A stretch of DNA of 64,000 nt from Candidatus Altimarinota bacterium. GTDB taxonomy: Bacteria; Patescibacteriota; Gracilibacteria; BD1-5; UBA6164. The stretch's first letter is position 1. Each line of letters opens with the position of its first letter. Below, piece after piece: positions 1-64,000 of the stretch. The notes beneath the pieces are model-generated. The model was not told where the DNA came from. It was given only the letters and a program-made list of their open reading frames with translations, and did no database searches. The position numbers and the translations under genes are program-made. Location of the stretch: assembly GCA_028713225.1 (NCBI GenBank), contig JAQTOS010000004.1:62001-126000 (forward strand). The letters are read 5' to 3'.

Positions 1-51
1 TTTAACTATGTGAGAAATATTATCAAGTATTATGCTTATTTCTTGAATTAG
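1..51 (+). CDS. C-terminal tail of an upstream gene (partial)
   Basis: An open frame runs from the window edge to a TAG at 49-51 (last residues KYYAYFLN). It ends 27 bases before the rhomboid start on the same strand, as an upstream operon gene would. Only 16 residues are visible, so no function can be given and it may be chance. Confidence 0.3.
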   Translation, partial: FNYVRNIIKYYAYFLN

Positions 52-78
52 TGTTTTTATTTATTTAAAAAAGAAATA

Positions 79-603
79 ATGAACAAATTAAGTTTTTCAA
101 ATCTGCTTATAATTATCTCTGCTATTTTTACAGCTATTTCTTTTGTTTATCCAAATATTTTGATTTTGTGAATGAATAGTTATTTTTTAAATACTTGAAA
201 TTATGCAGTATTTTTAGTTCAAATGCGAACTTATTCTTTTTTACATGGATGATTATTACATTTATTTTCAAATTCTATATTTTTGTATATTTTCTGAAAT
301 CCTGTTGAGATGATAATCTGAAAGAAAAAATTTATTCTATTTTTCATAACTGCTACTATATTTAATGCTTTTGCTTTAAGCATATTTTCATCTTGAAATA
401 CAATAGGAATAAGCTGATTTGCACTTGCTGTATTAACTTATTATACTTTGATTTTAAAATCTAGGAATAATCCTGAATATAAGTGATGAATACTTGCAAT
501 AGTGATAAATATTTTAATATGACTGGATTCTTGAGTAAGTTTTGTATGACACCGAGCTTGAGCAATATTTTGAATAATATTTTTTTACTTTAGAAAAAAA
601 TAA
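79..603 (+). CDS. Rhomboid-family intramembrane serine protease
   Basis: This 174-residue, strongly hydrophobic protein has the rhomboid marks: HGGLLHLFSN in the second helix region, the active-site Ser in GISGFA (about residues 112-117), and the catalytic His in a GH..GAIFG motif of the last helix (about residues 156-164). Rhomboids cut transmembrane substrates inside the membrane. It needs UGA=Gly throughout, including a Gly of the GISG motif and the Gly before the catalytic His. The codon after that His is CGA (553-555), where rhomboids carry a hydrophobic residue; Trp would fit better than Arg. There is no Shine-Dalgarno site. Its TAA abuts the terminator of the convergent gene. Confidence 0.85.
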
Positions 604-621
604 AGCCTCACAAAAGTGAGG
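594..621 (-). terminator. Intrinsic terminator of the 213-residue gene
   Basis: A six-pair stem (606-611 with 616-621, loop AAAA) lies just after the TAA of the minus-strand gene and is followed on that strand by a T-rich run. Confidence 0.8.
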
Positions 622-623
622 AC

Positions 624-1265
624 TTAATATTGTGCATAACCTTCATGACCATCAGGGGCACCTGAAGGTAGAATATCAGCAAGTACATCATAACCAGGAA
701 AAGCTGGAGATGTTTTTTGTGGTAGTGGGTCCGAAAAATTATCATTCAGACGGCTTTCAGGAAGAACTATAAAGTCATCTTGATTAGGATCAATTGTATC
801 ATTCAGACCACTTTCAGGAAGAACAATAGAGTCATCCTGCTTAGGAGCAATTGTACCATTCCAACCAGAAAGGTCGAAACCGACTGATTCAAGAGTACGA
901 ACGATAAAAGCTACATCAACATCTTCAGCGATAAGCAAATCTTCTTTCCCTTTAAATGCTCTCATGATTTGACCAGTATTTAATGGGTAATTCAAATCAT
1001 CTGAAAAATGAGATGCCCAATATTTTGCTTTATCATAAGCAGCAGCCATTTTTGGAGATAAGTTATTATAAATAAGTCCTATCATTTCTGAATTAGGTGC
1101 TGATTTTGTATCCCAAATAATAAGAGTTGCTTCATTATAAATTGTTGCTCTGTTAAGTCCATCTGGAACTAAATCAGCAATTTCATTTCCAAAGGCAGTT
1201 ATAGCCAATCCCATAACTTTTCCTTTAGCAAGTTCTCGTGAAGATTCATTCAAGTGTGATTCCAT
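624..1265 (-). CDS. Unknown 213-residue protein of the UGA-free class, with a C-terminal repeat
   Basis: No family recognised. A roughly 130-residue N-terminal part (motifs ATLIIWDTKSAP, AAAYDKAKYWASHF, VAFIVRTLESVGFDLSGWNG) is followed by an imperfect repeat of the type DDSIVLPESGLND / DDFIVLPESRLND (about residues 142-178) and a Pro/Gly-rich tail. It has a Shine-Dalgarno site (AGAGGT) seven bases before ATG, a near-consensus promoter, a tight terminator and a TAA stop. Some 15 glycines are all GGN, none UGA, unlike neighbours where UGA is a main Gly codon. This points to different ancestry or to selection against UGA. No signal peptide or membrane helix is seen. Confidence 0.8.
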   Translation of the reverse strand: MESHLNESSRELAKGKVMGLAITAFGNEIADLVPDGLNRATIYNEATLIIWDTKSAPNSEMIGLIYNNLSPKMAAAYDKAKYWASHFSDDLNYPLNTGQIMRAFKGKEDLLIAEDVDVAFIVRTLESVGFDLSGWNGTIAPKQDDSIVLPESGLNDTIDPNQDDFIVLPESRLNDNFSDPLPQKTSPAFPGYDVLADILPSGAPDGHEGYAQY

Positions 1266-1326
1266 TATTTTTTACCTCTTTGTTTTGGTATTTTTCTGCC
1301 CTAGTAAACTAAAAGCAGAGGATTGG

Positions 1327-1353
1327 ATTATAACGAAATATTTATTCTGTCAA
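1327..1353 (-). promoter_or_regulatory. Promoter of the 213-residue gene
   Basis: On the minus strand, TTGACA (1348-1353) and TATAAT (1327-1332) are separated by 15 bases. It sits directly upstream of the Shine-Dalgarno-led gene and abuts the murE stop. Confidence 0.65.
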
Positions 1354-1354
1354 G

Positions 1355-2659
1355 TTAAATTACTTTATTTTCATCTATTTCGTTAAGAATCTTTCAAATT
1401 ACATCTTTATCATGCCAAATTATTGCTCAGTCATTTGTTATCATAGTATGTTCGTCTCACTTACCAGCAACAAGTACTATATCTCCTGCTTCTGCCATAA
1501 CAAGTGCTGTTCTGATAGCATTTTCTCTGTCTGTTATTATCCAAAAATCTTCTCACTCTTTTCTATCGATTCCTGGTCTAACATCATTTATTATATCTTC
1601 AGTTTTTTCTGAATAATCATCATCTTGAGTCAAGATAACAACATCTGATAATTCTGAAACTACTTTTCACATTATTGGTCTTTTTGTTTTATCCCTATCC
1701 CCTGTTGCACCAAAAACTGTAATAATTTTTTTTACTCATTTTATATTTCTAACTGTAGATAATACATTTTCTAAAGCATCAGCAGTATGAGCATAATCTA
1801 CAAATATTTTTATTCCTTCTAAATTATCCACTTCTTCAAGTCTACCAGCAACTCAGCTGATATTAGCTATAGATTTTTCTATTTGTTCTGGTCTTATTCA
1901 AACTGATAGTAATACTCAAATAGCCGCCAAAATATTATAAACATTAAAATCTCATCTTAAACGAGTTTTTATTTGCATATCAGTTCAAGCAATTCTTACT
2001 GAAAAACTTGTCCCATCAAATTCTGATTTGATATTTTCAGGTCTCAAATCAACTTTTAAATCACTTCAATAAGTATAAAGAGAATCATAAGTTTCATTCA
2101 AAAATAAATCTCTGTAAGCACTATCATAATTTATAATAGCTGTTTTTTTTACTCCTTGTTTTCTTCCAAATCTAATTAAGTTTCTAAAAAGTGATAATTT
2201 AGTTTTTACATAATTATCCATAGTTTTATGTAAATCTAAGTGATCTTGAGTAATATTTGTCAAAACTGCAATATCATAATCTATTCCCCAAACTCTATTA
2301 TAAAAAAGTGAATGACTTGAAGTTTCTATAACTGCATATTTACATCATTTATCACGAGCTTCTTTAAGTAATTTTTGAAGTAAAAATGGATCTGGAGTAG
2401 TCATTTTTAGATTATTTACATATGTTTCATCTCACATCATATAATTGATAGTCGAAAACATAAATACTTTTTCTCCAGCTTGAACTAAAGCTCTAGCAAT
2501 AATATTTGTAGTTGTTGTTTTACCATTTGTTCAAGTAACTCCTATAATAGTCATTCATTTTGATGGAAATCCGTAGTAATATGATGCTATTACTGCTTTG
2601 ATTTTATGGTAAATTATTCTTATTGGACTATCAAGAGATATAAGTTTTTTAATGTTCAT
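1355..2659 (-). CDS. murE: Mur ligase, UDP-MurNAc-tripeptide synthetase type (MurE)
   Basis: The cytoplasmic ligase adds the third amino acid to the peptidoglycan stem peptide, using ATP. The 434 residues hold GVTGTNGKTTT (P-loop, about residues 38-48), TTPDP, the TSSH segment, [30 protein letters not shown] and the C-terminal [12 protein letters not shown]. The N-terminal UDP-binding domain is very short. Where DAP-type MurE has DNPR, this one has [10 protein letters not shown], so the added residue cannot be called as meso-DAP. UGA=Gly is needed in the P-loop itself. It indicates the cell still makes or edits peptidoglycan, in line with MurA and MurI in the same window. Confidence 0.9.
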
Positions 2660-2789
2660 TTTTTTTGCTTTAATATTTAATTGTAAGTATTATATTTTTT
2701 TTGCTTTAAAATCAAATTCTTTCATATTTTTTACTTTTTTTAAAAAATATGATAGACTTGAAATATATTAAATAATAAATAAGTAAAAT

Positions 2790-3251
2790 ATGCTTACCGA
2801 ATGATTTTCACATAAAAATTTTTCAGAAAATCAACAAATAGTAGTTGATTTTTTAAATATACTTAGAACTTTTAGAAAAAATATCAAAACAAAAGAAATA
2901 GAAAATATAGCTGATGAAACAAAACGTATAATAATTGATACAAACAATGAAAAATTCATAGAAGATAGAGATTGAGATGCTGTTATGCTAAATACAAATT
3001 TAGTGAATGATTTTATAGAAAAAGAAGCAGAAAAAGTATCTAAAAAAGTGGCTATTTGAATTTTTCAATATTATATGAAAATAAAAAATAATAGAGAAAA
3101 ATTAAATACTCTAGCTGAAAAATTGAAAGAAGCTTCAAATGACACGGATTTAAATTTAGAAAAATTAACTCAAATTTTAAATTACTGTGAAATACAAGAA
3201 GGTATTTTATCAACAACAAAAGATATAGAAACCATTTTACTAGCAGCTTAA
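2790..3251 (+). CDS. Unknown 153-residue cytoplasmic protein
   Basis: I do not recognise this family. It is a Lys/Glu-rich, apparently all-helical soluble protein with no signal peptide; motifs include SENQQIVVDFLNILRTFRKN and a helical C-terminal half. Four in-frame UGA codons read as Gly, so it belongs to the native gene set. It has no Shine-Dalgarno site and ends at a strong terminator shared with the convergent neighbour. It appears to be a single-gene unit. Confidence 0.7.
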
Positions 3252-3283
3252 AAAAAATCCCGAGAAATTTCGGGATTTTTTTT
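3252..3283. terminator. Bidirectional terminator between convergent genes
   Basis: The stem ATCCCGA / TCGGGAT is flanked by A and T runs on both sides. It sits between the stop of the 153-residue gene and the stop of the minus-strand gene. Confidence 0.85.
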
Positions 3284-3722
3284 ATCTTTGTTGTATTAAT
3301 TTACATTCATTTTCATATTTTGCATATGTTTCATAAAATGCTTTTTCATCTCAATATGGGATAAATTCATCATGATGAATTGGTTCTACAAAACCCGCTG
3401 TTTCTTCATGTCTAATTCCACACCAATATTTTTCAGTTTGCCCAACTATTTCTCGAGCATAAGTTATAAGTCAATTTCCATAAGAACAATAAAAACAATT
3501 GAATTTTTGTAAATAACTTAAATAAGGTAATTTTCGTCTATCATATTTGAAATATTTTTTTCTATCAATAATTTCAAGTCAATAAAGTGGAAAACAAATT
3601 CTGTGATAGATTTCTAAAAATAAATCGAAAATAACAAATCATATAACAGCTCCATAAATAAATGGTGAAGAAATAATTTGTTTTAATCTTTTCTGTATAC
3701 TAAAATATTTAATATATTCCAT
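3282..3722 (-). CDS. Conserved hypothetical membrane-associated protein with Cys and TEKYWC motifs
   Basis: The 146 residues have a hydrophobic helix (about residues 20-40), then CFYCSYGNGLITYAREIVGQ and TEKYWCGIRH. This resembles a widespread uncharacterised bacterial family that, from memory, carries YC.YANGL.aY..EIAARTEQYWCPIKH. The conserved cysteines may bind metal or form disulfides. Its function is unknown. CGA codons occur at 'AREI' and 'DRRK'; recalled homologues may have Arg at the first, which would argue against CGA=Trp, but I could not align them. UGA is used for Gly. Confidence 0.6.
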
Positions 3723-3806
3723 TGATAAATATTTAATTAAAATTTAATCTTTTCTTATTTATAAACATATTTATGTTTTTTGCAAGATTAAGCTTAAAAA
3801 AATAAT

Positions 3807-3834
3807 TTGACAAAATGCCTATTCTCCATATAAA
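3807..3834 (+). promoter_or_regulatory. Promoter of the acidic 66-residue gene
   Basis: TTGACA (3807-3812) and TATAAA (3829-3834) are 16 bases apart, an excellent sigma-70 type promoter, followed by a leader of about 70 bases and an AAGGAG site. Confidence 0.75.
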
Positions 3835-3913
3835 TTGTCGGCCTTTTTCAAAATTTAGACAAATTAGCTAAAGTTTTGAATAAGAGTACCAAAAAATATA
3901 AGGAGTCTATATT

Positions 3914-4114
3914 ATGGCTGCCGACGAAGAAACAGAAACAAAAACAAACGAAAATCTTGGTGCTCATGAAGACCTTGCAGGTATTGAAGAAGAGATTACT
4001 GATATTGAAGTAATCCTAGACGGGATTGAAGAAACTCCGCTAGAACACATTACAATTATTATGGAAGAAGAAGAACATCCAAGAGCATCTGATGAAGATG
4101 TTACGGGAGACTGA
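3914..4114 (+). CDS. Small very acidic protein (66 aa), UGA-free class, ends at UGA
   Basis: The protein is dominated by Glu/Asp/Thr/Ile (for example GIEEEITDIEVILDGIEE) with no Lys after the N-terminus; no family recognised. A perfect AAGGAG lies nine bases before ATG. Its four glycines are GGN. The frame meets UGA at 4112-4114, and the terminator stem starts 13 bases later. If UGA is read as Gly, the protein runs 18 residues further, through the terminator, to TAA at 4166-4168, overlapping the stop of the convergent gene. That layout suggests UGA was the designed stop. Confidence 0.7.
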   Translation: MAADEETETKTNENLGAHEDLAGIEEEITDIEVILDGIEETPLEHITIIMEEEEHPRASDEDVTGD

Positions 4115-4127
4115 TATTTCAAATCGA

Positions 4128-4158
4128 AAAGAACCGCTGATGCGGTTCTTTATTTTTT
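4128..4158 (+). terminator. Terminator after the acidic small gene
   Basis: A perfect ten-pair stem, AAAGAACCGC (4128-4137) with GCGGTTCTTT (4142-4151), loop TGAT, is followed by a T run. It lies inside the reading frame if UGA 4112 is Gly. Confidence 0.9.
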
Positions 4159-4164
4159 TATAAA

Positions 4165-5742
4165 TTAATTAAGTGAATTTATTCTTTCTATCTTAAAATC
4201 AAGCCATTCCAAAATTTCACTTTCTCTGCAATTTACTTTTATCAAAGAAACTAAATCTTCATATTCTATTTTATTTTCATTTCCTGAATATTCTAAATAT
4301 AAATCTACTTCTCCTGAATTATTCCATTTTCAAATTATTCTTTCTCGTAAACCATCTTCAATGTAAATTTTTTCATCATCTGAAAATCATAAACTAAAGC
4401 TCTCTGGTGATTCTGCTATAAGGTTTTCTTCATCATATTCACCAAGTTCTATTAACTTATCTTGTGAATTAAAAAATACATATCATTTTAATTCTGCTAG
4501 AATTTGATATTTACTAAGTATAAAATTATTTCTATCATTTATTTTATAATAATCTTTAAATTGAATTTCTTCTATTTTTATTAAAGGCTCTCATTTAATA
4601 TAAATAACTTTTCAATTCATATCAATAAGTCAATCTATTGAAAATAAATCACTTATTAATTCTTTTTCAAAAAAAGAATAATCTAAATATGTAAATTCTA
4701 TAAATTGCATTCAAAGAATATCCTGTGCATTAAATAAACTTTTTATATATTTTATTTCTTTATCAGAATCACTTGTTTTTTTGTATTCAGTATCTCTTAA
4801 AAATAATCAATCACTCCTAATAATAAAAGTATTTTCTTCTATATTAAAAGCATCTGTTGAAAATTTAACAAACTTTATTCAGTTAAAATCATAAATATCT
4901 ATAATTTTAGATAAAAATGTTTCTTTAAATCTTAATTCTGCATAAGAGAAGCTATTTATAAGAGTTTTTTCTCAATTATTTAGAAATTCTACTAAATCAT
5001 ATAAAGTAATTCTATTAAAATCTTTGTCAAAAATTATCGTTCTTTCTCACGCATCATCCTGTATAGTTAGTTCATTAAATGTAAATGAGTTTTCTCATTC
5101 TCAAACTGTTTTTTCTTCAGTTTTTAAAGTCTGACCATTAATATTTTGATAAAAACTTTTTCAAGCCATATCTTTAACTTTTACATAAATTTCATAAGGA
5201 TTTCCATTTCATGATATATCAATTGAATCTTTTAAATTTATTGAATCTAAAAATTCCCCTTCACTACTAATTATAGGAAAACCCGTTTCTTTTAATCTAA
5301 ATATAGGATTATCAAATTCCCTATTCTCTACAATTTTTGCTACTTTTTCTTTCAAATGATCAGACGTATAAAGCAATTCATTTGCATAATCTGATTTATT
5401 TTTATATGTTGAAATAAGATAATCTCAAATAAGAGAAAAAACTGATTTTAATTCTGGATCTATAGGATAATTATCTAAAAAAAGTAAAAATTTTCATAGG
5501 GCTTCAGAATTAGAAAAAATATATCCTAAATTTTCAAAAATTTCTTCTATAGAAAAATATATTTTATTTTTATTTAAATTAGTTTCATCTAATTTTTTTA
5601 TAAATATTTTTATTTCTTCAATAAAATCTAATTTATCAATATCTAGTCTCCTAAAATATATCTTTAATAATTTCAAAAAAGATTTATCTACAAGAAAGTC
5701 CTTAACTTCTAAATCAGGATTTATTTCATTATTTAATTTCAT
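4165..5742 (-). CDS. Unknown 525-residue protein
   Basis: No recognised family. The N-terminal ~110 residues are Lys/Asp/Ile-rich and helical (DFLVDKSFLKLLKIYFRRLD). The rest looks beta-rich with repeated patterns such as 'IYIKGEPLIKIEEIQFKDYY', 'KLIELGEYDEENLI' and 'GKWNNSGEVDLYLEYSGNEN', recalling WG-like or other repeat proteins. There is no signal peptide and no clear catalytic motif. Several UGA codons are Gly. It lies 12 bases downstream of the M3 peptidase stop on the same strand, so the two are probably cotranscribed. Confidence 0.7.
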
Positions 5743-5754
5743 AATTTTAAATTA

Positions 5755-7863
5755 TTATAAAAGTCATTTTCTTTTCATAAAAGCTGTATTATCCAAATCT
5801 CTTCACATAAAATCTCTAAACAATTCATTTGCTGGTTTTCTTGTTCCTTGACCTAAAATAGTCGAAATAAATTTTTCACCTACTTCCCTATCAAACATTC
5901 ACATTTCTTTTATTCTAGCAAATACATCAGCTTCAAGTAACTCTGCCCACATATAGCTGTAATACTTTGCATCATATGGCCCTGCAAAAATATGTCGAAA
6001 TGAAGCATGAATTTTATATTCTGGTCATTTTGGAGAAATTGCAATATCATTTAGTATTGAAAGTACTATATTATCAAGTTCTTCTATAGTTTTTGGGGCT
6101 TTCATATAATGTAGTTTCATATCAAGTAAAGCATAAGCATTTTGACCTAGAACTAACATTCAACTATTAAGTATTTTTAATTCCTCTATTTTATCTAAAA
6201 TATCATCCGATAATTTTTCTCAAGTCAAGTAATGTTTAGCTAAGTTAGCAAAACTAGCTTTATCTTTTACAAAATTTTCATTTAATTGACTTGGTAATTC
6301 TACAAAATCCATTTCCACCCTAAATCAACTCAATTCAGAATATTTGCCTTCTGAAAGCATTTCATGAAGTGTATGTCCAAATTCATGAAACAAAGTTTCA
6401 GCATCCTCTACAGTAAGCAAAATTTCTCAAGTTTCATTTTTTTGATAATTACAAACATTCGCAATTACAGGAATTTTCATATTTCAGGCTATTTCATTTT
6501 TTAATCTTATATTTTCAGCCCAAGCACCTTGTGCTTTTCATTTTTTATGAAAAATATCAGTAAAATAATAAGAAATTAATTTTCCATTTTTCCAAGCTTC
6601 ATAAACTTCAACATCATCATTATAAACTTTTGCATTTATTTTTTTAATCTCTACCCCATAAAAATTTTTAGCTTGTTCAAATAAATAAGATAAAACATTT
6701 TCATATTTAAGATATTTTTTTATTTCCTTTTCATCTATATTATATTTTTCTTCCTTAAATTTTCTTTCATAAAAAGAAACATCCCAATATTCAATTTTTT
6801 CTAATCAAAAATATGATTTTAAATTTTCTATTTCTTTTTTTGCTTTTTCTTTTGCTTTTTCGTTTATTAATCAAATAAGCTCAAAAACTTGTTCTGGGGA
6901 ATCAGCCATTTCTTCAACTAAATTAAATTCTGCATAATTTTTATATCAAAGAAGTTTTGCTTTTTCCTGTTTTAATTTAAGTATTTTTAAAATAATAGGT
7001 CTGTTATCACATTCTCAACTTGAAGCAAATTGTAATCTTGCTTTTAGAAAATATTCTCTAAGTTTTGAATCTGAACAATAATCCATTATATTAGAGTATG
7101 CTGTTGGATTAGCATCAAATAAATATCATTCTTGTAAATTTTCTTTAGCATTTTTAGCTGCTATTTCCAAAGTAGTTTCTGGTAAATCTTTGATTATTTC
7201 AATATCTGTAACTAAATATGAAAAAGCATTTTCAGAATCAATAATATTATTATCAAAATCATTTTCTAATTTTCATAATTTTATATTTATTTTTCTTATT
7301 TTTTCTTGTTTTTCTAATGGTAAATTAATTCAATTAATTTCAAAAGTTCTTATATTTTTTTCTAATATTCTAATCTGAGATGGGTCAAATCATCATTTTT
7401 CTAATAAATATTTAAAAATTTCATATACTGAATTACTATAATTTTTATCATCATTAAAAGCTATATATTTTTCTTCAAAATTTTCAATTATAGATTTTGT
7501 AAAATCACTTTTTTCAACAGAATTTAAATGTTTTACAAGTCAAAATAAATAATGTACACTAGTTTCTTCTATTAAATCATCAAAGACAACATCTTCAGGA
7601 TTTTTTGCAATTAATCTTTGGAAAATAGCTTTTTCTTCTTCCAGAAGTTCATCAAGTAAAGCTGGAATTTGTTCTAAAGCTTCAGGAGAAAACAAAAATT
7701 CTAAATCAGGAAATCCTGCTTTATTTATTTCTCATAAAATTCTAGCTTTTACACTAGTTAAATCCTCTACTTGTTCTTTTGTCATATCAGTAATATTATT
7801 AGTTGGATTTTCTCACAATTTTAATAATGTTGTAGCTTCTTTTGTAGTTAAAAATTCACACAT
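5755..7863 (-). CDS. M3-family zinc oligopeptidase (PepF/oligopeptidase A-like)
   Basis: At 702 residues it has typical M3 length, no signal peptide, and probably degrades short peptides in the cytoplasm. The zinc site is TLFHEFGHTLHEML (HEXXH, about residues 478-482) with the downstream Glu region SGFRVEMDFVELPSQ, then HIFAGPYDAKYYSYMWAE, the family's substrate-binding block with its catalytic Tyr. UGA=Gly is needed in many places, including the Gly of the HEFGH motif region. A CGA codon precedes HIFAGPY. For a reduced, host-dependent cell such a peptidase fits peptide scavenging; that is inference. Confidence 0.9.
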
Positions 7864-8005
7864 AGTTATTTTCTTAAAAATAAGAAATCTTTATACGGAT
7901 TTTAGAGTATTTGTCAAAGATAAATCTAAATTAATTAGAGAAATTAGACTTATGCAAAAAAATCTATAAAATCAGGCAAAATTAAATTAATTAACAAAAT
8001 AAAAA

Positions 8006-8650
8006 ATGGCTTTTATAAACCCTTATATAAATAAAATACTTGAAAACGAAAAAATTTTATCTGAAAACTCTGAAATCTACTCCAAAAAATGAAACTGGAA
8101 AGAAATATTTGGAAATGATAATGATATAGTTTTGGAAATATGAATAGGACTTGGAAACTTTTTTTCAAATATAACTATGAGAAATCCTGATAAAAATCAT
8201 ATTTGAATAGAAATAAGATATAAAAGACTTCATAGAACATTTGAAAAACTTAGTGAAAAACTAGTAAATAATTTTATGTTAATTAAAGATAAATGAGAAA
8301 ATATTAGCCAAATGTTTTCTCTAAATGAATTATCTCAAACTTATCTATTTTTTCCAGATCCGTGGGCAAACAAAGAAAGACAAAAGAAAAATAGAATAGT
8401 ATCAGAAACTTTTTTGCTTGATTTACATAAAATCACAAAAACCGGGTGAAGCTTCATTTTCAAAACTGACCATAAATGATATTTTGATGATTCTTTAGAA
8501 ATTATAGCAAAAACTCCTTGGAAAATAAAAGTACAATCTTATGATTATGAAAATGAACTAGATGTTTTTGATAAGACTCTGATGACAGAATTTGAAGAAA
8601 TTTTTAGAAAAGATAAAATCAAGGTAAATTATATAGAACTTGTAAAATAA
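8006..8650 (+). CDS. trmB: tRNA (guanine46-N7)-methyltransferase
   Basis: Forms m7G46 in the tRNA variable loop using SAM. The 214 residues show the SAM motif VLEIGIGLGNF (about residues 47-57), IGIEIRYKR, the TrmB signature YLFFPDPWANKERQKKNR and a SETFLLDL segment followed by FKTDH. In the SAM motif the Gly residues are partly UGA. There is no Shine-Dalgarno site (AAAATAAAAAATGG). It stands between divergent and convergent neighbours, with the downstream terminator inside the opposing gene. Confidence 0.93.
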
Positions 8651-8677
8651 AAAAAGCCTCTCGTTATTCACGAGAGG
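8651..8677 (-). terminator. Terminator overlapping the stop of the 118-residue gene
   Basis: The stem CCTCTCG (8657-8663) / CGAGAGG (8671-8677) is followed on the minus strand by seven T. The TAA stop of the minus gene lies in the loop. Confidence 0.85.
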
Positions 8678-9020
8678 TATTAGAATCCAAGTACGGAAGC
8701 AGTTCTTTATACTGTTCTTGCGGAAGAATAACTTTTAGTATATCTCCTTTTGTTATTTCTTTAAGAACTTCTTGTTTAAGCTCTTCCTTTGTAAGAAATT
8801 TTTCACATGGTTTACATGGATTAAGTTTCTTACATTCATTTTTATTAAATGCCATCTTTGCAGCAAAAGTATTTTCATACTGTTTTTTTTGAGCATTGAC
8901 GACAAGTAAAGAAGCAATTGCAAAGAATAATGCTAAAGACAGAATCACGTTTATGCCTAGTGAAATGGGCAAAGCCCATTCTATTATAATTTCTTTAATG
9001 TCTCTTAGAAGTTCTTTCAT
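8664..9020 (-). CDS. Single-pass membrane protein with CxxC-type motif (118 aa), UGA-free class
   Basis: Starts as MKELLRDIKEIIIEW, followed by one membrane helix (about residues 17-44, LGINVILSLALFFAIASLLV) and a soluble tail with clustered cysteines, CKKLNPCKPCEKF, which could bind metal. I chose the ATG at 9020, not the upstream ATG at 9056: a GGAG lies seven bases before 9020, and the promoter's -10 box ends only four bases from 9056. Few glycines, all GGN; TAA stop within the terminator loop. No homologue recognised. Orientation and target are unknown. Confidence 0.8.
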   Translation of the reverse strand: MKELLRDIKEIIIEWALPISLGINVILSLALFFAIASLLVVNAQKKQYENTFAAKMAFNKNECKKLNPCKPCEKFLTKEELKQEVLKEITKGDILKVILPQEQYKELLPYLDSNTSRE

Positions 9021-9059
9021 GATGCACTCCGTTAAAAGTATTTGCATCACGTCCATTTG

Positions 9060-9085
9060 ATTATAATGACATATCCTTATGTCAT
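9060..9085 (-). promoter_or_regulatory. Promoter with a palindromic operator in its spacer
   Basis: On the minus strand there is a TATAAT -10 (9060-9065) and a TGACA-like -35 about 14 bases upstream. The spacer is filled by a perfect inverted repeat TGACATA-N4-TATGTCA (9067-9084). A repressor bound there would block the polymerase, so the downstream 118-residue gene is probably switched. Confidence 0.55.
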
Positions 9086-9093
9086 TTTTTTTT

Positions 9094-9129
9094 GTTTTTC
9101 TACATGTTTTTCTACATGTTTTTCTACAC
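9094..9129. repeat. Three tandem copies of a 12-bp unit
   Basis: The unit TTTTTCTACATG occurs three times in a row, the last copy ending ACAC. It lies just upstream of the operator-promoter of the 118-residue gene, where an activator or repressor array would sit. No coding frame explains it. The rest of the 9086-9326 gap is AT-rich, with a possible TATAAT near 9286 for the next gene. Confidence 0.6.
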
Positions 9130-9326
9130 GGTTTTCCTTTCGTATTTGTTTTCGAGATTTTTCTCTGTTTCTTATTTATAATGATTTATTTATTTTAGTC
9201 AATAGTAAAAACTATTTTTTTGCATAAAAGAAGCTAGTATGCTAAGATAAAAGAGAATATAATATTTTGTATTTGAGAGAATTTTTTATATAATAGAAAA
9301 AATAAATAAAATAAATAAACAAATCT

Positions 9327-11765
9327 ATGAACTACACTTGATTTATAGCATTCTTAGTGCTTATTGCTGGAATTTATATACTACTAAAATACTTGCAAAG
9401 AAGAGAAGATTTCAAAAGAAGTCTTAATTTATGTTTCCTGAAGATTACTATGCCAAAAAAAGATAGTGATTTGGATGAGAAAAAAGAAACTCAAAAAGAT
9501 TTCAAAGAAGTTATTTCTATAATGGAACAATTACTTTCTTCCCTAAAAAGTATTTATTCTAAAAAATTAAAAAATAAATTTTTGGGACAAGATCATATCA
9601 GTTTTGAATATGTAGCTATGAACAATGAAATATATTTTTATGTAGTTTGTCCTAGACATTATAAAGAACTTATAGAAAAACAAATCAACTGATTTTATCA
9701 AGATGCAATAATAGAAGAAACTCCTGAAATGGATATTTTCAAATGAAAAAAATATTATGAAACTACTTACTTACATCTAGCAAAACCATACTATTATCCA
9801 TTCAAAACTTATCAAAAACTTGAATCAGATCCAATAAATAATATTACTTGAGCATTTGCAAACCTAAAAGAAGATGAAGCTGCCGTTGTACAAATCTTAC
9901 TTAAACCGGTAAGTGATGACTGGCAATGAGAATGTGAAAAAATGTCTTCAAAAATAATGGAAGGTAAAAAAGAAGCATTTTCTTGGAATCCTTGGAAAAT
10001 GCTTGTAATTATTGTATGAAAATTAGTAAGTTGACATTCTGATGAAAAAGATGGATGAAAAAATGGGAAGAAAACTTCAGCACTTACTCAAGAAAGAGCA
10101 AAAGTTGTAGATGAAAAATGAGAAAAATCTGGTTTCCAAATAGTTATAAGAGTAGTAGCAACTTGAAATAATCAAGGCATGGTAAAAACAGAATTAAAAA
10201 ATATCATTTCTACTTTTTCTCAATTTTCTTATCCTGATTTCAATAAATTTACATATACTATTCATCATAATTCTAAGGCTCTCGTAAGAAATTATATTTT
10301 TAGATATTTCAAAAAACCTTTTTATTTAGTTTGAGATAGAGAAATATTTAATACTGAAGAATTAGCTTCTATATTCCATTTTCCTCATATAAAATATAAT
10401 AAAACTCCAGAAATAAAATGGCAAAATTTCAAGATAACTAAAGCTCCTGCAGATATTCCAAAAGAGTGATTACTACTTGGATACAATGTATATAGATGAG
10501 TGAAGAAAGAAATCAGAATGCGAAATGAAGATAGATTTAGACATTTCTATGTTATTGGGCAAACTGGTACCGGTAAATCTAGTATTTTGCAAGTTATGGC
10601 AAGACAAGATTTGAAAGAATGAAGATGAATTGCTGTTATGGATCCACATGGTGATTTAGTAAAAGATTTGATTCCTTTTATTCCTAGAGAAAGAGCTGAT
10701 GATGTAATTATTTTTGATCCATCTGATACTGCTAGACCTATGTGATTAAATCTTCTTGAAATACATTCAGAAGATGAAATGGATTTAGTTGCAATGGATG
10801 CAATGAACATAATGATAAAATTATTCTGAAATGAGATATTTGGACCAAGACTACAAGATTATTTCAGAAACTGAGTTTTGACACTTATGTCTTATCCTCA
10901 ATGATGAGCAATTACTGATATAGTTAGACTATTTACAGATGATGACTTCCAAAAAGATAGAGTAAGGCACTTGAAAAATCCTATAGTAAAAGCTTGGTGG
11001 GAAAAGACATTTGCATCTATGTGAGATAGAGAAAAACAAGAAATGATTCCATATTTTGCTGCGAAATTTGGTTGATTCATTACGAATTCTACTATGAGAA
11101 ATATTATAGGACAAACAAAATCAAGTTTTGATGTTCTAGATGTTATGCAAAGATGACAAATATTAATGGTAAATTTAAGTAAATGATCACTTGGTGATAT
11201 CAATTCTCAACTTCTTTGAATGGTGCTTGTATCAAAATTACAAATGGCTGCCATGAGAAGAGACAAAATTCCAAAAGAAGAAAGAACTGATTTTTTCCTA
11301 TATATAGATGAATTTCAAAACTATGTTACTGATGCTATTGAATCTATATTATCTGAAGCCAGAAAATATAGACTTAGTTTGAATGTAGCCCACCAATATC
11401 TTGGGCAATTAGAAAAATCTGATGCACTTACTAAATCATCAACGAATCTTAAACAAGCAATTTTCTGAAATGTTTGAACTGTCATGAGTTATAAGATTTG
11501 ACCTGAAGATTGAGAATTTATGGAAAAAGTATTTGCTCCAACATTTTCTGGGCAAGACCTAGTAAATATGGATAAATTTAAATCAGTTATGAAATTATCT
11601 ATTGATAATCAGCCAACTGTTCCATTTTCTATAATTCCAGTAAATCCATACCTAGAAAAATGAGATCCAAAATTAGCTAAAGCTTTTATTGAATTATCAA
11701 AACTAAAATATTGAAGAGATAGAGAATTTGTTGCAAAAGAGATTGAATATAGAATAGGTGTTTAA
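9327..11765 (+). CDS. TraG/VirD4-like DNA-translocase ATPase, membrane-anchored
   Basis: The 812 residues begin with one membrane helix (residues 4-22), then an alpha/beta region (EIYFYVVCPRHYKELIEKQ) and a P-loop ATPase: VIGQTGTGKSSIL (Walker A, about residue 410), MDPHGDLVKDLIPFIP, and FFLYIDEFQNY (Walker B, about residue 660). Such proteins use ATP to move DNA or protein at the membrane; CPR genomes often carry them. No mating-pair, relaxase or pilus-assembly gene is adjacent, so conjugation is unproven. A paralogue of the same architecture lies at 40310-42766. UGA=Gly is used throughout; there is no Shine-Dalgarno site. Confidence 0.85.
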
Positions 11766-11801
11766 CAAAAGAGAGATTATTTTAAAATAATCTCTCTTTT
11801 G
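11766..11801. terminator. Bidirectional terminator between ATPase and uvrC
   Basis: A long stem AAAGAGAGATTATTTT / AAAATAATCTCTCTTT fills the gap between two convergent stops, with T runs on both strands. Confidence 0.9.
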
Positions 11802-13646
11802 TTAAATAAGTCCATGATCTCTGAAAACTTCTAATTGAGAACTAGTCATAAATTTAGAAAGTATTTCTTCTCCAGCCTCAAATATAGCATCCAAATTCCC
11901 AAATTCTTTTAGTAATTTTTGTCTTGTTTTTGGTCAGATTCCTGGTAAATCTTCAAGCATATTTTTCTTACTTGATTTGATTCTAGAATCCCTATTAAAA
12001 GTAATTGCAAATCTATGAGCCTCATCTCTGATTTTTTGGACAAGTCTAAGTTCTTCTGAATCTTTTTCAAGTAATATTGAAATTTTTTCTCCAGGCAAAA
12101 ATAGTTCCTCTTCCCTTTTTGCTATTGATACAAATTGAAGTTTATCAAATAATTCCTTTTTATCTTCTTCAATTATTTCAGACTTGAAATTATTTACTAC
12201 TTGCATAACACTAGACAACTGTCATTTACCTCAATCTATTATTATCAAATCTGGAACAAATCCTGTTTTTTCTATTTCTTTTAATCTTCTGGTCAGAATT
12301 TCTTTCATAGAAGCAAAATCATCTATTTTTCATTCGTCTAGTGATTTTATTTTGTATTTTCTATATTTGCTTGGATTTGTTTTTCAGTTTTCTATAATAC
12401 TACGAGATGCAACTGTATGATTTCCTGAAATATGACTAATATCATTACATTCAAATATTATATCTTTATTTATTTTTTTATACCCTAGAATTTCAAGTAA
12501 GTTCTCTTGAGTTTTTTTAGTGAAATTTTTAGTAGATAGGCTATCTAAATTGTCTTTATAAGCAAAATCAAAAAGGTTTTTGTATACAAGCTTTAATAAT
12601 TCTAATTTCCCTCAGATTTTTGGAATATCTAGTGATATTTTTGGCATATCAATATTTATTTCAAAAGGCAAAATTAGACCAAGTTTTTTCGCTTGATTTA
12701 GATAATTATTTTCTATAAAATACTCCATTATAAATTCTTTATCCTCATCAAGTTTATCTTCTATTTTGTAGTTTTTATATCCAGTTATTTTAGAATCTCT
12801 AACTTCCATTATTCCGATATATTTTTTGTTATATTTTTCTAAATAATTTATAATATCCCAGTCTCATTCTATAAAATCTCTAACTATTTGAGAATTATCT
12901 AAAATCTTTATACTCTCTATTGTTTCTTTGATTTTTTGGGCTTGTTCAAATTTCAGTTCAGAAGCTAAAATTTTCATTTTTTCTTCTAAATAATACAAAA
13001 CTCATTTAATATTTCCACTTAAAAAATCCTTAGTCTTTTCTATAGATTCCAGATAATCATCTATATTTTTTTTCTCAAGTAAACAAGGACCAGAGCAAAG
13101 TCCAATATAATAATCAAGACAAGGAATTTTTGTATTTCATTTTGATTTAATAGATATTTTATCTGTATTCTCTTCAAAAACTATATTACAAGACCTGGAA
13201 AAAAATACTTTTTTTATGATTTTTAGAATATTTGCTACATAGGCTGAACTTGTATATGGACCAAAAAAATCTCAAGCTCAAGCTTTGATTCTAGTTTTTA
13301 TAATTTTTGGGATAGCTTCGCGAGTAATTTTGATATAAATATAATTTTTATCATCTTTCATCAAAATATTATATTTTGGCTTGTGTTTCTTGATAAGAGT
13401 TGATTCTAAGATAAGACTTTCTTCTTTGTTATTTGTGATAATACATTCAATATTTACTATTTCTTTTATCATCTTTTTCTTAGCCAAATTCAAGTCTGCG
13501 GACGACAAAAAATAAGAATTCACTCTAGAATGAAGACTTACTGATTTTCAGATATATATAATCTTCCCTGTTTTATCCAAAAACTTATATATTCCTGGTT
13601 GGGCGGGGATATTTTTTAGAATTTTTTCTAGATTATTATTTGGCAT
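11802..13646 (-). CDS. uvrC: Excinuclease ABC subunit C
   Basis: UvrC makes both cuts around a bulky DNA lesion with UvrA/UvrB. The 614 residues show the N-terminal GIY-YIG nuclease (PGIYKFLDKTGKIIYIGKS, LHSRVNSYF), a CLDYYIGLCSGPC cysteine region, a UVR motif (about residues 210-245), the RNase H-like C-terminal nuclease (FECNDISHISGNHTVAS, LIIIDGGKGQLS, DEAHRFAITFNR) and C-terminal HhH motifs (LEDLPGIGPKTRQKLLKEFG). Normal length; all key blocks are present. The YIG Gly is UGA. No uvrA or uvrB is in the window. Confidence 0.95.
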
Positions 13647-13721
13647 ATTATTTTTCTAATTTTTTATATATTTTTATTATACAAAAATTAATAAAATATT
13701 AAAATTTATATTTAAGTAAAA

Positions 13722-13758
13722 TAAAAAAACTCGGATATCTAATCCGAGTCTGTTTTTT
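13722..13758. terminator. Hairpin terminator at the 3' end of the PH-domain gene
   Basis: The stem ACTCGGAT (13729-13736) / ATCCGAGT (13742-13749) has A/T runs on both sides. The TAG stop of the minus-strand gene lies in the loop. Confidence 0.8.
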
Positions 13759-14440
13759 TACTTAAATCTATAGTTGCTTTACTTTTTCTTATTTCTTCTA
13801 TTTCAATCAAATCATCTTCTGTTAATTTATGTTTCTTTTCATATCATTTTGCTCACATATAATCTTCAACTATTCAAGATAAAGTATGTATAAGTAAATC
13901 AAATTTATCTAATTCTTCTTCCACTTCCTCTTCTCATTCATCTTCATGTTTTATATTTTTTTCTATTTCATTTAGAGTATCATAAGGCAAGAATGATTTT
14001 TCCATAACAATATTTTCACTTCATATTTTATGTAAAACTATTCTTCAATTTCTCAAAATAGTATCTAAAAACCCATCTTGAACAATTTCAATTCACTCTA
14101 TATTTTCGTATTTTATAGACAAAGTTTTAGCATCAAATAATCCCCACTGCATACTTACTATTCAAGAATCTGTAACAATCCAAGCATCATTATACCAATC
14201 AAAAATATCAAATATTATTTTCAAAAAAACAAGCAAAAAGAATGTTTCAAAAGCATAAAATGGAGCAAAAGATCTGAATAATTCTGAGTTATATAATAGA
14301 AATGATGGCAATAAAAATCAAAAAATTAAAAGCAAAAATATTCTATCAAAAATAACCATAAAATGGACATGAACCACTCATAGTATTTCCTGACTTTCTG
14401 GAATATATTTCTTAAAAAACTCTTTTTCAAATTTATTCAT
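13739..14440 (-). CDS. Membrane protein with bacterial PH-like domain
   Basis: The 233 residues carry two membrane helices (about residues 25-80), then a beta-rich stretch typical of bPH2/YdbT-type domains (YNDAWIVTDSGIVSMQWGLF, KTLSIKYENIEGIEIVQDG, RIVLHKIGSENIV), and a long acidic, charged, coiled-coil-like tail. The domain assignment rests on this helix-pair plus 'W-I-V-T-D-x-G-I' pattern; specific function is unknown. Several UGA codons are Gly, including in the tail where they interrupt the frame under code 11. Confidence 0.65.
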
Positions 14441-14478
14441 TTTGAAGGAAAATTAAACTAAACTATATTTAACAAAAA

Positions 14479-14506
14479 TGATTATACAAAAAGCTTTGTA
14501 TAATCA
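14479..14506 (-). terminator. Terminator after the EAL gene
   Basis: A twelve-pair stem (TGATTATACAAA / TTTGTATAATCA, loop AAGC) lies 12 bases past the EAL stop on the minus strand, followed by a T-rich stretch. Confidence 0.75.
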
Positions 14507-14517
14507 AAATCGTTTTT

Positions 14518-17500
14518 TTAAATTTCATCTGGATGAAGAGGTTTTGAAAAATGATATCATTGTCCAAAATCAACTCATATAAGGTTTAATATTTTTAAAA
14601 TTTCTTCATTTTCTACATATTCAGCAATAACTTTTATTCAAGCTTTATGACAATCAGCTGTAATTCCCTTTATTGTATTAACTCATTGTCATGTTGGTAA
14701 TGGTTTGATAATTTTACCGTCAAGTTTCACATAATCAACAAGTAATTCTCCTGAAAATTCAAATACCCTATCTATATTTGATCACTCAGCTCAAAAGTCA
14801 TCTATAGCTATTTTAAATCACATTTCTTTTAACTCAACTAAAACATTTTTATAATCTCACATTATTCGGCTTTCAAGAATTTCCAGAGTTAGATTAGATG
14901 TATTAAAATTTCATTGGGATATTTTAGATTTTATCAATGGCATAAAATCTTTATTTATTAAATCAACTCCTGAAATATTAACAGATACTGATATATTTCT
15001 ATTTTTTACTGATTCAAAAGCATTATGTAGCATAATTTTAGTTACATTCCAAGTTTCTTCAAGTTCATCTAAAATTGGTATAAATTGCCCAGGTTGAATA
15101 ATATTTCCATCTTCTTCTATTATTCTAACAAGTGATTCATATTTATAAATCTCTCATGTTTTTAAATCAATTATTGCTTGTAAAAATGCAACAATTCTAG
15201 ACTCTTCTATTGCAGAATTTACTTTTGATAACATTTCAATATTTTTCCTATACCTTGCTGGATCTACAAGTCATTCTTCATAATAAGAATGACTTGTTCT
15301 ATTATCTTGAGAAAAATTAGTATGTGCTATATGTCATTTCGTATAAAAATCTCATTTTTCATTCAAAACTATTCATGATTTTTGTTTAACTGGAATATGA
15401 AAAGTTCCTATAGCATCTATATTAACCTTCATTTCATCTATTTTTTCAAAAGCTCTTTCTATTTCTTCTCTTTCTAATCAATTTTTTAAATGTATAGTAA
15501 AAGTCGATCTATTTCATTTATAAAATTCTATAGCCAAGTCTCTTAATATTTCTTTTAATTTAATACTTATAGCTTTTATATACTCAGCTCAAGCTTCATG
15601 TCAATATCATCACTCTATATATAATAAATTTGATATTCTTAAAATCATAATTGAATATTCATCTTCCTCATTTTTAGCTGAAATATTTTTTATTTTAGAA
15701 TCATTATAAAATCCTGTTATTGGTTCTATTTCAATTGATCTTTTTTGTATATTTATATCTATAAGATTTTTTACATTATCCACAACATAATTTCGTTGAT
15801 CGAAATATATTTTTTGAAATATGCGTTTATAAACCAATGGATAAATAAAACATAATTCATATTCATTATGTAAATGCACTATTTCTTTATCATATCATTT
15901 TTTGAGTTTTATATCCGAAATTGATCAATTTTCTATTATAGAAATATCACAAAATCAATGAAAAATATCACTTGATAATATATTTAATAATTCTTTTAAT
16001 AAATCAATTTCTTTTATTTTAAAAGCAATGTTTTCTTTTATAAGATTAGTTATTTTTGAATTTATATCATTTTTTATGCTGTTATAATATTCTATTTCAG
16101 ATTCTCTTAAATAATTTCTTCAAATTTTTATTATATCTTCATTATTTAATTTATCAGAAATTCATAATTTTTTTAATGAACTAAATCAAATATTATAAGC
16201 AATAAGTTCTGTTGATTTTAATATTTTATTTTCATTTAAAGAATTAAATGTCCTCATTTTTGTAAATTTATAATAAAAAAGTTTTGTGATATCTTTTGTA
16301 TTAGAATCATTTATCAAATAAGAATAATATAATGATATATAAAGATATATATGACTATATGAATTAATTAAATGTGTTGCTATTTTATTCTCAACAATAT
16401 ACTTTTCTAAATCATTCAAAAAAGATTCAAATTCAAGATTTTTTTCTCAAGTAAATGATTTTACTATTAAAGTCAATATTTTTATTTTGAAATCTTCATG
16501 ATAATAACTTGTAAAATTTGAAGAAATTAAATGTTTTCCTAAATCCATAAGCAAACCTTTATCTGGATTTCAAGACCTAACTAAATAATAAAGTGCTTCT
16601 ATTTTATATTGATTAACTTCGTTTGATTTTATAAAATCCTCTATTATATCTTTTGATTCTTTTTTAAGATTATTTTTTTCTTTTGATTCTGATAAATAAA
16701 TAGATGTAATATTATCAATTAAATCTTTTTTTAAATCTAGTAAATTATTAAAGCTAATTTCTGAAACTTTTATTTCTTTTTTATATACATCCAATATTTC
16801 TAAGAAAATTGCTTCTGAAAATAAATTTTCATTATTAAATTCTTCAAATGAATCAAGTAAATCTAAAATAGATACTGATACATTTCCAAAAAATACTTTA
16901 TATATGTTTTCTTCATTTCAGTTATCAGTATTTTTCAAATTTTGATAAGCTAAAACTTGTTTTTTTATAGCTAAATTATATTTATCTAATAAAAAATCTT
17001 TATCTAGTTGTTTAGTATTTTTTACTTCTTCTCTAGCTACTAGATGAGAAAAAACCAAATCTATTTTAGAGTAAGAATAATTTAATTGATTCGATATTCC
17101 CTCGTTATTTTCAATATTAGCAGATATTTCTATAAATTTACCTATTTTTTGCTTATTTCTAAATAAAAATTCTGATATTTCTATATTTTCTCAAAATAAC
17201 ATATCTCCTATCAAAATAGCATTATTTATAATATCAAGTAGATTTATAACTACTGGAATATTTTTATTAAAATCATCATAATTTCATCTTTTAAATAAAT
17301 ATGTACACAAGTCATTATAATAATTTAAAAGGCCTATAATTGAATCAGTAGATATTTCATTTGTAAGAAGTGGTGTATCAAAAACTATATCTTTTGATAT
17401 ATCATATGATTTATTCATTCAAGAAAGATATAATAAAAAGCTCAATTCTTCAAAATATTCTACTGATGAATTGTCTATAAGTTTAGGATTATTTTCTTTC

Positions 17501-17847
17501 ACATAATTTGATACAAAAATCCTAAAATCATTATTCTTTAGTAAAAGCTCTATTATAGTTTCAGGAATAAAATCATCTAAATTTAGAAAAGCTTCTTTAA
17601 AATATGAAATCAAATCTTCAAAAAATAGATTTTTATCATTACTATAATGAATTTGTTTATATTCTTTTATTGTTTTTGAAATTTTAGAATTTGGATTGTT
17701 ATGATATTTTATATAAAGATCCAAAAAAGTGACCTTATCAGTTTTAATAAGATCTGAAATACATATTTTATAAAAAGCGCATATATTTGAACAGGAATTA
17801 GTCTGTTTATCACAAGTTTTTGGAATAACTTGTTCTAAAAAATTCAT
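14518..17847 (-). CDS. Large degenerate-GGDEF/EAL protein, putative c-di-GMP phosphodiesterase
   Basis: At 1109 residues this is one of the largest genes here. The N-terminal ~700 residues are helical, charged and unrecognised, with a Cys-rich start (TCDKQTNSCSNICAFYKIC). A degenerate GGDEF domain follows (GGYGHEAGAEYIKAIS but no GGDEF loop), then an EAL domain (about residues 850-1109): YESLVR in place of EALVR, SVNISG, LTLEILES, IAIDDFGAEGSN, VKLDGKII, VIAEYVE, VDFGQGYHFSKP. The acidic and Lys residues that bind metal and c-di-GMP appear kept, so hydrolysis is plausible. There is no membrane helix. c-di-GMP usually controls attachment and pili, and pilins lie in the same window. Confidence 0.85.
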
Positions 17848-18013
17848 AAAATATAATTTATAAATATAAATAAGAAAGCTTTTTACTCAATTTTACTGAA
17901 AAAGCAAATTTTTCAGCTTGTCTTTTTACAAAAAAATCTATAATGAATGCATTAATGAATTAAAAAGATTTTTCAAACTTTTAAATTATTTGTAATTAAT
18001 CACCAACAACTAT

Positions 18014-18721
18014 ATGTTAGACATAATAAATTTCTACTATACAAATATAATTAATGTTACTTTAAGACAAATAAATGTACTTTGACCTAAAATAGGATGA
18101 GCCTTACTTATACTTCTAGCTGGATGAATAATTTCTAGAATTATATATATATTCTCGATATTTTTATTCAAAAAATTCAAAATCATTGATTTAATTGATA
18201 AACTTGCAATAGAATTTGAAGAAGAAAACAATCCTGAGGAAAAAAACAAAAGAAGAAAAAAATCTAGATTTTCTGAAAAAATAAAAGTAGATAGAGTTAT
18301 ATCAAAAGCGATTTCTTGGTATATATTCATACTTTTTTTTAGAATGGCTATTTCATATATTTGAATAATTGATGTAGAAAGTTTTTTGAAAGATTTAATA
18401 GATTATCTTCCTAGTTTATTCATATGACTTGTAATTTGATTTTTCGGTATTAGATTTGCGAATTTCGTATATGATTTAGTTTATCACACTCTAAATATAA
18501 CTAGAGAACAAACAAGCAAAATAATCGCATCAGGAGCAAAAATAATCATACTTTTTTTTACTCTTATGATAATGCTTGATTATATTAAAATCGTAAATAC
18601 TCTTATTATAAACACTATTCTAATCTGATTTATCTGAATGTTATCTCTTGCCTGAGGACTTGCGTTTTGACTGGGTTGAAAAGATATAGCAAAAGAAATT
18701 TTAGAAAGTTTTAGAAAATAA
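18014..18721 (+). CDS. Multi-pass membrane protein of the MscS-associated TM-helix type
   Basis: The 235 residues have about five hydrophobic helices, with a charged cytoplasmic loop near residues 65-95. The last helix ends in LSLAGGLAFGLGGKDIAKEI, matching the conserved TM-helix repeat found in small-conductance mechanosensitive channel relatives. The beta-domain of true MscS is absent, so this is a channel-like family member, not MscS itself. Many glycines of the key helix are UGA. It starts a two-gene unit with the next gene. Confidence 0.7.
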
Positions 18722-18750
18722 AAACTTGCTTATTTTTAATTTTAGATACT

Positions 18751-19245
18751 ATGATTAGTATTATTCTAATAATTTTTATTATAATAATTTTTTATTTTTT
18801 AACTAACTATTTTATGGAAGTTAAATCAAGTAAATTATATTCCTTTTATTTAGGAATTGTATCTTTTGTATCTATTATTGCTATAGGAATAAACCTATGA
18901 ATTGTTCTTACATCTATTTGAAAATATTACATCGTAACAGATGAAGAGTACCTACAATTCAATCAACAATATAGATTACAAGAATGTAAAAATCCTAGTT
19001 ATACTACTGCTTATGACAAAAATGGTGCTGTTTTACCACAAACAAATCCAAAAACTCCTACAGATGAAGAAATCATTAAATGTGAAGCAAAAGTAAGAGA
19101 AGAAGTAAAATTTTCTAGAAATTATGATTTAAAAGATATGTTCATAACATCTGGAGCATGGTTCATCGTATTTGTACTATTCTTTTTATTCCACTACCCT
19201 AAATTTGTGAGACAAAAAGAAGAAGATAAAGAAACTAAAAAATAG
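18751..19245 (+). CDS. Unknown three-helix membrane protein
   Basis: The 164 residues have two N-terminal membrane helices (residues 1-20 and 32-54), an extracytoplasmic-looking loop with two Cys (about residues 77 and 110) that could form a disulfide, and a C-terminal helix (AWFIVFVLFFLFHYP) with a Lys/Glu-rich end. No family is recognised. It follows the MscS-like gene by 29 bases and precedes a terminator. Confidence 0.7.
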
Positions 19246-19275
19246 AAAAAAATCCCGCGAATGCGGGATTTTTTA
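19246..19275. terminator. Bidirectional terminator
   Basis: The stem AAATCCCGC / GCGGGATTT, loop GAAT, with a T run; it serves the plus-strand pair and the convergent murI. The same stem sequence recurs after dnaK. Confidence 0.85.
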
Positions 19276-20001
19276 ATTAAATTTATTTTCTCAAGTAGTA
19301 TATATTTCTATTCTTCCATTTTTACCTATAGATTCATAAATATCTCTATGTTTTTCAAAATACTTTTCCAAAGCGATAACAGCTTCGTGAGATGGATCTA
19401 TAATATCTCAATAAAAATGTTTTTCTATATGTGATTTAAGTAATGGAAAATGAGTACATCCCAAAACTAAAGCATCTAAATTATTTGAAGAAATACTAGC
19501 TAAATAATTTAATATTTCTGAATTTATATAATCTTCATTTAATTCCTTATCCTCAACAATAGTTACTAAATTTGGACATCAAACTTGATGAATATCAAGC
19601 TCTTCAAATTCTTTTATTTCATGAAATTTTTTAGGAAAAATTTCTGATTTAACTGTTGCATTTGTAGCAAAAACTCAAACATTTTTATATCACTTTCCAA
19701 GCATAGCTTCTACTCCTGGAATAGTAACTGACAGTACTTTTTTATCAGGATATTTAGCCTGCCAATCTCTTATTGCATAAGCTGAAGCTGTATTACAAGC
19801 AAGAATTACTATAGCAACTCATTTATCAAAAAGAAAATCTAATCAAGCAAAAGTATATTTTTTTATTTCTTCTGGACTTTTTTCTCCATAAGGAATATTT
19901 TTAGTATCAGCATAAAAAATATAATCAAAATCTGGAAATTTTTCCCTTAAAAGTCAGAGAGTATAATAACCTCCAAATCAACTATCAAATACTCAAATCA
20001 T
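19273..20001 (-). CDS. murI: Glutamate racemase
   Basis: Converts L- to D-glutamate for peptidoglycan. The 242 residues have the family blocks: VFDSGFGGYYTLGLL (N-terminal), YADTKNIPYGEKS, LACNTASAYAIR with the first catalytic Cys, and LGCTHFPLLKSHIE with the second. The DSG Gly residues are UGA. It starts three bases after the glyS stop, so it is probably cotranscribed with glyS and thus under the same T-box. Confidence 0.93.
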
Positions 20002-20004
20002 AAA

Positions 20005-21426
20005 TTATTTCATTTTTGCTTTTATAAATTCTACTAGATTATCTATAGCAACTATTTCTTGTTCCATAGAATCTCTGTATCTGATTGTTACATTTCCTGC
20101 TTCAAAATTATTAGAATCAATAGTAACACAAAATGGTGTACCAATTTCATCAAATCTAGCATATCTTTTGCCAATTGAACCTACTTCATCATATTCACAC
20201 ATAAATTCTTCAGCCAAAATTTTGTAAACTTTTTTAGCATCGTCCCCTATTTTTTTAATTACTGGAAGTACTCAAACTTTGATTGGAGCAACTTTTGGAT
20301 CTAATTTCAAATAAGTTCTCGCTTCTTCACCTTCTCATTCTGTTGTATAAGCATCGGCTAAAACAGTTAAGAAAAGTCTATTTAAACCAACTGATGGTTC
20401 AATAACATAAGGAACATATTTTCTATTATTTATTGGATCAAAATAACTCATATCTTGTTTTGATTCAGCCATATGAGCTTTTAGATCAAAATCTGTTCTA
20501 TCAGCAACTCCCCAAAGTTCTCACCAACCAAATGGAAATTTGTATTCAATATCAGTTGTAGCATTTGAATAATGACTTAATTCATCAGCTTCATGGTCTC
20601 TAAATCTTAGGTTTTCTGGAGTAAGAGAAAGAGTTGATTGTAAGAAATTCATACAATCAGCTTTCCAAGCTGCATGCACTTCTAAATCTTTTCCTGGTTC
20701 ACAGAAATATTCTATTTCCATTTGTTCAAACTCTCTAGTTCTAAATATGAAGTTACCTGGAGTAATTTCATTTCTAAATGCTTTACCAACTTGAGCAACC
20801 CCAAAAGGTATTTTTCTTCTTGAAGTTCTAAGTACATTTGGGAAATCTACAAATATTCCTTGAGCAGTTTCTGGTCTCATATAAACAGTCGCTGTAGAAT
20901 CTTCTGTAACTCATTGGAAAGTTTTAAACATCAGATTAAATTTTTTAGCATCTGTCCAATCACCTGGTTTTCCTGAATTTGGATTATTAACTTTTTCTCC
21001 TCTCATTACTGCAGTTTGTTGTTCAAGTGGCCAAGATTCTGGGACTAAGTTATTTACTCAATATGTAGATTTTAGATGAGAAAGTGCATTATCTCATAAT
21101 TTTTCTATTAAATCTTCAAGTAATTTATCAGCTCTAAATCTTTCATTAGTATTTTTATCATCAATTAAAGGATCTGAAAATCCTCCAACATGTCCTGAAG
21201 CAACCCAAACTTTTGGGTTTAATAAAATTGAAGAATCAAGAAGCATCATATCATCTTTTTTTTGAACAAATTCTTTTATCCAAAGATTTTTGATATTTTC
21301 TTTTAATAGAGAACCATAAGGACCATAATCCCAAGAATTAGCAAGTCATCCATAAATTTCACTACCTGCATAAACAAATCATCTAACTTTAGATAATTCA
21401 ACAATATCTTTCATTGTTACTTTCAT
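20005..21426 (-). CDS. glyS: Glycyl-tRNA synthetase, class II dimeric type
   Basis: Charges tRNA-Gly; in this cell that must include the UGA-reading tRNA. The 473 residues show [22 protein letters not shown] (start motif, Gly by UGA), [15 protein letters not shown] (motif 2 region), [31 protein letters not shown] and [14 protein letters not shown] (motif 3), and a C-terminal anticodon-binding domain (APIKVGVLPVI). ATG at 21426 has no Shine-Dalgarno site. The gene lies directly downstream of a T-box leader whose specifier bulge offers Gly codons. Confidence 0.95.
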
Positions 21427-21463
21427 AAAAACAAAAAAATTAAGAAATATAATTACTGAAAAA

Positions 21464-21627
21464 GACCCCTAAGGAATATCTTTTTATGTAAAGAAATATT
21501 CCTTGGGGTCCTTTATATTTTTTGATATATTTGGACGGTTCCACCCAAGTTCTAGGAAAACCCTAGCTCTTTTTTCTAAAAACCAAACTATTTTCCGAGC
21601 TTCCAAACTCTAGCACTGGTTTTAATA
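21464..21627 (-). ncRNA. Glycine T-box riboswitch leader of glyS
   Basis: On the minus strand the leader holds a Stem I hairpin (GGAAGCTC at 21597-21604 pairs with GAGC at 21566-21569 and TTCC at 21555-21558). Its 3' side has a bulge TAGGGTT, offering GGG or GGU Gly codons. Next comes a perfect antiterminator: CTTGGG (21544-21549), the seven-base T-box bulge TGGAACC (21537-21543), GTCC/GGAC, and CCCAAG (21502-21507). The same CCCAAGG is the 5' arm of a strong terminator (21464-21510), so the two folds exclude each other. TGGA pairs with UCCA at the end of uncharged tRNA-Gly (discriminator U). Starved for Gly-tRNA, the cell should read through into glyS and murI. Confidence 0.9.
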
Positions 21628-21632
21628 AATTC

Positions 21633-21660
21633 ATTATATAGGAGAATTTATTTTTTTCAA
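21633..21660 (-). promoter_or_regulatory. Promoter of the glyS T-box transcript
   Basis: TTGAAA (21655-21660) and TATAAT (21633-21638), spacing 16. It has the same layout as the promoter of the second T-box at 24944. Confidence 0.75.
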
Positions 21661-21673
21661 ATTTATTTTTTTG

Positions 21674-21702
21674 AAAAAAATTGGACCAGCCGCAGCTGAT
21701 CC
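21674..21702 (-). terminator. Terminator of the 73-residue gene
   Basis: The stem GGATCAGC / GCTGGTCC (minus strand) is followed by a seven-T run, eight bases after the TAA. It insulates the T-box promoter behind it. Confidence 0.85.
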
Positions 21703-21709
21703 GAAAGGA

Positions 21710-21931
21710 TTAAACAAACATTTTCACATACTTCTCAAGCGAAAGACGTGAAACATTTTCAGAAGCATCAGAGAAAATTTCTCTACTAACATTTTTTATA
21801 TGCAAAGCTGTGGGAGTGCCATTAATATATATACTGGCAGAATCAGGTCTTGTTGGAACAAGACTAACCATAACTTTACGTCCCAATGAATCAATCATAG
21901 GTTTATCCATGACATCTTTCTTTCCGGCCAT
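21710..21931 (-). CDS. Unknown 73-residue protein, UGA-free class
   Basis: Starts MAGKKDVMDKP; the first in-frame ATG at 21949 is rejected because a GGGGGTG site sits just before the ATG at 21931. The sequence (MVSLVPTRPDSASIYINGTP, then SRLSLEKYVKMFV) suggests a small beta-rich fold; no family recognised. Three glycines, all GGN, TAA stop, GC-richer than neighbours. Single-gene unit with its own promoter and terminator. Confidence 0.75.
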   Translation of the reverse strand: MAGKKDVMDKPMIDSLGRKVMVSLVPTRPDSASIYINGTPTALHIKNVSREIFSDASENVSRLSLEKYVKMFV

Positions 21932-21983
21932 ATCACACCCCCGCTTCACAAGATTTTATATTGGTATTTGTATCACAAAATTG

Positions 21984-22011
21984 ATTATAGAATCTTTAAT
22001 TTTTTTGTAAA
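21984..22011 (-). promoter_or_regulatory. Promoter of the 73-residue gene
   Basis: TTTACA (22006-22011) and TATAAT (21984-21989), spacing 16, on the minus strand. Confidence 0.65.
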
Positions 22012-22059
22012 GTTTTTTTAATATTTATTTAAGATGAATTTAAGATAGATTTAATTTTT

Positions 22060-22092
22060 AGCAAAAGAAAAAGAGCTAGCAAACTAGCTAGC
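22060..22092 (-). terminator. Terminator directly behind the UGA of the 63-residue gene
   Basis: The stem AGCTAG / CTAGCT (22074-22079, 22084-22089) with T-rich tail on the minus strand. It begins a few bases past the UGA at 22095-22097. Confidence 0.75.
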
Positions 22093-22094
22093 CC

Positions 22095-22286
22095 TCACTT
22101 CATGCAAAGATTTAAAACTTCTTCAAGAGATTTTCCTGAAAGATTTTTAATCTCTGCATCATGTTCATTGTAATATCCACCATAACCTTTACGGACTTTG
22201 TATCCTTGGTATCGTAGATGCATACCATTAACATAGATAAAACCATCACAATCTTCTGTGATTTCTTCACCATTAAATAACATCAC
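22095..22286 (-). CDS. Unknown 63-residue protein, UGA-free class, ends at UGA
   Basis: MLFNGEEITEDCDGFIYVNG at the start, then a basic, Tyr/Gly-rich middle (RYQGYKVRKGYGGYYNEHD) and a helical end (GKSLEEVLNLCMK). No family recognised. Strong GGAGGT before ATG. Eight glycines are GGN, none UGA, yet the frame ends with UGA just before the terminator. With UGA=Gly it would add 22 residues, hydrophobic at first, across the hairpin to TAA at 22029-22031. Either UGA still stops here or the protein carries an unplanned tail. Confidence 0.75.
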   Translation of the reverse strand: MMLFNGEEITEDCDGFIYVNGMHLRYQGYKVRKGYGGYYNEHDAEIKNLSGKSLEEVLNLCMK

Positions 22287-22317
22287 ACACCTCCCTTTTT
22301 AACTTTTGTGTAAGGTA

Positions 22318-22346
22318 ATTCTAACATACACTAGTATTTTTTACAA
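22318..22346 (-). promoter_or_regulatory. Promoter of the 63-residue gene
   Basis: TTGTAA (22341-22346) and TAGAAT (22318-22323), spacing 17, minus strand. Confidence 0.5.
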
Positions 22347-22408
22347 AAATTTTACTTAAAATAAAAGATTATTATAATACCGACCAATTGTTAGCTAATA
22401 AATAAATT

Positions 22409-22927
22409 ATGAAAAAAGAAGAATTACTTGGGAAAATAGAAGAACTTTTCTATGAAAAAACTTTCAAAGAAATAAGTTTGGATACTATTGCTAAACATCT
22501 AGAAATAAAAAAAGCTTCACTATATTATTATTTTTCTTCAAAAGAAACTTTGATTGAAGCTTTAATTGATTTTTCATTTGAAAATTATAAAGCATTTATA
22601 GAAAAAATAAGCGAGTGAAATACTAGAAATTTCGTAAAAGAATTTATAGAATTCCCAGCAAAAAATAAAAATGTATTCTCTATAATAAATCAAAACGGGT
22701 ATTGCGAAAATAGTGATATGAAAAAAATGCTAAAAACTAGACAATTAGAAATTTTCAGTATAATAAACTCTTATTTCTTTGAGAATGCTAATTTTTCAAA
22801 GGAAAAAACATTTTTACTACTATCTATTATGGAAGATATTTCCAAAAGAAAATGTATTTATGGAGAGTGTCCTATAAATACAAATGATATAGTAGCTGAA
22901 ATTTATAATACTTTTAATATAGTTTAA
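22409..22927 (+). CDS. TetR-family transcriptional regulator
   Basis: The 172 residues begin with the TetR helix-turn-helix: LLGKIEELFYEKTFKEISLD, then TIAKHLEIKKASLYYYFSSKE (recognition helix with the usual LYYYF) in residues 1-48. The C-terminal ligand/dimer region is divergent and carries four Cys (C-E-N, KRKC, GEC). Likely a repressor; the target is unknown, but it heads a same-strand run with the 150-residue protein and the double Nudix protein (gaps of 17 and 5 bases). Confidence 0.85.
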
Positions 22928-22944
22928 ATCTTAACTTAATTTTT

Positions 22945-23397
22945 ATGTGCATAATAGATTGTGATATAAAAGAGCTATTTCCAGATGAAGAAATAAATAG
23001 ACAAAGGGCATTTCACTGACTTCCCCCATTAGAATCTACAAATAAAAAAGATGATTATTGATCTTGAGTTGAAGCACTAGATATAAATCAAATAATGATA
23101 AAAGAAAGAAGTGAAAAAATTATCATGTGAGGATTACCTGATAAAAAAACTATAGAACAAAGCATAGCAAAATATGTTTGAGCTGAATGATTTGTCTGAG
23201 GGACAGAAGAATATGCTGAAAAACTTTTTGCATGAGATGATGAAAAAGTTACTGAATATTTAATAAATTCAATAGATTACCAAAAAGAATTAGAAATAGA
23301 AGCTAATAATACAGAAAATATCCCTTTAGAATGAACAATTATAAGTTCAGAAATATTAAATACAATAAGTAATTTACAAAAAACATTTCCAATATAA
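22945..23397 (+). CDS. Unknown 150-residue protein
   Basis: No family recognised. Acidic and soluble, with motifs RAFHGLPPLESTNKKDDYGSG, MIKERSEKIIMGGLPDKKTI and VGAEGFVGGTEEYAEKLFAG; many glycines are UGA. It lies between a TetR regulator and the tandem Nudix gene in one probable operon, so it may be part of the same response. Confidence 0.65.
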
Positions 23398-23402
23398 ATT
23401 TT

Positions 23403-24383
23403 ATGAAACAAACAACTCTAGCCGTAATAATGAAAGATGATAAAATCCTTCTTTGTATGAAAAAAAGATGATTTTGAGAATGATTTTGGAATTGAGCCGG
23501 ATGAAAATTAGAAAAGTGAGAAACTATTGAAGAAGCAATGGTGAGAGAATTATTTGAAGAAACAGGTTTAAAAACTGATTTAGATTCTATGGAAACTCTT
23601 TGAGTATTAAATTTTAGATTTTTAGATAAACCTGACTGGAATCAAGATGTAAATGTATTTAAAATAAATAGTTGGCAAAATGAACCAATAGAAACCGAAG
23701 AAATGCTTCCAAAATGGTTTAATATATCTGAAATCCCCTATGACAAAATGTGGGAAGATGATAGTATTTGGCTTCCAAAAGTAATCGCTGGAGAAAAAAT
23801 AGAATTTGAATTCCAATTTTTAGATGGGAAATTAGTAAATCAAAGAGAATTTGCTAGACCAAAATTAAAAGAATCTAATTTAATCATAAATAATTGATAT
23901 AAAAAAATATACCAAAATTTTTATTCACTTAATTCAAAAGAATTCAATGTTTTGATATATTGATGAGATAAAAGTGATTCTTGAACAATGCTTGTACCAA
24001 TTTTGGGAAACTGAAATATAGTTTATCTTAGAGAATATAGATACTGACCTGATGAATTTATTTACAATTTCCCTGTTTGAAAACAAGAACCAGACTTAAC
24101 AAGTGAAGAAAATGTAGCAAAAGAATTAAAAGAAGAAACTTGATATACCGCAGAAAAATTTGAATATTTATGAGAAACAATAGTGTGAAATTATAGCTGA
24201 TGAAAATTGAAATATTTTCTAGCAAAAAATGTACAAAAATCATGAGTTCAAGAGCTTGAACTTCCAGAACAAATAGAAGTAATTGAGTCTTCAATCGAAG
24301 ATTTCGAAAAATTAATACAAATATGAGCAGTTAAATGCCCTCTAACAATTTCAGCTTTTTATCTAGCTAAATCAAGATTATAA
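23403..24383 (+). CDS. Fused tandem Nudix hydrolase (MTH1-like plus ADP-ribose-pyrophosphatase-like)
   Basis: One 326-residue frame holds two Nudix domains. Domain 1 (about residues 1-160) resembles MTH1/8-oxo-dGTPases: GFWNGAGGKLEKGETIEEA, then VRELFEETGL, with an intact GX5EX7REUXEEXGU box. Domain 2 (about residues 180-320) resembles ADP-ribose/NudF types: VYLREYRYGPDEFIYNFPVG, then ENVAKELKEETGY, with Lys for the usual Arg in the box. No start or stop separates them. The pair would clean oxidised nucleotides and nucleoside-diphosphate sugars. The fusion is only visible with UGA=Gly. Confidence 0.85.
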
Positions 24384-24457
24384 ATTATTTTAAATTTAAT
24401 ATATATTTAAGATTAATTTAATATTAGTCTTTACTTTTAATCTTATATTATTATATT

Positions 24458-24500
24458 AAAGCCATTCAATACAAATTAAGTTGAATAGCTTTTTTATTTT
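24458..24500 (+). terminator. Terminator after the Nudix operon
   Basis: The interrupted stem AAAGC-C-ATTCAA / TTGAAT-A-GCTTT ends in a long T run. The 24384-24457 stretch before it is AT-rich and shows no gene. Confidence 0.65.
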
Positions 24501-24513
24501 TTAATAAAATTTG

Positions 24514-24930
24514 ATGGAGCAACAACAAATAATAAGACTAGATGAATATAAAAATGAAATACAAAAATCTTCTGATCATTTTAGAGATATATGATTAAGT
24601 AAAGAGGTAAAACACTATATATTTAATTATATGAGCTCATATTCAGCCAAAATAATATGTATAATTCTTTCAATAGAACTAGAACAATTAAAAACATGGA
24701 ATCTAGAAAAAGAATTAACAGAAATTGCTGATTTTATGAATAATCTGGAATTAATTCATAAAAAAGTTAATGATAATGATTTTTTGCATGAGTTAGAAAA
24801 AAAATATAAAAAGTGATTAATAGATTCTAAAGAAATGTTAAGTTTATTATTAATAGATAATGAAGATAAAATAGAAATCATTCCAAGAAACAACATTGAT
24901 AAACCTGCCTCTTATTCTGATGTTGGATAA
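24514..24930 (+). CDS. Unknown 138-residue protein, paralogue of the gene after the T-box
   Basis: Soluble, helical and charged. The segment NLELIHKKVNDNDFLHELEK and following KEMLSLLLIDNED align by eye with NLRLIEQKLGNSDFISKLKE and EEMLNLILINN of the gene at 25211, so the two are paralogues lying on either side of the T-box leader. No function recognised. Two UGA codons are Gly. Confidence 0.65.
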
Positions 24931-24943
24931 ATCATAAAAAAAC

Positions 24944-24971
24944 TTGAAAAGTAAAGTATTTTCTATATAAT
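24944..24971 (+). promoter_or_regulatory. Promoter of the second T-box transcript
   Basis: TTGAAA (24944-24949) and TATAAT (24966-24971), spacing 16, as in the glyS leader. It puts the transcript start near 24978. Confidence 0.75.
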
Positions 24972-24978
24972 TATGGAA

Positions 24979-25195
24979 ATCAAAAAAGCATTTGAGTCTG
25001 CTATCAACAGACGAAGCTGGAGGAAGAAAAATTTGCAAAAATTTAGTAGAACCTCTCGGAGTAAAATCTTCGTTATCAAAAATAAAATTGAGTAGTGAAT
25101 GAATATTTTCATTCATAAGCTTTAGGTGGTAACTCTTTGCTCAAGCAAAGCCGAAAGCATAAAAATATCAAACGATATTTTTATGCTTTTTTATT
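24979..25195 (+). ncRNA. T-box riboswitch, probably isoleucine-specific
   Basis: Stem I: ACGAAG (25011-25016) pairs with CTTCGT (25068-25073) and GAGG (25020-25023) with CCTC (25052-25055). The 3' internal loop up to 25070 offers AUC (Ile), though AAA or GUA cannot be excluded. A small hairpin follows (25097-25114). The antiterminator is textbook: GCTTTAGG (25119-25126), bulge TGGTAAC (25127-25133), hairpin CTTTGC-TCAA-GCAAAG, CCGAAAGC (25151-25158). Its last bases overlap a 13-pair terminator (25156-25187) with a T run. TGGT pairs with ACCA, as for tRNA-Ile. The genes after it run to ileS without another visible terminator. Confidence 0.85.
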
Positions 25196-25210
25196 TTTTA
25201 TTTATTTTTT

Positions 25211-25531
25211 ATGATTTGATTAAAAGATAGAGAAAACATTATCAGAGAATATTCTGAAAAATTTTTCAAAATGGAACTAGCTTTTGAAGTAAAATTCCTT
25301 ATAAATAATTATTCACGAAATGCTATGTCATTAATTGTGCCTTATGTTAATTTAAGTAAAGAACAAGAAGCAGAGAAAAAGAAAAATTATGATGAAGCTA
25401 TAGAAAATTTAAGACTCATAGAACAGAAACTATGAAATTCTGATTTTATATCAAAATTAAAAGAATTATATAAATCTTGAGAATTTTGAACTGAAGAAAT
25501 GCTAAATTTAATTTTAATTAATAATAAATAA
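25211..25531 (+). CDS. Unknown 106-residue protein, first gene behind the T-box
   Basis: Starts 24 bases after the T-box terminator stem. Helical, charged, soluble; paralogous in its C-terminal half to the 138-residue gene on the other side of the riboswitch. A CGA codon is read in 'YSRNAM'. No recognised family. Its place as first gene of a tRNA-sensing operon is its only functional hint. Confidence 0.65.
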
Positions 25532-25536
25532 TAATT

Positions 25537-25770
25537 ATGAACAAGAAAGAATTATATGAGTTATATTTAAATAAGCTTGAAGCGACTATTGATAACGATA
25601 AATTTGATGATATAGATTTGATTTTAGAAGCAATCTACTCAGAAAATATCCCAGAAAAAGAAATGGATGAAATGTATGAAGTATTAAACGAAGCTACTCT
25701 ATACACAGAACTTAGAGAAAATGAGTATAAAGAAGCTTTTAAAAAATTAGTAGAAGAATTTAAAGCTTAA
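25537..25770 (+). CDS. Unknown 77-residue acidic helical protein
   Basis: Asp/Glu/Lys-rich and probably all-helical (KKELYELYLNKLEATIDNDK, then EYKEAFKKLVEEFKA). No Gly at all, hence no UGA. Five bases after the previous stop, no Shine-Dalgarno site; part of the T-box operon. No family recognised. Confidence 0.65.
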   Translation: MNKKELYELYLNKLEATIDNDKFDDIDLILEAIYSENIPEKEMDEMYEVLNEATLYTELRENEYKEAFKKLVEEFKA

Positions 25771-25780
25771 TTTTGTAAAA

Positions 25781-26104
25781 ATGGATACAATAATAGTTGA
25801 TGAGTTAAAATGATTAGCAAATTCTATATATAATATACATTGAGATAAAAAAGAAATTACTGATCCTGTTTGAAATTATTGTTCACTTATTATTGCATTA
25901 CTTAGATGAAATGAAGATGTTGAATTATTTAATATCTTAAAGTTAAGACTTGAAAAAGTATCAAGTTGAGAAATGAAAATAGATGATTTTATAAGTATGA
26001 AAGAAAAAATCTCCAAAACTGTAAATAATTTACTTTTAGAATATCCTGCATGAACTGAGAACTATAAATGAAAAATAAGTGAACGATTAAAAAGAAATTT
26101 ATAA
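25781..26104 (+). CDS. Unknown 107-residue protein
   Basis: Soluble; motifs DELKGLANSIYNIHGDKKEI and LIIALLRGNEDVELFNILKL; several UGA Gly codons. It starts ten bases after the preceding gene and ends 16 bases before apt, so it is within the T-box-led run. No family recognised. Confidence 0.65.
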
Positions 26105-26120
26105 ATTAATTTTATTCTAT

Positions 26121-26627
26121 ATGAACCTAGCAGACTACATAAGAGATATTCCCGATTTTCCAAAACCTGGAATAATGTTCAAAGATATTACAACTCTACT
26201 ATCGAGTCCAGAAGCTTTTGCTGCTTCTGTAGACAAACTAGCAGAACTAGTAAAAAATGCTGACAAAATTGTTGGACTTGATGCTAGATGATTCATCTTC
26301 GCTCGAGCTGTATCTTATAAATTAGGAAAACCACTTATTCTAATCAGAAAGAAGTGAAAACTTCCCTACAAAACTATAGATATCAGTTACGACCTAGAAT
26401 ACGGTTCAGACTCATTTTCTATGCACACTGATTCAATAAATTCTTGAGAAAAAATTGCCATAGTTGATGACCTACTTGCAACAGGTGGAACTGCAAGAGC
26501 AGCGATTGACCTGATAGAACAATCTGGAGGAATAGTTGATAGTCTGAATTTCGTAATAATTCTCGATGAATTAAACTGAATTGCAAAACTTGAGTGACAT
26601 AAAGTTAATAGTTTAGTAAGTTATTAG
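26121..26627 (+). CDS. apt: Adenine phosphoribosyltransferase
   Basis: Salvages adenine to AMP with PRPP. The 168 residues match the family: [20 protein letters not shown] at the N-terminus, [31 protein letters not shown] and the PRPP-binding loop [20 protein letters not shown]. Normal length. The Gly of ARGF is UGA and a CGA codon follows in FIFA-CGA-AVSYK. It fits a cell lacking purine synthesis. It sits between T-box and ileS in the same operon. Confidence 0.95.
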
Positions 26628-26632
26628 AAAAA

Positions 26633-27541
26633 ATGAAAGAAGAAATAAAAGAATGTTATATAAAAAATAAAGATAAATTACTGCGATGATTAATTTATTT
26701 TATATTAGTTGGATTATTTATGTATTTTACAAATTCAGATAAAAAAATGGTTACTATATTTTTTTATTTCCAATTAATAATTTTAACTATTTACCTATTA
26801 TTTTTTAGACTCAATGAATTCGAAAAATATATTACAAGGCACTTCACTATGATAATGCTTTCATGAATAGCAATAATTATATATTTTCAAACTAAATTAT
26901 GAATTGATAATAAGGAAACTTTATTAATGATTTGAGCAATAATTGCATTTTGGTATTGATATAAAAAATATGAAAGAGATAAAGAATTAGAGATAATTGA
27001 AAAATATACAATTAAATATAATGAAATAAACAATAAAATTAATTCAAGTAAATCAGAAAATTTTGAAATTCTAAAAAATCTATATTCTAACTTAATATCC
27101 TTATTTTATGAAGAGTATTATTTAAAATCAAAATGATATATATCAGATGATTTATGGAATGAATGGGTTGAATGGATTTCACTAGATATTAGTAATATAA
27201 TTGAGTTTGACTATTCAACTGCCATGTTTAATATTGATAATAAAAATGATAAAACAAAGCAAAAGGAGTATTTTATAATTCATTTACTAGTAAATTATAT
27301 TTCAACAACATCTGATAGAAATTTAAATTTATATCAATGAAAACAATTTATATATTTTATATTTGATATAATTAATAAATATTCTATTTCATTTGAATTA
27401 TTATTAAATGATAAAAATAATAAATTAACAGATAAAGAAAAAAAAGAATTATATTTAAAAAAAGATTTCCGAAAAAATATAGTTGAAGTATGAATACCAT
27501 ATCTAAATATTTCGAAAGATATTAATAATAAAATAATTTAA
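26633..27541 (+). CDS. Unknown membrane protein (302 aa)
   Basis: Four membrane helices in the N-terminal ~115 residues (LIYFILVGLFMYFT, IFFYFQLIILTIYLLFF, MIMLSGIAIIIYF, LLMIGAIIAFWYGY), then a long soluble, charged, Ile/Asn/Lys-rich domain. Starts five bases after apt and ends 22 bases before ileS. No family recognised. CGA codons occur at the first membrane border and near the C-terminus. Confidence 0.65.
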
Positions 27542-27563
27542 TTTTAAAAAATAACCCCCACCT

Positions 27564-30500
27564 ATGACATACAATAAAGTAAACCCAAAACAAAGCTTTC
27601 CGGAGCTGGAGAAAGAAGTGATGAAATTCTGGAAAGAGAATGATACATTTAAGAAATCTATTGAGAATAGAAATGATAGTCCTGAATATACTTTTTATGA
27701 TGGACCTCCTTTTGCAACTGGAACTCCGCATTATGGACATATTCTGGCTGGTACAATTAAAGATGTAATTCCTAGATACCAAACTATGACTGGACATAAA
27801 GTTCAGAGAGTTTTTGGTTGGGATTGTCATGGATTGCCTATTGAAAATATCGTAGAAAAAAAATTGAATATCTCTGGAAAATCAGATATCGAAGACAAGG
27901 TTTGAGTATTTGAATTTAATGAATCTTGTAGATCTAATGTACTGACTTATACAGAAGATTGGAAAAAAACAGTTGAGAGAATGTGAAGATGGGTTGATAT
28001 GGAAAACTCGTATAAAACTATGGATAAAGAATTCATGGAATCTGTTTGGTGGACTTTTAAATCTATCTATGATAAAGGGCTAATCTATGAAGGAAATAGA
28101 GTTGTTCCTTATTGTCCTAGATGTACTACTCCCCTTTCAAACTTTGAAGTAAATCAAGGTTATAAAGATAAACAAGATAAAACTTTGACTGTAAAATTCA
28201 AGGTTCTAAATAATGCAAATAAATACATACTAGCTTGGACGACTACTCCTTGGACTCTTAGAGCAAACCTTGGTTTGGCTGTTGGTAAAGATATTATGTA
28301 CTCAGAAATTTTAGACAAAAAAACTGGTGAAACTTATGTTTTGGCTACAGATAGACTAAAATCTTATTATAAAACTGAAGAAGATTATCAAATAATCAGA
28401 GAATATAAAGGTGCTTGTTTGGAAGGAATAAAATATGAGCCTATTTTTGACGATTTTGATTTACAATTAAATGAAATGTGAGCAAGTCTTGGAACTACTA
28501 TCAAACTTGGTAAAAATGCATATTCTGTTGTAATTGGTCATCATGTAACAACTGAATCTGGTACAGGGGTAGTTCATATCGCTCCAGCTTATTGAGAAGA
28601 TGATAATATAATCTGAGAAAAATCAGAACTTTGATTCGTATCTCATATTGATGACTCTGGGAAAACTTGTAATCTACTTGAACATAATGGAGAATTTGTT
28701 TTTGATTTCAATGATGCTGAAATTACTAGATTAAAAGATGCTGGGAAAATCGTTGCAATATCTACTATTGACCACTCATATCCTCATTGCCGGAGATGTG
28801 ATACTCCTTTGATTTATAGAGCAATTCCCGCTTGGTATGTTGCTGTAGAAAAATTGAAAGAAAAAATGATAGCAAATAACCAAAAAATAAATTGGGTTCC
28901 TGGTGCTATAAAAGAATGAAGATTCGGAAAATGGCTTGAGAATGCAAGAGATTGGAATATTTCTAGAAATAGATATTGGGGATCTGCTATTCCTGTTTGG
29001 CAAAACGAGGCAAAAACTGAAGAAGTTTGCGTAGGAAGTATTGCAGAACTTTATGAATTGAACAAAGATTTTGGTCAAATTGAACAAAGATGAGACAAAT
29101 ATTTCTACAAAGAAGAAAATATAGAAATTGATTTACATAAACATTTTGTTGATAAAATTTTAGTTAAAAATCCAGCTACTTGAAACACTCTAAAAAGAAT
29201 TCCAGAAGTTCTAGATTGTTGGTTTGAATCAGGTTCTATGCCTTATGCAAGCAAACACTACCCTTTTGATAACGCAGAAAACTTCAAATTCCCTGCTGAA
29301 TTTATCGCTGAATGATTGGACCAAACTAGATGATGGTTTTATACTTTACTTATTATTGGAACTGCACTTTTTGATAATACTCCATTTTTAAATGTTATCG
29401 TAAACTGAATAGTTTTGGCTGAAGATGGACAAAAAATGTCTAAATCAAAGAAAAATTATCCAGATCCAGAAATAATTTTTGATAAATATTGAGCTGATGC
29501 AATGAGATTTTATTTGATGAATTCTCCTGTAGTTGAAGCACAAGATTTGAGATTTTCGGAAAGCGGAGTAGAAGAAGTAGTTAAAAAAGTAATACTTCCT
29601 TTATGGAATACTTATTATTTCTTCACAACTTATGCAAATATTGATGGTTTTACTGCTAAAGAAGGAAATATCTATTATGTTAGACATTGAGAAACTGATA
29701 ATAATAAAAATCATGTAGTTAATGGTTGAGATGATGATATTGATTTAAATAATAATTGAATAAAACAAGCTCATCACCTTGGCTCTATGTTAGCGAGTAG
29801 TCATGTAAAATTTGATTATATAGTATCATCTCCTATGGCTAGAGCTAAAAATACAGCTACAATTATTAAATCTTACCTATGATATAATATAGAAATAATA
29901 GAAGACGAAGCTTTTAGAGAACAATCTTATTGAGAATTCAAATGAATGAGTCATACTGAAATAATAGAAAAATATAAGTGTAAAACTCCTTGAGATATTT
30001 CAAGAGTCTATAGAAATAATTCAGTAGAACCACTAGCAAAATTCGAAAAAAGAGTAGTAGACTGATATAAAAAATTAGAAGAAAATCATGCTTGAAAAAA
30101 TATATTACTTGTAAGTCATGGATGAGTTTTTAGACCTATAAATAAATATATAAGTAATCTATCTGATGATGAAGCATATTATCAAGTAGCTTGAGCTAAA
30201 AACTCTAAACTATATAAACTTCCAAATTATGAAAGAAATAATAAATTAGATAGATGGATAATTTCTGAATTAAATAAACTGACTAAAGATGTAAAAGCTG
30301 GATTTGATGAATATAAACTTGTTGATGCAACTAGACCTATTCAAGCATTTATGGAAAATTTAACTAACTGGTATATCAGAAGATCTAGAAAAAGATTCTG
30401 GAAATCAGAAAATGATAATGATAAAATAGAAGCATATAATACTCTACATGAAGTTTTAGTTGAATTATCAAAAGTTATAGCTCCATTTATGCCTTTTGTA

Positions 30501-31289
30501 TCAGAACATATTTATAAATCTCTAACAGGACATGAATCTGTTCATCTAGAAAATTATCCTTCTAGAGTTCCAGGATTCATATTTGAAAACTTAAATAAAG
30601 AAATGGAATTAACTCAAAAGATAGTTAATCTAGGACTAGCTTTTAGAGCGAATAGAAAACTAAGAGTTAGACAACCATTATCTAGCATAACAATCTGAGA
30701 AAAACTTGATGATTATTACGCAGAAATTATCAAAGAAGAATTAAATGTAAAAGAAGTAATTGTTCTTACTGATTCTTCAAAAATCGCAAGAAAAATAGCT
30801 AAACCAAATGCTAAACTTCTAGGACCAAAATATGGTAAAGATGTTCAAACTATAATTATGCAAGCTAAATCTGGTAATTTCGAAGAACTAGAAAATTGAG
30901 ATATAAAAGTTTGAGAATTTTTAGTACTAGAATGAGAATATGAAGTTGCTTATGAAAAAGCTGATGATAGTTTGGATATAGAAGCTTGATTTGGAATGGC
31001 TATAGCAATGGATTCTGTAGTTACTGAAGAACTTAAACTTGAATGATTTGCTCGTGATATAGTTAGACAAGTTCAAGAAGCTAGAAAAGAAGCTGGATTT
31101 GAAGTTAGTGATAGAATAGAAATTTCTATAACAAGTACTGATTCAGTTTTAGCTCAAGTAATTGCTCGTTTTTCTGAAAATATAGAAACTGAAACTTTAT
31201 CAAAAATAGTTTCAAATATTGAAAAAGCTGATTTAGTTAAGGAAATAGACTTAGAAGAATTAAAATTTGGATTGAAATTGAAGAAATAG
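27564..31289 (+). CDS. ileS: Isoleucyl-tRNA synthetase with an inserted histidine-phosphatase domain
   Basis: Charges tRNA-Ile. In 1241 residues: class I signature [10 protein letters not shown] (about residue 55), CP1 editing region ([15 protein letters not shown]), the HC[11 protein letters not shown] motif, KMSKS in [14 protein letters not shown] (about residue 630), then anticodon-binding and C-terminal regions. Between catalytic core and anticodon domain (about residues 700-890) lies a complete histidine-phosphatase domain: [45 protein letters not shown]; afterwards the IleRS resumes with [10 protein letters not shown]. The family's Trp in HCWRC is CGG here (28791-28793). Last gene of the T-box-led run. 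Confidence 0.95.
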
Positions 31290-31326
31290 TAAAAAGAGCC
31301 TAAAGCTTAATAGCTTTGGCTCTTTT
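31290..31326. terminator. Bidirectional terminator between ileS and a convergent gene
   Basis: A near-perfect stem AAAAGAGCC-TAAAGCT / AGCTTT-GGCTCTTTT. The TAA of the minus-strand gene falls in the loop. Confidence 0.9.
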
Positions 31327-31855
31327 TGATTTCATAGCTTACTTTTCCATATGGTTTAAATAACCCATAGAAAAAATCTTGCAATGATGAATTGATTGAA
31401 TATTCCTTAGAATTAATCCACTCCAATTCTTTATAGGAATCTAAAGTCCTAGGGTACAAATAAACTTCAAATTCTTGTTTCTGCCCAACCCCCATATTGT
31501 ACACAACTTTAAATGATATTTGTTTACGAAATTCCATTTTATGTGTGGATAAGATGAAGTTTGATTCGATTAGCTCTCCCCCACGATTATCATAGGCACT
31601 AACACCACTGTTAATAATAGTGGTGAACATAAAAATAGTTGATATACCCAAAAATGTTATAAAATTTGATGAATCCACCAAACTATTAACAACGGCTATT
31701 ATTACAACTAAAGAAACCAAAAATTTAACTCCTAGAGGAGCAAGCAAGAAATTTTGCAACAGATTATTGTCAATTATCATCATTGATAAGACTGATAAAA
31801 GCAAAATAACTCTCCAAGAATATGGTCTATACGAACCGAATTCATAAACTTTCAT
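31307..31855 (-). CDS. Membrane protein of 182 aa, UGA-free class
   Basis: Two to three hydrophobic helices in residues 14-90 (WRVILLLSVLSMMI, VKFLVSLVVIIAVVNSL, FITFLGISTIFMFTTII) are followed by a soluble, possibly exported domain (SNFILSTHKMEFRKQISFKV, GQKQEFEVYLYPRTLDSYKE). About ten glycines, all GGN. AAAGGG lies ahead of ATG, the promoter is near consensus and the terminator embraces the stop. No family recognised; it stands apart from UGA-rich ileS next to it. Confidence 0.8.
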   Translation of the reverse strand: MKVYEFGSYRPYSWRVILLLSVLSMMIIDNNLLQNFLLAPLGVKFLVSLVVIIAVVNSLVDSSNFITFLGISTIFMFTTIINSGVSAYDNRGGELIESNFILSTHKMEFRKQISFKVVYNMGVGQKQEFEVYLYPRTLDSYKELEWINSKEYSINSSLQDFFYGLFKPYGKVSYEIKKSQSY

Positions 31856-31916
31856 TTTAAACCCTTTCCGAATCTATTTTTATTTTTATCTAGATTTTCA
31901 TCTAAACTTAAAAAGT

Positions 31917-31959
31917 ATTTTATGCGATTTTTAATAAAGTCAAGTTTATTATTGACTTT
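31917..31959 (-). promoter_or_regulatory. Promoter with overlapping inverted repeat
   Basis: Minus strand TTGACT (31938-31943) and TAAAAT (31917-31922), spacing 15. An inverted repeat AAAGTCAA-N8-TTGACTTT (31936-31959) covers the -35 box, so it may be an operator for the 182-residue gene. Confidence 0.5.
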
Positions 31960-32010
31960 ATTTATTTTTTAATTATAAAACTATCTTAATTTTAAAATAC
32001 AAAATAAAAA

Positions 32011-32583
32011 ATGGGTGAATTTACAAGAATTCCTTTGAGGAGGAATATGGAAATAAGAATGAGATCTATAGCTCAACTAGTAGCAAGTGAAGTAAGTTAT
32101 GATGATATATGAATACAAATTATATGAACAAAAGCTGAGATTTCCGAAGCTCTTCATATAATTACTCCTTGAGATGATAGTAATATAAACATAAAAAGAA
32201 AATATACAGATGGAAAATTGGTAATTATTGAAATATATGACCCTATTTGTGAAGAAATAAGAAATAAATTACTTGAAATATGTCCTGATATATTAATAGT
32301 TAATAATGATGAATTAGAATTAGAATTAGAAGAAGAAATTAAAAAAACTAGATGACATATTATTTGAGCTGGATGAATTGCTATGAATATAATACGAGTT
32401 CTAGAAAAACACATTAAAGAAACTACTTTTATATTAGAAGCTTGATATTCTGATGACTTGCCTTTTTTATGAAAAAAAGAGAAAAAAAGAATTGAATCTA
32501 AAAGAGAAATTTTTAAAAATCCAAATTCAAATATATTAAAAAACTCTAGAAAAAAGCAAATATCTAAAAGATTTTTTAGATAA
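32011..32583 (+). CDS. Unknown 190-residue protein
   Basis: Soluble, with an N-terminal region MEIRMRSIAQLVASEVSYDD, a Glu-rich middle (ELELELEEEI), a short helix HIIGAGGIAMNIIRVL and a very basic C-terminal end (many Lys/Arg), possibly nucleic-acid binding. No family recognised. UGA used for Gly. Followed by a strong terminator. Confidence 0.65.
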
Positions 32584-32616
32584 AACTAGTAAATCCTAAA
32601 TCGTCAAGAAAAAACT

Positions 32617-32652
32617 TGAAAAATTACTTAATTTTTCAAGTTTTTTTTGTAT
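32617..32652 (+). terminator. Strong terminator
   Basis: A 15-pair stem AAAACTTGAAAAATT / AATTTTTCAAGTTTT with loop ACTT and T run. Confidence 0.85.
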
Positions 32653-32689
32653 TATAAAGCAAAGAAAAAATATTTATAAAAAATGAGAA

Positions 32690-34159
32690 ATGAATAAAAA
32701 AATAATAATAATTATAGCAATAATTACAACAATAATAATATCGTGAATTCTAGCATTTATATTCAAAGATAATCTTTTTTGACAAAATTCTAAAGATAGA
32801 AATTTATCTGATGATATAAATAATTTAATAAATTCATCTAGCGAAGCAAGTGGATGAGAAGAATCAGCTTGATCTAGCATAGATGTACTTAGAAAAAGAT
32901 ATACTATACAATGAGTAGTCCTTAAATGAGATTATTATCTAAATAATAATCAACCTCTTTTTGCTTTAACAAAATACTTACAAGCATTAAAATCATCTCC
33001 AAATGATGAAAAAGTAAAATTAAAAATAGCTGATACTTATTTTGAATTAAAAAAATGGTCAAAAGCATGGGAATTCTATAAAAATTTAACAAATAATCCA
33101 AAAGCTTCTAGCCAAAAAATAATTTTATCTAGCATTTATAGCTTACAATTAGTAAATTCAGGAACTACTAATGATATTATAAAATCTATAAATTCTATAA
33201 ATATAGATAAAGAACAAAAATTTTACTATATAAATTCTATAAATTGTTCTATTGATTTTCATAAATGTAAACGAGCTTTTGAAGATTATATAGCTAAAAA
33301 TGAAGTAAAAACAAAGGAAATGACTTCAATTAAAAGAGCTCTTGATAACTATAAAAATTTCGCAACTGAAAAAGTTTATTACAAAGATTCTCTACTAGCT
33401 TGATCATTTTATGAAATGAAACTTTATCCAATAAGTATAAAAATATCTAAGGAAATACTTAGTACTATGCCAAATTATAGACCAATTCAATTAATACTTT
33501 GAAAAAGTTATTTTGAACTTGGTGATAATTATAGTGCAAAAAAACAATTAGAAGATTACTATACTCTGAATCCAAATGATGCAAAAGTATCTTATCTTCT
33601 TGGTATAATAAACTTCAACTTGCAAGATTATGCAGGAAGTAATATGTATTATAATAATGCTATTAAAAACTTATATAAACCAAAAATAGATTTAGAAAGA
33701 AGACTTGCTTATAACTATTTTCTTCTTAAAGAAGATAAAAAAATGCTTAGCATATTCTATTCTCTACTAAAAGAAAAAGATGTAGAAATGACTGATTATT
33801 CTCTTGGAATTTATAATGCAATAATGCTTTGAGAAAATACACTTGCTCAAATTTGGATAAAAAAAGCTATGGAAAAATATCCAAAAGAAGAAATTTTCTA
33901 CTGATATAGTTGATGGATTTATAGAGAAGCTTGAGATTTGGTGAATGCTAGAATTGAATTAGAAAAATGATTAAAAATAAATTCTAGAAATCCTATGATA
34001 ACTCTAAATATGGCTTATCTATTAGAAAGAGAATGAAAATATCCTATGGCTCTTATTTATGCAAAGAAAACAATCTTAGCTAATGAAGGTTGAGAATTTG
34101 GAACTCTAGCCCAAAAAGAAACTGAAAATCTGAATAAATTAATAAGTGCAAATAAATAA
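32690..34159 (+). CDS. Membrane-anchored TPR-repeat protein
   Basis: The 489 residues start with one signal-anchor helix (residues 3-24), so the bulk is probably outside the cytoplasm. Several TPR-like helix pairs follow (KVKLKIADTYFELKKWSKAW, LILGKSYFELGDNYSAKKQL, KVSYLLGIINFNLQDYAGSN, TLNMAYLLEREGKYPMALIY). TPRs bind partner proteins; the partner is unknown. Ser/Gly-rich linker after the anchor (SSSEASGGEESAGSS) uses UGA for Gly. A CGA codon lies in 'HKCKRAFEDY'. Confidence 0.75.
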
Positions 34160-34220
34160 AAAATTTGGAAATAACAAATATTTAATTAAAATAAATAACT
34201 TATAATTTAATTATAAAAAA

Positions 34221-34853
34221 ATGAGCACAAAATGAGAGGATTTACATCATGCAGAAATAAATAATAATGCTTCTTATATAAAGGAACAAACCTTAGTAAG
34301 TGAGAATGATAGACTTGTTAAAAAAATAACAAGTAGGTTATGAATTTCAAAACAAGTTACATATGAATTAGTCTTGAATAAAACAATAATTTCAAAATCA
34401 GATTTGAAAAAAGAATTATTAGAACTCAATCTTCATGCTAAAGATAAAGAAAAAATAAATTCTCTTATAGCAAATAAATCTGAATTAAAAGAAATTTTTG
34501 AAGAATTAAATAGTTTAAAATTTCTAGAAAAAGAAAACCAACAACAAGATACTAAAATGAGAATTGCTGATTTAAGAGATTGAATACAGCTTGAAAAATC
34601 AGATAAATATGAAATAGCCTCTAATTCTTATGCTGTTGCCGATAAATTATTTTCTCCTGAACTTTTAAATAAAATAGAAAATCCAGAACATATATGACAT
34701 CATCTAGCTTGAGCTGCTATATGAAGTATAGACTTAACTTATACAGCACGATTATTATGAAAAGACTTAATAATGTGAATAGTAAAAACTCCTGTAGATA
34801 TATATAAAATTGCTAGATGAAAAGCAGAAATAGATTCTTTTAAAAATGTATAA
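34221..34853 (+). CDS. Unknown 210-residue protein
   Basis: Mostly helical and charged (SKSDLKKELLELNLHAKDKE, SELKEIFEELNSLKFLEKEN), with a less polar C-terminal third containing HIGHHLAGAAIGSIDLTYTA and IMGIVKTPVDIY that could touch a membrane. No family recognised. UGA codons supply several glycines there. Confidence 0.6.
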
Positions 34854-34928
34854 TAAAATTTTTGACTTCATATAATATATATGATTTAATAGCATTAGAA
34901 AAATAAATTTTAATGCTATTTTTAAATT

Positions 34929-35264
34929 ATGAACTTGAAAACAAAAATAAAAAATAAAGCTGAACTTTGGGCTTATAAATATTCACACTTTTTTGATACT
35001 AAACTTGATAATTCTACTATAACAGTTTGAATAATAGGTCTTTTTATATTCTCTGTTTGAATATCTTTTGGTCAATGAAATGGACTTAATTCAAATCCAA
35101 ATTTAAAAGCAAATTTATTTGAAACTATGAAACAAAAGGAAGAGAAAATAACACTTAGCTCTCAGATAATAGCAAATAAAGAATGAACACTAGTTATTTG
35201 ATGAAAAACTTACAGAGTCAATCTAGAAGAAGTTTGAAAAGAAACTAACTATTGCCGATACTAA
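34929..35264 (+). CDS. Unknown single-pass membrane protein (111 aa)
   Basis: One helix (about residues 33-53, ITVGIIGLFIFSVGISFG) with short cytoplasmic start and a ~55-residue outer tail (KITLSSQIIANKEGTLVIGG, then KTYRVNLEE). Ends N-Y-C-CGA-Y. UGA is used for Gly. A terminator follows directly. Confidence 0.65.
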
Positions 35265-35292
35265 AAAAATGCCAGAAATTCTGGCATTTTTT
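35265..35292. terminator. Bidirectional terminator
   Basis: The stem AAATGCCAGA / TCTGGCATTT with A/T runs lies between convergent stops. Confidence 0.85.
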
Positions 35293-36383
35293 TAGTTATT
35301 TACTATCTTGTTTATTTCCCTATCAAAAACTTGCAAAGAAAAATCACGTGCTCTAGCCTCACAATTTCATCTCATTTCCAAAGCTTTATCTGCGTTTAGA
35401 ATTCTAACAGCACTAACTATATCTTCTACTTTTGCCTCAGCATCTATTAAAATACCTGTTTTACCATCAATTATTGATTCTTTAAGTCAACCATCGTTTA
35501 CTCAAATCACAGGTTTCCCTGCCGCCATACTTTCAACTGGACTCATCCCAAAATCTTCATCAATTGGTATATAGATTGTAGCTATTGCATTCCCTACATA
35601 ATCAGTAAATCCAACATTTCCAGGTAATGTTTTAAATTCAATATTTTCTCGTCACTTTGCTAAATCAAAAATCTTTTGTCTTTGAGGATCATTTTCTCCA
35701 TAAATAACAACAAGTTTTTTCTCAGGCATAAGCTTAAATGCTTCAACTATCTTGTCTACTCTCTTAGCATCACTAAGACGAGCAAAACTTAAATAATAAT
35801 CATTTTGTCCTAGAAATTTAAATTTTTCTAAATCAACTGGTGGATAAAGAACTGTTGACTCAATTCATAAGAATTTTTTTATTCTCTTTTGAGTATTTAT
35901 TGAATTTGTCAGAACCAAATCCATACTTTTAACATCTCTTTCATACATTATTTTGAAAACAAAACAAAATATTTTAAAAGCTGGTTTTAGTAAAAGTGGA
36001 ACTTTTTTCAAATATAATTCATGTAAATCATAAATATATCTTGGCGGAGTATGACAATAATAGATTTTTTTAGCATCACTTCTACAATTTCTTTGAGCTG
36101 AAATACAATCTCAAGAAAAAATTATATTATCATATTCTTTCAAAAAACTAGTATTAAACAAAAATGCCCATTTCAGTTTCAAATGTCTAAATCATTTTTT
36201 GAAAATTTCACTTGATACAGAAATCATTTTTCATTCAAATCATTCTTTTCTCAAATCAAAACTCCCACTTGAAAAAAAACCTGAAGCAATATCAGCTTTA
36301 AGCGCTTTTCACATCATCATTATAAGTCTTTCTCATCCTCCTTTATAAAGGAAAGTATCATGCAGTATTATTGTTTTTTTCAT
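35292..36383 (-). CDS. Glycosyltransferase family 4
   Basis: The 363 residues fit a GT-B retaining transferase: ILHDTFLYKGGGERLIMMMG at the N-terminus, CHTPPRYIYDLHELY, TVLYPPVDLEKF, ARLSDAKRVDKIVEAF and the donor-site block FGMSPVESMAAGKPVIGVN. It resembles mannosyltransferases that extend surface polysaccharide; the sugar is not deducible. Two of the Gly in GGGER and others are UGA; a CGA codon occurs in 'AKG-CGA-ENIEF'. Confidence 0.88.
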
Positions 36384-36388
36384 ATGTT

Positions 36389-36751
36389 TTATCATTTAAT
36401 ATCTAAAATATGTGTACTTGTAATACTTGTTTTTTCTAAAGTATTTGCTTCAGTATTTTCTAATTCTTTTATTTCTCTTCTAATAACTGAATTTATACGA
36501 GAAATAATATAATCTAGATACGCATAAACTTCATATTCTGCTCTGTTTGTAACAATTGATATTTCAGAAATTGAAAGTCATTCTAAATATTTCAATTGAG
36601 TTATAATCTGAATTTCATGGTTTTCTATTTCTAAAACTTTTTCAATACGTTTTTCTATTTCTAATCTAGTCAATTTTTCTCATGAAATAGATGTTTTTAA
36701 ATTATTAAAACTAGTTTCTAGTTTTTTCTCAAATTGTTCTTTTGTAGACAT
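36389..36751 (-). CDS. Unknown 120-residue protein, possible HTH
   Basis: Helical throughout (SGEKLTRLEIEKRIEKVLEI, QIITQLKYLEGLSISEISIV). The segment LKYLEGLSISEISIVTNRAE is similar in pattern to the sigma-70 region 4 type helix-turn-helix, but the match is weak. Located between the PrsW-like gene and the glycosyltransferase on the same strand, five bases from the latter. Confidence 0.55.
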
Positions 36752-36762
36752 AATTGTAAAAA

Positions 36763-37764
36763 TTAATTATTTTCATTCAATTCTTTATAAAAAACTCAAG
36801 TTATGTATAAATAAGCTCAGATTAAATACAAAAATATAAAAAATGTAAATCAAAAAGTTAAAGCTATATCAAATATCATATGTAGTATTATAGCAACTAA
36901 AAGTCCTGAGAAAAATACTTTTATATAGGGAAATCTGATATCCAAATTTCTATATTTTATCAAAGCTTGAGAAAAATAATATGCTACGATAAAACTACAT
37001 AAAACATGTAAAATAACTGAGAAAATTGAACGGAAAAAATAAGTAGTTACTAGCTGACCATTAAGTCATACATTATCAAAAATGTTTTTAAAATACAATA
37101 TATTTTCAGCCAAAGAAAATCATAAAGCTACAAATACTGCATATAAAACTCAAGTTCTAACTGTTTTTATATACAAAAAACTACTAGAAAAAAATCACAA
37201 ATATTTACTAAGTTCTTCTATTATTCAAACCAAAATATAGTAAAAAATAATTAATTTTAGAGAAGAAAACGCTATATCTCAAAAATTTACTCACAAATCG
37301 CGGGTATTAGAAAAAAATGGAATTTGAGAAAATACTAAATTTAAAACATATATCACAGCTGATGATAAAGCTAAAAAAGAAGCTATATAAAACAAATTTT
37401 TGAGATATAAAATAAACAAATTTTTAAAAGAAATCTGTTTATAAAATGATACTAGTCCAGCAAATAGTGACAAAACAAGTAAAAATGAAAAAAATGAAAA
37501 AATTGAAGCAAAAAAGAAAAAACTAGATGAAAAAGTAGATATATTATGAAGTGCTGAAAATACATTTAGAAAAGGAAGAGATAGAGAATTTATAAGATCT
37601 GAAAAGTATAAAATAGGAACTACTGATATTATTCCAGCTCAAAGTCAAAATACAAATCTAGTTCTAGATAATGCTGAATTATCAAAATATGAAAAAACAT
37701 AAGCCCATAAAAGTATGGGCAAAAATGATATTACAATGATAAGAAATGTATAGATAATATCCAT
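36763..37764 (-). CDS. PrsW-family intramembrane protease
   Basis: The 333 residues contain about eight membrane helices. The family motifs are present: GIIEELSKYLGF (Glu-Glu, about residue 195), GFSLAENILYF, HVLCSFIVAYYF and HMIFDIALTF. PrsW-type enzymes cut membrane regulators such as anti-sigma factors; the substrate here is unknown. Many helix glycines are UGA. It runs with the neighbouring 66-residue protein and the 120-residue protein. Confidence 0.85.
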
Positions 37765-37767
37765 AAA

Positions 37768-37968
37768 TTATTTTTTATATATTACATATTTTCAGAATTT
37801 AACAAATTCCTCCCCAGAATTATTTTTTCATTTTCCAAATTGCATAGTAACAAGAAACATATTTACTCATACAAAAATAAAGAAAAATCCTATTAAATAA
37901 GCTAAGAATTGAGGATAAATTATTACCATCAGACCAAATGCCATTAAAAAAATTGATAGAAATTTCAT
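37768..37968 (-). CDS. Small membrane protein (66 aa)
   Basis: Two close helices (FLSIFLMAFGLMVIIYPQFL, LIGFFFIFVGVNMFLVTM) with a basic tail. Three bases before the PrsW-like gene and 17 bases after murA, same strand. Too short for the standard-code track because of UGA codons. No family recognised. Confidence 0.65.
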
Positions 37969-37985
37969 ATAAAAATAGTTAAAAA

Positions 37986-39257
37986 TTATTGTTGTTCTTT
38001 GATAAATTCTAAATCAGCACCAAGTGTTTTTAATTTAGGAACAAAATTTTCGTATCATCTCTCTATATATTCCACATTTGTTATAAAAGTTTCACCTTCC
38101 GCGATAAGTCCTGCAATAATCATAGCAGCTCCAGCTCTCAAATCCCAACTAGTAACTGTTGTATTTCTAGCTTTAAGTTCTGTTTTACCAAAAATCAAAG
38201 CTTGATGTGGATTAAGTATTGCTGTATGCCCTCAAAGTTTATCAAGTTCTACAAGAAAATTAAGTCTTCATTCGAATAAAACTTCATGTATTTTTGAAAT
38301 TCATTCAGCTTGACTAAGTAATATTGCAAATGGTGATTGTAAATCAGTTGGAAAACCTGGAAAAATATTTGTTTGAAGTTCTATAGCTTTTATTTTATCA
38401 GCTCTATAAACTCTAGCAACATCATTTCATAAATCCTCTATTTTTATTCAAGCTTCTCTTAATTTTTCTATGAAACTATAAAGGTCTTCTATTCTAGCAT
38501 CCTCAATATCAATATAATCTTTTGCTGCAAGTGCTCAAATAACCATAAAAGTACCTGATTCTATATAATCTGCAATTACATCAAATTCAACTATATTTTC
38601 TAATTTTTCTACTCAATTAATATGAATATGATGAGTATGATTTATTACTATATCAGCTCCAGCTGCATTTAAAAAATCTACTAAATTCAGTACATGTGGT
38701 TCAAGTGCTGACATTTTTATAGTAGTATGACCTGTTCTAAAAATATTTGCAACAATCAGATTTTCTGTTGCTGTTACTCAAAATCAAGCATTTATGATTT
38801 TATCTCCAGCATCTAAAGTTCCTGAAATATCTATATGATTATCTACAAAAGAAACATTGTATCCAAGAGCATGCAAACCATCAAGATGAGAATCTATTGG
38901 TCTTTTACCTATAATACATCATCCTGGAAATGGAATAGAAATCTTTTTAAATCTATAAAGAAGAGGTCCAAGTAATAGAATTGAAGCTCTTATTTTTTTG
39001 ATTTTTGAATAGTCAAAAAGTTTTGGTTCTAGATTAGAATTGTCCAAAAAGAGAGTATTTCACTCAAATTTGTAATCTACTCAAATATCTCTTAATATAT
39101 CTAAAAGAGTTAGAACATCTCCAATTTTAGGTACATTATGAAGAGTAACTTTCCCATTAATGAGCAAAGAAGCTGCAATAAGAGGTAATGCAGCATTCTT
39201 AGATCAGCTTATTTTTACTTTTCCTGATAACAGGTTTCATCATTTTACTTTTATCAT
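37986..39257 (-). CDS. murA: UDP-N-acetylglucosamine 1-carboxyvinyltransferase
   Basis: First committed step of peptidoglycan synthesis. The 423 residues have [19 protein letters not shown] at the N-terminus, [20 protein letters not shown] with the catalytic Cys (fosfomycin target position), [18 protein letters not shown], and the C-terminal [19 protein letters not shown]. All family blocks are present and many glycines are UGA. It is two bases from the preceding gene, so it is in an operon. Confidence 0.95.
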
Positions 39258-39259
39258 TT

Positions 39260-39727
39260 TTATCCCAAATTAACAAATTCTGATTTTTCTCCATCTAGAT
39301 CTCATTTAACTCTATAAGTGTTAACTTCTTCTATATGTTGTCCAAGTGAATTTAAAAATATATCTTTTGTTTCTCCATAAGGAATAACTAATTTCGCTTC
39401 TAAATTTTCAAATAATTTAACTGCATCTTTTGTACCAATAATGATAAGAATATCTATATCTCCAAAAAAAGATAAAATATCTTCTCTAAGTTCTAACTTA
39501 TCAGTAGTAACAATAAAAAGATGTTTAGAATCAATAGTAAAACTATAAAAAAGTGTAGAATCAAATTCTTTTACTTCAGCAAGTATTCCAGATTTTTCAT
39601 ATTCACCAGGAAAATCAATAACAAATGTATCAATTGCAACTGAATATTTTTCAGTATTAAAAGTAATTTCTTTTTTATTTGAATCTTTAACTATTATAGA
39701 ACTTCAATTTTTTGATATATCTAACAT
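39260..39727 (-). CDS. Short metallo-beta-lactamase-fold-like protein
   Basis: The 155 residues have the pattern of CPR proteins annotated as MBL-fold hydrolases: FVIDFPGEYEKSGILAEVKE, DIDILIIIGTKDAVKLFENL and AKLVIPYGE. The HXHXDH zinc motif is absent, so it is likely inactive or only distantly related. Immediately upstream of murA on the same strand. Confidence 0.5.
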
Positions 39728-39745
39728 AAACTTGATTATATTTTA

Positions 39746-40198
39746 TTAAATAAAGTATATTTTATTTTTAGAAATAATTGATAATAAATCAAATTTTATT
39801 TCTACATCTTTTATTTCATTTAATGAAACCCATTTGTATCATACAAATCTTTCTTCTTTTTGTACAACTGGATTTTCATTTCAATTATATCTTATAAGAA
39901 AAAGATAAACATCTTTATCAATAAGCGGAGAATCTTCTAAATGGGCAGCTGTAAAAGTATAATTTAATTTAGTTATAAATTTAATTACTTCTAAGTCCTT
40001 TTCTTGAAGTCCAGCTTCTTCAGATATTTCTCTCACTGCAGCAACTCTTGCTATTTCTCATTCCTCAATATGTCCTTTAGGAATAACAAGTTCTACATTC
40101 CCTTTAGAATTTAGCCATTCAAGTAGAAGTACTTCCATATTTCCTTCTTTCTTACGATAAACTATACCTCCGGAACTTTTTTCATATATTCTAGCCAT
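39746..40198 (-). CDS. Nudix hydrolase
   Basis: The 150 residues hold an intact Nudix box, PKGHIEEGEIARVAA then VREISEEAGL (about residues 38-62), in the diadenosine-polyphosphate (Ap4A/MutT-like) style with N-terminal KSSGGIVYRKKEGNMEVLLL. The likely role is hydrolysis of a nucleoside diphosphate derivative; substrate unknown. Only a few UGA codons. Confidence 0.85.
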
Positions 40199-40256
40199 AA
40201 TTTATTTTATTTATATACAATTTCTTTATTAATTGGCGAGATAATACTGAAAAAAA

Positions 40257-40297
40257 CAAAAAAGACAAAATTTATTTCAATTTTGTCTTTTTGTTTA
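40257..40297 (-). terminator. Terminator of the second TraG-like gene
   Basis: The stem AAAAGACAAAATT / AATTTTGTCTTTT with T run on the minus strand, 12 bases after the stop. Confidence 0.8.
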
Positions 40298-40309
40298 AAT
40301 ATCTTTAAT

Positions 40310-42766
40310 TTATTTTTTATTATTTGCAAATGCTTCCATTTTCTTTTCTTTTTCTTTTTCTTTTTTATCCTTAAAATCTTTTAATCTTTTTGCTTCTATT
40401 TCTTCTCGTTTATCTATTTCTTCCATCATTTGGTTTATCTTAGAAACAACGAATTCTCTAGGTTTAGCATATTTTTCACGACTAACTTTTAGAATTTTAT
40501 CATATCTAGTTTTAAATATTTCTGGATCTGTTTTATATGGACTATAAGTATCAGCTGAAAATACTTTTGATGGCATACCATCAATTAAAAGTTTTGTATA
40601 AACTGAATATTTTCTCAAATTTGTCAGATCATCAGTAGAAACAACATCAGCTCATAAAACTTCTTTAAGAATTGAAGCATCATGATAACCAACTTGAAAT
40701 GAAACTATAGATCAGACATTACCAAAAACTGCTCATCTAACATTTTCTGTCATTTGGTCAATATATTGGTTTGCCATAACTAAATTCAACTTATATTTTC
40801 TGGCTTCAGAAAGTATCGTAGCAAAAGAATCAGTTGCAAAGTTTTGAAATTCATCTACATAAAGATAAAAATCTACTCTGTCTTTTTCCGGAATATCAGC
40901 TCTACTCATGGCTTCCATTTGGAATTTTGTTACCATCATCGAACCAAGTAAACTTGAAGCATCTTCTCAGATTTTTCATTTTGATAGATTTATGATAACA
41001 ATTTTTTGGTTATCCATAGCCCATCTAAGAGAAAAAGTATTTTTAGTTTGCCCTAAAATATTTCTCAAAATTGTACTTGATAAAAATTGTCATACTTTGT
41101 TTAATATTGGTCCAGCTGCTTCTACCTTTTGATTTGGAGCCATTTTATCAAATTCCCCTGTCCAAAATTTCTTTACAATTGGATCTTTTATTTTTTCTAC
41201 TACTTTTTTTCTATAAACTTCTGAAGTCAGCATCAAAGGAATAGACATCAAAGTTGAATTTGGATATTCCAGAAGTGCCAAAATCGTATTTCTCAAAATA
41301 TGCTCTAGTCTTGGCCCCCAAGAATCAAACATTTTTTTAAATATACTTACGATTCCTGATGCAACAAGAGATCTATGTTCTTCTTTTACATCTTCAAGCA
41401 TGTTAAATGCAATTGGGAAATTTACATCCGATGGATCAAAAATAATTACCGAATTTGTTCTTTCTTTTGGGATTAAACCTAAAATATTCTCAGCCAAATC
41501 TCCATGAGGATCTATAACTGCAACTCATCTTCATTTATTAATATCATCAACTATCATATTTTCTAGAAGTGTAGATTTACCCATTCAGGTCTTTCACAAG
41601 ATATACATATGTCTTCTTCTATCATTTGGCCCGATTCAGAAATCCAAGTTAGATCATCTGAAATTCGTTTTTCAAATTGGAGTTAAATCATTTCAAGTTT
41701 TCAAAAGTGGAACATTTGAAGGTGGTTCAAAAAGTCTAGATGAAACCCAATTTATACTTGGAGTTTTTACATAACTTGTAGGTAAATGAACCAAAGCCGC
41801 TAATTCCTGAGTATTTAAAATAAAATCATTTTTAGCTACTCTTTGTTTAACTTCTTTTATAAATTCTAGGTCACGACTTACATTTGTAACTTTAAAAGTA
41901 TTTTTCGCATCATAAACTGCCAAAGTTGAAGCAATTTCTTTTATATCAAACTTAGATTGCAAAGTATCTTCTGAAGCACAAATTATATTTATACTAGCAG
42001 AATAACCAGGACTTCCTAATTTTTCAGCAAAATATCTTGGCAATTCTGGATTTTCATTTGTTTTATCATCTTTTTTAGAATCGTCTCATTCTTTAGGTTC
42101 TTCTTCTTTTTTCTTAAAAAAGGATGCAAAAATAGTTCAAACAAAAGAGAATGGCCATAAAAATGGTTTATAATATTTATAATTTGGACTAAGTAAAAAT
42201 TTCTTAGCAAAATTTGGTAGATTCCCTGAAATAATTGGAATTATCTTTTTAGCTTGCTTTTTCCAATCATCATCCCAAATAGGAGAAAAATTTACTTGAA
42301 AAATATTTACTCAACTAATTGAAATTTTATTTAATCATGAAGTAATAGAAGAAAATGGGTCCATAACTCATTTTTCTCCTGATGATTCAAAATCACTATA
42401 AATTTTTAGTGGATATAAATAATGTTTTTTTTCTGAAATTTGTCCTACTGTTATTAGATTATCAGGCAGACTTTGCATATAATCTTTTTCTAGTTCATTT
42501 ATCTCAACATTTGAATAATGAGCATAAATCTGATTTTTTATGAAATTTTTATATGAGTTTGGTACGACTAAGAAGAATCTAATTTTATTCCCAACTTTTG
42601 CTATTTCAAAAGAAAAATTTGGTCTTTCTGGACTAAATGTTTTAAATAATGTTTTCTTCTTTGATTCAAGTAATTTATGCACAACAAGAAGCACTTGCTC
42701 AAAAGCAATTGCTCATTTCTCATTATTTTTATCTACAAGTATTTCTAAAACTACTCTCTTTTGCAT
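40310..42766 (-). CDS. TraG/VirD4-like ATPase, second copy
   Basis: The 818 residues are paralogous to the gene at 9327: NKIRFFLVVPNSYKNFIKNQ in the N-terminal half, MYILGKTGMGKSTLLENMIV (Walker A, about residue 395), VIDPHGDLAENILGLIP, FYLYVDEFQNFATDS (Walker B, about residue 645), and a Lys/Glu-rich coiled tail. A central hydrophobic stretch (FLWPFSFVGTIFASFF) could anchor it; the N-terminal helix of the other copy is missing. Two variants suggest two partners or substrates. Upstream gene at 42845 encodes a membrane protein on the same strand. Confidence 0.85.
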
Positions 42767-42844
42767 AAATTATATTTTTGTTTTTAGTATCTTCTCTCTT
42801 ATTTTATCAGTTTTTTAACTTTTTAGCAAATTTTTGATGATTTT

Positions 42845-43288
42845 TTAGTTAAATTTATCAAGTAAAGCAAAAAGTTCTTTTTCAAACTCTATAGATTTTT
42901 TATTTAAAAGTTTTTCATCTATATCAGAAATATCATGAGCTAGCTTATTTCTAAGTTTATGAAGTTCCCATATATGATTTATATTGTCAATTTCTGATGG
43001 ATGTTTTTTTAAAATATCTGCAAATGTTCAACTATATCAAACCTCTTTAAGTATTGTATGGTAAAATTTATCATATTCTAGAATTTTTTCTCTTCGCGAA
43101 AAAGATGGGTTAGAATACTTTTTGATTCTATCCAAAAACATTTTTTGTTTATCTTCATCTAATTTTTTTTTGAATTTTGCTTTAAAATAATAAACTAAAA
43201 TTATAGCTAAAATGAAGAAAATAAAAATCCACAGAAACAAATTATAGGCAATATAAAGCAAAAATTCAGTGAAAAATATATAAAGCAT
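42845..43288 (-). CDS. Unknown single-pass membrane protein (147 aa)
   Basis: An N-terminal helix (about residues 5-37, FLLYIAYNLFLWIFIFFILA) is followed by a basic, helical cytoplasmic domain (FKAKFKKKLDEDKQKMFLDR, then LHKLRNKLAHDISDID). 78 bases upstream of the TraG-like gene; it may be its membrane partner, by context only. Confidence 0.6.
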
Positions 43289-43354
43289 TTGTAATATAAA
43301 TTTAATATAATAATTTTAGCTATAGTAACGCTATAAAGTCTTTTTGCAAATTTT

Positions 43355-43383
43355 TTGACAAACTAAAAGTATTTATATATAAT
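43355..43383 (+). promoter_or_regulatory. Promoter of the type IV pilin gene
   Basis: Consensus TTGACA (43355-43360) and TATAAT (43378-43383), spacing 17: the best promoter in front of a UGA-containing gene here. Confidence 0.8.
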
Positions 43384-43416
43384 CAGGATACTTTATATAT
43401 TTAATTTTTTATAAAT

Positions 43417-44070
43417 ATGGTTTTAGGAAAAATACAAACAGCTTCTAAAAAAGCATTTACTCTTATAGAATTACTTGTAGTTATAACTATTATTGGTATT
43501 CTAGCAACTGGTGCTGTCGCTATTTATACATCTCAAATACAAAAAGCAAGAGATACAACTAGAATAAATGACTTAGAAGCATTAAAATCATGAGTAGAAC
43601 AATTTTATCAAGATAACTCAGAATATCCTTCTACAGATATATCTTGAACATATTGAAAATATCTAACAGGTATAACATTATATACTCCTAAATTACCTAA
43701 AGATCCTAAAAGTGGTCAAGTATGTGGTAAATGAACAAACACAGACGCTACAGCTTGTGATTACATGTATGCAGTATCTTCTGATAATAATGGAATACTA
43801 CTATGAGAATACAAAATATCTACAGCATTTGAAAATGATGGAAATATTACATCAAAAGCTGTAAATGATTGAGGAAATTCTACAGCATTGACTGGAGAAA
43901 AAAATAGATATGAAGTATGATTAGATATATCTGATGCTAAAAGTACAATTTGTGATAGAGATGCGAAAATGCCAGTTTCTGCTTGAGTTTCTGCTATAGC
44001 TACTACTAATTGTAAAACTGCAATATCTAACACTAATGGAAATGGTACACTAATGATATCTTGAAATTAG
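43417..44070 (+). CDS. Type IV pilin / pseudopilin
   Basis: The 217 residues have a short basic leader ending KKA, then AFTLIELLVVITIIGIL, the class III signal: prepilin peptidase would cut before Phe and methylate it, and Glu5 is present. The long N-terminal helix is followed by a globular domain with four Cys (VCGK, ACDY, ICDR, NCKT), likely two disulfides. UGA supplies many glycines in this domain. Strong promoter and terminator: probably a major pilin, monocistronic. No pilus-assembly gene is in the window. Confidence 0.88.
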
Positions 44071-44086
44071 TATTTAAATAAATAAA

Positions 44087-44117
44087 AAAGAAAGATTTTA
44101 AAATCTTTCTTTTTTAT
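44087..44117. terminator. Bidirectional terminator
   Basis: The stem AAAAAAGAAAGATTTT / AAAATCTTTCTTTTTT lies between the pilin and a convergent gene. Confidence 0.85.
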
Positions 44118-44121
44118 TTAT

Positions 44122-45108
44122 TTAAAATTCTGAAGTCTTCTGACTATAACTTATACTTATAAAATCTATGTCATAAACTTGACTTAGAATCATAGAATGA
44201 AGTCTCATAGATATACATAAATCTATGAGATTTTTTTTATATACTTCATAAGTTTCCTGCATAGAATTTGTAATACTTACTTTTTCTCTTAGAAATTGTT
44301 TCAAAAATTCATAGTCATTTGCAAGTATATCAGTCTCATGAAAACTATGTGGAAGCAAAATAACTTCTCAGCCACTTGAAATAATAAAATCAATTAGTGA
44401 ATTTATTTTATCAAGTTCATTTTCCATTTTTCAGCTTCTAAAAGCAAGTCATACTTTCTTCCCTGCAAAATCTATTTGTTTAAATTTTTCTATTTCAAAA
44501 TTTGAAGCTTCAAGTTTCAGAAGTGGAGGTTTGAATTTTTCTTTTTTTCAGTTGTCAGAAAAAACAGGGTCAGCTATAATCTCAGATTTTATTCAAATAC
44601 TTTTTAAAAGTTCAAATGAATATTTATTTCTAACATAGATTTCTTTAGCAGGAGAAAAAATTTGTTTAACAAGTTCTAGATTCTTACTATCTTGTGCAAC
44701 TTCTATACTTACTCAGAAAAATATTATATCTTTTTTATAATACTCAGCCATTTTTACTCTAAAAAGCCACTGAGCTAGAGGATTTCAAACAGATTGAATT
44801 TCTAAGTCATAAATTATTCATCCTCATCAAATCACTACTTTGTCTGATGATTTAATAATTTTAGAAAAAGTAATAAAATTTTTAATATTTCTTAGTATAT
44901 TTCTTGGATTTTTGATTCAAATAGGAAAATATTCTCTGTATTCTACAAAAGAATCCTCAAAAAAAAGATTTTCTGTATCATAAGTAAAAACTTTAAAATT
45001 TATAAAATTGGAATTATATTTTTCTCTTAGTAATTCAATTTCATTTTTCAGAATTAGTTCATCTCCCAAATTTTGGCATCAAACAGACATTAAAATTGCT
45101 ATATTCAT
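44122..45108 (-). CDS. Polysaccharide pyruvyl transferase family protein
   Basis: The 328 residues match the CsaB/WcaK family: SVGCQNLGDELILKNEIELL at the N-terminus, VVIGGGGIIYDLEIQSVGNP, FGVSIEV, YVRNKYSFELLKSIGIKSEI, IADPVFSD and the C-terminal CISMRLHSMILSQVYDIDF. Such enzymes put pyruvate on cell-surface polysaccharide, which in some bacteria anchors S-layer proteins. The GGGG run contains UGA codons. Confidence 0.85.
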
Positions 45109-45186
45109 ATTTACTTCATTTTATTTTGTAGAAAAGTGATTTTTGAGTATATTATAGGCAAAAAGTTTAAAAGTAAATAAAAAAGA

Positions 45187-46476
45187 ATGAATATAATACT
45201 AACAACAATAGCTTGAGTAGAAGCACTTGCAAAAAAAGAAGTAGAAAAACTTGGTTTTGAGATAATAGAAGTAAAAGATAAACTAATAAAAATCAAATGA
45301 GATTTTCAAGAAGTGGCTATGCTAAACCTTTGGTCTAGAGTTGCAAATAAAGTTTATATAGAACTAGCTTGTAAAAAAGTAGATAGTTTCGATGATTTAT
45401 TTGATTTAGTTTCATCAGTTGACTGGAAATATTATATCAGAGATTATAATCCAATTATAGTAAATGCTGCAACAACTAGATCTAGTTTAGAATCAGAAAA
45501 AACAATACAATCAATTACAAAAAAAGCAATTGTAAAACAACTTTCTGGAGATGCTATCAGACAAGAATTATATAATATTCCTGAAATAAGCATACTTGTT
45601 TTGATAATAGATTGAGAAGCAAAAATCATGTTAAATACTACATGAGAAGCACTTCATAAAAGATGATATAGAGAAAATGCTCTTGAGGCACCAATAAAAG
45701 AATCTATGGCTGCAAGTTTAGTTTTGTTATCTAACTGGAGTTTTAAAGAAAATTTTTATGATCCATTTTGTGGAAGTGGAACAATTGCTATTGAAGCGGC
45801 ACTTATTGCTAGAAATATAGCACCATGACTTCATAGAAGATTTGCTTTTGAAAAATTTGCTTGGTTTCCAAAACATTATATAGAAAATGCTGTAAAAGAT
45901 GCAGAAGACAAAATAATAAGAGATAAAAAATATTCTATTTTTGCATCAGATATCAATCCTGAAGCTATAGAAATAGCTAGAGATAATGCTAGAAGAGCTT
46001 GAGTAATTGATACTATTAGATTCAAAGTTGCTGATATCAGAGATTTTGTAGAAAATAGTAGAGCTGTAGATGAATATAGAAAAGAAAAAGAATCTGCAAA
46101 AATAGAATTCAAAAAAGCTTGAGAAGTAGAAACAAGTGAAACTAAAGTAGAAGAAAAAAGAAATTTCTTAGCAAAATATGAAGAAAAAAGCAGATATTCT
46201 GTTGATGGAGAAGAAGAAAGTTTGACTGGAACTTTGGTTTCAAATCCACCTTATGGGCTTAGACTAGATCAAGATGATATATATGAAATTCATGATACGA
46301 TAAACACAATTTTCAAAACAAACAAAAAATTGAAAGGTTGAATTATCACTTCTTTTGAAGAATTTGATAAAATCATTATGAAGAAATTTTGGAAAACAAG
46401 AAAATTATATAACTGAAGAGAACTTTGTTATTTCTATAGCAAAGCAAATGATAATTCTAGAGGTTATAGAAGATAA
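45187..46476 (+). CDS. THUMP-domain RNA methyltransferase (RlmL/RlmK-N type)
   Basis: The 429 residues have an N-terminal THUMP-like RNA-binding part ([20 protein letters not shown]) and a Rossmann methyltransferase: [20 protein letters not shown] (SAM site), [26 protein letters not shown], and SNPPYGLRL (catalytic NPPY, N2-guanine type). A charged insert of about 45 residues separates the ADIRDF and NPPY motifs. It probably methylates 23S rRNA. It does not carry the second RlmK domain of E. coli RlmL. Confidence 0.88.
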
Positions 46477-46517
46477 AAAGTAGAGATAAGGCAATGCCTT
46501 ATCTCTACTTTTTTTGG
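46477..46517. terminator. Strong bidirectional terminator
   Basis: An 18-pair stem (AAAGTAGAGATAAGGCA / TGCCTTATCTCTACTTT) ends in seven T. Confidence 0.9.
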
Positions 46518-46572
46518 AACGAAAATATTCGTTCCCTACAGGTTTTTAATGGAATGATGCAATCGTTCCCTA
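46518..46572. repeat. Palindromic GGAACG elements
   Basis: An inverted repeat GGAACGAA-N4-TTCGTTCC is followed within 30 bases by a second CGTTCCCTAC (46533-46543 and 46563-46573). This GC-richer 60 bp stands out from its surroundings and looks like a REP-type repeat unit. No gene is in it. Confidence 0.5.
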
Positions 46573-46577
46573 CGTTT

Positions 46578-48203
46578 TTATTTCAAATATTTCTTAAATA
46601 AATAAGTTCTGGAAATATTATCTTTTGAATTATTACAAGAATAATTTTTATAATACTCTAAATTAAATGAGAATATATTTGAACTAAAAAATCATAAATC
46701 GAGAGATTTTATTGGAGTATTCAGCATATAATCAGAATATTTATTATAAGCAATGTGAGAAAAATCAAATACTTGTAAAGGTGAATCTGAAATATAATTT
46801 CAATTTAAATCTATAGTTTTTATTTTTCTCTCTAAAAAGTCTGAAAATATAATATTTGTTCAATCAAATTTTATTCAAGTTGGATAAGATAATCATCCAG
46901 TTATTACTTTCAAAATATTATCTGATTTTGTAAGAATATTATTATCACTTTGTGTAAAATATGGGAAATTTTCAGTCCAAGTACTAGTTCCTGATAAAGT
47001 CATATTCACAAAATAATTTCAAGTTGAGGCAAAAGATGTAGGCAAAGAATTTATATTTACCTGATAAGAAGTTCCAGGATTAAAGGTATTTGCAGTTCAA
47101 AAAGTATATTTCAAAGTTATTCAAGTAGAAACTGTTCAAGCAGTATTTGAAATATTTGTAAAAGAAAAACTTGGAGTTCCTGTTATATTTATAGGACTTG
47201 CTAAATTATTTCCAGAATAGAATTTTAAAAGTAAATCTGTAATTCAAGTTATATTTTGATTTATGTTCAAATTTATATTCAAATTTGGATTAGAAATAGA
47301 ACTTTTACTTGAATAAGATAAAATTTCTCCAGCACCAGAATTCGCAATATAAAGAGTTTTAGATGCTGAATCATAATAAAGGCCTGTTGGTTCACGAATT
47401 CAATCTTCCCTATTTAAAAGTTCTGAAACAATTCAACCTGAAACATATAAAATTCTATTGTTTAAAGTATCTGCTATAAAAAGTATATTATCTCAAAAAG
47501 CTAATCAAGTTGGATTATTCAAACTATTTAAATCAGATCCAAAATTTCCTGGTTTTCAAGCTACAATTACAGGAGCAATATTAGTATTAGTTTTATCAAA
47601 TTTCAAAACTGTATTATTCAAAGTATCTGAAACATACATATCAGTTCAATTGATTATTAAATCAGTTGGACCAAAATAAGTTCAAGTAAATGCAATTCAA
47701 GATTTTGAAATTATCCCAGAAAAAAATGAAGTTTTATAAGTTCCATCATCATAATTATATCCAGAAAATAAATCTGTATTAATTGACTCAAAAGGAACAA
47801 AATTTTTTATAATAAGATGATTAGTTGAATCATTATCAGTTCCCGAACAATAAGTTCCTGTAAAACTTTGTTCTCAAATATAAGCAAATCATCATACAGA
47901 ATATGATTTATCTAACTTAAATAAAGCTCCAGTAGAATTAGTAAATCAAGTTAAATATTTATTTGCAGAAGATAAGGTATTAGAAAAAATAGATTTAAAA
48001 TCATTAAAGTCAGAATTAGTATCAACTATATTTTTTTGTAAAGTTATATTTTTGACTCAATCAGTTACAAACATACTTATAGAAACCATCAAGACTATTG
48101 CCAAACTTATAGAAACCAAAAGTTCAACTAGAGTAAAGGCAGATTTATTTTTTGTATTTCGTAGAGACGTATTGCAATACGTCTCTACATTTTTATTTTT
48201 CAT
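46578..48203 (-). CDS. Prepilin-like protein with NHL repeats
   Basis: The 541 residues combine a class III (type IV pilin) signal, SAFTLVELLVSISLAIVLMV at about residues 24-43, with a beta-propeller-like body: NNPTGLAFGDNILFIADTLN and a second REPTGLYYDSASKTLYIANS are typical NHL blades, and DMYVSDTLNNTVLKFDK another. It is probably exposed on the surface in a pilus or pseudopilus. The leader is unusually long and is partly encoded by a 28-bp perfect palindrome. UGA gives many glycines. Cotranscribed with the HolB-like gene four bases upstream. Confidence 0.8.
48161..48188. repeat. Perfect 28-bp palindrome inside the prepilin leader
   Basis: The arms are GTAGAGACGTATTG and CAATACGTCTCTAC. 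It lies in the coding sequence at codons 6-15 of the NHL prepilin and resembles REP-like palindromes seen in many draft bacterial genomes. Confidence 0.8.
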
Positions 48204-48207
48204 AATT

Positions 48208-48912
48208 TTAATCTTTAGTTTTTAATCTAAGAAGTATCTTATCAACCTGATATTTAGCAACAACTGGCTGAGAAATGATTTGATTTAATGTATTATAAAC
48301 AAGGTCTATATACTGAGTCAAAACTAAATTTTTCTCTATAAAATAGATAAAAGTTTGCAAGAAAAGTATATAATCATCTTTCTCTAGTTTCTCACGATAA
48401 AAATAAGAAAACAAATAAAAATCTTTTTCAAAATAGAAATTTTCCAAAAACATATAATATTTTTCATCAAAAACAGGAAGAAGAGTTTTCCCTGTTACAG
48501 TATGTTGAACTCTTGATAAAATAGTATCCAGGACTTTATTTTCACCAGAATTTGTTAAAAAAACTAGATTTCCAAAACCTGGTTCTTCTAGAAATTTCAG
48601 CATTGCATTTGATGATTCATCAGTAAGTCTAGAAATATTTTCAATTAAAAAAATTTGAAAAATTGAATTTGTTTTTATGAAACTTCTCTCCAAATAAGTT
48701 CTAATATCTTTTACTTTTATAGTTTCACTAGAATCTGAAATCTTGAATAAATTATTTTTATCTTCTCAAAAATGAGTAAAAATATCTGATATTAACTGAC
48801 TTACATCATAATTTAGTTTTTCTAAATCTGTTCAAGTAAACAAAAAAGGTGAAAGCTCTTCCCTATTTTTTATAGATTCTTCGATTTTTTGTATGATTTG
48901 CTCTTTTTGCAT
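48208..48912 (-). CDS. holB: DNA polymerase III delta' subunit-like clamp-loader protein
   Basis: The 234 residues contain the conserved central block of HolB/DnaX relatives: FQIFLIENISRLTDESSNAM, LKFLEEPGFGNLVFLTNSGE, and LDTILSRVQ (SRC-like arginine finger). No Walker A is found, as in delta'. It is shorter than usual (family often above 300), lacking the collar. It works in the clamp loader that puts the sliding clamp on DNA. Confidence 0.8.
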
Positions 48913-48974
48913 TTTTTTTGGATTTATATAATTTATTTTTCCTATTTTAAGCATAAAACAAAAAAAACAAAAAA

Positions 48975-49003
48975 AAATCTTTAATTTTAAAAATTAAAGA
49001 TTT
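48975..49003 (-). terminator. Terminator of the 83-residue gene
   Basis: The AT-only stem AAATCTTTAATTTT / AAAATTAAAGATTT, followed on the minus strand by a T-rich run. Confidence 0.6.
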
Positions 49004-49255
49004 TTAAGCTGACTCTTTTTGAGATGGATTATAGTTTGGATTATTTGTAGCTTTCATTCTTTCCTGTCTTAATGCTTCAACTAATCAAGAAGCATCTATC
49101 TCTCAACCTAGAATATAAGAAATAGCTCTAGTAAAATCTCAAAATATATTTTCATTTTTCAAACTAGGCAGAGTAGATAAAAGTTGTACATTAAAACCAT
49201 CCAATTGAGCTTGGATTTCGTTTTTAGCATTTAATGTATTTATTGCTTCAGCCAT
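49004..49255 (-). CDS. Unknown 83-residue soluble protein
   Basis: MAEAINTLNAKNEIQAQLDG at the start, a less polar middle (GDFTRAISYILGGEIDASGL) and a basic end. Helical. UGA codons encode three Gly, so it is of the native class. No family recognised. Confidence 0.6.
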
Positions 49256-49324
49256 ATTAAATTTGTTTAATTTCTTAATTTCATCTTTATTATAACACTT
49301 TTTCACTAATTTTGCAAAATATTT

Positions 49325-49352
49325 TTGACAAATACTTTTTTTTTCTTATAAA
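49325..49352 (+). promoter_or_regulatory. Promoter of the 49409 gene pair
   Basis: TTGACA (49325-49330) and TATAAA (49347-49352), spacing 16. Confidence 0.7.
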
Positions 49353-49408
49353 CAAAAGACTTTATCTTCTCCGAAAGGATAAATTAAGGGTAAAGAAAAG
49401 GATTAATC

Positions 49409-49768
49409 GTGGGACACAGAAGTACTTTTTTAGGAACTAATGCAGCAGTAATCAATCAAATGATTGCATGTGAAGCAGAATCAGGAAATAAAACAACTAT
49501 TGAAATGAAAGAAGCATTTGAAGCTCTTTCGTTAAAGGTTGAAAATATAACAACTTCCCCTCTACAACAAATCACTCTTACAATTGTTGATGATGGAAAC
49601 CTGATGAAAACCTTGAAAAAATATGATCTGATACATCCAAATGCAGGTAGTATTACCTATGGAGTAAAAGAACTAAAAAAATTGAAATTATCATTAAAAG
49701 ATATTTTTCAAAAACAGATCACAAATTTTTCAAAAAAAGAAGAAAAAAGCTTCGCCGCCAGTGCCTAA
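49409..49768 (+). CDS. Unknown 119-residue protein, GTG start, UGA-free class
   Basis: Starts with GTG (GHRSTFLGTN) eight bases after AAAGGA. The only ATGs in frame are well inside. Motifs: TNAAVINQMIACEAESGNKT, EAFEALSLKVENITTSPLQQ and a basic C-terminal end KKLKLSLKDIFQKQITNFSK. Probably helical; no family recognised. Six glycines are all GGN, TAA stop. A second small Shine-Dalgarno-led frame follows 39 bases later. Confidence 0.75.
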   Translation: MGHRSTFLGTNAAVINQMIACEAESGNKTTIEMKEAFEALSLKVENITTSPLQQITLTIVDDGNLMKTLKKYDLIHPNAGSITYGVKELKKLKLSLKDIFQKQITNFSKKEEKSFAASA

Positions 49769-49807
49769 AATCCCCACCAAACAAAAATCAACACAAAAGG
49801 ACATTTT

Positions 49808-49903
49808 ATGTCTAGAATTACATTACTCTTGCAAAAATTCAGCTCACTTACAAAAAAGTATCGTGATGCGAGTTGGGCAGAACTATCTTGTATGGGGCAC
49901 TAG
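49808..49903 (+). CDS. Micro-ORF of 31 residues, UGA-free class
   Basis: ATG follows AAAAGGACATTTT, a good Shine-Dalgarno site. The product (SRITLLLQKFSSLTKKYRDA, then SWAELSCMGH) would be a short amphipathic basic peptide. The TAG stop lies in the loop of the terminator stem, the same layout as at 8664 and 31307, which supports real translation. No homologue recognised. Confidence 0.55.
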   Translation: MSRITLLLQKFSSLTKKYRDASWAELSCMGH

Positions 49904-49917
49904 CCCCATCTTTTTTT
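49892..49917 (+). terminator. Terminator enclosing the micro-ORF stop
   Basis: The stem ATGGGGC / GCCCCAT, loop ACTA, followed by CTTTTTTT. Confidence 0.9.
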
Positions 49918-49933
49918 ATTTCAAAAACCAAAA

Positions 49934-49960
49934 TTAGCACCAAAGCATAAAATGTGCTAA
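49934..49960 (+). promoter_or_regulatory. CIRCE operator (HrcA site) of dnaK
   Basis: TTAGCAC (49934-49940) and GTGCTAA (49954-49960) are 13 bases apart, exactly the outer arms and geometry of CIRCE (TTAGCACTC-N9-GAGTGCTAA); the two inner pairs are not conserved. It lies seven bases before the -35 of dnaK, so HrcA should repress dnaK until heat shock. hrcA itself is not in the window. Confidence 0.85.
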
Positions 49961-49966
49961 AAAGAT

Positions 49967-49994
49967 TTGACAATAATTTTTTTCTGAATAGAAT
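49967..49994 (+). promoter_or_regulatory. dnaK promoter
   Basis: TTGACA (49967-49972) and TAGAAT (49989-49994), spacing 16, directly after the CIRCE element. Confidence 0.75.
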
Positions 49995-50002
49995 ATCTCC
50001 AA

Positions 50003-50058
50003 GCTTAGGGATAAAAGACTACAATAATATGATTTAATTAGTCGAACTTCCCTAGAGC
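50003..50058 (+). promoter_or_regulatory. Long hairpin in the dnaK leader
   Basis: Outer stem TTAGGGA (50005-50011) with TCCCTA (50049-50054) and inner GACTA (50017-50021) with TAGTC (50039-50043), about 45 bases before the ATG. It starts at about the transcript start. It could protect the 5' end or act as a weak thermosensor; no Shine-Dalgarno is hidden in it. Confidence 0.5.
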
Positions 50059-50102
50059 CTTAAAGAATTAACAAATATTTTATAATTTAATTAATTTTAC
50101 CC

Positions 50103-52010
<1,908 letters not shown>

Positions 52011-52017
52011 AGCTAAT

Positions 52018-52046
52018 AAATCCCGCGAATGCGGGATTTATTTTTG
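52018..52046 (+). terminator. dnaK terminator
   Basis: The stem AAATCCCGC / GCGGGATTT, loop GAAT, the same as at 19246, with T run. Confidence 0.88.
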
Positions 52047-52054
52047 TCTCAATA

Positions 52055-52097
52055 TTAAATTTATCTTAAATTTTTGGCTTATTTTAGAGAAAAAGTT
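52055..52097. repeat. 43-bp direct repeat, left copy
   Basis: Identical to 52775-52817. Begins TTAAATTTATCTTAAATTTT and ends GAGAAAAAGTT. It lies just after the dnaK terminator, upstream of the NYN gene. Confidence 0.9.
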
Positions 52098-52152
52098 TGA
52101 TTTTTATAGTTTTTTAAATATGGTGAAAATATTAGTTAATTTCTAAATTATT

Positions 52153-52659
52153 ATGGAAAATAAGAAACTAAATAATGTAGCTTTTATAGACTGACAAAAT
52201 TTACATTTATGAACAACAAATGAAAATTGGAAAATAGATTTTAGAAAATTTAGAATTTATTTAAAAGATAAATTTAAAGTAAATGAAGTCTATTTATTTT
52301 TAGGTTTTCTAGATGAAGACCAAGATAAAATGTATAGGAATTTACAAAAATCAGGTTATATTCTAGAATTCAGAGAGCATAATTCAAATATGAAATGAAA
52401 GAAAAAATGAAATGTAGATGTAGATATAGTTTTTGAAATTATGAGAAGATTAAAAGATGAAAAAGATTTTGATAATATTGTTTTAGTAACTTGAGATTGA
52501 GATTATATAAAATTAGTAAAATATCTAATTGAAAATCAAATACTTGAAAAAATACTTTTCCCAAATAATAAATATTCTTCTTTATATAAATCATTCAAAG
52601 ACAAATATTGAATGAATTTATCCCAAGATAGAGTAAAAGATTTAATAAAATATGAATAA
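52153..52659 (+). CDS. NYN-domain (PIN-like) ribonuclease, LabA/DUF88 type
   Basis: The 168 residues carry the acidic metal-site motifs of the fold: VAFIDGQNLH (Asp, residues 9-18), GNVDVDIVFEIMRRLKDEKD and NIVLVTGDGDYIKLVKYLIE (TGDGD). Family members are metal-dependent RNases or RNA-binding regulators. The Gly of IDGQN and of TGDGD are UGA. It is framed by two identical 43-bp direct repeats, so it may have arrived by duplication or insertion. Confidence 0.85.
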
Positions 52660-52774
52660 AAAAAGAGCCGTCCGGAAGCACTAGCACTTTTAGGAGACTC
52701 TTTTGTCGTGATACATAAGTATTATATAAATATTTTCTATAAAATCAATTTTTTTGATAAATTTTATATCAATC

Positions 52775-52817
52775 TTAAATTTATCTTAAATTTTTGGCTT
52801 ATTTTAGAGAAAAAGTT
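52775..52817. repeat. 43-bp direct repeat, right copy
   Basis: Exact copy of 52055-52097, 720 bp apart. The region between the NYN stop and this copy (52660-52774) is AT-rich with an imperfect stem near 52663-52705 and no gene. Confidence 0.9.
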
Positions 52818-52819
52818 AA

Positions 52820-52856
52820 AAAAAATATCTCTTCGCAATGCGAAGAGATATTTTTT
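52820..52856. terminator. Terminator of the KAP gene
   Basis: The stem AATATCTCTTCGC / GCGAAGAGATATT with A/T runs on both sides, active in both directions. Confidence 0.88.
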
Positions 52857-55023
52857 AGTTTGTAAAATTTTCTATAATATATGTAACTTTATAGAAATTA
52901 TAAGAATTATCAATATATCAATTTTTATTATCTTCAGAAATATTCATTCCCATAATTTTTAAAAAATCTCTATATTGACTTATTAATGATTTATCTTTAA
53001 TTTCTTTAGGTAAATCATAAACAAGGTAAATTCTTTCAGCTTTATTTATTCAAGTAAAATTATTCCTCACATAATTTCTATGTTCATTTACTAAATTAAA
53101 AAATTTATAATCTTTAATCTTCATATAATTCAGCGATAAAAATATACTAATAAAATCATATACAACATTTCATCATTTTATTGAGTCATTTATAAGAACA
53201 ATAAATTGTTCTTTTGTATCTTTATTTTTAAATATAAGTTGTAATATTATATTTAAATGATTTAAAAATTTTTTTATAAATCTTAAATTCTCCCCTAATA
53301 ATGAAAATCTAAAAATTTCCAAATTTTTAGAAATAAAAAATCAATTAACTATAAGTGTTCAATCTACAGTTGAAAAAATAAACCTAAAAATTTCTTTTAT
53401 ATCTATTTTAAATAAATCATTTTCTTCTATTATATTATCTATAGAATTTATATATATATTCCTAAATATTCTATCTAATCACTTATTATAAAAACTATTA
53501 AGTTCTTGAAATTTTGCTTCTTGAACATATATTTCAGTATTTATTATTTTATCTAAATAATCTTTTCAAAATTTCTTTTCATCTAAAATTCTTATAATAT
53601 TTTCTTTATCATAAGAAACTAAATAAATAATATTTTTAAAATTTCAAAGATTTTTTATAAGATTTAGCATCATTATAACTTCATCTGGTTCGCATCTATC
53701 CAAATCATCTATAGATATAACTATTCTCTTATTAGACTCTTTTAATTTATTATTTATTTCTTCTTTTCTTTTATCTAAAGTTTTATCTGGAATAATTATA
53801 GATAATGTATCTTTTATAAATCAATATGATTTTATTGATTCAATAGATGATATAATACTAGAATATGATTTTAATAAGCCTCAAATATTTCAAATTCAAA
53901 GTTTTTTTGATAAATCATCAAAAAAGTTAGCTATTAAATCTTTCTTTTCAAAATTCCAAGGATTAAATTCATAATAAATAAAATCACTTCTATTTTCAAG
54001 CCAAGTATTTTTTAATATATTAACTATTCAAGACTTTCATATTCACCATTCTCATACTATTCATATTGAATAAGAATTTTGTAAAGATTCTAATTTTATT
54101 CATAAAATTAAATCATAAACTTTTTTTGCAATATTATAATGTCAAAGTCATGATTTTTCATCTTCTTCTTTGCTAATTATTGGTTTATCTATTTCTAAAT
54201 CAATATAATCCTGATTTTCTTGATTATTTATTAAAGATAAAAATTTTTGTAAACATGTTTTAAATTCTTTTTTATTATTTTTCATTATATAGTCAAAAGA
54301 TCTTTTATAATATCAAGCATTATATGGATTATGATCCAAAAAATATTTTTTTACATAATCAATTATAATATCTAAATTTTTTATAATAAATAATATGTAA
54401 TATATTATAAATAATATGTAATATATTATAAATATAAAGATTAAATAATTGTAATATTTAATATTACTATAATTAAGAATAAAATTTAATGCTATTACAA
54501 AATAAAGAAAATATTTTTTAAAATATATAAATCTTATATTAACTAATACTTCTATAAGATATGCAATTAAAAGAAAAGAGAAAGAAATAAAAATATCTGA
54601 AGAATTATCTCAATGTAAAAAAGTCATATTAATATAATTCAATATTCAAATTGGATTTTTAAAATATCAATAAAATAAATATATTAAAAATATAAATCAT
54701 AAAATATGTAAAATAACTTCTTTTATATATAAAAAATAATTTTTTGTTCATATTTTAAAAACTTTTCCTGATTTATTGTCATTTTTTTTATCTCTATATA
54801 AAATAAAATTAAAAGAAAAGTATATTATATCTAAAATTGCTATTATAAACATGAAAAAAATTAAGAATCATATTAATAACAATGGTATAATATTTTTATT
54901 TCATTGATTATAGTAAAGTAAAATACTAAAAATAATTATAACAAATACAAGTAATCACAAAAATACTTTATCTTTAAATATTCTTTTGTATTCATTAAAA
55001 ATTTGATTTCATATTTCCTCCAT
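52855..55023 (-). CDS. Membrane KAP-family P-loop NTPase
   Basis: The 722 residues start with about six membrane helices (residues 15-240), then a P-loop domain: VGEWGIGKSGIVNIL (Walker A, about residue 345) and RIVISIDDLDRCEPDEVIMM (Walker B with the KAP 'DDLDRC' motif, about residue 445). Family members (Kidins220/ARMS, PifA) include plasmid-encoded phage-exclusion proteins with helices inserted in or near the NTPase. Here the helices are N-terminal. A defence or membrane-signalling role is inferred from family only. Isolated between terminators. Confidence 0.82.
54391..54432. repeat. In-frame 21-bp tandem duplication in the KAP gene
   Basis: Two exact copies of a 21-bp unit (starting TAATATGTAATATATTATAA) add seven residues (I/L/F/Y) twice inside a membrane helix segment, so copy number changes would keep frame. 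Confidence 0.75.
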
Positions 55024-55123
55024 AAATTCTGATTAAGTTACAAAATAATATTTCTATTATATTTACTTTTCAGCTTTTGCAATCATTAAATTTATCTTAA
55101 AAATATATTAAATCCATATTACA

Positions 55124-55150
55124 AAAAACTCCCTCACGAGAGTTTTTTAA
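55124..55150 (-). terminator. Terminator of the dioxygenase-azoreductase operon
   Basis: The stem AAAAAACTC / GAGTTTTTT region (interrupted by one base) on the minus strand, overlapping the TAA. Confidence 0.65.
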
Positions 55151-55950
55151 ATTCTTCAAAATCTGACACAAATAAGCTCTACTCATAAAATCTGCTCTTT
55201 GAAATCTATAATTCCAGTATATTCTCATCAAGCTCAAAATATTGAGATTAGTGGAATCAGATGTTCATGTCTTGGATGAGAATAGGAAGCTCATGCTAGA
55301 GATTTCCAGTTTATGATTTTTTCTTTTCTCTCGGGATTTGGAAGCTCTAAAATCTTTTCTATTTCGGAATCAAATTTCATAGATTCTTCAAGTCATTTTT
55401 GAGAAAAAAATCCATTCATATTGTGAAAACTCATACCACTTCAGATAATTAGTCATCATAATTGCCTTAAATTAGACAAAGATTCTCATAATTTGTAATG
55501 ATACTGCTCGTCTAAATTATGATTTATAGAAATCTGAATAATAGGAATTTTTGGATTTGGAAAAGCTAACATAAGAGGAATAAAACTAGCATGGTCATAA
55601 TCAATATTGTCTCAAGAAATTGCAGTAATTCAAGAATCATTTAATAAATCTATAATATCAAATGCTATTTTTTTATCTGATTTTGCATTCCAAGATAAAT
55701 TGTAAGTATTAGCTGGAAATCAATAATAATCATAATTCAATTTTGGATTTTCATTTGTCATCACTACTATATTTTTCGCTTCAAAATGAGACGAAATCAA
55801 AACTACAAATTTAGCTTCATTTTCGTGTTTTTTTCAAATATTTTCTAGATAACTAGCTAATTTTTGATATCAAATATCATTTTTAGTTTCCGTCATAAAA
55901 GGCCAAGGACCTCATCCGTGAGCTAGAAAATATGTTGGGAATTTTTTCAT
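55147..55950 (-). CDS. DODA-type extradiol dioxygenase family protein (YgiD-like)
   Basis: The 267 residues match class III ring-cleaving dioxygenases: LAHGGGPWPFM (iron/zinc His), VVLISSHFEAKNIVVM, DYDHASFIPLMLAFP, IIGSGMSFHNMN and GASYSHPRHEHLIPLISIFG near the end. Metal-ligating His residues in HGGG, SSHF and HEHLIPL are present. Family members open catechol rings such as DOPA; the substrate here is unknown. Two bases downstream of azoR, same strand. Confidence 0.88.
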
Positions 55951-55952
55951 AT

Positions 55953-56555
55953 TTAGAGTTTAGAATCTATTTGCATTTTAAGTTCTTCTACTTTGCTTTC
56001 AAGAGTTTCTTCATCAAGTCTATTTGCTCATTCTAGAGTTATAACTTCAATATTTGTAATTCCTATAAAATTCAAATCTTGTCTGATTAGAGATTCTATC
56101 ATATCAATAGATTGCCAAGGATGTCATTCATAAAAACCTCATTTTGTTAGAACTAGATAAGCTTTTTTCACATTCGTAGTAAGCCCTACGAAATTTCAAT
56201 CTTCCATTTTAACAGTATCCCCCATTTTCAGAATCAAGTCAAAATAAGCCTTTAAAATAGCAGGAAGTGAAAAATTCCACAAAGGAGCCGAAATCACGAT
56301 TTCATCAGCTTCCAAAATTTGTTTTACAAATTTATTTTGGATTGTAGCTATTTTTTTATCTTCTACCGATAAGTCTTCCATTAAAGCAAATCCATAATCA
56401 TAAGCAATAACTCAGTTAGTTAAAAATGGTACTTCAACAGCATTCAAATCAAGAGTTTCTTTTTCTCAAGTCATTTTTGATAAAACATATTCCCCAAGCA
56501 TTTTTGATTTAGATCTTTCCCCTCTTGGAGAAGCTATTATATGTAATTTTTTCAT
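55953..56555 (-). CDS. azoR: FMN-dependent NADH-azoreductase / quinone reductase
   Basis: The 200 residues fit AzoR: HIIASPRGERSKSKMLGEYV (FMN phosphate loop), SAPLWNFSLPAILKAYFDLI (PMWNF-like motif), VLTKGGFYEGHPWQSIDM. It reduces quinones and azo compounds with two electrons. It forms an operon with the dioxygenase and is divergent from an HxlR regulator. Confidence 0.92.
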
Positions 56556-56681
56556 AATTTTTTATAATTAAAATATTAAAAGTAGGTTTATAATATAAAC
56601 TAAATATATTAAATCAATTCTTTTTGACAAAAAACTTTTTTCCGTATACTAAGTTTATATTTAGTAACTAATTTATAAAAA

Positions 56682-56984
56682 ATGTTAAAATGCCAATGTA
56701 AAGTTTTATGATTCTTTGATTTTTTATCTAAGAAATGGGTTTTACTAATCATAAAATGAATCTGAGAATGAGCTTCTACTTTTACAGATGTTAAGAAATA
56801 TTTAGGTTGAGTAAATGCTAAAATAATCTCAGAAAGACTTACAGAACTAGAAAATGAAAATTTTATAAAAAGAGAAATTACAAGTACAAAACCTATAAAA
56901 ATCAGATATACTCTAACAGAAAAAGGAATTTCCCTATCAAAAGAAATAGAAAATATCGATAAATGGGTACAAAAATGGCAGTAA
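56682..56984 (+). CDS. HxlR-family winged-helix regulator
   Basis: The 100 residues follow the HxlR pattern: KCQCKVLGFFDFLSKKWVLL, FTDVKKYLGGVNAKIISERL, ELENENFIKREI, IRYTLTEKG. It has two N-terminal Cys (C-Q-C, residues 4 and 6); in HxlR relatives such as YodB a Cys near this site senses quinones and derepresses azoreductase. Divergent from azoR with 126 bases between them, so it very likely controls it. Confidence 0.88.
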
Positions 56985-57065
56985 AAATTATTTAACAAAA
57001 AATTGTATTATGAGTTTTATTTGTTAAAATAAAACTACTTTATAATAATATTTAAATTTTTATTT

Positions 57066-57671
57066 ATGAAAATAAAACAAAGTATATTATCTGGAATAGC
57101 TTTTTCTTGAACTGTACTAACTTGTTTACTATGATTTGCTGCATATTCTGATTTAGCTCACCAAGATTCACAATCTACGCTAACTAGTACAATCTGGAAT
57201 GAAATGATTGATAAAATAAATAGTTTGTGAGCATCTCTTGATAGTATAGATTCTAGATTAACAACTCAAGAAACAAAAGTAATATTTTATGCCGAAAGAA
57301 ATACTACTACAGCTGCTGCTGTTTGAAATATGTTATATGATAAAAATATAATAAATGTATGATGATGAACATATTCACAAACAACATGAGTTTATACAGT
57401 TCCTGTTACATGAATTTATAAAATATGTTTTAGAACATGATATATACGAGGACAAGTATGAAACCGGTTACAAATAAATTGAACTAATAAACTATATTGA
57501 TGGACATTTCGGTGAAATTGAACAAATGTAAGAGAATGACAATTAACAGATTATACATGTTGAATTTATAATATTACTCAATGAACAACTACTAATGTTT
57601 ATTCTGAAGCAGCTTCAGTTCTTTGTGCTTGATCTCGGTCATGTTCATTCAGCATAGAAAAAATAGATTAG
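57066..57671 (+). CDS. Exported protein with C1q/TNF-like jelly-roll domain
   Basis: The 201 residues have a signal-like helix (SGIAFSGTVLTCLLGFAAYS), a coiled linker (IDSRLTTQETK) and a beta-rich domain: TYSQTTGVYTVPVTGIYKIC is the C1q-type 'x-F-T/V-x-x-x-G-I-Y' strand. UGA-UGA-UGA makes a GGG run at 57360. Three CGG (57465, 57510, 57636) and one CGA lie where aromatic residues fit; read as Trp, the second gives YGWTFWGNGT. Likely a surface binding protein. Terminator follows. Confidence 0.65.
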
Positions 57672-57674
57672 AAA

Positions 57675-57702
57675 AAAATCTCGCTTTCGCGAGATTTTTT
57701 TT
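57675..57702. terminator. Bidirectional terminator
   Basis: The stem AAATCTCG / CGAGATTT followed by nine T, between convergent stops. Confidence 0.85.
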
Positions 57703-58619
57703 TAACTCAACCAAGAACTATATTTTTCATTTTTTCAACTTACTACATCTAAGTAAATTTTCTTAATTTTGTTTGTTAAACTATCTTCTTCACCTGAACT
57801 AAATGATATTTTTTCTCAGTTTTCTAAACTTATAGTTCAGATTGCAGTTACTTCTGCAGCTGTTCCTGTGAAAAAAGCTTCTTTGAAATTTTTAATTTCT
57901 CCTGGCATAATTTTGGTTTCAATTACATCAATGCCAAGTTCATTTTTAAGTAATTCTATAATAGTTGCTCTTGTGATTCCTGGTAAAATTGTCCCAAGTT
58001 CTGGTGTCAAAACTTGATTATCTTTTGTTACAAAAAATATATTTTCACCTGGTCATTCTGCGATAAATCCTTCTGTATCAAGTAAAAGTCCTTCTTGATA
58101 TCATCCACCATGTACTTCTAAACTTACTAAAATTGAATTTGCATAGTTACCACAAATTTTGGCAGCCATATCTGTTGTTGCTGGATGAATTCTTCTTGTT
58201 TTTGAAACTTTAACTGTTATCGCATCGTCTGATATATATCTTCCCCATTTCCATACACTAATAGCCGTATCAATTGCTGCACCTTTTGGATAAAGTCACA
58301 TTTTACCATATCAGTAAAAAATAATTGGTCTAATATATCCAGATTTTTCAGCATTTTTTGCAACTGTATCAAGAGTCGCTTTTATAAGTTCATCGCGAGA
58401 ATAGATCAAATCCATTCACATTACTTTTGCAGAATATAAAAGTCTGTCTATATGAGTATCAAGTCTGAAAACTTTTGGTCCATTTGGAGTATCATAAAAT
58501 CTGATTCCTTCAAATACTCATCATCCGTAATGAAGTGTGTGAGTAAGATTGTGTTCCATTGTATTATCCCATTCTAGAAATTCTCAATTTTTCCAAATAT
58601 AAGGTGTTTTGATATCCAT
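57702..58619 (-). CDS. ilvE: Branched-chain amino acid aminotransferase
   Basis: A PLP fold-type IV enzyme converting Leu/Ile/Val to their keto acids. The 305 residues show [34 protein letters not shown] (catalytic Lys in the TAAK-like site), [20 protein letters not shown]-like region, [19 protein letters not shown] and [20 protein letters not shown]. It ends SSWLS. Amino-acid synthesis enzymes are rare in such small genomes, so it may serve catabolism or salvage of keto acids. Confidence 0.93.
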
Positions 58620-58631
58620 ATTTTTTGTATT

Positions 58632-58669
58632 AAAAAAGTAAACTATTTGATTATAGCTTACTTTTTTTC
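58632..58669 (-). terminator. Terminator of the nitroreductase gene
   Basis: The interrupted stem AAAAAAGTAA / TTACTTTTTT with T run on the minus strand. Confidence 0.55.
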
Positions 58670-58692
58670 TTGTTCAAGTTTTATTGAAGTTT

Positions 58693-59325
58693 TTATATTT
58701 TCATAAACACATCTTCTTTTTCAAATCTTACTTTTGCCAAGCTTGCATATTTATCATCTTGACTTCTATATCAAATTGGAAGTACAACTACAGAAGCTAG
58801 TCACATTTCTCAAAGTCATAAAATTTCATCATATTTAGCAGGATTAAATCCTCAAATTGTACAAGAATCTATATGCGCAGATGCTAAGAAACTAAGTAAT
58901 CCTCAAAGCGCTATATATACTTGTTCACTTGCCCATTTTTTAACTTGTTCTTCAGTATGTCTAGCTAAAAATCATTTAATAGTATGTTGAAGTCATTCAA
59001 GATTTTCTACAGGAATACATCTTGTTTCTGCGATTTTTTCTAAATATTTTGAAATATAATTGTCATCTATATTTGCAACTCTACAAAGTACAAGTAAATG
59101 TGAACAATCAGAAATTTGAGATTGCCCAAAACTATGTTCAACTAGAGAATTTTTAAATTCTTCATTTTCTACTAAAATCATTTTCCAAGGCTGCATACCA
59201 AAAGATGAGCTAGTTAATCTAAAAGCTTCAACTATTTCAGCCAAATCAGTTTCACTTACTTTTTTAGTTTTATCAAACATTTTTGTAGCATATCTCCAGT
59301 TTAAATCTGTTATTAAATTTGTCAT
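58693..59325 (-). CDS. Nitroreductase family NAD(P)H:FMN oxidoreductase
   Basis: The 210 residues follow NfsB-type enzymes: NLITDLNWRYATKMFDKTKK, EAFRLTSSSFGMQPWKMILV (FMN site), SQISDCSHLLVLC, QVYIALGGLLSFLASAHIDS, and TIGGFNPAKYDEILGL. It reduces nitro compounds and quinones. With azoR and the dioxygenase within 3 kb it forms a xenobiotic/quinone detoxification group. Confidence 0.9.
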
Positions 59326-59344
59326 AATTTCAAAATTTTAAATA

Positions 59345-59536
59345 TTAAAAGACATCATCAAGCTTATCATCAAGCTCTTTTTCTACCATTTCTCATTCTA
59401 TTTCAGCATCTATTTTTGCTTTTTCTCTAATCCTATCAGCTTCAGCATAAAGTTCAAGTAATTTTCTTTTTTGACTAGCTGTAAGTTTCTGACTTTTAAA
59501 TCATCTAGTTCATCAAGTTGGGAAATATTCACTCAT
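59345..59536 (-). CDS. Small charged protein (63 aa)
   Basis: A Gly/Arg/Lys-rich start (PTGGTRGFKSQKLTASQKRK) and a charged helix (ELYAEADRIREKAKIDAEIE, then ELDDKLDDVF). Three UGA codons are Gly. It lies 19 bases upstream of the nitroreductase on the same strand. No family recognised. Confidence 0.6.
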
Positions 59537-59628
59537 ATTTTATTAGTTATTATTAATTTTTTTGACTTTATACTTATTATATAATAAAATATATAAGCAT
59601 TCTTATAAATTTTTAAAAGGAGTTTTAG

Positions 59629-59748
59629 ATGCCAAATAATGCATATACTTCGAGAGATGTTTACATTCTTTCTTTTATAGCCTTAGGAATTGGTTTAGCT
59701 GGAGGATTCGTAATCCTCTCAGCTTACCTAAATGCTCATCCTTATTAA
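59629..59748 (+). CDS. Small single-helix membrane protein (39 aa), UGA-free class
   Basis: One membrane helix (YILSFIALGIGLAGGFVILS) with short polar ends. AAAAGGAG sits eight bases before ATG. Four glycines are GGN; TAA stop; a terminator follows at once. A TATAAT-like box lies near 59579. No family recognised. Confidence 0.7.
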   Translation: MPNNAYTSRDVYILSFIALGIGLAGGFVILSAYLNAHPY

Positions 59749-59756
59749 ATGAGCTC

Positions 59757-59783
59757 AATCCTCCCATAAAAAGGAGGATTTTT
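59757..59783 (+). terminator. Terminator of the 39-residue gene
   Basis: The stem AATCCTCC / GGAGGATT, loop CATAAAAA, with T run. Confidence 0.85.
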
Positions 59784-60389
59784 CTATGCTTCTTTTCTAT
59801 CTTTTAGAGAATTTATCAAACTTATATTATCTGCATATTCTATGTAACCAGAGCTAATTCATTTACTAAGTCTTGTTATCATAGTCTTATGTTTAAGTCA
59901 TCTTTTATCTATTTCTTCTTTTATATATTGAAGAGTTGCTTCTCATTCTATATTTGGATTTGTTGCAATTATAAGTTCTGTATGAGCATTTTCATCAAGT
60001 CTTCTAAAAAGAGAAAGGAAATTCAAATCTCAAATAAAAACTCAATTTATAGGACTTATTGCTCAACCAAGAATATGATAAGTTCAGTTATAATATCACG
60101 TTTGTTCAATTGATAACATATCTAAATATTCCTCTACTATACAGATTATATCATGTTTTCTTTCAGTATTTAAACAGATTACACATTTATCTTTCCCAGC
60201 ATCAAGCAAAGCTCCACAATCCTTACATTTTCAAATATTACTTTTTAATTCAAGCAAAGTTTTAGCAAAATTTTCTATATAATTTTTATTTGCATTCAGT
60301 AGGAAAAAAGCAAGTCTTGTTGCCGATTTATCTCAAATTCAAGGAAGTAGTGAAATTATATTTATTAGTTTTTTTAGTATTTCTGGCAT
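59784..60389 (-). CDS. recR: Recombination mediator RecR
   Basis: Works with RecF/RecO in loading RecA. The 201 residues have the HhH (LLPGIGDKSATRLAFFLL), a four-Cys zinc finger (CKDCGALL.., CVIC), the TOPRIM Glu/Asp segment (ICIVEEYLDMLSIEQTGYYN, YHILGGAISPINGVFIGDLN) and the C-terminal Walker-like block (EATLQYIKEEIDK, ITRLSKGISSGYIEYADN). Complete length. The HhH Gly residues are UGA. Confidence 0.95.
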
Positions 60390-60413
60390 GTTTTTCTATT
60401 TTTTACTATTTTA

Positions 60414-60448
60414 GGTACCGGTTCCTTGTAGCTTCAGGAACCGGTACC
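60414..60448. repeat. GC-rich inverted repeat upstream of recR
   Basis: GGTACCGGTTCC-N11-GGAACCGGTACC, a perfect 12-bp repeat, about 25 bases before the recR start. Far GC-richer than its surroundings; could be a regulatory hairpin or a REP-like element. It has no T run. Confidence 0.75.
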
Positions 60449-60465
60449 ATATAAGTTATGATTAT

Positions 60466-60497
60466 AAAAAAAGTTTGGATAACTCCAAACTTTTTTT
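60466..60497 (-). terminator. Terminator of the rsmH-ftsL operon
   Basis: The perfect stem AAAAAAAGTTTGG / CCAAACTTTTTTT, overlapping the stop of the ftsL-like gene. Confidence 0.85.
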
Positions 60498-60876
60498 AAT
60501 TTGTTTCTTGATAATTGAAAGCGTATCATCCGTTATCTTTTATTACTAGATATTCTGGACTTTCTGTTTTTTCCATATAATCTACATAATCAGATTTCAT
60601 TATTGTATCTAAACTTTCAAGTTCTGCCATTTTTACTTCAAGCAATTCTTTTTCAACTGATAGATTTTTCTTTTCGATTTCAAGTTGTCTGATATTATAT
60701 CATTTTGTAGCATTTACATTCAATGTCCAAACATAGTAAATTCATAAAACTCAAATAAACAGCAAAACTAGTATGTATGTAACAGTCATATCCAGTTTGA
60801 AATTTTCTCTTGTAGTTCTTCTTTCTGAGAAAAATTTCAGATGTCATTTTTTAAGTATTATTAAGTTTGGATTCAT
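60496..60876 (-). CDS. FtsL-like bitopic cell-division protein
   Basis: The 126 residues have a basic cytoplasmic start, one membrane helix (TYILVLLFIGVLGIYYVW, about residues 33-50) and a coiled-coil (RQLEIEKKNLSVEKELLEVK). Size, topology and position 21 bases after rsmH match FtsL in the dcw cluster. Sequence identity of FtsL is always low, so context carries the call. Confidence 0.65.
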
Positions 60877-60897
60877 TTTTTATTTAAGGTTTGGAAT

Positions 60898-61848
60898 TTA
60901 AATAATTTTTTCTGCTACTCTTGCCTTAGCACTTCTAGATCTAGAATTTGCTTTTTGCTCTTCAGCTGTTGGCAAGATAGGTTTTTTATATAGGTTTTTT
61001 AAGCTTTTTTTATGGTGACATGTACAGATAATATCTGAACATATACAATCTCTTTCTTCTCTTTTAAATGTTTGTTTTACTATTCTATCTTCAAGTGAAT
61101 GAAAACTTATAGCAAATATTCTTCATCCAAGCACAAGCATTTTTATAGCATCTTGCAAAGATTTTTCTAAGTTTTCTAATTCTTTATTTACCTCTATTCT
61201 AATAGCTTGAAATATTCTAGCTTTTACTTGAGGAAACTGAGATATCTTATTTATAATCTCAGCTAAGTCTGTAGTTGTATCTATAGTTTTTAATATTCTA
61301 GATTCAACAATAGATTTTGCTATTCTTGCTGACATATTTTCTTCTCAATATTCTCTAAAGATTTTTATCAAATCATTTAGTGGATAATAATTCACTACAT
61401 CATATGCTTTTAGTTTACTTGTTTTATCTAATCTCATATCAAGTGGACCAGTTTCTCTGAAACTAAATCATTTTGAAGCATCATCGAAATGCACAGAAGA
61501 TAATCATAAATCATAGTAAACATAAGTTATTTCATCTATTCCGATTTTTTCAAGCTCTGTTTTTATATTAACAAAGTTTGAATTTATAAGTTTTATTTCT
61601 ATATCTCATCTAATTCCCTCTAATCTTTTTTGTGCTAAAGCCAAGTTATCCTTGTCAGCATCAAATCATACAAATATATCTCAGCTATTTAGTTTTTCTA
61701 TAATTTTTGAAGCATGTCATGCTAATCATAAAGTACAGTCAACTACTATATTTTTTCTATCTTTAAAAATTTTTCAATTTTCTACTAATTCTTGAAGTAA
61801 AACTGAAATATGTAGATCTTCAATTTTTTCTACTCAATTTTGCTGCAT
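60898..61848 (-). CDS. rsmH: 16S rRNA (cytosine1402-N4)-methyltransferase
   Basis: Methylates C1402 in the ribosomal P site. The 316 residues carry [17 protein letters not shown] (SAM site), [57 protein letters not shown] and [20 protein letters not shown]. It starts the dcw-type pair with the FtsL-like gene. Gly in the SAM motif is UGA. Confidence 0.95.
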
Positions 61849-62267
61849 TTTGTTAAAAAATTGTGAATAAATGATTTTTTTGTTTTTGTTTTAGTTATTT
61901 TCACCCCTTTTATTTACTCCTTTTAAAAAAAAAGTCAAATAAAAGTTTACTAAAACATTGAGGACTTTTGAATTATTTAGTTTCTAGTTAAATAAACACT
62001 CTTTTTAGAGTTTTTAACATTTATTTAACAAGGGGCTTTTTATAGCCAAAATCATTGTATAAAACAATGAAAAAAAAGCCAATTTTTTTGTTTTCATTTT
62101 GTCCTAGTTTTGTGTACAAAAATGATAAAAAGTCACTTTTTGTAAGATAGATTTAAGACTTAAATTTAAAATCAATAAAAATACAGAAAAAAACTTCAAA
62201 TTTTAGCTTTTAAAATAAAAATATGTTAGAATAATTAAAATAATTTAAAAATAAAAATAAAAAAATA
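61849..62267. other. Intergenic region between divergent rsmH and the kinase
   Basis: 419 bases, very A/T-rich, no gene seen. On the rsmH side two GG-containing repeats occur (AAAGGAGTAAAT, AAAGGGGTGAAA on the minus strand), and one TTATTCACA resembles a DnaA box. Near 62040-62090 several GGCTTTTT/AAAAGCC pieces could form a hairpin. A TAGAAT at about 62229 could be the -10 for the kinase gene. Confidence 0.4.
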
Positions 62268-64000
62268 ATGAAAGCCGATGATGAATCAATAACTCTTGAA
62301 GATGAAGAAGAATTAAATTTAATAGAAAAATGACTATCTTCTTCAAATTCATTAAGCGATAAAACTAAACAAGTTTTAGAAGAAACAAAAAGTAGAGCTC
62401 ACAGTATAAACTTTGAAACTATTCATGCTGAAATGAAATTACCTAAAGTACTTTTTGACCTTTTAGAAAAAAATGCCAAAGATAAATGAATTGGTATGGC
62501 TGCACTTTTATGAGAAATAATGACTTCATATGTTGAATCTGATACTTCTAGTTCAGAAGAAGAAAAAAAGTCTCTTATTAAATTAATTCAAAACAATCCG
62601 ATAGAACTTGAAAATTATGTATTATCTGAAATAGAAAATAAACACTTATCACCTATAACTCATTGAACAGAATGAGAAATTTATAAACTTGAAATAGAAA
62701 ATAAATCTTATGTAGTTGTTAAAAAAAGATATTCAAGTGCTCATAAAAATGAATTTAGTTTATTAAAAAGAGCTAAAGAAATCCAAGAAAAACTTTCACT
62801 AAATTGAAATAGTATTAAAATTCCTACTCCTATTTGATCTTTTGTAAAAAATGATAGTGAATATATTATGATGGAATATATAGAATGAAAAACTCTATAT
62901 ACAATGTCATTAGAAAAAATTCTTGAAAAAGAATTCATAAAATATTATAAACAAATTTCAAATGAAACAGTTTTGAAAGATTATTTATATAATATAAGTT
63001 TAGTTATAGAATGAATAGATGAAAACTTACTTAAAAATTTTGATAATTATCAAAATAATGAAATACTAAAAGAAATTTGTGAAAAAAATTGAAACTTAAA
63101 AAAAATAAATTTAGAAGATGATTCTATGGCAGAAAAAGTATTGATAAATTTTTATAAAATATTATATGAAAATAAATTAATACACGAAAATCCTGAAATT
63201 ATAGACCCTGTAAAAAAAGAGAATCCTTTTCTAGTAAAAAAATACAGAGAAAATATTAAATGAATCTGAGTATTTAGTGAAATGGAATGAATAAAAATAT
63301 GAAAAGAAATTAATTCTTTTTTACAAGAAATGCATAAAGAATGACTTTATCATAGAGATTTGTGATGAAATCCAAGAAATATAATGTTTACAAAAACAAA
63401 TACTTGAGAATATGAAGCCTATATAATAGATTTTTGAAAAGCTTCTATTACAGCTTGAGAAGACTCACGAGTATATACAGATGATATAGCCTGATGAATA
63501 CACGATAGAGATGAAGATATAATATTACAGATCCAGAATATAAGCTCAAATAAGCAAATAATAAAATTATTTGATGAAACTTGATTAGAAAAAATTACGT
63601 ATATTAATAATTTATGAACTTGAAAATATAAATTAGATAAATGAGCTTTATTATCAAATTTAAAAAATTTATCTTCTTGAATATCAAAATGATATACAAT
63701 TTCTATTAATCATATCTTACCAATATTTAATAGACATAATGTACAAAAAAGAAATACAAGAGATAAATATCTTTTTATAGAATGAATTGACAAAGCTTCT
63801 ACAAAAGATGAAAAAGTTAACGAAATTAATAAATATAGCGATGATGTAAAAATAGAATTAATTTGATTTTTAGCTTATATGAATGAAGTTGATTTTGAAA
63901 AATTATGAGAATATTTACAAAATCTTGATTTATCAAATATGTGAAAAAAAGCCGAATGATATAAAAACTTTTTTATAGATTTATACAATGATATAAAAGA
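62268..64000 (+). CDS. RIO/LPS-kinase-like protein kinase (cut by the window edge)
   Basis: 577 residues visible. A ~130-residue N-terminal part precedes a kinase fold: GTEGEIYKLEIENKSYVVVK (Gly loop and Lys, about residues 130-150), YIMMEYIEGKTLY (hinge), HRDLGGNPRNIMFT (catalytic loop with HRD and Asn, about residue 365), AYIIDFGKASITAGED (DFG). Between hinge and catalytic loop lies an unusually long helical insert of about 140 residues. It would phosphorylate protein or sugar; the target is unknown. Gly by UGA throughout. Confidence 0.8.

Follow-up and report, generated by a model that had tools for sequence, protein, structure and literature searches.

An in silico survey of 2008 placed T-boxes in Firmicutes, Actinobacteria, Chloroflexi, Deinococcus/Thermus and two Proteobacteria (PMC2494555), and among papers accessible without subscription we found no report of a T-box in Gracilibacteria, Patescibacteria, Parcubacteria, Saccharibacteria or the candidate phyla radiation. 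T-box discriminators contain an RRRxG-Stem III-AA motif, and a G-U pair at the base of A2 senses the 3'-aminoacyl group (PMC7583486). According to the same review, a long Stem I is as a rule required in transcriptional T-boxes, and a short one makes Stem II indispensable (PMC7583486).

In this study, a 64,000-nt stretch of Candidatus Altimarinota bacterium (GCA_028713225.1, contig JAQTOS010000004.1, positions 62,001-126,000), hereafter the window, was analysed. It belongs to a Gracilibacteria genome of 1.24 Mb, and on its minus strand the gene glyS is preceded by a promoter (21660-21633) and, after it, a leader about 165 nt long with an intrinsic terminator at its end (21464-21459). With a probability of about 0.88, we regard this leader as a minimal, transcription-attenuating T-box riboswitch for glycine, a reading drawn from comparative sequence analysis.

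The glycyl T-box of Bacillus and Geobacillus glyQS (RF00230 class I) resembles the leader in transcriptional antitermination, a UGGN-ACC bulge, the RRRxG-Stem III-AA motif, a glycine codon and the absence of Stem II. However, glyQS has a long Stem I with a side-bulge specifier and interdigitated T-loops (IDTM), whereas here Stem I is about 45 nt long with an apical specifier; the base pair of A2 is G-U there and G-C here, and the leader scores below the Rfam cut-off. The ultrashort Stem I T-boxes of actinobacterial ileS, as far as they are described in Sherwood 2015 (as cited in PMC7583486), are alike in having an apical-loop specifier and no IDTM, but they are translational, read Ile and rely on Stem II, whereas the leader studied here has a terminator, reads Gly and lacks Stem II. 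A minimal transcriptional variant of this kind in Patescibacteria thus appears to be new, as judged from sequence and from the literature available without subscription.

Architecture of the glyS leader

The features of the locus are collected in Table 1. The earlier note on this DNA had described a promoter, an exact antiterminator (CTTGGG, TGGAACC, GTCC/GGAC, CCCAAG) and a mutually exclusive terminator, with murI 3 bases after glyS, and all four were borne out. Across 55 leaders, the promoter scan gave 3.1 versus 4.2 in upstream control regions (lower is better), with the -10 element mostly 18-44 nt 5' of the specifier. The terminator uses the 3' strands of A1 and A2 and is therefore mutually exclusive with the antiterminator; the predicted energies are -24.1 kcal/mol for the former versus about -9 to -11 for the latter. 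The leader fold is more stable than that of shuffled sequences (z -3.4), and GGTGGNACCG occurs only once in the 1.24-Mb genome.

Table 1. Features of the glyS locus, in window coordinates
Feature	Position	Strand	Basis
glyS, glycine--tRNA ligase, 473 aa	20005..21426	-	NCBIfam NF003211, 628.8 bits vs cut-off 312
murI, glutamate racemase, 242 aa	19273..20001	-	TIGR00067, 182.9 bits vs cut-off 146.65
Promoter TTGAAA (21660-21655), 16-nt spacer, TATAAT (21638-21633)	21633..21660	-	sequence
Short Stem I, ~45 nt	21579..21623	-	sequence; basal helix in centroid fold
Stem I basal helix AAAACCA/UGGUUUU	21623-21617 with 21585-21579	-	
Stem I middle helix CUA/UAG, apical hairpin above	21613-21611 with 21590-21588	-	
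Predicted apical specifier hairpin GAG-UUUGGAAG-CUC	21597..21610	-	hairpin control and covariation
Predicted specifier codon GGA, complementary to tRNA-Gly anticodon UCC	21602..21604	-	56 leaders
Stem I 3' bulge GGAAAA	21591..21596	-	sequence
RRRxG-Stem III-AA = AAGAG-CUAGG-GUUUU-CCUAG-AA	21550..21571	-	sequence; motif definition PMC7583486
Antiterminator	21502..21549	-	complete in 59 leaders with compensatory changes
A1 CUUGGG/CCCAAG	21549-21544/21507-21502	-	
T-box bulge UGGAACC, 7 nt, between A1 and A2	21537..21543	-	UGGA complementary to tRNA UCCA
A2 GUCC/GGAC	21536-21533/21511-21508	-	
Competing intrinsic terminator: hairpin 21511-21464, U-tract 21463-21459	21459..21511	-	predicted energy; overlap

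The RRRxG-Stem III-AA motif stands directly before A1, and several other parts of known T-boxes are lacking. The distal Stem I with IDTM is absent, as Stem I ends at the specifier loop. Stem II or IIA/B is likewise absent, since the seven bases between the end of Stem I (21579) and the start of RRRxG (21571) leave no room for it. Instead of sequestration of the Shine-Dalgarno sequence, as in translational control, a terminator with a U-tract is found. A K-turn at the base of Stem I is not evident in the window; Stem I flanks of the UGAUGA...GGAG type occur in family f2 and in other classes. At the base of A2, a G-C pair is present in the window and in 42 of 59 leaders, and G-U in 15 of 59; as G-C is also found in two T-boxes before thrS (L252 and L253), the G-U pair was treated as typical but not obligate.

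The glyS gene contains eight in-frame UGA codons read as Gly (table 25) and is 88% identical to the glyS of a relative in the same genus. The start of murI follows the glyS stop after 3 bases, with a terminator-like hairpin 3' of murI; among 44 glyS loci compared, this linkage was seen in the window genome only, and glyS-murI was consequently dropped as a conserved unit. Upstream of the glyS promoter, two small minus-strand ORFs of 73 and 62 aa (21711-21929 and 22095-22280) lack UGA codons and are each preceded by a purine-rich stretch resembling a ribosome site; they gave no Pfam family above cut-off and no match in the 43 other glyS loci.

Homologous leaders and the position of the specifier

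The gene glyS was found in 109 of 118 related genomes, the upstream DNA was read at 107 loci, and a complete antiterminator was present in 59 leaders. When all leaders were aligned with MAFFT, the 3' arm of Stem I came out split, and a smaller seed with a covariance search was therefore adopted. The resulting model, R1, was built from nine leaders including that of the window, which it scores at 83 bits as one of its own seed sequences. R1 recovered all 59 aligned leaders (E 5e-19 to 0.08) as well as further ones. Over the class it gave about one match per genome, with 62 of 77 genomes matched in the order and 42 of 48 in the window's family, and some of the leaders lie before a different gene, in operons with glyS as the last member. 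In several relatives, such T-boxes (L259-L267) lie before genes which, from the look of their sequences, are candidates for an aldo/keto reductase and for RidA-like, MazG-like, nudix-like and small membrane proteins.

Covariance in homologous leaders, on which the earlier note had staked its reading, proved strong. In the alignment of 59 leaders, which was fitted to the structure, 93% of cells pair, and the covariation score is 0.61 versus 0.215 for shuffles and at most 0.144 when the partner strand was slid. Both sides change in 21 of 22 pairs, those of Stem III included, and compensatory changes are found in every helix. A sequence-only alignment of the nine leaders pointed in the same direction (0.45 versus 0.21).

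The search with Infernal and Rfam RF00230 that the earlier note had proposed formally fails, as the leader is found on the correct strand with 20.1 bits against a cut-off of 93, a gathering score that is a detection threshold and not a biological feature. Over 353 genomes of the class, RF00230 gave matches at E <=0.001 in 33 and reached its cut-off in none. In ten of these 33 genomes, its weak matches fall on glyS leaders of the present type, and these are independent support for T-box identity.

Regarding the specifier, the conserved element in 56 leaders is an apical loop of about 8 nt carrying U-GGN-R, with GGA in 40, GGC in 14 and GGU in 2, and with a U before and a purine after the codon in 56 of 56. 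A separate control over all 64 triplets was run because the hairpin anchors had partly been picked by hairpin strength, eight of them being placed by eye; a hairpin with a UGG loop was present in 88% of leaders versus 6% of shuffles and ranked first of the 64 triplets. Both sides change in all six pairs of the apical hairpin.

The earlier note had located the Gly codons in a bulge on the 3' side of Stem I, which would make the leader an ordinary T-box. A GGA does exist there in the window (21596-21594), and in T-boxes with a long Stem I the specifier normally sits in a side bulge (PMC7583486). Nevertheless, this GGA is missing in a leader of the same genus (L036), whereas the apical UGGN loop is conserved, has covarying flanks and has a third base that tracks the tRNA genes, so that the bulge placement was rejected and has very little probability left. 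The specifier is thus most plausibly the GGN in the apical loop of the short Stem I, in the window the GGA within UUUGGAAG. At the position of the 3' bulge, a GGAG-type flank is seen in family f2 and other classes, and GGAG or GGAA in relatives; the bulge GGAAAA is possibly a remnant of the K-turn side.

Two glyS leaders, L061 (2976-3099, minus strand; G055) and L092 (193-316, minus strand; G062), have Stem III and an antiterminator, with a promoter-like TTGACT/TTGACA-TATACT directly upstream that leaves no room for Stem I; the bulge of L061 is UGGGACC. These are possible headless T-boxes.

Proposed tRNA reading and charging response, and UGA decoding

The window genome contains tRNA-Gly(UCC) and tRNA(UCA), both ending in UCCA, and no tRNA-Gly(GCC) was seen in it. 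A tRNA-Gly with discriminator U, without which the earlier note would have given up its reading, is therefore present: the 3' end of tRNA-Gly(UCC) is ...CGCUCCA, and the UGGA of the bulge is complementary to UCCA. The earlier claim of a glycine T-box controlling GlyRS accordingly stands in its anatomy, covariation, tRNA match and gene context, and falls in the position of the specifier.

By a pattern search, which can miss genes, tRNA-Gly(GCC) was present in 12 of 14 genomes with a GGC specifier and was not detected in 40 of 41 with GGA or GGU. This gives 12/2 versus 1/40 by genome (p 2.6e-9) and 8/0 versus 1/19 by genus (p 2.9e-6), both p values being too optimistic on account of the relatedness of the genomes. 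The pattern recurs in several families; G046 and G095 have GGC with no tRNA-Gly(GCC) detected. The third specifier base thus appears to follow the tRNA repertoire, mostly GGC with tRNA-Gly(GCC) and GGA without it, a pattern consistent with joint loss of tRNA-Gly(GCC) and change of the specifier to GGA. In genus g14, leaders L075, L076, L080 and L082 have the specifiers GGA, GGU and GGC though tRNA-Gly(GCC) was not found, and GGU and GGC may there be read through wobble by the UCC tRNA; the linker of these leaders, AAAAGUAAAAC, has no clear Stem III.

In the proposed mechanism, transcription would start just before the short Stem I, whose apical loop presents GGA, and the nascent leader would capture tRNA-Gly(UCC) by pairing of the anticodon with GGA. 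When the tRNA is uncharged, its UCCA end would pair with UGGA and stabilise A1/A2, and RNA polymerase would read into glyS and, in this genome, also murI. When the tRNA carries glycine, the antiterminator would fail and the terminator would form. As the leader lacks an elbow-binding module and Stem II and shows no clear K-turn, the anticodon and the acceptor end would be its sole contacts with the tRNA. Affinity for tRNA may be a problem, because a long Stem I is generally needed, or Stem II with a short one, according to the review cited above. The G-C pair at the base of A2, where the G-U sensor would be expected, and the Rfam score below cut-off also count against the T-box reading.

Alternatively, the leader might be a constitutive attenuator or a relic, in which the T-box sequence is kept and the tRNA response is gone: the elbow module is lost, Stem II is absent, the A2 sensor pair is altered, and L061 and L092 appear to lack Stem I. 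However, the match of the specifier to the tRNA gene set and the covariation of the helices across the order argue for continued selection for tRNA reading and make a relic highly improbable. Returning to a functioning glycine T-box, the fuller picture towards which we lean, with clearly less confidence than in the T-box identity itself, is a miniature T-box spread throughout Patescibacteria. In it, two tRNA contacts, anticodon and acceptor end, would decide transcription with no elbow contact, no Stem II and, in this family, no K-turn; G-C would replace the G-U sensor, and the codon would have been re-tuned with the loss of tRNA-Gly(GCC).

The earlier note had further supposed that the switch tunes the fidelity of UGA decoding. 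Such a leader would also read tRNA(UCA) and adjust UGA decoding to its charging, and tRNA(UCA) indeed shares the UCCA end of tRNA-Gly(UCC), while one GlyRS presumably charges both. However, the specifier GGA pairs with tRNA-Gly(UCC) and mismatches tRNA(UCA), and UGA is found in the apical loop of none of 56 leaders. In addition, RF2 was above cut-off in six relatives (G078, G098, G104, G095, G084 and G083) and below it in the genomes tested from the window's order, family f13 and family f15. The glyS T-box is present in the first five of these RF2-bearing, standard-code relatives and also in other classes of the phylum, whereas none was found in family f13, which lacks RF2 and has in-frame UGA in glyS. 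T-boxes in both code groups and none found in f13 argue that the switch is not an adaptation to UGA=Gly; after this comparison the tie to UGA recoding was rejected as not supported, and a code-fidelity switch is very unlikely. With a GlyRS presumably common to both tRNAs, any effect on UGA decoding would be indirect. The preferred reading remains a glycine T-box that would read tRNA-Gly(UCC).

Distribution in the phylum and significance

On 381 sampled genomes of the phylum, R1 gave matches in 15, the window's own included, and those outside the class include glyS leaders with an apical GGN. For L293, L295, L298 and L300, the downstream gene is a glycine--tRNA ligase by NCBIfam. Leaders L294 and L295 have GCGAUGA...GAGC or GGAG-type flanks that resemble the canonical base of Stem I, and for this reason the short form seems to be a canonical Stem I truncated above the specifier.

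The nearest GlyRS found outside Gracilibacteria is that of Clostridia (about 55%). No T-box was detected by Rfam or R1 in the sampled clostridial glyS leaders, and arrival of the switch with glyS from Clostridia thus has no support.

T-boxes of the class are also found at thrS, ileS, aspS, argG and the ornithine carbamoyltransferase gene. Those before thrS (L252-L258, L292 and L297) occur in other families of the class and phylum, L252-L258 being below the Rfam cut-off; sub-threshold T-boxes at argG, ornithine carbamoyltransferase, ileS and aspS (L272-L291) occur in genomes of the class. The Thr, Ile, Asp and arginine-pathway T-boxes (L252-L258 and L272-L291) share the discriminator core with the glyS leader and likewise lie under the cut-off, but the strongest of them align to the full-length Rfam model, long Stem I included, unlike the glyS leader. 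The class seems to be rich in T-boxes hidden by the Rfam cut-off. In L257, the T-box is followed by an ORF of 755 aa, longer than the ThrRS of relatives, and an extra N-terminal domain is possible.

Gene regulation in Patescibacteria is hardly known, and a glyS T-box that most genomes of an order carry and the standard library overlooks would extend the known range of T-boxes by a phylum. The system also allows one to ask, in a natural setting, whether a short Stem I without Stem II is enough for a transcriptional T-box, which on current accounts it should not be. The agreement between specifier and tRNA gene set would be a clear example of a riboswitch that has tracked its ligand. If true, this miniature T-box would be among the smallest natural sensors of tRNA charging.
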